33,738 bases of DNA from a virus, in the IMG/VR virus record IMGVR_UViG_3300009030_000012, positions 1 to 33,738 of that record; one strand, written 5' to 3'. A program made the translations under genes and the position numbers. The notes under the pieces are model-generated. The model did no database searches and had not been told where the DNA came from. It saw only the letters and a program-made list of their open reading frames with translations. How positions within the stretch are numbered: position 1 is the stretch's first letter; each line of letters opens with the position of its first letter. This document shows positions 1 through 33,738 of this stretch, piece after piece.

Positions 1-291
1 CTGGCTACCGCCGGCCACGCCTACAACAAGGCTGGCATGATCCGCAGCTACCAGTACACCGACGAAGGCCGCCACGCCGAGGCCCTGAGCGCCAGAAGCA
101 GGGGCAGCGTGGAGCTGAAACTGATGAACTGCTCAGCAGCCCACCGCGACATTGACGCTGGAGCCGTGACCATGGACGGCTACGGCTACCGCGCGCTGCC
201 CAACTATCAGGCCAAGACCAAGATAGCCATGCAAGCAGGTCTGGACAATCGCTACCATCAAGCACCCGGCGGCACCCGCTATGCCGGTTAA
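1..291 (+). CDS. Hypothetical protein, 5' end cut by window edge
   Basis: The frame is open from base 1 to a TAA at 289-291, giving the last 96 residues of a protein whose start lies outside the window. A methionine codon at 37 exists, but coding-like sequence continues upstream of it, so I treat the gene as truncated rather than starting there. The product is hydrophilic, with no signal peptide or membrane segment and no domain that I recognise. Its 3' end overlaps the next gene by 11 bases, which suggests co-transcription and translational coupling with the methyltransferase-like gene. Function unknown; the reading frame is fairly certain because of this overlap and the matching strand of all genes to 6318. 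Confidence 0.6.
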   Translation: MATAGHAYNKAGMIRSYQYTDEGRHAEALSARSRGSVELKLMNCSAAHRDIDAGAVTMDGYGYRALPNYQAKTKIAMQAGLDNRYHQAPGGTRYAG

Positions 292-1222
292 GCTGCCCAC
301 GCTCGATGTGACCCGGCTGGCCGCAGATTATTCTGCGGCTGTCCGTGGGGCCCTGACTGACAGCCAGATGCTCAACGTCAGACGCGGCGATGCCGTGGCT
401 GCAGACTACACCGACACCAACGAGCTGCTAATCGAGGCTATCTACCTGCAGCACCCAGAGGCCGAAATGGCCGACTACGCCGAGGAGATTCTGCTGGCCG
501 AGAAACGCGCCAGCACCGCCGGCTACAGACTCAGCCGGGTGCTGATCGCCTGTGAGTTCACAGGCACCGTCAGGGACGCTATGACAGCGCGCGGCCACTC
601 AGCCATGTCCTGTGACCTGCTGCCCACGGAGACGCCCGGAGCGCACTATCAGGGCGATGTCCGCGAGGTACTCAATGACGGCTGGCACCTGATGATTGCC
701 CACCCGCCGTGCCAGTACCTCGCTGCATCTCAGCTCTGGCGCTGCCAGCCCAAGCATGATGCCAACTACCCCGAGCGCCAGCACAATTCTGACGAGGCGC
801 TGGAATTCGTCAGGGACCTGATGGCCGCGCCAATCTCACAGCAATGCGTAGAGAACCCGGTCAGCCGTATCGGCACCGCGATCAGGCCAGCCAGCCAGTA
901 TATCCAGCCGTACCAGTTTGGCCACGACGCCAGCAAGAACACTGGCCTGTGGCTGCAGGAACTCCCCAAGCTGATCGCAGACCCGGCCGACTACATCGAG
1001 CCACGGGTGATCCGCTACCACGGTAAACTGGTCAATCGGTGGGCCAATCAGAGCCCCTGTGGCGCTGATAACAAGAGCCCCGGTCCAGAGCGGTGGAAGT
1101 TGCGCAGCAAGACCTTCACGGGCATTGCAGAGGCCATGGCCACGCAATTCACAGGCATCGCCCGCAGCCTGATGCCGGCGCCGGCACCGCGCGCGGAGGT
1201 CTGCCAACTGGCACTATTCTGA
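281..1222 (+). CDS. Phage DNA C5-cytosine methyltransferase-like protein
   Basis: A 313-aa protein. Residues 1-85 form an N-terminal region I do not recognise. From residue 86 the sequence resembles the SAM-dependent DNA cytosine methyltransferase fold: a glycine-containing motif I region (IACEFTG, 89-95), an acidic residue after the second strand (D112), HPPC at 141-144 (motif IV, with Cys144 as the expected nucleophile) and VENPVS at 190-195 (motif VI, ENV-like). It is shorter than bacterial Dcm enzymes and has no obvious long target-recognition domain, as is common for phage members of this family. Such enzymes methylate cytosine in phage DNA, usually to evade restriction. The ATG at 281 overlaps the preceding gene. 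The target sequence and whether it is active are unknown; a related pyrimidine-modifying role cannot be excluded. Confidence 0.8.
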   Translation: MPVKLPTLDVTRLAADYSAAVRGALTDSQMLNVRRGDAVAADYTDTNELLIEAIYLQHPEAEMADYAEEILLAEKRASTAGYRLSRVLIACEFTGTVRDAMTARGHSAMSCDLLPTETPGAHYQGDVREVLNDGWHLMIAHPPCQYLAASQLWRCQPKHDANYPERQHNSDEALEFVRDLMAAPISQQCVENPVSRIGTAIRPASQYIQPYQFGHDASKNTGLWLQELPKLIADPADYIEPRVIRYHGKLVNRWANQSPCGADNKSPGPERWKLRSKTFTGIAEAMATQFTGIARSLMPAPAPRAEVCQLALF

Positions 1223-1228
1223 GAGGTT

Positions 1229-1283
1229 CACGGGCTGCCCAGTGACAGTGGGCAGCACGGGAATTATCCCGCAACTACGAGGA
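1229..1283 (+). promoter_or_regulatory. Leader hairpin-RBS element 1
   Basis: First of six related leader elements. Arms GCTGCCCA (1234-1241) and TGGGCAGC (1249-1256) pair perfectly around the 7-nt loop GTGACAG. CACGG lies before the stem and ACGGG after it; GGGAATTATCCC (1259-1270) can form a small second hairpin. The Shine-Dalgarno box CTACGAGGA ends at 1283, seven bases before the ATG at 1290. No T-run follows, so this is not an intrinsic terminator. Confidence 0.85.
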
Positions 1284-1289
1284 TTGACC

Positions 1290-1472
1290 ATGACAAGATT
1301 CACCAACGCTATGTATGCACTGATGTCCGAGGTCTGCGCCATTGCTGCACTGCTCGCAGTTTATGAAGCGTACCAATACCAGAGCATCGGCCACGGCCTT
1401 AATCCGCTGGTCGCCATGCCAGTGGCCACGCTCCTGATATTGCTGCCATACGCCTTTGTGCGCCGTGTCTGA
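1290..1472 (+). CDS. Small two-transmembrane protein
   Basis: A 60-aa protein with two hydrophobic segments, roughly residues 10-24 and 39-56, separated by a short polar stretch, and a basic C-terminus (RRV). It is predicted to sit in the inner membrane. I chose the ATG at 1290 because it follows the hairpin-RBS leader with the CTACGAGGA box at the right distance; an in-frame GTG at 1242 lies inside the hairpin and is unlikely. It forms its own leader-preceded unit in the accessory cluster. Small phage membrane proteins of this kind include superinfection-exclusion factors and holin-like proteins, but nothing in the sequence decides this. Function unknown. Confidence 0.7.
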   Translation: MTRFTNAMYALMSEVCAIAALLAVYEAYQYQSIGHGLNPLVAMPVATLLILLPYAFVRRV

Positions 1473-1477
1473 TGATT

Positions 1478-1532
1478 CACGGGCAGCCCGGTGACAGCGG
1501 GCTGCACGGGACTTATCCCAAACTACGAGGAA
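1478..1532 (+). promoter_or_regulatory. Leader hairpin-RBS element 2
   Basis: Arms GCAGCCCG (1483-1490) and CGGGCTGC (1498-1505) pair perfectly around the loop GTGACAG. Compared with element 1, the third stem pair is A-T instead of T-A and the closing pair is G-C instead of A-T, so pairing is kept although the bases changed. GGGACTTATCCC (1508-1519) and the CTACGAGGAA box precede the ATG at 1537. Confidence 0.85.
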
Positions 1533-1536
1533 TGAC

Positions 1537-1980
1537 ATGAGCACAGACACAGAAAAATTCGACGCCGCAGTGGCGCATTATTGCAAGGGCTACACCGTCG
1601 CACCGGGCTGCCGGGGCGAGCAGTGCGAACACGCAACGGTGAGCTGGACCTGCCCGGACTGCGCCAGCCAGAGCGAGCAGCCGAGAAGCGAATATCCCTG
1701 CTGCAATAACTGCGACTTTGAGGACGACGCTTGGAGCCGGATAATCGGCCATCAAGGCGACCGGGAGCACCAGTGCGAGGCCTCATTCAGCTCAGCACAG
1801 TGCGATAGTTGCGGCTCGACTTTCGCAGGCGACCGGTTGCCGGCGACCATGATCCCGCTCGACTACAAGGCCGGCGAGGACACCATGATCGAGGTATCCA
1901 TCTGCACCGACTGCACGATGGCATGGGCCAACGGCGAGGACCCCGAGGAGTGGCAGCAGCATCCGGGCGACTCGATATGA
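1537..1980 (+). CDS. Cysteine-rich putative zinc-binding protein
   Basis: A 147-aa acidic protein with many paired cysteines: C25 and C30, CPDC (39-42), CC-NN-C (55-59), C80, CDSC (89-92) and CTDC (123-126). The spacing suggests two or three zinc-ribbon or treble-clef knuckles. It has no signal peptide or membrane segment, so it should be cytoplasmic. The ATG at 1537 follows the second hairpin-RBS leader. Its last codon overlaps the start of the PP-loop gene (ATGA), so the two are translationally coupled and may act together. I do not recognise a family. Metal-binding small proteins in phage accessory regions often bind nucleic acid or inhibit host proteins, but that is inference only. Confidence 0.75.
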   Translation: MSTDTEKFDAAVAHYCKGYTVAPGCRGEQCEHATVSWTCPDCASQSEQPRSEYPCCNNCDFEDDAWSRIIGHQGDREHQCEASFSSAQCDSCGSTFAGDRLPATMIPLDYKAGEDTMIEVSICTDCTMAWANGEDPEEWQQHPGDSI

Positions 1981-2804
1981 CCACCGCCAAAGGCCAGGGC
2001 GCAGGCGCTTGTGACATCGAGCGCCTGCTCGATACGGCCCACTTCTACGTCAGCCACTCAGGCGGCAAGGATTCACTCGCCACCTATGCAACGGTGTGCG
2101 AGCAGGTGCCAAGTGATCGCATCACAGTGATTCACGCCAATCTGGGCGAGGTCGAGTGGGACGGCATCATCGAGCACATCGAGGCCAACATCGAGCACCC
2201 GCTCAATGTTGTCAGCGCCATTTTCAAGGATGGCAGCCCCAAGGATTTTCTCGGCATGGTACGGCGCCGGCATCAGAAATACCCGGACAAACCCTGCTGG
2301 CCGAGCCCGAAATACCGGACCTGTACCAGTGACCTGAAAGTGGGACCAATCGACAAGTTTATCAAGGCCGATATGAAACGCCGCAATATCACCGTGGCGG
2401 TCAATGTCATGGGCCTGCGGGCCGAGGAGTCAGACAACCGGGCCAACAAGCCGGCGCTGAAAATCAATGACCGATTCACAGCGCCGACACTGGGCCGGCA
2501 GGTATATGACTGGCTGCCGATCAAGGACTGGCCAGAGCGCCGCGTGTTCGACTACGTCGCCACCAAGGGCATGCAACAGCATCACGCCTACGCCGATGGC
2601 AACAGCCGGCTGAGCTGCCAGTTTTGCATCATGGGATGCGCCGGCGACCTGCAGAACGCCGCGCGGCAGAACCCTGAGCTGCTGCAGAAGTACACCGACA
2701 TGGAGGCCGAGACTGGCTACACCATGTTCGCCTCCGGGTCACTGGCCGAGAAGCTGGCCAAAGCACCGGCGCCCGCCAAGCCATTACAGGGCGAGCTATT
2801 TTAA
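1977..2804 (+). CDS. PAPS reductase/DndC-like PP-loop protein
   Basis: A 275-aa protein of the adenine-nucleotide alpha-hydrolase (PAPS reductase) superfamily. The PP-loop SGGKDS is at 28-33. The RTCTSDLK segment (115-121, Cys116) corresponds to the conserved C-T-x-x-x-K region, followed by GLRAEES (146-152). A C-x2-C-x3-C cluster (Cys214, 217, 221) could, with Cys116, hold an iron-sulfur cluster as in CysH/DndC-like enzymes. Family members adenylate or reduce sulfur substrates or activate nucleobases; the role of phage versions is unsettled. The ATG at 1977 overlaps the previous stop; the frame is open further upstream, but that part is out-of-frame shadow of the cysteine-rich gene. The methyltransferase-like gene nearby suggests a possible part in DNA or RNA modification. 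Confidence 0.82.
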   Translation: MTTAKGQGAGACDIERLLDTAHFYVSHSGGKDSLATYATVCEQVPSDRITVIHANLGEVEWDGIIEHIEANIEHPLNVVSAIFKDGSPKDFLGMVRRRHQKYPDKPCWPSPKYRTCTSDLKVGPIDKFIKADMKRRNITVAVNVMGLRAEESDNRANKPALKINDRFTAPTLGRQVYDWLPIKDWPERRVFDYVATKGMQQHHAYADGNSRLSCQFCIMGCAGDLQNAARQNPELLQKYTDMEAETGYTMFASGSLAEKLAKAPAPAKPLQGELF

Positions 2805-2807
2805 CCA

Positions 2808-2817
2808 CTACGAGGAG
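2808..2817 (+). promoter_or_regulatory. Conserved SD box without hairpin
   Basis: The box CTACGAGGAG, identical to the one closing the leader elements, precedes the ATG at 2825 at the same distance, but the gap of 20 bases after the upstream stop holds no hairpin. The same box (CTACGAGGAA, 13612-13621) also precedes the first gene of the recombination operon. Confidence 0.7.
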
Positions 2818-2824
2818 CACAACC

Positions 2825-3475
2825 ATGAAAGACACAACACGGCGCAGGCTCGACGCAATTTGCATCGAGCAGACGGCCTTCAAGAGTTTTGAGGAGCTGA
2901 TAAACGCGGGCGGCAACTACCGGCCGAGCCTTGAAGTCACCGACTTTGACCGCTACCTGCTGGCCGAGGGCTATGACGCATGGCAGGAGGCCCACGGCGA
3001 CGAGCGCCGCGCCTTCCGGTATGGCGGGCCCAACTCAGGCATCGAGGACCTGCAGCAAGCAGAGCGCGCGGCACACCGCGAGCACATCGAGTATCTGATC
3101 GAGCATCCCACGACACCGGTCGAAGCGGCTAAGAGCGCCAAGGCCAGGGCCAAGTCAGTGATCAGCCAAGCGAGGCGCCAGAACCGCTGGCACTTCACCC
3201 ACCGTGGCGTCGAGATACTTCCCTGTGATGCGGCCGGCGCCCGCGTAGGCGACGGCGACATGCTTGAGCTGAGCGAGCTGAGCGGCAAGGCCCTGCGCAA
3301 TTCAGTGGCAGCGCTCAGGAAATACACCGACAGCTATGACGGTGACTTTGTCACAGTCGGCATCGCGGGCGGGCTCGATTGTTGGGACAGCCTGCAGGAG
3401 CAGCTCAAGGGCGGCGACTACGAGCCCGGTTTTGAATACTGGGATATCAGCGTACCCGTGGCGGCGTTCGACTGA
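2825..3475 (+). CDS. Hypothetical protein (216 aa)
   Basis: A 216-aa soluble protein of unknown function. Residues 1-60 contain helical, aromatic segments. A basic, alanine-rich middle part (about 100-122) looks like a helix or nucleic-acid-contacting linker, followed by a compact acidic C-terminal half with a WDSLQEQL segment near residue 190. No signal peptide, membrane segment or known motif is visible. The ATG follows the CTACGAGGAG box by seven bases, which fixes the start. It is the only leader-type gene start in this cluster with the box but without the hairpin. Placement between the PP-loop gene and other unknown accessory genes gives no further functional clue. Confidence 0.7.
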   Translation: MKDTTRRRLDAICIEQTAFKSFEELINAGGNYRPSLEVTDFDRYLLAEGYDAWQEAHGDERRAFRYGGPNSGIEDLQQAERAAHREHIEYLIEHPTTPVEAAKSAKARAKSVISQARRQNRWHFTHRGVEILPCDAAGARVGDGDMLELSELSGKALRNSVAALRKYTDSYDGDFVTVGIAGGLDCWDSLQEQLKGGDYEPGFEYWDISVPVAAFD

Positions 3476-3484
3476 GCGGTGACT

Positions 3485-3537
3485 CACGGGCTGCCGGGTC
3501 AGAGCCGGCAGCACGGGAATTATCCCACTACGAGGAG
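3485..3537 (+). promoter_or_regulatory. Leader hairpin-RBS element 3
   Basis: Arms GCTGCCGG (3490-3497) and CCGGCAGC (3505-3512) pair perfectly around the loop GTCAGAG. The seventh pair is G-C here and C-G in elements 1, 2, 4 and 5, a compensatory swap. GGGAATTATCCC (3515-3526) and CTACGAGGAG precede the ATG at 3545. Confidence 0.85.
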
Positions 3538-3544
3538 TACAAGC

Positions 3545-3823
3545 ATGACCAGCAACAAACTACCGCCAACGTGCGCGGCGAAGCTGCCGAGCACCGACAA
3601 GGGCATCATCATCAGACGCGGCGAGGCCGGCTATTACACGCCTGCCGCCGGGTTCGATGTTGACCGCTACAACGAGCAGCACGGTGTAACCAAGCCACAA
3701 CAGGAGGCCATGTTCTGCGGCTCGATGTTTGGCTGGAACGTACCCGGCGCCCACCCGGAGGCCTACGACGACGATGGCACATTCAGCCGCGACGGCTACG
3801 ACGCCATCAAGGCGGCATCATGA
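3545..3823 (+). CDS. Hypothetical protein (92 aa)
   Basis: A 92-aa protein rich in glycine, tyrosine and aspartate, with repeated phrases such as YYTPAAGFDVDRYN in its first half and FSRDGYDAIKAAS at the C-terminus. No membrane segment, signal or cysteine motif is seen. I use the ATG at 3545, which sits seven bases after the SD box of leader element 3; an in-frame GTG at 3479 lies upstream of the hairpin and would translate through it, which no other gene here does. The stop overlaps the next start (ATGA at 3820-3823), so both are read from one message. Function unknown. Confidence 0.7.
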   Translation: MTSNKLPPTCAAKLPSTDKGIIIRRGEAGYYTPAAGFDVDRYNEQHGVTKPQQEAMFCGSMFGWNVPGAHPEAYDDDGTFSRDGYDAIKAAS

Positions 3824-4299
3824 GCGCGCGCACCGATGCGGAGTACATCAAGGCAGCCAAGCGCCTGCATGAAAGCGAGGGCGAGGTCGAGGTCGATGCC
3901 AACGCCAGGGTATCGCGCGGCGGGGTGTCAGGCGGCACTACGGCCAGCAACGACCCCGGCGCCTACGTGCAGGCTTGGGTATGGGTGCCTGACGATCAGG
4001 CGGCACCCGAGACTGAGGAGCGGCCCATGATGCTGGTCAACACATGGGCCAAGCTGATCGAGGATGGAATGATCTATCGGCTGGTCAGGGTGACGCCCGA
4101 GGAGGTACGGCCGTGGACATTCTGCCTCGAATGCTGCTCAGACTACCGGGAGACTGACGGCGGTAAATTCGACGCCCGCGATGAGATTGTCGAGGTCTGT
4201 GATTCGGCGTTCAATGACTTCGATCACCTGTGCGCGTTCGCCAAGGAAGTGGCAGCAATCCTGCACTGTGAGCCGGCAACCATAGTGAGGGCCATCTGA
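3820..4299 (+). CDS. Hypothetical protein (159 aa)
   Basis: A 159-aa acidic soluble protein. Residues 1-45 contain a basic helix followed by a glycine/serine-rich stretch; the middle carries several tryptophans (VQAWVWVP); a small cysteine group FCLECC lies near residue 103-108. No domain is recognised. The start overlaps the previous stop by four bases and the stop overlaps the next start (TGATG), making a three-gene coupled unit 3545-4505 headed by leader element 3. Function unknown; being sandwiched between two small genes with the same coupling suggests a shared accessory role. Confidence 0.7.
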   Translation: MSARTDAEYIKAAKRLHESEGEVEVDANARVSRGGVSGGTTASNDPGAYVQAWVWVPDDQAAPETEERPMMLVNTWAKLIEDGMIYRLVRVTPEEVRPWTFCLECCSDYRETDGGKFDARDEIVEVCDSAFNDFDHLCAFAKEVAAILHCEPATIVRAI

Positions 4300-4505
4300 T
4301 GAACTGCCCAGAATGCAACAGCAACGACATAGACGAGCAGGAACTCAGGCCACCGGCGCCGGGAATGATGGCGTACCAGTGCGTTGAATGCGAGGCCGCA
4401 TGGTTGAGCAGCGACGGCGTAACCGCTCAGGCCACCGCCACTGGCGAGGATCGGAGGGCATTCCGCGCCCAGATGGATCAGGTCACAGATGACCTATTTG
4501 GGTGA
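4299..4505 (+). CDS. Small zinc-ribbon protein
   Basis: A 68-aa protein whose first half is a classic zinc ribbon: CPEC at 3-6 and CVEC at 28-31, spaced by about 21 residues, with a WLSS turn after the second knuckle. The C-terminal half is acidic and probably helical (residues 46-68). The ATG overlaps the preceding stop in a TGATG arrangement, so it depends on upstream translation. Such short ribbons in phages are usually nucleic-acid or protein adaptors; the specific partner is unknown. Leader element 4 begins directly after its stop. Confidence 0.75.
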   Translation: MNCPECNSNDIDEQELRPPAPGMMAYQCVECEAAWLSSDGVTAQATATGEDRRAFRAQMDQVTDDLFG

Positions 4506-4507
4506 CG

Positions 4508-4561
4508 CACGGGCAGCCCGGTCAGAGCGGGCTGCACGGGAATCATCCCAACTACGAGGAG
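4508..4561 (+). promoter_or_regulatory. Leader hairpin-RBS element 4
   Basis: Arms GCAGCCCG (4513-4520) and CGGGCTGC (4528-4535) pair perfectly around the loop GTCAGAG. GGGAATCATCCC (4538-4549) keeps its four-base arms while the loop changes. CTACGAGGAG ends seven bases before the ATG at 4569. Confidence 0.85.
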
Positions 4562-4568
4562 TACAAGC

Positions 4569-4955
4569 ATGAAAATCACAAAGATAGACCGGGCGATCTG
4601 CCGGCAACTGCGGCCGCAATTAGAGGCGACATTGGCCGAGGAATTCACCGAGGCCACCGGGCTGAAAGCGGAGGTAGGAAGCGGCACCTATTCAGATGTA
4701 TCTGTCACCTTCAAGGTAACGCTATCAATCGCCGGCTACGACGCCGGCCGCAGTAATTTCGAGCGCTGCTGTGAGGCTTTCGACCTGAGCGCCAGCGACT
4801 ACGGCCGCGAGTTCACGGTTGCCGGCCGCACCTACAAGCTGGTCGGCCTCAAACCTCGCTCGCCAAAATTCCCCATTGTTGGCGAATTCAATGGCCAGCG
4901 GTACAAGCTGCCCGAGCGCTACATCGCTGAATTGACAGAAAAATTCCCGGCGTGA
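4569..4955 (+). CDS. Hypothetical phage protein (128 aa)
   Basis: A 128-aa protein. The first 35 residues look helical, followed by alternating hydrophobic stretches typical of beta-strands (TYSDVSVTFKVTLSI) and a basic segment around residue 90-110 with the phrase YKLVGLKPRSPKFP. It ends with a helical tail. No signal, membrane segment or cysteine motif. The start is set by leader element 4; another ORF in a shifted frame over the same start is a shadow. It is a single-gene unit flanked by leader elements on both sides. I do not recognise a named family and give no function. Confidence 0.7.
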   Translation: MKITKIDRAICRQLRPQLEATLAEEFTEATGLKAEVGSGTYSDVSVTFKVTLSIAGYDAGRSNFERCCEAFDLSASDYGREFTVAGRTYKLVGLKPRSPKFPIVGEFNGQRYKLPERYIAELTEKFPA

Positions 4956-4957
4956 GT

Positions 4958-5010
4958 CACGGGCTGCCCGGTCAGAGCGGGCAGCACGGGAATCATCCCA
5001 CTACGAGGAG
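4958..5010 (+). promoter_or_regulatory. Leader hairpin-RBS element 5
   Basis: Arms GCTGCCCG (4963-4970) and CGGGCAGC (4978-4985) pair perfectly around the loop GTCAGAG. GGGAATCATCCC (4988-4999) and CTACGAGGAG (5001-5010) precede the ATG at 5017. It starts only two bases after the previous stop codon. Confidence 0.85.
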
Positions 5011-5016
5011 CACGAC

Positions 5017-5193
5017 ATGAAAAATGCAATCCTGAAAGTAGACGGCGACAAGCTGACGATCACCGTTGACCTGTCAAAAGACTACGGCCCGAGCAATAGC
5101 GGCAAGACCATCATCATCGCCACCAGCTCAGGCAATCAGAAAATCGAGGGCACCGACGCGATTATCGGCCTGAATATCTACACCAAACGATAA
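5017..5193 (+). CDS. Hypothetical small protein (58 aa)
   Basis: A 58-aa protein with a regular alternating pattern that suggests a small beta-sheet protein: LKVDGDKLTITVDL, a SGKTIIIATSSG turn and a C-terminal DAIIGLNIYTK strand. The SGKT string is not a full P-loop, because no GxxxxGK context precedes it. It lies between leader elements 5 and 6, with the ATG seven bases after the SD box and the stop (TAA, 5191-5193) just before the next leader. This flanking by two leader elements is strong support that the short frame is translated. Function unknown. Confidence 0.75.
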   Translation: MKNAILKVDGDKLTITVDLSKDYGPSNSGKTIIIATSSGNQKIEGTDAIIGLNIYTKR

Positions 5194-5195
5194 CG

Positions 5196-5248
5196 CACGG
5201 GCAGCCGGGTCAGAGCCGGCTGCACGGGAATTATCCCACTACGAGGAG
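5196..5248 (+). promoter_or_regulatory. Leader hairpin-RBS element 6
   Basis: Arms GCAGCCGG (5201-5208) and CCGGCTGC (5216-5223) pair perfectly around the loop GTCAGAG, combining the A-T third pair of elements 2 and 4 with the G-C seventh pair of element 3. GGGAATTATCCC (5226-5237) and CTACGAGGAG lead to the ATG at 5255. Confidence 0.85.
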
Positions 5249-5254
5249 CAAATC

Positions 5255-5929
5255 ATGAACGAGTACCAACAACAACAGGAGACCAGGGATCAGCAATTCG
5301 AGGCCGAGCTGGCCGCCATAGCTGGCCAATTAGGAGACTGGTCGGTTAAACCGTGGGACAGTGAAGGCCGAGGAGCGCTATCAGGCAGAGGATCTACATG
5401 GCGCATGCTTATCGAGCGCGACACGCAGCGCGAGCTGTGGTGTCACCGCTACATGGCCAGCAGCCGTGCCCGGATCGAGTTCAAGCCGACCAACTGGCCG
5501 ACCTATACCGACGAGTCAAACAAGGAATTCACCGTCTGGCCGACTGACTTGTATCCCAAAGAAGTGACGCCAGTCTGCAGCGCGGCAGTGGGGCGCGATC
5601 CCAAGGCAGTGGCGAATCAGATCGGCAAGCTGCTGCCCGAGTATGACCGCATCCACAAGCTGTGCATTCAGCAAGCCGAGGAGTCAGGCAGCTACTACGC
5701 CAAGAGCCGCGAGGCCATCGAGCAGCTATGCAAGGCGACCGGCAACCCGTACAAGAAGGGCGAAACCTATCACAGCTATTTCCTGCGCGGGCTGAGCGAT
5801 ACCCAGTCGGTGCAATTCAATTCGGTAGGCGATGTCGAGATCAGGCTGCCGGCCGAGGAGATGCTGCAGGTCATTGACCTGATCTACAAGCTACGGACTG
5901 GCAAGCCACGCGCGCAAACCAGTGAATAA
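5255..5929 (+). CDS. Hypothetical protein (224 aa)
   Basis: A 224-aa soluble protein starting with a glutamine-rich helix (residues 3-14). A strand-rich middle contains many tryptophans and arginines (about 45-100), and a helical C-terminal half includes an ALKxK-like stretch near residues 120-165. No known catalytic motif, signal peptide or membrane helix is visible. The ATG is fixed by leader element 6. The following gene, 24 bases downstream, has an ordinary GAGGAGAGGA ribosome-binding site and no hairpin, so this is the last gene with the special leader. Function unknown. Confidence 0.7.
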   Translation: MNEYQQQQETRDQQFEAELAAIAGQLGDWSVKPWDSEGRGALSGRGSTWRMLIERDTQRELWCHRYMASSRARIEFKPTNWPTYTDESNKEFTVWPTDLYPKEVTPVCSAAVGRDPKAVANQIGKLLPEYDRIHKLCIQQAEESGSYYAKSREAIEQLCKATGNPYKKGETYHSYFLRGLSDTQSVQFNSVGDVEIRLPAEEMLQVIDLIYKLRTGKPRAQTSE

Positions 5930-5953
5930 CAGGCAGGACCGAGGAGAGGAACA

Positions 5954-6124
5954 ATGTACGTTTACATTCTGACTGAGAGTTTCATGGACTTGGATCAGGT
6001 CAGGCGCGAGCTGTTCACGGTCGGATTCTACAAGCCTGATGGCAAATTCGAGAGTGAGTCAGACCACGACAGCCGAGACAAAGCGGCGGCCAAGGTTCAC
6101 TACCTGAACGGAGGAAACGGGTGA
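5954..6124 (+). CDS. Hypothetical small protein (56 aa)
   Basis: A 56-aa protein starting at an ATG nine bases after a strong GAGGAGAGGA ribosome-binding site. It begins with a hydrophobic strand (MYVYILTES), continues with a charged region and ends in HYLNGGNG. The stop TGA at 6122-6124 overlaps the GTG start of the HTH gene in a GTGA arrangement, supporting coupled translation. The pattern of a strand, a helix and a KPDGKFE turn would suit a small alpha/beta protein. No family recognised. Confidence 0.6.
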   Translation: MYVYILTESFMDLDQVRRELFTVGFYKPDGKFESESDHDSRDKAAAKVHYLNGGNG

Positions 6125-6318
6125 AGCCAGACGCAGCAACCTATGACCCACGGCCTGAGTACCTTGCCGAGCTGATACGCTCTACAGGGCTCACTCAGGC
6201 CGCACTGGCGAGGAAAATTGGAGTTGACGAGCGAACCATCCGGCGCTGGCTGTCCGGCCAGCGTCAATTTGACTACACGGTTCAATTCGCTATCGAGTGC
6301 CTTGTGCTGTCAGTCTGA
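6121..6318 (+). CDS. XRE-type helix-turn-helix DNA-binding protein
   Basis: A 65-aa protein consisting almost wholly of a Cro/C1-type HTH. Residues 18-50 hold the helix-turn-helix (LTQAALARKIGVDERTIRRW), with the usual Q-x3-A-x3-G-V pattern and a recognition helix rich in arginine. The remaining C-terminal residues are hydrophobic and could form a dimer contact. The start is a GTG overlapping the previous stop by four bases; no in-frame ATG near the N-terminus would keep the whole fold. It ends three bases before the stop of the convergent minus-strand gene. It may regulate the accessory cluster or the convergent operon; the operator is unknown. Confidence 0.75.
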   Translation: MKPDAATYDPRPEYLAELIRSTGLTQAALARKIGVDERTIRRWLSGQRQFDYTVQFAIECLVLSV

Positions 6319-6320
6319 AT

Positions 6321-6566
6321 CTAACCCTGAACGCCGGCGGTATCCACTTCGGTCGGCACCCGGATTATACCGAGGCTGTCACCCCGCATCACCAAACAAT
6401 CACCGGGCTCAAGCACCGTATTGAGGCCACCCCATGCCTGCAGCAGCAGGCGGTCGCCATCAGGAATGCAGCGGGCCTCGAAATCCTTGATGAAATCCTG
6501 AATCTCATCAATATTGTCACACCGCCACTGCACATTAGGCAGATCGGCTATGGTTTTATACGGCAT
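6321..6566 (-). CDS. Hypothetical protein (81 aa), last gene of minus cluster
   Basis: An 81-aa protein with an N-terminal acidic helical part (DNIDEIQDFIKDFEA) and a strand-rich C-terminal half with LEPGDCLVMRGDSLGIIRV, which reads like a small beta-barrel with a glycine turn. It starts immediately after the stop of the upstream gene (adjacent, no gap) and ends two bases from the convergent HTH gene. No terminator hairpin is visible between the two converging ends, so the transcripts may overlap. Function unknown; it may work with the gene before it. Confidence 0.65.
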   Translation of the reverse strand: MPYKTIADLPNVQWRCDNIDEIQDFIKDFEARCIPDGDRLLLQAWGGLNTVLEPGDCLVMRGDSLGIIRVPTEVDTAGVQG

Positions 6567-6932
6567 TTAGGCCCTGCCGATGGTACCGGCCATCAGCACC
6601 GCAGAAATGACATCAGTGGCGCCATCCTGCACCACCCTGATCGACTTTAGGCTGCCGACATGCCGGTAGATACTGCCGCCGGCAAGGGTAGTGACCCGTG
6701 TCTGTTGCGGGTTCGCCTCATTCTCATCCTCCCACGCGATATTAGTGGTCGAATAATTGGTGCCATCGAGACTGGCGACAACAGTCATTGATCCGCTCAC
6801 GCACATCAGGGCGAATTCATTGAACTTGGAAAGGTCATCGAGTTCAATGGTGGGCTGGCCGGCGCCAGGGGCGTCGAGGCCGAGGACCAGAAGTGTCTGG
6901 CCGCGATGCTGCGGTGTACCTATGAGCGTCAT
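6567..6932 (-). CDS. Hypothetical beta-rich, possibly virion protein
   Basis: A 121-aa protein, strongly beta-patterned: repeated hydrophobic strands separated by glycine/serine turns (FALMCVSGSMTVVASLDGTNY, then LKSIRVVQDGATDVISAVLMAG). This reads like a beta-sandwich such as phage decoration, head-completion or fibre-associated proteins, but no family is certain. Its ribosome-binding site AAGGAT lies inside the 3' end of the preceding small frame. If structural, its position at the end of a nuclease/helicase cluster, away from the late genes, is unusual. Evidence is pattern only; a non-structural role is equally possible. Confidence 0.65.
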   Translation of the reverse strand: MTLIGTPQHRGQTLLVLGLDAPGAGQPTIELDDLSKFNEFALMCVSGSMTVVASLDGTNYSTTNIAWEDENEANPQQTRVTTLAGGSIYRHVGSLKSIRVVQDGATDVISAVLMAGTIGRA

Positions 6933-6936
6933 GATT

Positions 6937-7110
6937 TTATCCTTGGTCTGGGTGCCAATGTGAGCCGAACAGGCGCTCGGGAGCCTCCTGCTCAGTCAGG
7001 ATGCGACGTACCTCGCCGCACACCATCCAATACTTTGGCCATTCCGGGTTTAACCGGGTTCGATTGGCCGAGATGGTGATTGAGCGGTCGCATGGTTCAG
7101 TTGTATCCAT
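6937..7110 (-). CDS. Hypothetical small protein (57 aa)
   Basis: This 57-codon frame fills the otherwise empty space between the Ref-type nuclease gene and the next gene. From an ATG at 7110 it gives a protein with aromatic and basic content (RLNPEWPKYWMVCGEVRR) and a LTEQEAPERLFG helix, ending in HWHPDQG and TAA. It overlaps the end of the upstream gene by 61 bases, and no good ribosome-binding site precedes the first ATG; an internal ATG after YW would shorten it to about 29 residues. The next gene's ribosome-binding site lies in its last codons, the usual pattern here. Function unknown; existence moderately supported. Confidence 0.45.
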   Translation of the reverse strand: MDTTEPCDRSITISANRTRLNPEWPKYWMVCGEVRRILTEQEAPERLFGSHWHPDQG

Positions 7111-7526
7111 CTGTTGCGAGTGTCGATTGCTACATTTCCGGGCAGAGTGTACTCAGGCCATGGATCGGCCGCAAATCGGTCCAGCAAGTAGTTTTGTATC
7201 GGCAGCAGAATTTTGACCTCATCCCCGAAAAACTGCTCGAATGGTTTCCGGCCGCGGGCCAGTGAGGGCCCGAATTCCCCGATCATTTTCTGAATTCTAT
7301 CAGCCGACAGGCTATGCGACCCGTGCATCGAAGTACCGAAATGATGCCATTCGCACAGGCCCAGGCTGTAGCTGTGGCCGAGGCGCCCGCCATCGGTGAC
7401 ATGCTCGATGGTGGTAGGCACATCCAACCAACCGACCAGCAGGCAGCACAGGCAGCCGCAGTTTTCCTTGATGATGATGAATCGCTGCCGATCCTTGGGC
7501 GTGATCGGTTCAGTCTGGCCTACCAT
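7050..7526 (-). CDS. ref: Ref-type recombination enhancement nuclease
   Basis: A 158-aa protein resembling phage P1 Ref, a RecA-dependent HNH-family endonuclease that cuts within displacement loops. The signature parts are present: a cysteine cluster (Cys23, 25, 27, 28), then GHSYSLGLCEWHH (50-62), containing metal-site and HNH histidines, and ARGRKPFEQFFGDE (90-103), the conserved segment of the C-terminal globular domain. P1 Ref has a longer basic N-terminal tail that is short here. The start ATG overlaps the stop of the preceding gene by seven bases. With ERF and YqaJ-type exonuclease elsewhere in the genome, it suggests recombination-dependent replication or repair. Whether it needs host RecA here is inference from the family. 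Confidence 0.8.
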   Translation of the reverse strand: MVGQTEPITPKDRQRFIIIKENCGCLCCLLVGWLDVPTTIEHVTDGGRLGHSYSLGLCEWHHFGTSMHGSHSLSADRIQKMIGEFGPSLARGRKPFEQFFGDEVKILLPIQNYLLDRFAADPWPEYTLPGNVAIDTRNRWIQLNHATAQSPSRPIEPG

Positions 7527-7756
7527 CCGTCGCTGCGCTTCCAGCCAACCATCAGCGCATTAAAATCATTATTGGAGATCGGCCCGGTTTTCCGCGGTCG
7601 CTCGATGCCGGCGGTCATTGACTTGATCTTGGCAATCGGCACCTTGGTTATTACCGAAATCTGCAGATAGGTCCGGTGACTGCCAGCAAATAGCTCCAAT
7701 ACTTGCCTCCGTTGTGTGGCTGAGATCAGTTCAGTGCAGCTTACAGCTCGTCCCAT
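7520..7756 (-). CDS. Small putative HTH protein
   Basis: A 78-aa protein. Residues 12-50 (ATQRRQVLELFAGSHR, then LQISVITKVPIAKIKSM) have the spacing of a helix-turn-helix, with a hydrophobic first helix, a turn and a basic second helix; a basic, proline-containing tail follows. The assignment is tentative. It lies one base after the DUF1064-like gene and overlaps the Ref gene start by seven bases, so it is coupled within the operon. It could be a small DNA-binding accessory factor for replication or recombination, or a regulator of the operon. Confidence 0.55.
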   Translation of the reverse strand: MGRAVSCTELISATQRRQVLELFAGSHRTYLQISVITKVPIAKIKSMTAGIERPRKTGPISNNDFNALMVGWKRSDGW

Positions 7757-7757
7757 T

Positions 7758-8129
7758 TCAATACTCCGTGATCGGGCGTCCCATAGCCTCCATGAGCGCC
7801 CTTTTTATTTTGTAAATCTCAGTGCGGAACCCTGATTGCATTTTGACATCCTCGATCACCATGCCGAGCTGGCAGTCCTCGGCCTTGCCCGGAAAATAGG
7901 TGAAGTCAGCCACGTAGGTCAGGTGCCGGCCCTTATGGTAGCGCGCCGACTTAATCATGATCGGCACCCCGGCAATGGTGATCGGGTATCTGGGATGCAC
8001 CTTGAGGCCGCAGATTTCGCCGGCCCGCTGCAGCAGCAGCAGCTCCATGTACCGTCTCAGCTCGCGGCCGGAATCGAGCACCGTGCCATCCGGGTGCTGA
8101 TGCTTCTTGATGTTGGCGTACCGTCTCAT
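7758..8129 (-). CDS. DUF1064 family, putative PD-(D/E)XK nuclease
   Basis: A 123-aa protein matching the DUF1064 pattern: an N-terminal basic start, DSGRELRRYMELLLLQRAGEI (19-39) with Glu23, a strand region, then TYVADFTYF (71-79) and VIEDVK (91-96). Asp75 together with D94-x-K96 resembles a PD-(D/E)XK nuclease core. DUF1064 proteins are found in many phage replication and recombination regions, and a role as Holliday-junction or other structure-specific nuclease has been proposed. The ATG at 8129 is preceded by AGGGGAT at a normal distance. Assignment to the family is fairly firm; activity is inferred. Confidence 0.72.
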   Translation of the reverse strand: MRRYANIKKHQHPDGTVLDSGRELRRYMELLLLQRAGEICGLKVHPRYPITIAGVPIMIKSARYHKGRHLTYVADFTYFPGKAEDCQLGMVIEDVKMQSGFRTEIYKIKRALMEAMGRPITEY

Positions 8130-8165
8130 GCTATGATCCCCTGGTCCCGGTTGCCTGCCGCCTTT

Positions 8166-8429
8166 TCATGGGTTTGCCGATTTGTGATTCGCGGTGGCCG
8201 GCCGGGCAATTTCCCTCCGCACCATCCCTCGGACAATTTCCATCGCGACTTTGAACTCAGACATCTGCCTGAATTCGTCGCCAGTCTCCCCGGTGTACAG
8301 CCCCTCGCCCCTCCATACATCCCAACCAACCTCATATTTCATCCGGCAGACGACCATCAGGATGGCCATGCGCTCAGCCAGAAACTTAACCGTGGCCTTG
8401 TGCTTTGATTTTTCGCTGGACTGCGGCAT
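8166..8429 (-). CDS. Hypothetical protein (87 aa)
   Basis: An 87-aa protein from the ATG at 8429 to TGA at 8166-8168. It starts in the 3' end of the helicase gene, overlapping it by 44 bases; the longer upstream extension of this frame, back to 8924, is antisense-free shadow of the helicase and is not used. The product has a basic N-terminus, a hydrophobic helix (FLAERMAILMVVCRM), a W-x-x-WRGEGLY turn and a second helix (EFKVAMEIVRGMVRREI). It looks like a small helical soluble protein. No family recognised. The overlap with the helicase suggests coupled expression. Confidence 0.6.
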   Translation of the reverse strand: MPQSSEKSKHKATVKFLAERMAILMVVCRMKYEVGWDVWRGEGLYTGETGDEFRQMSEFKVAMEIVRGMVRREIARPATANHKSANP

Positions 8430-9912
8430 ACGCAATGTTCCTTGATATGAGCCAGTTACGGAGCCGCTTGTTAGGCGGGATGGCTGCCAGATCGGACCAG
8501 TGTGCCGGCGGGTAACAGCCAGCCCTTTTGTTGAATAGCGTCCGCGCCCAACCGGACTTGTATTTTTTCCAGCGCTGCTCGTACATGAGCATCTGAAATA
8601 AGACCTCATGCGACGGCCAACCCTCGGGCAGCCGCTTGACCATGTTCTTGCCAATCGGCACCAGATCGGCCTCAGTAGCCTCAACGTCGCGCTTGCTATA
8701 CGGGACCTTCCAGCCACATTTCGGGCATACGCGGCGCATTGAGAACAGGTGCCCGCACTCCTCGCAGGTATGCACAGTTGGATCGGGCTCGCCTGAATCC
8801 TCGCGCTTTGACCAGTTGACGCAAGCCTTTTTGCCATCATCGAGGCGCCAGCGGAACAGGTCGTCGGCCATCCCCAGGTCGCGCACATTGCCGGCGTGAT
8901 CGAGCACCATACACTCGCCGCCATTGGGCTTGGGCCTCATACCCCGGCCGATCATCTGCAGGTGCAGCACGATGGACTTGGTCGGCCGGCATATCTGAAT
9001 GCAGTTGACGCTCGGCGCATCGTAGCCGTAGCTGGCGATGCCCACATTGACTAAAACCTGTATCCGCTGCGACTTGAATGCGTCGTTGACCTCGTCGCGC
9101 TCCTCCTGATCGAGCCGCGTGTGCAGGGCCGCAGCCTTGATGCCGATAGCCTTGAATTTATGCGCCAGCATCTCGCAGTGCGCTATGTCAACGGCGAACA
9201 CAATGGTATGGCGATCACTGGCCAGTCGGAGCCAGTTATCGACCGCGTCACCGACCAGTACCACGCAGGCATCGGATAACTTCTTGACCTCGTAATCACC
9301 GCGGACAATCTTGATGCCGGCCATGTCAGGTGTCGTGCCGCCCCAGTATTCAACCGGCGCCAGAAAGCCATCGGCCATGAGCTGCCTGACGCTGGTGACA
9401 TGCTTGATGGTGGTGAAATAGCGCCCAAGACCCTTGCCGGTCATTCTGGCGGGGGTAGCCGTGTAACCGTCAACGATGGCCTTGGGCGCGTAGTGCTCGA
9501 GAATCTCGAGAATCTTGGGCGCCATCGACAGGTGGCACTCATCAACCAGTACCCGCCTGACGTTTGGAAACCAGAATTTTGAGCGCTTGGTGCGCGAGAC
9601 AAGGGTCGGCCAAGAGACTATATGGATCGGCCGGTCAGCGCGCCATGACTCGCCCTCGCGCTTGGCGCGCAGCACCGCCACATTCTCGGCGCCGCAGATT
9701 TCCTCAGTCAGCCCTTGGGTCTGCATGAAAATCTCATTGCGCGGGGTCAGGATCGCGGTGGTGTTGCCGCGGTCCAGCTCGCGCTTTGCGAGCTGTGCTT
9801 GGATCACAGTTTTGCCTGAGCCGGTCGGCGCGCAGTGGATCGGCCGCATCTCATTGCCATGATTCATGGCATGGTTTACGTCATCAGCCTGATATTGGCG
9901 GTCCTCAATCAT
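8386..9912 (-). CDS. SF2 DEAD/DEAH-box helicase with zinc finger
   Basis: A 508-aa superfamily 2 helicase. Walker A is APTGSGKT (28-35), Walker B DECH (124-127), motif III TATPAR (151-156) and motif VI QMIGRGMRP (319-327), so both RecA-like domains are complete. After the core a zinc ribbon CEEC...CPKC (383-399) is followed by a helical tail of about 100 residues with many lysines and tryptophans. This layout is like the phage DEAD/DEAH helicases (UvsW-like or RecG-like in role) used in replication, branch migration or recombination. It is coupled by ATGA overlap to the gene upstream. The exact substrate cannot be told from sequence. Confidence 0.9.
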   Translation of the reverse strand: MIEDRQYQADDVNHAMNHGNEMRPIHCAPTGSGKTVIQAQLAKRELDRGNTTAILTPRNEIFMQTQGLTEEICGAENVAVLRAKREGESWRADRPIHIVSWPTLVSRTKRSKFWFPNVRRVLVDECHLSMAPKILEILEHYAPKAIVDGYTATPARMTGKGLGRYFTTIKHVTSVRQLMADGFLAPVEYWGGTTPDMAGIKIVRGDYEVKKLSDACVVLVGDAVDNWLRLASDRHTIVFAVDIAHCEMLAHKFKAIGIKAAALHTRLDQEERDEVNDAFKSQRIQVLVNVGIASYGYDAPSVNCIQICRPTKSIVLHLQMIGRGMRPKPNGGECMVLDHAGNVRDLGMADDLFRWRLDDGKKACVNWSKREDSGEPDPTVHTCEECGHLFSMRRVCPKCGWKVPYSKRDVEATEADLVPIGKNMVKRLPEGWPSHEVLFQMLMYEQRWKKYKSGWARTLFNKRAGCYPPAHWSDLAAIPPNKRLRNWLISRNIAYAAVQRKIKAQGHG

Positions 9913-10172
9913 TTGCGGATAAGGTCGTCATGCCCCCAGATCATGTCGTGCCAGAGCTTCGCGCCACGATCTCGCAGCATCTCGTCTGTGAACGCCGTAA
10001 TCGCGTCGTGCCTGCTTATAACCCCGAAATTCCACGAATTGTAAATGTCGATGGCATCATTCTCATGCTGCGTGTACGCCTGCACGATCAGCCAGCCATC
10101 CGGCTTGATGTGTGTCCAGTGCAACAGCCGGCGCCACCACATAGGCCGTTTCCAGCGCTTTTTCTTAGTCAT
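9909..10172 (-). CDS. Hypothetical protein (87 aa)
   Basis: An 87-aa protein. I use the ATG at 10172 because it overlaps the stop of the ParB-like gene by four bases; the frame stays open to 10217 but that part lies within the upstream gene. The N-terminus is very basic and tryptophan-rich (KKKRWKRPMWWRRLL), followed by an alpha/beta segment (HENDAIDIYNSWNFG) and an acidic, histidine-containing end (KLWHDMIWGHDDL). The basic head suggests nucleic-acid or membrane contact. It sits between ParB-like and helicase genes, both coupled to it, so a role in DNA metabolism is likely but unproven. Confidence 0.65.
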   Translation of the reverse strand: MTKKKRWKRPMWWRRLLHWTHIKPDGWLIVQAYTQHENDAIDIYNSWNFGVISRHDAITAFTDEMLRDRGAKLWHDMIWGHDDLIRK

Positions 10173-10870
10173 TCCGGCGTCGAATTGCGATGCGCCAGCA
10201 CTGCATGAGCGCACCATGTGGAGATGTATTCCAGATCGGCAATATCATCAGGCGTCAGGTCGAGATGCACGGTTTCCTCGCCACCGTAGGGGAAAGCCTT
10301 GAGCAGTGACATGGCTTGCCGCAGCTCGCCACGATCAGTCTCCTCCTGTGTCGGCTCAGGCTTGGTCGCGCGCACATTGCCGGCCGAATTCTCCTCGGAC
10401 TCACCGGGCTCGCCGTCAACCTTCTTGGTAGCGTCCAGGGTATCGCGCCGGCTGATGCGGTTGACCGCCTCGCGGGTGATGCCGACGATATCAGCGATCT
10501 CCTGCTGAGTTTTCTGTGACAGCTCGGGATCGGCCAGTGCCATCTTGACCGACTTCACTTTGTCAGCATTGGTCATGCGCAGGCCGTGGGCCCGATTAGC
10601 CTGCAGCGCAAACTCCAGCGCATCGTGGATATCACCCACCCGCAGATCAACCTCGATCTCCTCGAGGCCGGCATGGATGGTCCCGTACAGCCGGTGATGA
10701 CCGTCAGCCAGCATGAACCGCTGTGACCCATCCTCCGCGAACACGATGACAGGCGGGAAATCAGCGCCACTCAGAATCTCCTCGCGGTACTGGTCGATGG
10801 TTTCCTCGGACAGCTTGGCCCGGACCTGCGTGGCCTCAGTGGCCTCGATGTTGTCGCACATCATTTTCAT
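10169..10870 (-). CDS. ParB/sulfiredoxin-fold protein with HTH
   Basis: A 233-aa protein of the ParB N-terminal domain superfamily. Residues 35-95 hold the typical PPVIVF strand, LADGHHRLYG (54-63; DGHHR in place of ParB GERR) and an AL-x(n)-AN-RAHGLR segment. Residues 100-145 form the KorB/ParB-type helix-turn-helix (QQEIADIVGITREAVNRI). An acidic linker and a C-terminal helical part follow. Phage proteins of this kind act as DNA-binding nucleases or nucleotidases or in genome maintenance; true partition would need a ParA partner, and none is visible. ATGA-type overlaps link it to the genes before and after. Confidence 0.78.
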   Translation of the reverse strand: MKMMCDNIEATEATQVRAKLSEETIDQYREEILSGADFPPVIVFAEDGSQRFMLADGHHRLYGTIHAGLEEIEVDLRVGDIHDALEFALQANRAHGLRMTNADKVKSVKMALADPELSQKTQQEIADIVGITREAVNRISRRDTLDATKKVDGEPGESEENSAGNVRATKPEPTQEETDRGELRQAMSLLKAFPYGGEETVHLDLTPDDIADLEYISTWCAHAVLAHRNSTPE

Positions 10871-11142
10871 TTCGGCTCCCCCTTCTTGTCCTGCGACTTG
10901 AGAGGGAGATCCTGCTGATTGTTGAAAAACTTTTCCAGCTCGACCTCCTTGTGATCAGTCAGGCGAGTGACCAACTTATCCTCGATTGTCTTTGTGCGCC
11001 CACCGGCTGCCAGCTTGAGCAGGTCGGTGCCCCACATCTGATCGATGCCAGTGGTCAGCTCAGTGGCGCGCTCCTGCAGCTTTTCGACCAGTCCATCCAG
11101 TTGACCGGCTGCCTGCTCACGCAGTCTTTTTCTTAAACTCAT
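10867..11142 (-). CDS. Hypothetical helical protein (91 aa)
   Basis: A 91-aa protein with a helical, amphipathic N-terminal half (LREQAAGQLDGLVEKLQERA) of coiled-coil character and a very charged C-terminus ending KKGEPK. The start at 11142 lies one base after the stop of the nuclease-like gene, and the stop overlaps the ParB-like start by four bases. No catalytic or binding motif recognised. A small coiled-coil adaptor acting with the ParB-like or nuclease-like protein would fit, but this is inference from position alone. Confidence 0.65.
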   Translation of the reverse strand: MSLRKRLREQAAGQLDGLVEKLQERATELTTGIDQMWGTDLLKLAAGGRTKTIEDKLVTRLTDHKEVELEKFFNNQQDLPLKSQDKKGEPK

Positions 11143-11143
11143 C

Positions 11144-11620
11144 TCAGTTCCTCATGGTTAATTTGCCATATTTCGGCAGGTTCTTATTGCAGACATAGGT
11201 CGGCTGCTCGCGGCCGTCAAAGCGGCTGTCTGCCACTATTCTCGATGTCCACTGGTCGCAAGTGCCCAAGCAGTCGAGCGCTGCAAAATGCGTCATCGCT
11301 TTATTCAGGTAGCAAATTCGGTAAGGTTTGGGATCGGCGTTGTCCCATGCGTGTTTTGCGCAGACGATGAAATCAGGGAATGGCCAGTTATCGGGGCCAG
11401 TGAATTCAGCGGATAGACATTTGACCTCGACGCGCTGGCCGCTGACCTCGAGATCGCCGGCATCTGCAAACTCGCGCCAGTCTTTTTGCTCGGGCGCCTC
11501 GCTGGTCGGCGGGATAGTCACCGTATAGCCGTGATCGACCAGCCACCGGGCAACCAGCCACACCGCCTGCTTGCTGGACTCCAGCCCCTCAAGGAATTTC
11601 TTATGGTGTTCGTCAGGCAT
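11144..11620 (-). CDS. Putative PD-(D/E)XK nuclease
   Basis: A 158-aa soluble protein with the phrase AGDLEVSGQRVEVKCLS (54-70): Asp56 followed by E65-V-K67 on the next strand, the usual D...ExK metal-binding pattern of PD-(D/E)XK nucleases. An N-terminal amphipathic helix (residues 8-30) precedes it and further strands with aromatic residues follow. It is at the lower end of the size range of the superfamily. The ATG at 11620 has AAGGG nine bases upstream and is the first gene after the 330-base gap, so it heads the minus-strand nuclease/helicase operon. Substrate unknown; may be a resolvase, restriction-like or DNA-processing enzyme. Confidence 0.62.
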   Translation of the reverse strand: MPDEHHKKFLEGLESSKQAVWLVARWLVDHGYTVTIPPTSEAPEQKDWREFADAGDLEVSGQRVEVKCLSAEFTGPDNWPFPDFIVCAKHAWDNADPKPYRICYLNKAMTHFAALDCLGTCDQWTSRIVADSRFDGREQPTYVCNKNLPKYGKLTMRN

Positions 11621-11950
11621 CTATAAACCCTTATGAACGCTGGTGAATTCAGGAGCATTGGCCCCCTTACCCCCATACAGCCGGAAGGTAAGAAAGCCCA
11701 TGAACGCCGGAGTTATCCCGTCGCATCGGCTGACTGGTATTGATTCCGAGCCAGTCTGACCCCCTCGGTACGCTTTTTATGGAGTTCGCCCTCTCCACTG
11801 GTTGTGGCGGGCCTTGGCAGAGACACAACATCTTGTGATAGGATGTCGCGAATCTGGAGTTTCGACCCAACGGCCACGCTGGAACCAGATATTGAAGGCC
11901 CCCGCTGCCTCGCATCGGCGGGGGCTTTCGCATTTGAGACTACCGAAAAT
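11621..11950. other. Gene-poor gap with possible control elements
   Basis: No convincing gene lies in these 330 bases; open frames of 86-88 codons on the minus strand and 78 on the plus strand have no ribosome-binding site and poor composition. The gap must hold a promoter for the operon starting at 11620, but I cannot pick one with confidence. Other structure includes a perfect ACATC/GATGT hairpin around 11828-11846, TCTGG...CCAGA pairing just downstream of it, and a 12-bp GC-rich hairpin at 11894-11929. The plus-strand string TTGGCA-17 bases-GATAGG (starting about 11814) is a weak promoter match. Confidence 0.5.
11894..11929. terminator. Strong GC hairpin, likely terminator
   Basis: Arms 11894-11905 and 11918-11929 form a 12-bp stem (core GCCCCCGC/GCGGGGGC, one G-T wobble) with a 12-nt loop. 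It lies 22 bases beyond the stop of the last gene of the small-gene operon (minus strand, 11951). The tail is TTTCGCATTT on the plus strand and AATATC on the minus strand, so neither direction has a clean U-run; it may work both ways. Confidence 0.55.
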
Positions 11951-12106
11951 TCACTCACGACACCAGCCCTCAATGTATTGATCCTCCGGTGTCATGCGAT
12001 CCACGTACATCTCGCGCCATTCGTCGGTGTCAATGTGTGACCACACCCAGTTTCGATGCCAGTGCCAGCCGACAAGGCAAACCCGAAAGCGCCAGACCCG
12101 GAACAT
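11951..12106 (-). CDS. Hypothetical small protein (51 aa)
   Basis: A 51-aa tryptophan-rich protein starting at an ATG that overlaps the preceding stop (TGATG at 12106). The first half is basic and aromatic with a short hydrophobic stretch (VCLVGWHWHRNWVW); the second is acidic (DTDEWREMYVDRMTPEDQYIEGW). It may be membrane-associated, but the hydrophobic run is too short for a sure transmembrane helix. The frame is open upstream, yet the coupled start is favoured because every gene of this operon is coupled. It is the last gene before the gap and the GC hairpin. Function unknown. Confidence 0.55.
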   Translation of the reverse strand: MFRVWRFRVCLVGWHWHRNWVWSHIDTDEWREMYVDRMTPEDQYIEGWCRE

Positions 12107-12306
12107 CAGCCATCCTCCGCAAGCTGCGATTTTTCGGAGCACCACTGGCATTCAAGCTGCTCCCACTCGTCCGGGCCGATCTGATGTGGCGACCAGCCCT
12201 GACCGCCGCAGGCGTCGTCCGGGCACTTGGCAATCGCCAGCAGGACAAGTGCCTCGCGCAGCGTTTTGCGCAATTCCCTGTGCGACATCAGATCGATGAC
12301 TTTCAA
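12106..12306 (-). CDS. Small cysteine-pair (zinc?) protein, TTG start
   Basis: A 66-aa protein with a helical first half and two cysteine pairs, CPDDAC (28-33) and CQWC (53-56), which could bind one zinc ion. The start appears to be TTG at 12306: an AGAGGG ribosome-binding site precedes it by a normal distance, and the TTG overlaps the stop of the upstream gene in a TTGA arrangement analogous to the ATGA overlaps elsewhere. The first in-frame ATG lies six codons further. The stop overlaps the next start. Function unknown; metal-binding is inferred from cysteine spacing only. Confidence 0.6.
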   Translation of the reverse strand: MKVIDLMSHRELRKTLREALVLLAIAKCPDDACGGQGWSPHQIGPDEWEQLECQWCSEKSQLAEDG

Positions 12307-12614
12307 TGCTTATCCCTCTGGTGATCGCTGAGCGCGTACTCGCTCGCAAACATCCTTTCGCACTGGTCGCAACCGATAGTGCGCGGCTGGTGCGGATTGA
12401 TGTGAACCACGGGCTCCTCGCGCCATGACTCGCCCTCGCTGATGCCCTGCTCTTTGGCACAGCCAGGGCAGGTGTACGGATAGCCTTGCGGCGACCACTG
12501 AACTGGTGAACCATCTCCGCAACCATCGTCGGCCATCGCCATGATGTCGGGATGCCACTCGCCGCAGACTTGGCAGCAAGTCCCATCGAGCATGTCATCG
12601 GCTACCTCACCCAT
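12303..12614 (-). CDS. Zinc-finger protein (103 aa) with C2H2 finger
   Basis: A 103-aa protein with three cysteine groups: CC-Q-VC (13-17) followed by GEWHPD, CPGC (49-52), and a textbook C2H2 finger at the C-terminus, Cys82-x2-Cys85-x12-His98-x4-His103. The first two groups together probably bind a further zinc. Classical C2H2 fingers are uncommon in phages and suggest DNA or RNA contact. The ATG at 12614 shares its A with the stop of the 30-codon gene upstream (TAATG). Likely a small nucleic-acid-binding accessory protein of the operon controlled from 13.5 kb; specific role unknown. Confidence 0.7.
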   Translation of the reverse strand: MGEVADDMLDGTCCQVCGEWHPDIMAMADDGCGDGSPVQWSPQGYPYTCPGCAKEQGISEGESWREEPVVHINPHQPRTIGCDQCERMFASEYALSDHQRDKH

Positions 12615-12706
12615 TAGCTGTACCTACCCCAGAAAATCCAAACTAAGCTGAACATTATGACGGCGAACAGCAGCCAGGCGCCGCCATACAGCAGTACCTT
12701 ACCCAT
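12614..12706 (-). CDS. Tiny membrane protein (30 aa)
   Basis: A 30-codon frame whose product is one hydrophobic helix from residue 4 to 26 (LLYGGAWLLFAVIMFSLVWIF) with a positively charged C-terminal end. Support: its ATG overlaps the stop of the upstream gene by eight bases, and its TAA overlaps the start of the downstream gene (TAATG), leaving no gap in an otherwise continuous chain of coupled genes; GAGGG lies just upstream of the ATG. It is predicted to be a single-span inner-membrane peptide. Function unknown. Confidence 0.6.
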   Translation of the reverse strand: MGKVLLYGGAWLLFAVIMFSLVWIFWGRYS

Positions 12707-12941
12707 TGCTGACCCTCGCAATTCCGAATCGGCAGGCCTCGGCTCGGGCCACCGCCTTGTAGATGAACCACTTTTCCATCATGTTGAATGCGCCATTTTG
12801 GGACGGATAGAAGTCAAGGCCGAGTAGGCCGTTACCGGTCCAGACCTGCTGGCCGGTCGGCTTATAGACGGCCGTGTGGACACCGAATGCCCAGTTTTCG
12901 GGCTCCTCCTCGAGGAGCTGCAGGACGCGATCACAGTTCAT
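12699..12941 (-). CDS. Hypothetical protein (80 aa)
   Basis: An 80-aa protein from the ATG at 12941 with a short helical head (DRVLQLLEEEPENWAFG). A GLLGLDFYPSQNGAFN stretch resembling a small alpha/beta fold follows, then a helical, basic tail (MEKWFIYKAVARAEACRFG). The frame extends upstream to 13073, but that part is shadow of the zinc protein at 12931-13095, so I start after GGGGTGG at 12941, where it overlaps the previous stop by 11 bases. It is coupled to the tiny membrane protein downstream. Family unknown. Confidence 0.6.
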   Translation of the reverse strand: MNCDRVLQLLEEEPENWAFGVHTAVYKPTGQQVWTGNGLLGLDFYPSQNGAFNMMEKWFIYKAVARAEACRFGIARVSNG

Positions 12942-13095
12942 CGCGCCACCCCACTGGCTCCGATCCGTCATTCGGCTCAAAGAGCAGGTCCGCTTTACCG
13001 CAGACGGAGCATTGAACGCCCCGAGTATATCGACCTCGAAACTCCGTGATCCATTGATGATCGTGCAAGCCAAGCAATCTGCGAATCCAGCTCAT
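12931..13095 (-). CDS. Small zinc-ribbon-like protein (54 aa)
   Basis: A 54-aa protein beginning MSWIRRLLGLHDH and carrying CSVC (29-32) after a strand with GRYTRGVQ. The histidine pair His11/His13 and the CxxC suggest a single zinc site of the kind seen in short phage and prophage proteins such as the DUF1660 group. The ATG overlaps the stop of the upstream gene in an ATGA arrangement, and the stop lies within the first codons of the next gene. This coupling and the conserved-looking zinc motif are why I call it real although it is short. Function unknown. Confidence 0.65.
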   Translation of the reverse strand: MSWIRRLLGLHDHQWITEFRGRYTRGVQCSVCGKADLLFEPNDGSEPVGWRDEL

Positions 13096-13382
13096 AGCTT
13101 TTGCAGGGCCTCGATGTGCTGGCCGACTGCCTCCTGCTGCGCCTGCAGAACGTCAATCTGGTGAAACAGCTCCTCGATATCTGAGCGCACCGGCTCGGGC
13201 GAGTCATCTGGCGGGCTTTCGTCAACGTGCTCGCCTAACAGGCGGCTCCGCAAGCCGCCGAGGATTTCCCGATGCCCGCCCGTATTCCCGATGCACTGCC
13301 GCACCCGTTTGCTGGCGGCTTTCATTAAAGTCTCGGACTCTTTTGCCGTGCCTATTACTGATGTTGCCGTTTCATTACTCAT
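13092..13382 (-). CDS. Hypothetical helical protein (96 aa)
   Basis: A 96-aa, mostly helical, charged protein. The middle has a basic stretch (KRVRQCIGNTGGHREILGGLRSR), followed by an acidic proline-rich linker (residues 52-66) and a C-terminal amphipathic helix with coiled-coil pattern (IEELFHQIDVLQAQQEAV). It starts on an ATGA overlap with the ribbon-helix-helix gene and ends on an ATGA overlap with the next. As the first structural gene after the regulator it may be a partner or accessory of the switch, but no motif shows this. Confidence 0.65.
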   Translation of the reverse strand: MSNETATSVIGTAKESETLMKAASKRVRQCIGNTGGHREILGGLRSRLLGEHVDESPPDDSPEPVRSDIEELFHQIDVLQAQQEAVGQHIEALQKL

Positions 13383-13531
13383 ACTGGTATCCCTTTTTTA
13401 TGGGCCTGGGCCCGGATGTAATTTCGCAGATATTGAGACATTTTTACGCCGTCGAGCTGAGCAAGGCGCATCAGGGCCCTGTATTCCAGCGGGTCCATGC
13501 GGAACTGATATTTCTGGCCTTTGTTTCTCAT
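13379..13531 (-). CDS. Ribbon-helix-helix (Arc/CopG-like) regulator
   Basis: A 50-aa protein with the full ribbon-helix-helix pattern: an N-terminal strand (QKYQFRM, 6-12) with alternating polar and hydrophobic residues, helix A (PLEYRALMRLAQLDG, 14-28) and helix B (KMSQYLRNYIRAQA, 30-43), followed by a basic tail. Such proteins dimerise and insert the strand pair into operator DNA. The gene heads the minus-strand small-gene operon and ends on an ATGA overlap with the next gene. Just upstream lies a palindrome between divergent promoters, the expected place for an autoregulatory operator. No ribosome-binding site is present; the predicted transcript would start at or near the ATG, so translation may be leaderless. 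Confidence 0.75.
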   Translation of the reverse strand: MRNKGQKYQFRMDPLEYRALMRLAQLDGVKMSQYLRNYIRAQAHKKGIPV

Positions 13532-13537
13532 TCAGGT

Positions 13538-13566
13538 AGTATGGACAAACGATGGACGTATGTCTA
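13538..13566 (-). promoter_or_regulatory. Predicted minus-strand promoter of RHH operon
   Basis: Reading the minus strand, TAGACA (complement of 13561-13566) is a 5/6 match to TTGACA, followed after exactly 17 bases by CATACT (complement of 13538-13543), a 4/6 match to TATAAT. Transcription would start six or seven bases further, at about the A of the ATG at 13531. It overlaps the palindrome and the opposing promoter. Confidence 0.5.
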
Positions 13567-13570
13567 TCGT
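13542..13570 (+). promoter_or_regulatory. Predicted plus-strand promoter of recombination operon
   Basis: TGGACA (13542-13547, 5/6 match to TTGACA) and TATCGT (13565-13570, 4/6 match to TATAAT) are separated by exactly 17 bases. The unit would drive the coiled-coil/ERF/exonuclease operon, with a leader of about 50 bases ending in the CTACGAGGAA box (13612-13621). It lies face-on over the minus-strand promoter. Confidence 0.5.
13550..13569. promoter_or_regulatory. Palindromic operator candidate
   Basis: Arms CGATGGAC (13550-13557) and GTCTATCG (13562-13569) are inverted copies with one mismatch around GTAT. A further direct half-site ATGGAC lies at 13541-13546, 11 bases (about one helical turn) from the one at 13552. 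Three half-sites at helical spacing between divergent promoters suit cooperative binding of ribbon-helix-helix dimers. Confidence 0.55.
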
Positions 13571-13627
13571 ATGCGAGGAAAAAGTTCAATGCCAGATTCA
13601 CAAAAACCAACCTACGAGGAACGCACC

Positions 13628-14665
13628 ATGAGCAACGAAATCCCCACGGACTATGACTCAGGCGATGCCGTCGCCACAGCCCCCAAGCATGTGATCGAGT
13701 ACAACATCACCGACGCCGCACTGGCCGAGCTGGCCGTGCGCCACAAGGATGTTGACGCCCACAAAGACTATGACACCGCCAAGCTGGCGGCCAAGGAATG
13801 CCAGCAGCTCCGCAAGGGCCTCGAGGAGAAGCGCGTCGAGCTGAAAAAGGATGCCCTTGACTACGGGCGCGCCGTTGATGGCGAGGCCAACAGGATCAAG
13901 GCTGCCATCGTCAAGGTCGAGGACCCGATCAAGGATGGCATCAAGGCCGTCGATGATGCCGAGAAAATCAAGGAGGAGAAGCGTGTCATTGAGATCGAAT
14001 CGAAGCTGGCGACACTGCGCGGCTACGGTCAGGAGACTGACGGCAAAACGCTGGCAGAGCTGCAGGAGTGGCAGGAATTCCTGACTGGTGTGGAGATCAC
14101 CGAGGATGAGTTTCAGGAGTTCCGCGAGCAGGCAGTCGGCGCCAAGGCCGAGAGCGAGAGCCGGCTACGCCTCGCCATCGGACACAAGCAGGCCGCCGAG
14201 GAGGAAGCCGCCAAACTGGAGGAGCAGCGCAAGGCGCAGCAGGAGCAGCAGGACAAACTGGACGCACAGCAGGCCGAGATCGAGGAGGGCCAGTCCAAGC
14301 TGCGCGAGGCCCAAGAGGCCGCCGAGAAAAAGGCATTCGAGGCTGATCTCAAAGAGGGCAGGGAGGCCGCGGCCGAGCGCCAGAAGGAGCTGGACGCACA
14401 GCAGGCTGAGATCGACAAGCAGAAAGCCGAGCGTGAGGAGCTGGAGCGTGAGGAGCGAGAAAAAGCAGAGGCCGAGGCAGCGACAGCCCGATCAGCGGAG
14501 CTGGCGCCCGATAAAGATAAACTCGAAAGGCTGGCCAAAATAATCGATGCGACCGAGCTGCCCACGGTTGCATCGCAACAAGCAGAGGATGTGCTGAGCT
14601 ACGTGAAATCGGAACTCAAAGCGATAGCCGACAACATCCGACACTACGCAGGAGAATTAAAATGA
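13628..14665 (+). CDS. Long coiled-coil protein before ERF
   Basis: A 345-aa, very charged protein. Residues 1-90 are helical with repeated K-x-E pairs; about 130-160 form a compact segment (GYGQETDGKTLAEL); residues 165-290 are a long coiled coil rich in Ala, Glu, Gln and Lys containing two LDAQQAEI repeats; the last 50 residues form a small helical domain. Similar coiled-coil proteins often precede single-strand annealing protein genes in phages and may organise the recombination complex. I start at the ATG at 13628 after CTACGAGGAA; the frame is open further upstream but that part covers the regulator and promoter region. Ends on an ATGA overlap with ERF. Confidence 0.72.
   Translation: MSNEIPTDYDSGDAVATAPKHVIEYNITDAALAELAVRHKDVDAHKDYDTAKLAAKECQQLRKGLEEKRVELKKDALDYGRAVDGEANRIKAAIVKVEDPIKDGIKAVDDAEKIKEEKRVIEIESKLATLRGYGQETDGKTLAELQEWQEFLTGVEITEDEFQEFREQAVGAKAESESRLRLAIGHKQAAEEEAAKLEEQRKAQQEQQDKLDAQQAEIEEGQSKLREAQEAAEKKAFEADLKEGREAAAERQKELDAQQAEIDKQKAEREELEREEREKAEAEAATARSAELAPDKDKLERLAKIIDATELPTVASQQAEDVLSYVKSELKAIADNIRHYAGELK
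14258..14415 (+). repeat. Direct repeat inside coiled-coil gene
   Basis: Two 26-base copies, 14258-14283 and 14390-14415, differ at a single position and begin CTGGACGCACAGCAGG. They encode LDAQQAEI twice, 44 codons apart, so the repeat is in phase with the coiled coil and probably arose by internal duplication. Confidence 0.75.
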
Positions 14666-15519
14666 CTGACGAACCCGGCACTTACACGCCAGCCGAAAAC
14701 CAAATCCTTCAAGCCGTTGAGCCGCTAAAAAAACGGCTCAATGTCATGGAGTCATACATCGAGGAACATAAATACCTGATCACCAAGCACGACCAGTTGT
14801 ACAAGGCACTGGCCTTGGCTCAGGGTAGCATCGAGGCTGCCAAGGCAGAGCAAGAGGCCGACATGGGCACCTACAAGTACAGGTATGCCGATCTGGCAGC
14901 CTGCCTTGACGTTATCCGTATCCCACTGGCAGAGAACGGGCTGTGCCTGATCCAGATACCCTCGATCAATGGCACTGAGGTAAAAATCGAAACGGTGCTC
15001 GGCCATGAATCCGGGCAGTCAATCTCATGCGCCATGTCGATGCAGTCTGAGAAAGGCAGCCCCCAGGCTATCGGCGCCGTGATGACGTACCTTCGGAGGT
15101 ACAGTTTATGCTCCCTGATTGGTGTCGCCCAGTTTGACGACGATGCCGCCAGCGCCACCAAGGGCCCGGAGGAGTATGACCGGCTCACACCACGCGACAT
15201 CGATGAACTGCTGCAGAAGGCCGACGAGCTGTTCGGTGAGAAAGCAGATTTTGTGCTCGAGCAAATGACGACGCTGGTGTTTAACGTGAAACATCTGGCT
15301 GATGTGCCGGCCGACCAGCTCAAGACGGCGCTCAATCGCCTGCAGAATACCGCCAAGCGTGAGGCCAAGAAGGCCGCTGATGCTGATAAGTCGCCAGTTG
15401 CAGAGCCCAAGCCGAAGGCCAAGCCGAAGGCCGGCCAGACCGTCAAGACTGCCGGCCCGGTCGAGCTGAATAAGACGGAGGATCGAGAGCCCGGATCGGA
15501 CGACGACAAAGGTGGCTGA
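14662..15519 (+). CDS. erf: ERF-family single-strand DNA annealing protein
   Basis: A 285-aa recombinase of the ERF superfamily (P22 Erf). The core spans about residues 45-165: YKALALAQGSIEAA, then YKYRYADLAACLDVI (71-85) and the hallmark SPQAIGAVMTYLRRYSL (133-149) followed by an acidic QFDDDAA. The C-terminal part is helical, with a lysine-, alanine- and proline-rich linker (KPKAKPKAG) typical of these proteins. ERF anneals complementary single strands, working with a 5'-3' exonuclease, here probably the YqaJ-type protein four genes on. It is coupled to the coiled-coil gene by an ATGA overlap. The strongest functional call of this operon. Confidence 0.9.
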   Translation: MTDEPGTYTPAENQILQAVEPLKKRLNVMESYIEEHKYLITKHDQLYKALALAQGSIEAAKAEQEADMGTYKYRYADLAACLDVIRIPLAENGLCLIQIPSINGTEVKIETVLGHESGQSISCAMSMQSEKGSPQAIGAVMTYLRRYSLCSLIGVAQFDDDAASATKGPEEYDRLTPRDIDELLQKADELFGEKADFVLEQMTTLVFNVKHLADVPADQLKTALNRLQNTAKREAKKAADADKSPVAEPKPKAKPKAGQTVKTAGPVELNKTEDREPGSDDDKGG

Positions 15520-15790
15520 GCACGATTTCATCGAGATTGAGACTGTCTTTTTCGGCAGGGTCAGGATGACGATTGACAGCATTCCCCTCCACTGGCCGCC
15601 GCCTGAATTCATCGTGTTTGATGGTCAGTTTGTACGCGAGGCCAACAAAGATGATCCGAAGGCAGACCTGTTTCAGCGGCACTCTATGTCGAATCTGACC
15701 GACAAGCAGATGGAGAGCTGCCCGAACGTCGCGCGGGGCGCAGCCTATGGCTACGTGATGCCGCTCGATGTGGATTTTGGCCGTGACTGA
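15512..15790 (+). CDS. Hypothetical protein (92 aa)
   Basis: A 92-aa protein starting with GTG at 15512, overlapping the last codons of the ERF gene by eight bases. The first half is beta-patterned (FIEIETVFFGRVRMTIDSIPLHWPPP), and a proline pair follows; the second half is helical and polar with the phrase VARGAAYGYVMPLDVDFG. No catalytic motif. It shares its stop with the start of the next gene (TGATG). Placed between annealing protein and exonuclease, it may be a recombination accessory factor; that is inference from position. Confidence 0.65.
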   Translation: MAEHDFIEIETVFFGRVRMTIDSIPLHWPPPEFIVFDGQFVREANKDDPKADLFQRHSMSNLTDKQMESCPNVARGAAYGYVMPLDVDFGRD

Positions 15791-16224
15791 TGAATAACAA
15801 AGTAGTCCCGCTGTTCCCAGATGAGCCTACCTTTGGCGATCCTGACAATGTCACTGGCAAGTACATTCTGGTTGATCGAGTGCCCGTACCATGCCCGGAC
15901 CTGATGAAGTGGGGCCGGTTCATGGAGGAAGCCGACCGCCATGTTGCTGTGACGATGGTCGATGGCATCCGTGTATCCACGGTGTTCCTTGGCCTCGATC
16001 ATGGCTGGTGCGACGGCCCGCCGGTGCTGTTTGAGACAATGATTTTCGGCGGTGAGCACGACCAAGATTATCAGGAGCGGTGCTGCACATGGGCAGAGGC
16101 CGAGGCGATGCACAAGAAAGCAGTCAAGGTGGCCAAAGCCGGCAAGAAAGTACCGAGCTACGAGTGGTCGCAGCGGCTCAAGTCGAAATCGTGGCGTAAA
16201 TTTATGAAACGATGGAGGCCCTGA
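15790..16224 (+). CDS. Hypothetical protein (144 aa)
   Basis: A 144-aa protein. The first 70 residues are strand-rich and contain DHGWCDGPPVLFETMIFGG, followed by a HDQDY segment with Cys pair CC (98-99) and a basic C-terminal region with many Lys and Ser (AKKVPSYEWSQRLKSKSWRKFMKRW). Start and stop are adjacent to or overlapping neighbours (TGATG upstream; next ATG right after the stop). A long frame of 368 codons on the opposite strand is a shadow. No known family; the basic tail suggests nucleic-acid contact. Confidence 0.7.
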   Translation: MNNKVVPLFPDEPTFGDPDNVTGKYILVDRVPVPCPDLMKWGRFMEEADRHVAVTMVDGIRVSTVFLGLDHGWCDGPPVLFETMIFGGEHDQDYQERCCTWAEAEAMHKKAVKVAKAGKKVPSYEWSQRLKSKSWRKFMKRWRP

Positions 16225-16896
16225 ATGGAGTGCCGGGTAGTTCAGGTCGAGCAGGGGTCTGACGAGTGGCTGGACATGCGGCGCACCCGGATCACGGCCT
16301 CCTGCCTGCACAAGGTCATGGCCAAGAAAGACACCAAGGCCTACACCAAGTACATGCAGGAGATCGTGCTCGAGCTGCTCGGGCACAAGAACGTCGAGGA
16401 GTCGCCAGAGTGGGCCCGTGAGGGCCGTGAGCATGAGCCCAAGGCCTTGGCAGGCTACCAGTGGCGATTCGAGCAGAAGCTCGAGCACAATATATTCCTG
16501 ATCCACAAAAAGTATGACTGGCTGGCGGCCTCGCCTGATTTCCTGCATGTCACCGCCGACAACCAGTACGACGAGGGCGGCGAGATGAAAATTCGCAAGC
16601 TGTACAAAAACTATCGCAAGATAGTGGCCGACGCCGACCTCTACAAGGGCACGATCCGGTGCATCCCCGCGGCCGACCGGCATCAGGTTCAGGGTGCGAT
16701 GTGGCTGACCGGCTATGCTTTCTGGTGGTACGTCAATTATTATATCGGTGAGGATCTCGAGGGCGGCAAGGTACAGAAGATTCACCGCATCCCGGTGCCC
16801 CGCGATCAGGAATTGATCGAGCGCATGGAGGAACGCAGCATCGAATTCATGAAGCAATGTTACGAGCGAGCGGAGCTGGAATATGAGTCAAGATAA
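16225..16896 (+). CDS. YqaJ-like viral recombinase, 5'-3' exonuclease
   Basis: A 223-aa protein of the lambda exonuclease/YqaJ family of PD-(D/E)XK enzymes. Seen are QGSDEWLDMRRTRITAS (10-26), the entry motif with R-x-x-ITAS, SPDF (103-106, catalytic Asp105), EMK (120-122, the E-x-K pair) and HQVQGAMWLTG (153-163) with the conserved glutamines. All key residues are present, so it should be active. It degrades one strand of double-stranded ends, giving substrate for the ERF annealing protein in the same operon (SynExo pair). The ATG follows directly on the previous stop. Confidence 0.88.
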   Translation: MECRVVQVEQGSDEWLDMRRTRITASCLHKVMAKKDTKAYTKYMQEIVLELLGHKNVEESPEWAREGREHEPKALAGYQWRFEQKLEHNIFLIHKKYDWLAASPDFLHVTADNQYDEGGEMKIRKLYKNYRKIVADADLYKGTIRCIPAADRHQVQGAMWLTGYAFWWYVNYYIGEDLEGGKVQKIHRIPVPRDQELIERMEERSIEFMKQCYERAELEYESR

Positions 16897-17137
16897 ACCT
16901 GACGCTGATGACGGACTGGTGCGCATCCATCTGGAGCCCTGCCCGTGCGGGCAGACGCCGACGATGCTGATGGTCGAGCTGGAGAATTCCAAGAAGCGAG
17001 GCCACACATTCGGAGACTGCTGCGGCGAATGGCTGGTCGAGTTCAGCAACAATTACAACGTGGACAGAGATAAGATGGCAGCGAAAGCCAAGGCCGCATG
17101 GAACCGTGCGCCGAGGTCTGATCCAGTTTCCTCGTAG
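16883..17137 (+). CDS. Lar-like restriction alleviation protein
   Basis: An 84-aa protein with the Lar-type zinc-ribbon pattern: CPCG (20-23), a second cysteine pair CC (46-47) and the ending AAWNRAP (71-77), the conserved A-x-WNR box of Lar/restriction-alleviation family proteins. Lar of Rac prophage relieves EcoK restriction; in phages these small proteins are common next to recombination genes. The start overlaps the exonuclease gene by 14 bases, and the gene is the last of the operon, 43 bases before a strong terminator. The family match is good; the target is unknown. Confidence 0.7.
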   Translation: MSQDKPDADDGLVRIHLEPCPCGQTPTMLMVELENSKKRGHTFGDCCGEWLVEFSNNYNVDRDKMAAKAKAAWNRAPRSDPVSS

Positions 17138-17180
17138 GGAACCGGCACCCGCCAGCCGGCTGCAAAATGGTGGGAGGAAG

Positions 17181-17206
17181 GGGCGCATACCTGCGCCCTT
17201 TTTTTT
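17181..17206 (+). terminator. Rho-independent terminator of recombination operon
   Basis: Perfect 7-bp stem GGGCGCA (17181-17187)/TGCGCCC (17192-17198) with loop TACC, immediately followed by eight T residues. It is on the correct strand, shortly after the last gene of the operon. Confidence 0.92.
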
Positions 17207-17297
17207 GCGCAAAGGTGGTCCCGGTCACATTAGGAACGTAGTGACTTCGGCCGATGGTCAGGCCAAAAATACACGCAAGTCTATGAAAAATCAGGGA

Positions 17298-17306
17298 TGT
17301 TATACT
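17298..17306 (+). promoter_or_regulatory. Extended -10 promoter for small unit
   Basis: TG-T-TATACT is an extended -10 element. The expected -35 position holds no good TTGACA match, as is common with extended -10 promoters. It lies about 70 bases before the ATG at 17376 and after the terminator of the operon upstream. Confidence 0.55.
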
Positions 17307-17317
17307 ATGTGGGCAGT

Positions 17318-17341
17318 AAAAACCCCGGCATAGGGCCGGGG
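17318..17341 (-). terminator. Minus-strand intrinsic terminator
   Basis: Arms CCCCGGC (17323-17329) and GCCGGGG (17335-17341) with a 5-nt loop; on the minus strand the stem is followed by TTTTTA (complement of 17318-17322), giving a normal terminator for transcripts coming from the late genes. On the plus strand no T-run follows, so it would act there only as a leader hairpin. Confidence 0.65.
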
Positions 17342-17375
17342 CTGTGTTCTGGGTACCCATCTTGGAGAAAGTGAA

Positions 17376-17594
17376 ATGTACCACTCAACGGGTAAGCCAA
17401 GTGTAGCAAAATTCCGCGCTCGCTTGGAAGTAATTAGGAAGGCGTCAGTATCCGGGCTCGAGTTTGCTGAGCACTGGAATCCTAAAGGCCGCTACTACGA
17501 TACGAGATTTCAGATGATGAAATTTTTCGGAGCGAATATCCAAATCTGTGACGGCCTGCTACGTCATATCAATGCCGGGAGGAGACGGCAATAG
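17376..17594 (+). CDS. Hypothetical single-gene unit (moron-like)
   Basis: A 72-aa basic protein starting MYHSTGKPSV, with a helical, arginine-rich first half (KFRARLEVIRKASVSGLEF) and a C-terminal hydrophobic helix followed by GRRRQ. No family recognised. The ATG has GGAGA about ten bases upstream. It has its own extended -10 promoter before it and its own terminator after it, and stands between the early operon and the oppositely oriented late genes. That isolated-unit layout is typical of morons, genes carried for host benefit or superinfection control in prophages. Role unknown. Confidence 0.65.
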   Translation: MYHSTGKPSVAKFRARLEVIRKASVSGLEFAEHWNPKGRYYDTRFQMMKFFGANIQICDGLLRHINAGRRRQ

Positions 17595-17601
17595 GAAACG
17601 G

Positions 17602-17623
17602 GGCCGCCTCCGGGCGGCCTTTT
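17602..17623 (+). terminator. Terminator of the 17376 gene
   Basis: Perfect 7-bp stem GGCCGCC (17602-17608)/GGCGGCC (17613-17619), loop TCCG, then TTTT. The T-run reaches the stop codon of the converging late gene at 17623-17625. The same stem read in reverse has only a weak T tract, so it may be partly bidirectional. Confidence 0.8.
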
Positions 17624-17919
17624 CACGGGTCATTCGGATCGCGACCCAGGAGCACCGCAAAGGCCTGCTCGACCCGGTCCTTGTTGTCCTCGATGTTGTC
17701 CTTGTTGGCGCTCACGCCTGCAGTATTCAGCGCGGCGACCTTGTCCATTGACACGATCTTGGTATCGGTGCCGAGATCCTGAGACTCCAACGCCAATGCG
17801 ACATTGACTGAGACGCGCCACTCCATCAGCACCCCGCCGATCAAAATAAGCACCGTGGCCAGCGCAGCAAGGCCGCCAATCAGTCCCTTGAATTCCTTGA
17901 GCTGCTCCACCGTAGTCAT
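17623..17919 (-). CDS. Membrane protein, possible holin accessory
   Basis: A 98-aa protein with one clear transmembrane helix at about residues 13-32 (LIGGLAALATVLILIGGVLM), preceded by a short charged head and followed by a polar region with coiled-coil-like spacing (MDKVAALNTAGVSANKDNIEDNKDRV). The topology, one N-terminal helix and a 65-residue soluble part, would fit an i-spanin-like, XhlA-like or holin-accessory protein. It is the last gene of the late operon, coupled to the secreted protein upstream by overlap. Lysis-region location supports an envelope role; the exact function is open. Confidence 0.6.
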   Translation of the reverse strand: MTTVEQLKEFKGLIGGLAALATVLILIGGVLMEWRVSVNVALALESQDLGTDTKIVSMDKVAALNTAGVSANKDNIEDNKDRVEQAFAVLLGRDPNDP

Positions 17920-18632
17920 TTTTCCGGCTCCCCTTTGTCACCCTTGATGATCTGCCACGCCTGCTCGAGCTGCTCCTCGCTGATCCGCGGCTCGGCCTGT
18001 ACATAGACAGGCTCGGGCCGCTGCGCGAGCCGTGCCTCGTACTGCTCCAGCCGATCACTCAGGATGGCCTGCTCCTGCAGCACCAGCGTCAGCTTAGTGT
18101 CGTGGCGCTGCTCGGACTCCTGATGCTCGTCAAAGCGGGCCGCCTGATTGTACAGCTCGGTGAGCTGCGGTGACTCGATGGCCTCATGATTGACGGTGTT
18201 GGCCTGCAGGCAAGCGTAGTCAGTCTCGAAATGTGATCGGATCACAGGGATATCGCAGCGCATCAGCGCGCCCATGTCCCACAGCCCCTTGCTATCGAAT
18301 ACCTCACCCATGCACCACAGATTGTAGTCGTAGCCCTGCCAGCTCACGATGAATGTGCCGGTCTGCTTGCTGACGATGCACTGGTTGATGTCAACGTCGC
18401 CCAGTGCATGCGAGAACCCATATGCCCGCGAGGAAAATGAGCTGCCGGCAATGTCGGTGTTTACATCGCCGCCGGTCACATTGGTCGTGACATCAGTGGT
18501 GACATCGGTGACCACATCGACATTGGGCCCGCGCTCATCGTCGCTGCCCCAGGCCATCGGAGGACCGACTACCAGCCCCACCATCAGTGCCGCCAGCAAA
18601 AAGAAAATCAGTTTCCATCGATTCAAAGTCAT
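17916..18632 (-). CDS. Secreted/membrane-anchored protein (238 aa)
   Basis: A 238-aa protein with an N-terminal signal or anchor (RWKLIFFLLAALMVGLVVGPPMAWG, residues 5-29). It is followed by a valine/threonine-rich strand repeat (DVVTDVTTDVTTNVTGGDVNTD), a cysteine-containing middle part (Cys near 86, 107, 125 and 141) that may be disulfide-bonded, and a helical, charged C-terminal third with glutamine-rich coiled coil ending KGEPEK. It should reach the periplasm. It is coupled on both sides within the lysis region. The V-T repeat is like those in beta-helical or fibre proteins, but no family is recognised. Confidence 0.65.
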   Translation of the reverse strand: MTLNRWKLIFFLLAALMVGLVVGPPMAWGSDDERGPNVDVVTDVTTDVTTNVTGGDVNTDIAGSSFSSRAYGFSHALGDVDINQCIVSKQTGTFIVSWQGYDYNLWCMGEVFDSKGLWDMGALMRCDIPVIRSHFETDYACLQANTVNHEAIESPQLTELYNQAARFDEHQESEQRHDTKLTLVLQEQAILSDRLEQYEARLAQRPEPVYVQAEPRISEEQLEQAWQIIKGDKGEPEK

Positions 18633-19060
18633 AGCGCTAACCCCGCCGCCAGTAAGAGAATCAAACCATTGCGCAGCATGTTATCCATCAGGTGATCCTG
18701 CCGCTCCTGCTCGAGTGACTCCTCGCGAACCTCCATCCAGATGCCGGCATAGCGGGCGCACTCTATCAGCTCATTAACTTCGGTGTTGCGGGCCTCGAGC
18801 GCTGCAGCATTCTCCGAGGCGACACGCTCATTGGTCACTGCAGCCACACGTAGCTGCGTGAGCTGCACGATGCCATCCCGGTCGAAGGTCGCACTGGCAT
18901 CGGTACGCGAGGTCTCTAAGGGCATCTCAGGGACACTCACAGGCTGGCCGACTTCGGGGGAGGGCCCCGGAATCTCGCAGGTCGGCAGCTCAGTCGGGGT
19001 GGTACTACAGGCCGTCAACAGGCTTGCGCCAAGAATCCAGCAGCTCAGCCATCGATTCAT
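18629..19060 (-). CDS. o-/u-spanin-like lipoprotein
   Basis: A 143-aa protein with a lipoprotein signal peptide, lipobox L15-T16-A17-Cys18, so it should be an outer-membrane lipoprotein. The mature part begins proline-rich (PTELPTCEIPGPSPEVGQP), as in Rz1-type o-spanins, continues with a charged helical region and ends in a hydrophobic stretch (GLILLLAAGLAL) at the very C-terminus. The gene starts inside the 3' end of the i-spanin-like gene (56-base overlap), the overlapping layout of Rz/Rz1. The C-terminal hydrophobic helix is not expected in an o-spanin but is the mark of unimolecular spanins such as T1 gp11. It probably connects outer and inner membranes in the last step of lysis. Confidence 0.72.
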   Translation of the reverse strand: MNRWLSCWILGASLLTACSTTPTELPTCEIPGPSPEVGQPVSVPEMPLETSRTDASATFDRDGIVQLTQLRVAAVTNERVASENAAALEARNTEVNELIECARYAGIWMEVREESLEQERQDHLMDNMLRNGLILLLAAGLAL

Positions 19061-19301
19061 TATTCGCTCCTACCCGGTCCATGATTTTCTTGCCCTGCTT
19101 GCCGGCCACCACCGCATTGAGCTGGTGCATGTCGGCCTTGATGCCTGCCAGATGCGCCTTGGCCTTTGACCTACCTGACCCCTCGCGGATCAGATCGTCG
19201 CGCTGCTTGCTGACCTTCTTTACTGCCCGCTCAGGCCCGCCGAGAATCCAGAAGGCCAGCAGGGCCAGCCCGCCGGCCGCAGCATACAACCACGTTTTCA
19301 C
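19005..19301 (-). CDS. i-spanin-like inner-membrane protein
   Basis: A 98-aa protein with a single N-terminal transmembrane helix (residues 4-20, LYAAAGGLALLAFWILG), a basic stretch right after it (ERAVKKVSKQRDDLIR) and a helical, charged periplasmic part, ending in WRKPVDGL. This is the layout of Rz-type i-spanins, although shorter than usual (Rz has 153 residues). Its 3' end overlaps the lipoprotein gene by 56 bases, and its start overlaps the holin candidate stop by four bases. The order holin, i-spanin, o-spanin is that of many lysis cassettes. Assignment rests on topology and context. Confidence 0.62.
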   Translation of the reverse strand: MKTWLYAAAGGLALLAFWILGGPERAVKKVSKQRDDLIREGSGRSKAKAHLAGIKADMHQLNAVVAGKQGKKIMDRVGANNESMAELLDSWRKPVDGL

Positions 19302-19555
19302 TTGGCGACACCGCCGAGGCTGTTCGCCATGTAGCCGACCATGAATGACGAGGCGTAGCTCAGCTCACCGACAGCCATCAGCCCGAGGAAGCCACCGACC
19401 CCGGCCATGGCCGTGAGGATGGTGCGATACGGGTACTTGGTCAGCCAGTCCTTGAGCTGGTAGTCCTCATCGGTTGCGCGGACCTCCACCACTTTCTTGA
19501 TGATGTGCGTGGCGGTGCCTGCGAGCAGTGCGATTATCAGCAACACGGTTTCCAT
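19298..19555 (-). CDS. Holin candidate
   Basis: An 85-aa protein with hydrophobic segments at about 3-20 (TVLLIIALLAGTATHII), 44-62 (RTILTAMAGVGGFLGLMAVG) and a less certain third at 66-82 (SYASSFMVGYMANSLGGV), separated by a charged loop with KKVVEVRATDEDYQLKDWL. Two or three helices and a length of under 100 residues fit a holin, and the neighbours (endolysin upstream, spanin-like genes downstream) make it the best candidate in the window. Its start follows the 103-aa gene by 13 bases, and the stop overlaps the i-spanin-like start. A different small membrane role is possible. Confidence 0.58.
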   Translation of the reverse strand: METVLLIIALLAGTATHIIKKVVEVRATDEDYQLKDWLTKYPYRTILTAMAGVGGFLGLMAVGELSYASSFMVGYMANSLGGVAK

Positions 19556-19568
19556 ATCGATCTCCCTT

Positions 19569-19880
19569 TCAACTCAGTACCACATTGACTCCGGTCACTA
19601 CGCCAGGGGGCGTGTCGTCGGGCACTGTGAACGGCTCATCATGAGCCGCGCCTCTTAAGCCTGCAGTGTCGATGCAGACCAAGGTAAAAATCCAGTCACC
19701 GATCTCGAGATCAGGCACCAGCAGCTCGAGGGTGTCAGGCGGCACTACGGCCAGCACTGACGAGGGTGCGCCGGCAATCGCGAGCGATACCTCCTCACCC
19801 TGAATCTCGGCAGGGTCCAGCGACTTGCCACTGCCCCGGACGGTCGGCAATACCCAGTGAACGGTTGCATTCATGGTCAT
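19569..19880 (-). CDS. Small FN3/Ig-like beta protein (103 aa)
   Basis: A 103-aa protein without signal peptide, strand-rich and ending in a TPPGVVTGVNVVL string, the usual linker and tail seen around fibronectin type III and Ig-like domains. The start is taken at the ATG at 19880 after GGAG; a second ATG two codons later is possible. The fold, about one Ig-like domain, and its place next to the secreted FN3 protein suggest a virion-surface or cell-contact role. The C-terminal string resembles that of the tiny frame just upstream (19884-19964). Confidence 0.62.
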   Translation of the reverse strand: MTMNATVHWVLPTVRGSGKSLDPAEIQGEEVSLAIAGAPSSVLAVVPPDTLELLVPDLEIGDWIFTLVCIDTAGLRGAAHDEPFTVPDDTPPGVVTGVNVVLS

Positions 19881-19883
19881 GAT

Positions 19884-19964
19884 TTACTCCGTGAGTTCGA
19901 CCTCAACATCTGTGACCGGGCCCGGCGGGTCGCCGCAGAACCAGCCGAACCAGCGACACAGCAA
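19884..19964 (-). CDS. Tiny putative protein (26 aa), TTG start
   Basis: A short frame between the FN3 protein and the 103-aa gene. From TTG at 19964 (AAGGAT seven bases upstream) it encodes 26 residues: a hydrophobic, cysteine-containing head (LLCRWFGWFCGD) and the tail PPGPVTDVEVELTE. That tail matches the pattern PPG-x-VT-x-V-x-V of the neighbouring 103-aa protein, which is the main reason to believe it is translated or is a leftover of a duplicated end. The next gene's ribosome-binding site lies in its last codons. Weakly supported; could be non-coding. Confidence 0.35.
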   Translation of the reverse strand: MLCRWFGWFCGDPPGPVTDVEVELTE

Positions 19965-19975
19965 TGCCTTTATCC

Positions 19976-20545
19976 TTACGAGCAATCTGCGACCACCACT
20001 ATCGGCTCGACGTTGCCGAACCAAGTGACCAGATCAGTCGGCACCACGTAGCGCCCGTTGACCGTTTCACTTGGATCGCATAGCGTACCTGCCGGCACCG
20101 TGCCGGCCGCCAGCAGCACAAATTTATCCACCTGCTTGATGACGTTGTAGACGGTCAGATCGGTGACTATCAGCATCGATGGAGGATTCGGTACAGCAAA
20201 TGGGATCAGCTTGCTGACCTCATTCGAGATGTCGCTTTCCTGTACCGTGGCGGCGCTGTTATAGGCCGTCGATACAAAGTAGTAGGTCACGCCATCGGTA
20301 AGATTCGGCACTGTGAAGGTGGTCGCCAACGGATCAGGGATGTCCACGCTCACCGGGTACGGGCCGCCCGCGGTCTGGCCAAGGTAGAGCTTGAAGCCGG
20401 CGAGATCGGTGAGCGGAGTGCCGTCAGTGTTTTGCGTCGGAGCGGTCCAAGTCAGTGTGGCCTCGCCGGCTAATGCCTGACCAGTACAAAAACCGAGCAG
20501 AAAACAAATCGGCAATCCCAGTGCAAGAAATCTCAAGCGTTTCAT
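19976..20545 (-). CDS. Secreted fibronectin type III protein
   Basis: A 189-aa protein with a Sec signal peptide (about residues 1-26, hydrophobic core LALGLPICFLLGFCTGQALA, probable cleavage after ALA-G). A fibronectin type III domain follows (ATLTWTAP...LAGFKLYLGQ and VTYYFVSTAYNSA, about 28-115), then a C-terminal part of about 70 residues with two cysteines (residues 158 and 188) that could form a disulfide. It starts on an ATGA overlap with the endolysin gene. FN3 domains in phages usually mediate surface binding; a secreted one in a lysis module is less common. Virion decoration or host-surface interaction are the main options. Confidence 0.75.
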   Translation of the reverse strand: MKRLRFLALGLPICFLLGFCTGQALAGEATLTWTAPTQNTDGTPLTDLAGFKLYLGQTAGGPYPVSVDIPDPLATTFTVPNLTDGVTYYFVSTAYNSAATVQESDISNEVSKLIPFAVPNPPSMLIVTDLTVYNVIKQVDKFVLLAAGTVPAGTLCDPSETVNGRYVVPTDLVTWFGNVEPIVVVADCS

Positions 20546-20991
20546 ATCAATCTCCTCACTCCGAGCAGGCGGGACGCACGATATCGAGAAACCTTGACCA
20601 TGTCAGATTGATTGCCGCCGAGGATCTCGATGAAATCACCGAACTGGCCGGCATAGAAACCGACATGCCCCGGTGCGTCGATCACTTCCGGGCCCGGTTG
20701 CTCGCCCTTGCCGCGGCTGAGTATCACCACATCGAACCCGGCCTTGGCCTCATTCAGCGGGATGCCCTTGCCGATCTCCAGCCATGAGCGCGCGCGCAGG
20801 CTCTTGGACCGCGGCAGGCGCAGCAGCTTGCAGACAAAATTGACGAACGCGCTGCACCACGGGACCTCGTCATCCTGTGGCCAGTTGTTGTCCGTCTTGA
20901 GCATGGCCAGGATCAATGGATTGTCGAGGCCACCGGCCATTTCCTTCTCACCGGTAAAGACCTGTGCGATGTCGAATGCTGTGATGTTCAT
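20542..20991 (-). CDS. Endolysin, TIGR02594/CHAP-like peptidase
   Basis: A 149-aa protein of the TIGR02594 (NlpC/P60- and CHAP-like) family. The catalytic cysteine is in VPWCSAFVNF (43-52, Cys46), and the catalytic histidine in GHVGFYAG (108-115, His109), followed by the strand ILGGNQSD (123-130) and ending LLGVRR. Family members cleave peptide or amide bonds in peptidoglycan. There is no signal peptide, so a holin should be needed for export; the 85-aa membrane protein downstream is the candidate. ATGA overlaps link it to both neighbours. All expected catalytic residues are present. Confidence 0.82.
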   Translation of the reverse strand: MNITAFDIAQVFTGEKEMAGGLDNPLILAMLKTDNNWPQDDEVPWCSAFVNFVCKLLRLPRSKSLRARSWLEIGKGIPLNEAKAGFDVVILSRGKGEQPGPEVIDAPGHVGFYAGQFGDFIEILGGNQSDMVKVSRYRASRLLGVRRLI

Positions 20992-21383
20992 GGGTTTGCG
21001 ATCTCCGCTCTGATTTTGGCGTCCATTGCGCCAGCCGAAATGTCTGGCAGTGAATGTAATGCCCGCAGCTCATTCAGCTCGAGCCGCATGACCTCGATCA
21101 CTGCATTGAGGTTTACATCATCGCCAAACTGCCGCTGCAAATCTCCGATTTTCTGAGCGGCCAGCGCTGCCCGATAGTCGGCATCGGCCTGTGTCTGCTG
21201 CGCTTGGTAGGCCGTCGCCCTGCCATCGAGCGCCGCCTGAGCGATGAAATCCTTGTTGACCTCAAAGGTATCGGTGGTCGGCTCGAATCCCATGTAGCCG
21301 CCCAGATTGCCAATGAAATGATTGAACGCCCGCGGATCGGCGCCCGCATGCAACACCACTTTTCTCAGAAATTCGTCAATCAT
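20988..21383 (-). CDS. Hypothetical protein (131 aa)
   Basis: A 131-aa protein with an N-terminal part rich in Phe and Gly (FNHFIGNLGGYMGFEPTTDTFEV), then long helices with coiled-coil pattern (AYQAQQTQADADYRAALAAQKIG and LNAVIEVMRLELNELRAL) and a short acidic tail. No motif, signal or membrane segment. It is coupled to the fibre-type gene upstream and to the endolysin downstream. The helical coiled coil and position suggest a tail-fibre assembly or chaperone-like protein, which is inference. Confidence 0.65.
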   Translation of the reverse strand: MIDEFLRKVVLHAGADPRAFNHFIGNLGGYMGFEPTTDTFEVNKDFIAQAALDGRATAYQAQQTQADADYRAALAAQKIGDLQRQFGDDVNLNAVIEVMRLELNELRALHSLPDISAGAMDAKIRAEIANP

Positions 21384-22969
21384 CCTAATAACCTGAATTC
21401 AGCCCAGAAACCATTGGCCGGCGTGTCCCTCCTGCCCGCTTGGGTCAGGATCAGTACCTCGACATAATCGCCGGCATCCATATTGATTAGCCCCGAATAC
21501 CATGCCTGCATACCAGCCTCGCCGGTGCCACCACCGGATTCATTGGTGCCACCGCCCGAGGCGTCCGAGTTCCACGGAATCCATGAGCCGACCTGTATCG
21601 AATCGACAGCACCATTGGTGATGCCATTCTTGCGCAGGCGAACGTGCCCCAGTCCATCTTGCGCACTGCCGAAGCTGTCCAGCTTGTAGCCGATAATCAT
21701 TTCAAACTTAGTGAAGCCGACCGGCATCGTCCAGCGGGTGGAATTCGACAGCGGATCATGAATGTTGTCGGTGTCATAGACATCGAGACTGAAATCGAGA
21801 ATCTGCTCTGAGTTGCCGGTGACTGATGGAATCAGGAAGTCAGGCAGATCATTGCGCGGCCACGCGATAAACCCAGTCTTGACAGCCTTGGCCCCACGCA
21901 GCGTAGGCACTGCCCCGCCGACCGAGAAATCGAAAACCCGGCGCCAATTTATTGACGGTATGGAATTGCTAATTGCGACAAAATACGCGCTGTTGCCGGC
22001 CGCCAAGATGACCGGCGCATCTTGGCCGGCGCCAATATCTTGGTCGGTTGTCGGGAACATCTGCAGCACGTTTGCGCCGTCATTGATGATCAACATACGG
22101 CGGCCCTGACTTAGCGTTTGAAAGGCGCTCGGGATGCGCACGGCATCGCCAGAATTTGCGACGGTGGCAATCTGATTGTAACTCGAGAGCAGTTCCAGAG
22201 CACCAGCTTGAGTCTGCGTGGTGCTGGCCGTCAGCCCTACGTGCGCCTCACTGGTCACAATCACATGGTCGCTACGCTCGCGGAAATTGACCGCCGTAAA
22301 GCCGCCAGTAACGAGCCACATTGAATCCGCGGCGGTGACCACACCGCTATCGTCATCGAGATTATTAAACAGGACATTGGGCGCTGCTATGGAGCCGTTT
22401 GCATTGATAAGTCTCGGTGCCCCGAGCACCGGAAATTCCAGATTGCCGTTGATCGTTAAATCGACGCCGTCCCAGGTCAGGTCGCCAAGGGTGCAGATCA
22501 GCACCCCGCCTGAGAAATACATCAGGTCATCGTCGCTGCAGCCGGTCAGGTCAACGTCAGAGAGATCGTCCAAGCTGTTGTTGAGGCTGAAAAATATCAC
22601 GAAGTTAATCGGATCGGTGCCGATGGTCGGCTCGTCATTGGAGATACCGAGATTGGTCTGCACGTAGGAGGTAATCGAATTCGGGGGCACATTGACGTTG
22701 ACGATGGTGCCCTTGGCGACATCGCGGTTGCCATCGAAGTCGGCAGCCCGCTCCCATGCTGATGTGCGCACGTTGTAGATGCCATTCTCGACCGAATCAG
22801 TCTGCGCTGCTACCAGCACTCGATCACCCGCGAGCACCGCGATGGTGTCCACAGTCTGCTCGCCCTCGAGCAGGATATTTGCGGTGTCTGATACCGCCTT
22901 GCAGGGCGCCTTGATGGCGAGCGAAGCAATTACGCCGTTGAATCTGTCCTCTGATTGATTTAGGGCCAT
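21380..22969 (-). CDS. Tail fibre/spike protein
   Basis: A 529-aa protein. Residues 1-125 form a module also found in the 24584 gene (EDRFNGVIASLAIKAPC, GDRVLVAAQTDSVENGIYN, FDGNRDVAKGTIVNVN), a type of N-terminal region seen in phage fibre proteins. An Asp-rich linker is followed by a region with repeated VT/IN strands (about 150-310) typical of beta-structured fibre shafts. The C-terminal part (from about 380) has glycine-rich segments (SGGGTNESGGGTGEAGM) and strands and may bind the receptor. It is coupled to the next gene by ATGA overlap. Likely a virion tail-fibre or spike subunit for host binding. Confidence 0.78.
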   Translation of the reverse strand: MALNQSEDRFNGVIASLAIKAPCKAVSDTANILLEGEQTVDTIAVLAGDRVLVAAQTDSVENGIYNVRTSAWERAADFDGNRDVAKGTIVNVNVPPNSITSYVQTNLGISNDEPTIGTDPINFVIFFSLNNSLDDLSDVDLTGCSDDDLMYFSGGVLICTLGDLTWDGVDLTINGNLEFPVLGAPRLINANGSIAAPNVLFNNLDDDSGVVTAADSMWLVTGGFTAVNFRERSDHVIVTSEAHVGLTASTTQTQAGALELLSSYNQIATVANSGDAVRIPSAFQTLSQGRRMLIINDGANVLQMFPTTDQDIGAGQDAPVILAAGNSAYFVAISNSIPSINWRRVFDFSVGGAVPTLRGAKAVKTGFIAWPRNDLPDFLIPSVTGNSEQILDFSLDVYDTDNIHDPLSNSTRWTMPVGFTKFEMIIGYKLDSFGSAQDGLGHVRLRKNGITNGAVDSIQVGSWIPWNSDASGGGTNESGGGTGEAGMQAWYSGLINMDAGDYVEVLILTQAGRRDTPANGFWAEFRLLG

Positions 22970-22980
22970 ATCCTATGTCC

Positions 22981-23757
22981 TCATGAATCGCTGCTTTTCC
23001 AGCGGGCGCTAACAGCGTAGCTGTCATTGTTTTCCAGATTAGACAAGCCCCAGTTACCTACCGGCACACCGGGGTTTCCATCTGGTGTGACCCGGTATCC
23101 GAAAGCGGCTACTGCCCCATCCCCAAAGCCATTGTCAATATAATTGACAGCGCCGATTAAAGTGATCGTCGGCTGGCTTGGATCAACACTTACAGTAGCA
23201 CCCGCTGCCCCTGGCGATGCCTTTTTTGCCGTGGCCCACACATCCAGAAGATGATCGAATCCGTTGTTGGGCGCGTCCTCGCGAAACATTGAGGCATCAG
23301 GTTTAGTCTCACTGGACTCATTATCGGCGGTGATGGTGTTCAGGCCAAAGGTCCAAGGATTCGAGAATCGCGCTATTATCATTGCCGCCGGAAACGTGCC
23401 AACGCCACCCATCGAAACATTGTCATTCACAGTCCCAGTCGAAATGCGTGGATCAATAGAAAGCACTATGCGGCTGACATCGGACCGCGAAATTCCACCT
23501 GTAGGCGACCACGGCTGAAACCCTATGCCCTCGCGCAAAACTACACTCCCCTGGCCAACGTAGCCGGGACCGGCCATCGCCCAACACACCAGCAGATCAC
23601 CGGCTCCAGCGGGGCCGGGAGCACCAAGGGTATATGGACCCGCAGGATCGCTACCATCGCCCTGCGTGAACAGACTGCTCTGGCTGACGAATGTATAGCC
23701 CGGACCCCCGCCCTCGGCATCGTCGGAGCCCAGTAGGCTGTTGAGGATCAACCCCAT
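22981..23757 (-). CDS. Hypothetical beta-rich tail-associated protein
   Basis: A 258-aa protein. I take the ATG at 23757, which shares its A with the stop of the upstream gene; the longer open frame begins inside that gene. It is rich in Gly, Ala, Pro and Asn with strand-like stretches (YTFVSQSSLFTQG, VVLREGIGFQPWSP, AAMIIARFSNPWTFGLN) and ends SARWKSSDS. No signal peptide is obvious; the first 12 residues are hydrophobic (GLILNSLLG). Lies between two fibre-type genes and probably forms part of the same tail structure. It is not clearly related to either neighbour. Confidence 0.68.
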   Translation of the reverse strand: MGLILNSLLGSDDAEGGGPGYTFVSQSSLFTQGDGSDPAGPYTLGAPGPAGAGDLLVCWAMAGPGYVGQGSVVLREGIGFQPWSPTGGISRSDVSRIVLSIDPRISTGTVNDNVSMGGVGTFPAAMIIARFSNPWTFGLNTITADNESSETKPDASMFREDAPNNGFDHLLDVWATAKKASPGAAGATVSVDPSQPTITLIGAVNYIDNGFGDGAVAAFGYRVTPDGNPGVPVGNWGLSNLENNDSYAVSARWKSSDS

Positions 23758-24584
23758 CAGGAGAAGTCCCTCGCGTAAGTAGCGAGCCATGTGGTGCCGC
23801 CGTCGATGGAGCGGAAGTGAATGAGATAGATGGCATTGGCGCTGGAAATATCGATCTCAACACCATTCATCCACTTCACTGACGCCGGCCATGTGATCGT
23901 GCGGGCGATGCTATCTTGTAGCAGGTGCATCTCGAATTGAGCCAAGATGCCTGATGGTGGCAGGTTGATGAAATTGACAGTGACCACAAACTCAGTCATC
24001 TCATAAAATATGTCCTGCCCAAGCTCGTAGTCGAGCGTGATCTCATTGATGCCGCCACTGGTGATCACCTGATGCTGCACCGTGAACCGCTCGAATGGAT
24101 TTTCAGCGCAGTCGATGTTGGTGCCAAAGAACATGAAGTCATGCACCGGACTAACGTCAGTCAGGTCAGCAAACTTATCGACGCCGCTGGCGATGCCCGC
24201 AGCAGCGGAGTCATACCACAGCCGGAAATTCACCGGATCGACGCCGACCTTGATCAGAACTATCAGTGTCGTGACCTCGTAGATCGCGGACGTACCTATG
24301 GAGCGGTTGACGTTGACGATGGTGCCGCGTGTGATGTCACGGTTGCCATCGAAATCAGGAGTGCGTGACCAAGCGCTGGTGCTGGCGTTATAGATCCCGT
24401 TTTCGATTGGATCAGCCTGATTGGCCACCAGCACCCGGTCGCCATCCACCGTTTGAAAGCCGTCAACTACCAGCAGGCCCTCCAAGTCAGCCAGCGGCGT
24501 GGTCTGCACCGCTATGCACGGTGCCTTGATCGCCAGCGATGCGAGCACCCCGTTAAACCGATCTTCTGATGCGAGAAATACCAT
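23757..24584 (-). CDS. Tail-fibre-type protein, paralogue of 21380 gene
   Basis: A 275-aa protein whose first 125 residues are clearly related to those of the 529-aa fibre protein (EDRFNGVLASLAIKAPC, GDRVLVANQADPIENGIYN, FDGNRDITRGTIVNVN), after which the two differ. The rest is strand-rich with FINLPPSGILAQFEMHLL and ends near FRSIDGGTTWLATYARDF, a common phage fibre ending. Its ATG follows AGGAGGTAGCC, where AGGAGGTAG are the last two codons and stop of the giant gene, so the ribosome-binding site is part of the upstream coding end. The shared module suggests attachment to a common tail site. Confidence 0.75.
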   Translation of the reverse strand: MVFLASEDRFNGVLASLAIKAPCIAVQTTPLADLEGLLVVDGFQTVDGDRVLVANQADPIENGIYNASTSAWSRTPDFDGNRDITRGTIVNVNRSIGTSAIYEVTTLIVLIKVGVDPVNFRLWYDSAAAGIASGVDKFADLTDVSPVHDFMFFGTNIDCAENPFERFTVQHQVITSGGINEITLDYELGQDIFYEMTEFVVTVNFINLPPSGILAQFEMHLLQDSIARTITWPASVKWMNGVEIDISSANAIYLIHFRSIDGGTTWLATYARDFS

Positions 24585-24586
24585 GG

Positions 24587-27500
24587 CTACCTCCTTCTGC
24601 CTATCAGATACTCATACCATGCCGCATCCTCGGCCATGTAGGCCTCGATGGCGCGGTTGACCTGACTCGAGGGCAGATGCAATGCGGTGCCCAGTGCGCT
24701 GATCGTGGTGGTAATTGCCTGCTCATCCAGTTCGCCTTGCTTGACCTGCATAATTACATCGAATACATCCTTCATCAGCGAGCCAATCGGGGTGTTGCCT
24801 GAGCCGTATCTGGCGGTCGAGATTTCACGCAGGAACGGGATGCCGGCAATCATCGAGTCGAGCGTGGCCAGCCCCACCCATGCCGCGACGTTGTAAGCAT
24901 CCATTTTCTCCTCATCGTCACCCTCGGGCCAGTTACCGTAGACCAACTGCGAGGCGATGCCCTCAACCATGAATAGCATCACGTAATCAATCGCCAGGTT
25001 AGCGGCATCGCCAATGGTCCTATCGCTGCGCTTGTACTTCTGCGTTGACTCGTAAGCCAGCCCTTGCTTGCGGATCATGTACGAGATCAGCGTCGTCCAT
25101 AGCCTGACGTACTGTGATTGCCGGGTCCGGTTGCCAAGAGTGCCACGCTCGATCCCTGATCGATCTGCCCAGATACCGGATGTCTGTGCGCCTTCTACCT
25201 GCGAGTCAGCAAACAGGCGGGAGTCAACCTCAGACAGCGCCATGTTGTTGCGACCATTCCAGTACGCACCCATCCATGTCCACACATCGACCAGCGATTG
25301 AGCCTTGGCGATCATCCAGAAATACTTGCTGCTGAATAGCTTGAAATTTCGGCTGAATTGGGTCGGGATCGGGCCGAAAATAGATTTCATGAAGGCCTGA
25401 GAATCTGCCACTTCGACGCTGTAGGTCTGCATCACACCGTAGCGGGTGTGCATGAATTTCGAGTTTGCCATGACCCAGTTGTAGTGGCCGACAGGATTCT
25501 GCAGGAACTTGCCAAAGCCCATCATGAAATTTTTCTTGCCGATGAACGCCATCGATTGAAAGGCGCCGGTTATCTGCAGCAATGTCACCGTGATGCTGAA
25601 TGCCAGCTTTGATTTCGTGAAGCCCACACGGGTCCAGCCGGCCATTTTCTCCCAGATATTTGACGCCGGCAGCTCACCGACCGCGGCATCAGTCGCCCAC
25701 AGCACCAGCTCTTTCAGTGCGACCTCGTTGTTGGTGAACGTGAATGCCCGCCTGACCTTCTCAGAGTTCAGCAGCCGCATGATGTAGTTGATCTCGTCGC
25801 CTATGGCGATGTCACGAATGGTTTCTCGCAAGTGCTGATCGATGCCGCCCAGTCCGAGACGCACTACCCGGCCATGATTCCTGACCCGGTTGTAGGTCGA
25901 TCCGGCTCGGGTGCTGGATGAGACGTAGAGCCCCTGCCCCATTTTTCTGGCGACCTCGTTAAGATCGTCGGCCTTTACTTTGTCACCAAATTTCGGGTTA
26001 TACCACAGGTGATAGTAGCCACCCTTGACCGTGATCTCTTGATTATCCACAGTATTGATCGTGAACGGCAGCGGCTCGATTTTCTGCGGCGCAACACCAC
26101 GCCGGCGCTTTTCTACCGTGGCCAGACCTTCACGGATAACCTTGCCACTATCGTCTTTTTGATCGAACCAGTAAGTATCGAGGTAATCCCACATATCCTG
26201 AATGAATAGCCAGTCACGGGCATCGAGCGTGGCCAGTGCGGCCATCACTTCGGCTTGCGGGAAGGCATTGCCGACGATGTTGCCATCGATATCCTTTCTC
26301 ACGCCGCCCAGGAGCGCAGCACGGTTGGTATCCGAGCCCCAGTTCAGGCCAATCGATAACACATCCGACCGGGACAGCTTCTCGCTAAAGCCCTCAATCG
26401 TTTTTTTCTTTTCAATGTCAGCCAGCTCCGGGTTGCTGTAGTGCTTGGTATACAGCGCGGCCACATCCTCCTGATACTGGTGGATCATCGGGATCAGCTT
26501 TTCGGCGTAGGCGCGACGGATCGGAATAGCCAGCAATCTGGTCAGCGCCCCCCACGCATTGCCATCGAGGATGCGGGAGATCGCGCCGACGCTCAGCGAA
26601 TGGTAGACCCCCTCTCTGATGGATTCACCAAAGCTCTTTTTGCCAGTCTCCTCTGCGACACCAAAATCGACCACCACATTGTTAGCCTTGACGCTCTCGG
26701 CAATCTCAGTCTCGACCTCGGCAAGCACAACCTCCTCGCCGTTGACCATTGCCATTTCGCTACGCTTGGGCATGTTCTCGAGCTGCATCACAATGTCGCG
26801 CATCTCACGGAATTCCTGCACCGTGAGTTCCTGCCAGTTAATGCCAAAGCCCTCGTTCAGAATCACCTGCTCATTGCCGAGATCATCGACAACCACGCGG
26901 AATAGCTTGCCGGCCTGCTCGCCATTCATGCTGATGTGGCCAGCGTGAACCATCTCCGCGACTTCCTGCAGCGCCGTATTTCGATCTACCTCCGCGAGCG
27001 AGCGCCGGCGCAGATCAATGCCCTCGATGATCGCGAGGATCGGATCGAGCAGCCCTGCCTTGCCCAGTCGCCGCTGCGTTACGGGCTTCTCTAATCCCCT
27101 GAGATATTTCTGTATCCTGCTGGTCTCCTCCTTGGCCCTGATCGCCGCCCTGAATGCCTCATGATTGCGAATCTGCGTGGCCTTCTCATCGTAGGCAGTG
27201 GCCCAGTCCTGCTTTTCGATTGCCGCCCATGCCCGCCGGCCAGCCTTCTGCTCAGCCAGCCGGTACTTATTGGGATTGATCTCTCGAATTTTCAGCTTGC
27301 TCATGAAACTCTGAGCCAGCTTCTTGATGATCGACAGCTCAACGCGGGTCGGCAGCAAAGCCTTGGCCGCCGCCTTGCCCTCAGTGACCTCACGGGCAGC
27401 CGCACGGCGCTCAGCGCCGACGATCTTCTGGTCCTTACGCTGCAACCTACGCAACGCCCGCATCTCAGCAGCGAGCACCTGAGCCCGCTTGTCGTTATGC

Positions 27501-30500
27501 ACGGAGATCAGCGCATCAGCCGCCAGAGTGCCATCGGTCATCGGATCAGGAAATCTTTCCTCCATCAGCCGATCCGTTTCAAACTGTATCAGCTCATCCA
27601 TTGGGCGAGCTGTGACCAAGGCCTGCAGCATGTCCTGTGCATCGGCGTAGCCAAAGACGCCAGCGGCGACATCGACATCGACGCCACCCTTGACGCTGTA
27701 GATTGCCGACCGACCGCGTCCGGGGAACCTTGCGAGGAATTCCTGTGAGCCGGCAGCAGCTCTCAGCAGGCTGACCTTGCTAATCTTGAAAGGAGCAGGC
27801 GATAGCGCTGGACTACCATCAGGGAGCTGACCCCGCTGCAGCATTGCCAGTGCGATATACACCGGCATACCATGAACCTCGGCAGTGACCTGCTCCTCGA
27901 TTTTATCGCGCTCGCTCTGCCACCATGCTTGTGCCTGACGAGTGACGTATGCGAGCTGCTTGCGGTGCTCCTGATCGACCGCCTCCTGATGGGCCTGTTC
28001 GGTATTCTCTCGATAGACCTCAAAGGCCTCGGGAGTCATGTTGGCCGCGGCGGCGGTAGAAAATATCGGTCTGAATCCCTGCTGCGCCTCGGCGTTTGTG
28101 ATCGCCTCATCAGTCGCCACCATGCGATCCATGACGCCACGAATCTCGTCGGTCAGCACAATGCCGTCATAGTAGTTCAGGATGTGCTTGTAGATTTTGA
28201 CCAGCCACACACTGAATGCAGAGAAAAGCGGCTGCAGCTCATGGGTCGGCGCCACGCCCTCTTGGTAATACGCCTCTTGGGACTTGGCCCATATCTCATG
28301 CTCCTTGGCCGTAATCTCCGAGCGTCTGGTGACACCGATGTATTTCAGAATTTTGGCGTAGTCATCGATGGTTTTCTGCGGCGCCTCCGGGCGCTCAGCC
28401 AGATCGCCCATGATATTGAGCCACAGATGCGCGCTCTCATGCAGAAAGCTCGACAGATCCCGAGCCTTGGCCATGCGAATGATGCCGCGGCCCTGCTCAT
28501 CGAATGTGATCGACGCACGGTGCTTGTCCTGAAAATAGGTCAGACCAAGCAGCGCGGTTTGTTTCATCTCGTCGCTTATATCCAGCGCATGAACCTCAAC
28601 GCGGGCGAGGGCATCGAAATACTCCAGCTCGAAATTTATAACCCCGCCCTGATTCATGGCCTTCTGGGCGGCCTTCTTAGTCTTGTACTGACCTTTCCAA
28701 CCGTTGCGCTTATCGGTGATCTGCCAGTGACCCGCATCAGGATGCTCGATCAGGCCACCGAATTTCTTGACCCGAGCTTTTTTGTCCAGCGACCGGGCCA
28801 CGCGATTGGTGACGTTAATCAGCATGTCGTCGTAGAAATCGGCCATGCCCTCGCCGCCGACCATCAAATTATCATCCGTGATCTCTTGCGAGTAATCAGC
28901 CTCGAGAATCTGTTTGGCCAGCCGCTCACCGATGAGGTCCTCGAGCTGCTTGCCTTTCCAGTATTCCGGTGAACCGCGCTCGATGTTTTCGATAGTGCCA
29001 TCTCGGGCGACACCAATGCTCATCAGGCGGTTATTGTACATTTTGAAACTCACGGAGCGGCCGGCGTCCGCACCATCGGCAGTAAGCCGGCCTACGGCAC
29101 TGATAGTTTGGACAACCTTTCGCAGATCGTATCGATTGGCCTGCTGCTCTCCGGTGGTCCAGGCTATCTGGTCGTAACCCTGCTCGGCGGCTATCCTGAT
29201 CAGCCGTTTCATGACCAGCTCCATCCACGCAGCACCGCCGAAGGCGAACGGCGGTGCCTTGTTTTCCTCATGCGCCAGTTGACGAGCAATAAAATCAGCC
29301 TCGGTACGGTTACGATGCCACATGGGTTCATTGAGGATGTGGTCTGTGATCGGATCACGTTGACTGGCCAAATCCTGAGACTGCGCATTCAGCTCAACCA
29401 GTCGCTCAGTCATCAACTCAATCGCCAGCAGATTCCTGATGCCATTTTTCCGGGCGAGCTTATCGAAGTCGCTTTGCATCTCCTCGATAAACAGAATCCG
29501 CTCGCCATTAGGACCGGTACGGTCATTCACACGGAACCAAGCGATGATGTTCTTGTAGTCCCTGAAAACGTGGCTCTCGAATTCACTCGCACTCTCATTC
29601 CGCAGTGCGCTCAGCAGCTCGTAGGCTCGCTGTATGGGCGCACCACCAAGCCCTGCAGCACCGAAATCCGCAGCAATGACATCGAACTGCTCAAAAGCAC
29701 GGAGAAAAGCACCCGCGACTGGGCGCAGGCTTGCGCTGAAATGCTCATCGAGCATGCCCTTCTGGTCCTTGGGCAAGTCATTGTAGGCCGCGATCACCGA
29801 CAGCTTTGCGGCGTCGTATGCCGGCGTGGAAATGGTCGGCATCTTGAGGATGACCTCACGGTAGTTTTTGCCACCGGCCAGTTGCCAAGTCGATGCTTCC
29901 GGGCCCCGGATCAGGTAAGTGCCATCCCCCAGATCGGAATAGCCCCATCCCGGTATGATGGTGCGGATCGCATCATGGGCCTCACGCATCTCTAATATCG
30001 CAGCCCTGCCCTCCGGGCTGGCCATCGTGAATTGACCACTCGACACGGCCGCCGTCGCTACATCTACCCGCATTCTGGCGGCGGCCTGCTCCTCGGGTGT
30101 GCCAAAGCGTCCGATAGTCGTGCCATGCTCTCCCTGCAGGGTCGCCATGAATCCGTGGACCTGCTGATCGGTCAGCATCTCGAAGGTAATATCTGTGGCA
30201 TTACCTGTTTTGACCAACTCGGCCTGCTGATCGCTCATCTCGGCCACCATGAGCTGAATGTGCGAGAACCGCCCGGACTCCCAGGCCGCCTTAACGTCCA
30301 CGGGTCTAATGATCTTGCCGGAAACCTCGCCAAGGGTGATCTCCTCGACCCTGAGCCCCCCGGATTCGATGAAATTGATCAGATTATCCCGTGTAACCGT
30401 GCCCTTGGCCGCCATCCATTGCGGTACGCCAATCCATTCCAGCTCGCGCTTTTTGACACCGGGCATTTTCTTGAGCATGGAAAGCATCTGCTCAGCCGTG

Positions 30501-33091
30501 CCCTTCTCTTGCGGCAGCGAGCGGGCCGCATTCAGCAGCCCTGATGTGAACCCGATCTCAGACTGGAACAGGGTGCGACCGCCTGCCTTGCTGATCTGGT
30601 CCTGCAATTCAAACAAGGCCTGAGTTCTTGCGGCAGCGTCTCCGCGCAGGTACTCGATGTAGGGAACGCCGTGCTTTCGCAGGGTCGCCCGTATCTCAGG
30701 GGCCGCATCGAACGGGATCACGGCGCCGGCAAACTCACTGAGCTTGACCGCGCGCTGCGGCTTGGCCTCAAAATACGGCACCGGGTTTGCAATGGTGGCG
30801 GCTGCCGCATCGATCCCCTGTTGAATGATCTCGTCAGTGATTGGCCCAACATAACCGGCACGTTGCAGACCGCGGATCATGGCCTCTGTGTCACTCAGGC
30901 CATCTTTGTTTTGAATCCAGAACAAAGTCGCTTCCCGAGCGGCGTCACTGGCATCAGAGAAAGACCGTAGAGTGCCCGCATCGTATGGCCACCACGGCTT
31001 TAGCGCGGTGATCCAGTCGAGCATCATTTTCTGCGAGACATCGCGGGCGGCCTGCACCTTTTCCGGCGTGTCGATCTGCTCCAGCGCACGGCGTCTGGCC
31101 TCATCGAGGTTCTTGATTCTGTTGGCGGCCTTGGCCCGCAGCAGGCCCTCGCTCGGCATCGTAGTCTCTGTGGCGCGCAGCTTGCCGCGCATCTTGCGCA
31201 GCACGTTTTCCATGGTGTAGGGATACCACCGGCTGCCGATCTTGATGCGCCCCTCACCCATGAGCCCATGCACCTTGGCATCGATCCAAGCCTTGAATTC
31301 GGACTCAGCGCCATGCCCCCAGATGCGCTCATCGAGATAGGTTTTAGTGTCAACATCATTGATCCGGGTGCTGCCCTTGAGTTTTACATCCCTTTGCAGG
31401 CGGTCGTAGGCTTGCAGAGTAAGGGTGCCATCGTCATTGATGATGCCGGCAATCGCTATAGACCGCTGAGTAAGCGCCCAGACCTTCTCGGCCCGCTCAA
31501 TCTCACTCTCCGTGATGCGATCTTTGGCCCCGAGGCTGGTCGCCAAAGTGTGATGATGCTGTATCGCTTTCATCACGGCGCGGCCAGCTCGTTGCATCAG
31601 CTTGATGCGCCGCGGGTCCTCAGAGTCCAGATTTTCAGCACTCAGATCACCCTCAAAAAACTTGATGATCTGCGGTTGCCAGCCCCAGATATATCCGGGC
31701 TGCACATCATCGACGGTCGGCTCAGGGTCCTCGCCATAGCGCTCGTTGAGAAACCACGCTTTTGCTGAATTGTCGAAAAGCATGAAATCAACCAGTGCTT
31801 GAGCATTGGGCCGGCGGCGAGCGTATTCGATAATGAAATCGGGCAGGCCCACATACCGCGAGCCCTCGATCATCAGTGACCAGATAGCAGCCTCATCGGC
31901 CATCGCCCTGACATCCTCCAGCGAGGCCGGCTTGTGCTGCGCCCGCGGAGTCCTGACCGCGTAGGCATCGGCATCGAATAGCGGCACCTGCTGCGGATCA
32001 CCAAGGTCCTCCTTGCCGATCAGGGTGATTTCACCAAAGGACGATAAAGCCTTGTCCGCGGGCAATACAGCAATCGATGGCATCGCCAGGCCGCCGAACG
32101 AGTCGGCAAATGTCAGGTCACTCGCGGTCAGGTTATGCAGTGCCTGCAGCCTCGGGCCGGCGTCCGACTGGAACAGCTCTTGGCCAATGAAATGATTGGC
32201 CAGCACCGAATGAATGTCCTCGAGGCGTATCGCCTTCTGTGCCGTACCGCGCGCCAGCTCTGCAATTTTCGGCTGCAGGTAGGTCATCAGGTAGAACATA
32301 TAATCCGTCAGCAGTACCTCTTTATCGAACGTGATCGCGAAATCATTCGGGCTCTGCCGCTCCCTGAATGGCATCCCGGCATTGACACCATGCCGCCTGA
32401 TATACAGGTCGCCCTTGCCCGTGGTTTTGAGTTTCCACGGCACTTTAACGTGGATATTCTGAGATAGTTTGCGAGGATTTCGGCGCTCACCGTAAAAGAT
32501 CGTTTTCTGGCGCTCATCGAGCAGGCGTGATCGAATCTCATGCTCAAGGGCCTGATTCAGCAGGGTGTGGGCGCGCTGCTGCATGGCTTCCCAACTGGCC
32601 ATCAGCTCCGTAGGCGAACTGCCTTTGATAAAACCACCGACGCCCGCACCCAAGAAAACCTCACGCCGCGCCGGATCAGCAAAGAACATCGCGGCCAGCG
32701 CTGCCTGTACTTCCTGCGGGTCATTGAGATCGACTGGAGGCTCACCCTCCGCATAGTTTTGGATGACTTCCTCGGTCGCCCCGATACGCTCCTGTTCCTC
32801 CGTTACCGCAGCCTTCTCCTGCTTGAGGTCCATTTGCTCCTGATGCAGCGTGGCGAGCATGCGCATTTGCAGCGCGGCCAATTCAGTAATCTTGTCCGAG
32901 CGGCGCTGCACGGTGCCACCAGCCAGCTCAATGATGTCAACAACAGACAAAACCTCTGCGATGGCCTCAGACAGGATGTTACGCACGGCCGTCGCATCGG
33001 GCGTTCCCTGTGCGACATCAAGAATGATCGTGGCCCGATCATCAGGCTTGATATCAGCCCGTAGCGTGTGAAAACAATCCCTTAGCGTCAT
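24587..33091 (-). CDS. Giant polyvalent virion-type protein, HExxH motif
   Basis: An uninterrupted protein of 2834 residues (ATG at 33091; a TTG at 33109 would add six). It reads like the polyvalent proteins of phages, multi-domain proteins thought to be packaged in the capsid and ejected with the DNA. Visible parts: a helical N-terminus with coiled-coil stretches (50-110); a block at about 1070-1320 with YREVILKMP, FIEEMQSDFDKLARKNG (about 1200) and WTTGEQQANRYDL (about 1310), phrases typical of these proteins; HESAH at 1551-1555 in LSSFLHESAHLW, a zinc-metallopeptidase HExxH; long charged helices (1600-2100); hydrophobic segments near 2490-2520 and 2695-2715. It starts one base after the repeat-protein stop. 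Host function unknown. Confidence 0.82.
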   Translation of the reverse strand: MTLRDCFHTLRADIKPDDRATIILDVAQGTPDATAVRNILSEAIAEVLSVVDIIELAGGTVQRRSDKITELAALQMRMLATLHQEQMDLKQEKAAVTEEQERIGATEEVIQNYAEGEPPVDLNDPQEVQAALAAMFFADPARREVFLGAGVGGFIKGSSPTELMASWEAMQQRAHTLLNQALEHEIRSRLLDERQKTIFYGERRNPRKLSQNIHVKVPWKLKTTGKGDLYIRRHGVNAGMPFRERQSPNDFAITFDKEVLLTDYMFYLMTYLQPKIAELARGTAQKAIRLEDIHSVLANHFIGQELFQSDAGPRLQALHNLTASDLTFADSFGGLAMPSIAVLPADKALSSFGEITLIGKEDLGDPQQVPLFDADAYAVRTPRAQHKPASLEDVRAMADEAAIWSLMIEGSRYVGLPDFIIEYARRRPNAQALVDFMLFDNSAKAWFLNERYGEDPEPTVDDVQPGYIWGWQPQIIKFFEGDLSAENLDSEDPRRIKLMQRAGRAVMKAIQHHHTLATSLGAKDRITESEIERAEKVWALTQRSIAIAGIINDDGTLTLQAYDRLQRDVKLKGSTRINDVDTKTYLDERIWGHGAESEFKAWIDAKVHGLMGEGRIKIGSRWYPYTMENVLRKMRGKLRATETTMPSEGLLRAKAANRIKNLDEARRRALEQIDTPEKVQAARDVSQKMMLDWITALKPWWPYDAGTLRSFSDASDAAREATLFWIQNKDGLSDTEAMIRGLQRAGYVGPITDEIIQQGIDAAAATIANPVPYFEAKPQRAVKLSEFAGAVIPFDAAPEIRATLRKHGVPYIEYLRGDAAARTQALFELQDQISKAGGRTLFQSEIGFTSGLLNAARSLPQEKGTAEQMLSMLKKMPGVKKRELEWIGVPQWMAAKGTVTRDNLINFIESGGLRVEEITLGEVSGKIIRPVDVKAAWESGRFSHIQLMVAEMSDQQAELVKTGNATDITFEMLTDQQVHGFMATLQGEHGTTIGRFGTPEEQAAARMRVDVATAAVSSGQFTMASPEGRAAILEMREAHDAIRTIIPGWGYSDLGDGTYLIRGPEASTWQLAGGKNYREVILKMPTISTPAYDAAKLSVIAAYNDLPKDQKGMLDEHFSASLRPVAGAFLRAFEQFDVIAADFGAAGLGGAPIQRAYELLSALRNESASEFESHVFRDYKNIIAWFRVNDRTGPNGERILFIEEMQSDFDKLARKNGIRNLLAIELMTERLVELNAQSQDLASQRDPITDHILNEPMWHRNRTEADFIARQLAHEENKAPPFAFGGAAWMELVMKRLIRIAAEQGYDQIAWTTGEQQANRYDLRKVVQTISAVGRLTADGADAGRSVSFKMYNNRLMSIGVARDGTIENIERGSPEYWKGKQLEDLIGERLAKQILEADYSQEITDDNLMVGGEGMADFYDDMLINVTNRVARSLDKKARVKKFGGLIEHPDAGHWQITDKRNGWKGQYKTKKAAQKAMNQGGVINFELEYFDALARVEVHALDISDEMKQTALLGLTYFQDKHRASITFDEQGRGIIRMAKARDLSSFLHESAHLWLNIMGDLAERPEAPQKTIDDYAKILKYIGVTRRSEITAKEHEIWAKSQEAYYQEGVAPTHELQPLFSAFSVWLVKIYKHILNYYDGIVLTDEIRGVMDRMVATDEAITNAEAQQGFRPIFSTAAAANMTPEAFEVYRENTEQAHQEAVDQEHRKQLAYVTRQAQAWWQSERDKIEEQVTAEVHGMPVYIALAMLQRGQLPDGSPALSPAPFKISKVSLLRAAAGSQEFLARFPGRGRSAIYSVKGGVDVDVAAGVFGYADAQDMLQALVTARPMDELIQFETDRLMEERFPDPMTDGTLAADALISVHNDKRAQVLAAEMRALRRLQRKDQKIVGAERRAAAREVTEGKAAAKALLPTRVELSIIKKLAQSFMSKLKIREINPNKYRLAEQKAGRRAWAAIEKQDWATAYDEKATQIRNHEAFRAAIRAKEETSRIQKYLRGLEKPVTQRRLGKAGLLDPILAIIEGIDLRRRSLAEVDRNTALQEVAEMVHAGHISMNGEQAGKLFRVVVDDLGNEQVILNEGFGINWQELTVQEFREMRDIVMQLENMPKRSEMAMVNGEEVVLAEVETEIAESVKANNVVVDFGVAEETGKKSFGESIREGVYHSLSVGAISRILDGNAWGALTRLLAIPIRRAYAEKLIPMIHQYQEDVAALYTKHYSNPELADIEKKKTIEGFSEKLSRSDVLSIGLNWGSDTNRAALLGGVRKDIDGNIVGNAFPQAEVMAALATLDARDWLFIQDMWDYLDTYWFDQKDDSGKVIREGLATVEKRRRGVAPQKIEPLPFTINTVDNQEITVKGGYYHLWYNPKFGDKVKADDLNEVARKMGQGLYVSSSTRAGSTYNRVRNHGRVVRLGLGGIDQHLRETIRDIAIGDEINYIMRLLNSEKVRRAFTFTNNEVALKELVLWATDAAVGELPASNIWEKMAGWTRVGFTKSKLAFSITVTLLQITGAFQSMAFIGKKNFMMGFGKFLQNPVGHYNWVMANSKFMHTRYGVMQTYSVEVADSQAFMKSIFGPIPTQFSRNFKLFSSKYFWMIAKAQSLVDVWTWMGAYWNGRNNMALSEVDSRLFADSQVEGAQTSGIWADRSGIERGTLGNRTRQSQYVRLWTTLISYMIRKQGLAYESTQKYKRSDRTIGDAANLAIDYVMLFMVEGIASQLVYGNWPEGDDEEKMDAYNVAAWVGLATLDSMIAGIPFLREISTARYGSGNTPIGSLMKDVFDVIMQVKQGELDEQAITTTISALGTALHLPSSQVNRAIEAYMAEDAAWYEYLIGRRR

Positions 33092-33092
33092 G

Positions 33093-33738
33093 TCAGTCCA
33101 AATCGTCAAATATCGCAGTGGCGGCGGCGATGACTATAGCAAGGATTTCCTCATCCTCGATCTCGAGGCGCTTGCGAATCGGGTCCTCGCGGGCGTAGTC
33201 ATGCACGGTCGATCCGGGCACCACCAAGCCAACAATGATGGCGTTACCGGTAGAGAACGGTTTGCTGATCGACGGTGAGCCACTGGCCGTGTGAGTTTGT
33301 GGAACAAAGGCCACGCCAGTCGATGTTGGCTTAGTGATCGATGGAGCACCGCTGGCCTTGATCGTGTGAATGGCCGCGCCGCTCGATGTTGGCTTGCTGA
33401 TCGAGGGCGAGCCAGCGGCGATCCGCTTGGTGATTGCACTGCCAGCCGCTATCAGCTTGCTGATCGATGGCGCGCCGCTGGCGGTTATCTTGACCGATGT
33501 CAGAGCCTCGCCGGTCGATGTTGGCTTGGTGATCGAGGGCGCACCACTGGCGAATCTCTTGACTGTAGCGCTACCGGTCGAGGTTGGCTTGGTGATCGAG
33601 GGCGCACCGGTAGCCGTGACGATACGGCGAGCTGTGCCGGCTGATACCGGCTTGGTGATCGAGGGCGCGCCGCTGGCGATCCGCTTAGTGATGGCCGAGC
33701 CGGCCGCTATTATCTGGTTGATCGAGGGCGCGCCGGTA
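33093..33738 (-). CDS. Tandem-repeat protein, 5' end beyond window
   Basis: The frame is open from the right edge to TGA at 33093-33095, giving the last 214 residues. A long repeat array (eight units of 20-23 residues in view) is built on (A/T)SGAPSI(T/S)KPTSTG, followed by a unique C-terminal region of about 45 residues with acidic helix and hydrophobic tail (EIEDEEILAIVIAAATAIF). The repeats are strand-turn-like and rich in Ser, Thr, Pro, Gly and Ala. Its coding end is one base before the giant gene start. A virion surface or tail-shaft repeat protein is likely from position, but no name can be given. Confidence 0.7.
   Translation of the reverse strand, partial: TGAPSINQIIAAGSAITKRIASGAPSITKPVSAGTARRIVTATGAPSITKPTSTGSATVKRFASGAPSITKPTSTGEALTSVKITASGAPSISKLIAAGSAITKRIAAGSPSISKPTSSGAAIHTIKASGAPSITKPTSTGVAFVPQTHTASGSPSISKPFSTGNAIIVGLVVPGSTVHDYAREDPIRKRLEIEDEEILAIVIAAATAIFDDLD
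33219..33738 (-). repeat. Eight-unit coding repeat array
   Basis: On the minus strand, units of about 60-69 bases recur, each containing a version of CCCTCGATCACCAAGCCAAC. They are direct tandem copies inside the coding frame and are truncated by the window edge, so more units are expected outside. Units differ mainly at the third and last third of the repeat. Confidence 0.82.

Follow-up and report, generated by a model that had tools for sequence, protein, structure and literature searches.

Six leaders in one viral gene cluster

What is the short leader that recurs before six gene starts of an uncultured virus, and what could it do for the genes around it? The window, meaning the whole 33,738-nucleotide stretch of a 33.7-kb IMG/VR virus record, was originally predicted to carry six leaders at six gene starts, and all six were found there. 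Every copy lies on the + strand and fills the gap between a stop codon and the next Shine-Dalgarno (SD) sequence, and over 62 nt the six show 69–92% identity to the copy at 3479. A scan of the window for the tail pattern CACGGGANNNATCCC(0-6)CTACGAGGA gave six matches on the + strand and none on the − strand, and a reversed control pattern gave none.

Copy 1 (1218–1283) precedes the open reading frame (ORF) at 1290, with an apical stem at 1234–1241/1249–1256 and an SD box at 1275–1283. The stop codon of gene 281–1222 is at 1220–1222, and the outer helix of this copy is weak, the exception among the six. Copy 2 (1467–1531), before 1537, has its outer helix at 1471–1475/1513–1517, its apical stem at 1483–1490/1498–1505, and its SD box at 1523–1531; the same elements of copy 3 (3474–3536), before 3545, lie at 3478–3482/3520–3524, 3490–3497/3505–3512, and 3528–3536. 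In copy 4 (4497–4560), before 4569, the outer helix, GGUGA at 4501–4505 with UCAUC at 4543–4547, includes the stop codon UGA (4503–4505) of gene 4299–4505, followed by the apical stem (4513–4520/4528–4535) and SD box (4552–4560). Stop codons also lie inside the outer helices of copy 5 (4947–5009, before 5017; stop codon 4953–4955, outer helix 4951–4955/4993–4997, apical stem 4963–4970/4978–4985, SD box 5001–5009) and copy 6 (5185–5247, before 5255; stop codon TAA 5191–5193, outer helix GATAA 5189–5193/TTATC 5231–5235, apical stem 5201–5208/5216–5223, SD box 5239–5247). The copies had been correctly placed, but the earlier boundaries missed the 5′ part of the element, as the outer helix begins ~7 nt upstream of CACGG and pairs with the 3′ side.

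The gene cluster with the six leaders (281–5929, + strand) comprises a DNA-methyltransferase-like gene (281–1222), a PAPS-reductase-like gene (1977–2804), and otherwise unknown genes, and its gene order suggests a single polycistronic message. Among the starts without a leader, those at 1977, 3820, and 4299 overlap the preceding gene, so that there is no spacer to house one, and that at 2825 has an SD box alone. The CTACGAGGA box had been counted as part of the element. However, it also precedes hairpin-free ATGs at 2808 and 13612, and looks like the usual SD of the window phage, not specific to the hairpin. Other repeats in the window are a 32-nt repeat at 3923–3954 and 19730–19761 (94% identity, 15.8 kb apart) and imperfect repeats with 63- and 69-nt spacing at 33238–33735, up to the window end.

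Several simple identities for the leaders were rejected. On the coding strand, scans for intrinsic terminators and sigma-70 promoters listed no site at any leader, all terminator-like sites being on the other strand, in line with the earlier view that these hairpins, with no T-run after them, are not terminators. Neither the distance from leader to AUG nor its frame is conserved, which speaks against a leader peptide or N-terminal extension. An N4-type hairpin promoter served by a virion polymerase was also discarded, as the 2840-aa ORF has just a PBECR5 domain in Pfam. This ORF (24587–33109, − strand), with the nuclease-like PBECR5 as its sole Pfam match, is possibly a large injected polyvalent phage protein.

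Relatives and covariance models

The element was also found in IMG/VR records 3300028835_000233 (G001), 3300020235_000141 (G002, near-identical to the window), 3300024265_000058 (G003), 3300028835_000723 (G004), 3300009488_000138, 3300037246_001906, 3300028835_000427, and 3300028835_000126. The IMG/VR pattern scans used exact patterns, by which more distant copies will have been missed, and the contigs of these relatives may be incomplete. A covariance model, R1, was built from 16 copies of the first sequence type (type A), and these seed copies match it by construction. R1 recovered 23 copies, of which 20 are distinct and 14 of those lie beyond the window's six, at 52–78 bits on the sense strand; copies new through R1 include those at L010 12066, L017 2069, and L117 327. 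Pattern scans and covariance models hence supplied, in IMG/VR relatives, the homologues with further compensatory changes that had been anticipated.

No curated Rfam covariance model gave a credible match to the leaders, consistent with the earlier statement that no named element resembles them. A pattern search of isolated phages gave just marginal short matches, and one of GTDB genomes returned 49 stretches, none above 22.7 bits with R1 and so taken as chance; on these scores, occurrence in prophages or hosts was rejected. Judging from their sequences, the leaders are an undescribed RNA family in a group of uncultured phages, with up to six copies per gene cluster.

A single long hairpin supported by covariation

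RNAalifold on the 23 copies predicted one long irregular hairpin. From the outside in, it comprises the outer helix, a C-G pair, an A.G mismatch, a C-G pair, a G-C pair (A-U in three copies), a G.A mismatch, and the apical stem, with CACGG and ACGGG partly paired within it; the type A stem has 16 canonical pairs over ~20 stacked positions. The outer helix varies with pairing kept (GGUGA/UCAUC, GAUAA/UUAUC, GAUGU/ACAUC, and GGUAA/UUAUC). Across the 20 distinct type A copies, 95.9% of cells pair and 7 of the 16 pairs show double changes; slid controls fall to near zero. These results uphold the selection on base pairing that had been proposed, as do the changes on both arms at pairs 3, 7, and 8, which are present as described within the window copies. 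The perfect 8-bp stem also claimed holds for all six window copies but not for their relatives, 7 of 20 distinct copies being unpaired at stem pair 8, as G.G or A.C.

Significance was assessed with a tree-aware null of our own (not R-scape itself), in which substitutions were reshuffled along the tree of the elements. Over all column pairs, 19–38 and 23–34 reached E = 0.003, followed by 24–33 (E = 0.6), 15–42 (E = 1.2), and 9–48 (E = 2.9); for the latter three, E would be ~0.01–0.04 with testing confined to the 16 structural pairs. The structure accounts for five of the six strongest column pairs. By the strict test, two pairs reach significance, each of them in the apical stem; support for the outer helix comes from the weaker structural test, pair counts, folding, and the second sequence type described below. 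Columns 10 and 47 of alignment A8, which lie beside the outer helix and are non-canonical (mostly C.A or U.C), covary as strongly as some true pairs.

Type A copies are also conserved in sequence. Nearly invariant parts are the loop, which reads GUSASAG in all but a few cases, and the middle, CAC[G/A]G / A[C/U]GGGA, with its mismatches. Leaders are 73–98% identical between compared copies, next to coding DNA that in pairwise alignment is often only 40–65% identical, with some neighbors up to 89%. This conservation leaves room for a specific protein. The hairpin may be the binding site of a phage or host RNA-binding protein that represses or activates translation of the following genes together, like the T4 RegA and gp43 operators, a possibility that we take seriously but consider unlikely. 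Near-invariance of loop, middle, and mismatches despite the divergence of neighboring genes fits such a site, as does a hairpin ending so close (0–11 nt) to the SD, but its distance to SD and AUG varies, and the second sequence type retains the shape and not the loop or apical sequence. Nor does a candidate partner protein stand out, since comparison with G001, G003, and G004 returned many shared genes, none prominent.

A second sequence type

Leaders of a second sequence type, type B, are carried by more distant relatives with ~54% identical methyltransferases (L117, and L169/L237) and by records L234, L236, L239, L240, and L241. Their layout is that of type A: a GAGUGA/UCAUUC outer helix, a mismatched middle, a long apical stem, and a 3′ strand reading GGGAAU(C/U)AUUC. 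Folding predicts stems of roughly 24–28 bp with few interruptions. The apical stems differ almost wholly in sequence with pairing kept, and 8 of 17 pairs show double changes among eight copies, in a small alignment that was fitted to the model and whose result agrees with that on the four seed copies. In four type B copies, L117:798–861, L117:1829–1889 (−), L234:5761–5825 (−), and L239:287–350 (+), an extra hairpin around GGGTYCAATGCGGGACCC lies between the long hairpin and the SD.

Among the weak matches of R2, a model built from type B alone, nine fall exactly on type A copies, which argues for the two types being one family. L117 carries both types. The L241 homologue of the 5255 gene in the window is preceded by a type B copy, which means that this slot keeps a hairpin, though one of another sequence; in L169, there is no element before the 5255-family gene and one type B copy elsewhere.

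Freedom of the type B apical sequence would also suit a passive spacer, a hairpin with no specific partner that prevents the following SD from pairing or shields the upstream message at its 3′ end. A strong stem placed between stop codon and SD is what such a spacer should be, but we find the idea quite improbable, as it accounts neither for the near-invariance of loop and middle in type A nor for the SD box alone at the non-overlapping start 2825.

Pairing in RNA or in DNA

Among the 20 distinct type A copies, 21 cells hold G.U, compared with three A.C cells in 23 rows, though shared ancestry makes the independent events fewer than these counts suggest. This excess speaks for a pairing of the sense RNA rather than a DNA dyad. 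The R1 scores (52–78 bits on the sense strand, ≤26.8 bits on the other) also favor a reading on the sense strand, and the original inference of pairing in RNA was supported. The argument first given for it, that a DNA-binding dyad could not tolerate the swaps, was weak in itself, since a palindrome may change in its two half-sites at once; a better argument comes from the G.U bias.

Genes in these phages are gained and lost as whole leader-plus-gene units. In the interval from the 68-aa gene to the 5255-family gene (4299–5255 in the window), G001 (L230) has one leader, G003 (L227) two, and the window three, and the leaders may serve as recombination boundaries for such units. A DNA element, either a dyad for a DNA-binding protein or a boundary at which leader-plus-gene units are exchanged, could account for this, and the ESAS repeats of mycobacteriophages, similarly positioned, are regarded by their authors as DNA sites (PMC3203893). 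We nonetheless regard a DNA element as very improbable: G.U pairs far exceed A.C, every copy is oriented with its gene and sits at a gene start, and any sequence that is repeated might bring about cassette exchange as a side effect.

Competing folds at the 3′ strand

The original prediction described a two-hairpin architecture, with a GGGA/TCCC mini-hairpin following the stem. The fold that covariation supports is instead the single long hairpin, which excludes the mini-hairpin. In the type A alignment, the mini-hairpin is almost invariant and hence without covariation support, and it competes with the outer helix, being the less stable fold in all distinct copies except copy 1 and the L016 copy. 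As it lacks covariation and the outer helix excludes it in most copies, we rejected it as part of the conserved fold. The two folds are mutually exclusive, with a difference of ~0.3–5 kcal/mol in most copies.

Presence of a stop codon in the helix leaves room for a ribosome-gated switch. Here, a ribosome terminating at the upstream stop would open the outer helix, and the 3′ strand would refold as the GGGA/UCCC mini-hairpin, altering the initiation or fate of the next gene, so that each gene would sense whether the preceding one was translated. Such a switch seems improbable to us. In its favor, most copies have the stop codon within or touching the outer helix, the exclusive folds are close in energy, and nearly all copies retain the CC that closes the mini-hairpin, more than the outer helix would require. 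Against this, the SD is clearly buried in neither fold, the mini-hairpin lacks covariation, and the type B copy of L169 has no CCC.

A candidate mRNA-processing hairpin

Our favored reading, held tentatively and at a little less than an even chance, is that the leaders are cis-acting intercistronic mRNA-processing hairpins that work like the early RNase III sites of T7. The end of the upstream gene would pair, as the outer helix, with the sequence just before the next SD, and this segment of the mRNA would fold as one long irregular stem of outer helix, mismatch-rich middle, and apical stem of 7–9 bp. An RNase specific for double strands, such as RNase III of the host, would cut the stem, separating the cistrons and setting the stability and translation of each, after which the released GGGA..UCCC segment might form a small hairpin of its own before the SD. 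We infer the cutting itself as well as its enzyme, its place, and its effect on expression.

This reading draws on covariation along the whole stem, present also in the independent type B set, and on the form of type B, in which a long near-continuous stem with free apical sequence is what recognition of double-stranded RNA would lead one to expect. It also draws on the excess of G.U over A.C, on the leaderless starts that overlap the preceding gene and so lack a spacer, and on the early spacers of T7, which, folded alike, share this anatomy. In each type A copy examined, the stop codon ends inside the 5′ strand or 3–12 nt upstream of it, the hairpin ends 0–11 nt before the SD, and the SD and AUG come next. 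Counting against processing, type A conserves its loop and middle (GUSASAG, CACGG, and ACGGGA) more than RNase III should need, its stem is on the short side for an enzyme whose sites have about two helical turns of double strand, the outer helix of copy 1 is weak, and R2 finds no T7 homology at the model threshold.

Conserved inverted repeats at many gene starts have been reported in several phage groups without a mechanism, and the leaders provide a covariation-supported RNA family for such repeats. Compensatory variants occur naturally among them, their sequences fall into two types, and one relative lacks a leader at the same gene. If they are processing sites, repeated intercistronic hairpin processing reaches beyond T7-like phages; if they are a protein site or a switch, they mark an undescribed regulon, and a ribosome-gated switch, if true, would be a new class of repeated termination-sensing RNA.

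Comparison with known systems

By position, the nearest named elements are the SAS/ESAS repeats of Cluster K mycobacteriophages. Like the leaders, they come in numerous conserved copies immediately before gene starts, with an inverted repeat followed by an SD-like box. Departures in the arms of the Cluster K ESAS do not generally support RNA pairing, and the authors favor DNA-binding sites (PMC3203893); similar repeats are listed for Microbacterium phage clusters EF and EG (PMC7302621). Unlike the 17-bp imperfect inverted repeats of the ESAS, the leaders covary in their pairing, and the sequences differ. The 13-bp GGGATAGGAGCCC motif of the SAS at the SD is not in the leaders, whose box is CTACGAGGA.

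The translational operators of T4 RegA and gp43 are RNA sites at the translation starts of phage genes, overlapping or abutting the SD or AUG, whereas the distance of the leaders to SD and AUG varies. The put RNA of HK022 is a structured phage RNA that acts in cis, once per operon, on RNA polymerase. The leaders are likewise structured phage RNA, to which Rfam holds no match, and come as one copy per gene.

In anatomy, the leaders resemble the T7 early spacers, where the hairpins compared are the RNase III sites R0.3, R0.5, R1, R1.1, and R1.3, which the T7 record does not annotate. R2 gave no match in the T7 early region at the model threshold, and the comparison is one of analogy, not of common descent. 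The type A stem is shorter than those of T7, with more mismatches and a conserved middle. The leaders are like the T7 sites in placing an irregular stem (~17–28 bp) before the SD. In both, irregular hairpins are repeated in intercistronic spacers, the outer helix contains or adjoins a stop codon, and the SD and AUG follow directly. Folding of T7 R0.5 places the gene 0.4 stop codon (1431–1433) inside the outer helix GAGUGAUA, with 62 nt from this stop to the next AUG; in copy 4 of the window, the distance from stop to AUG is 63 nt.
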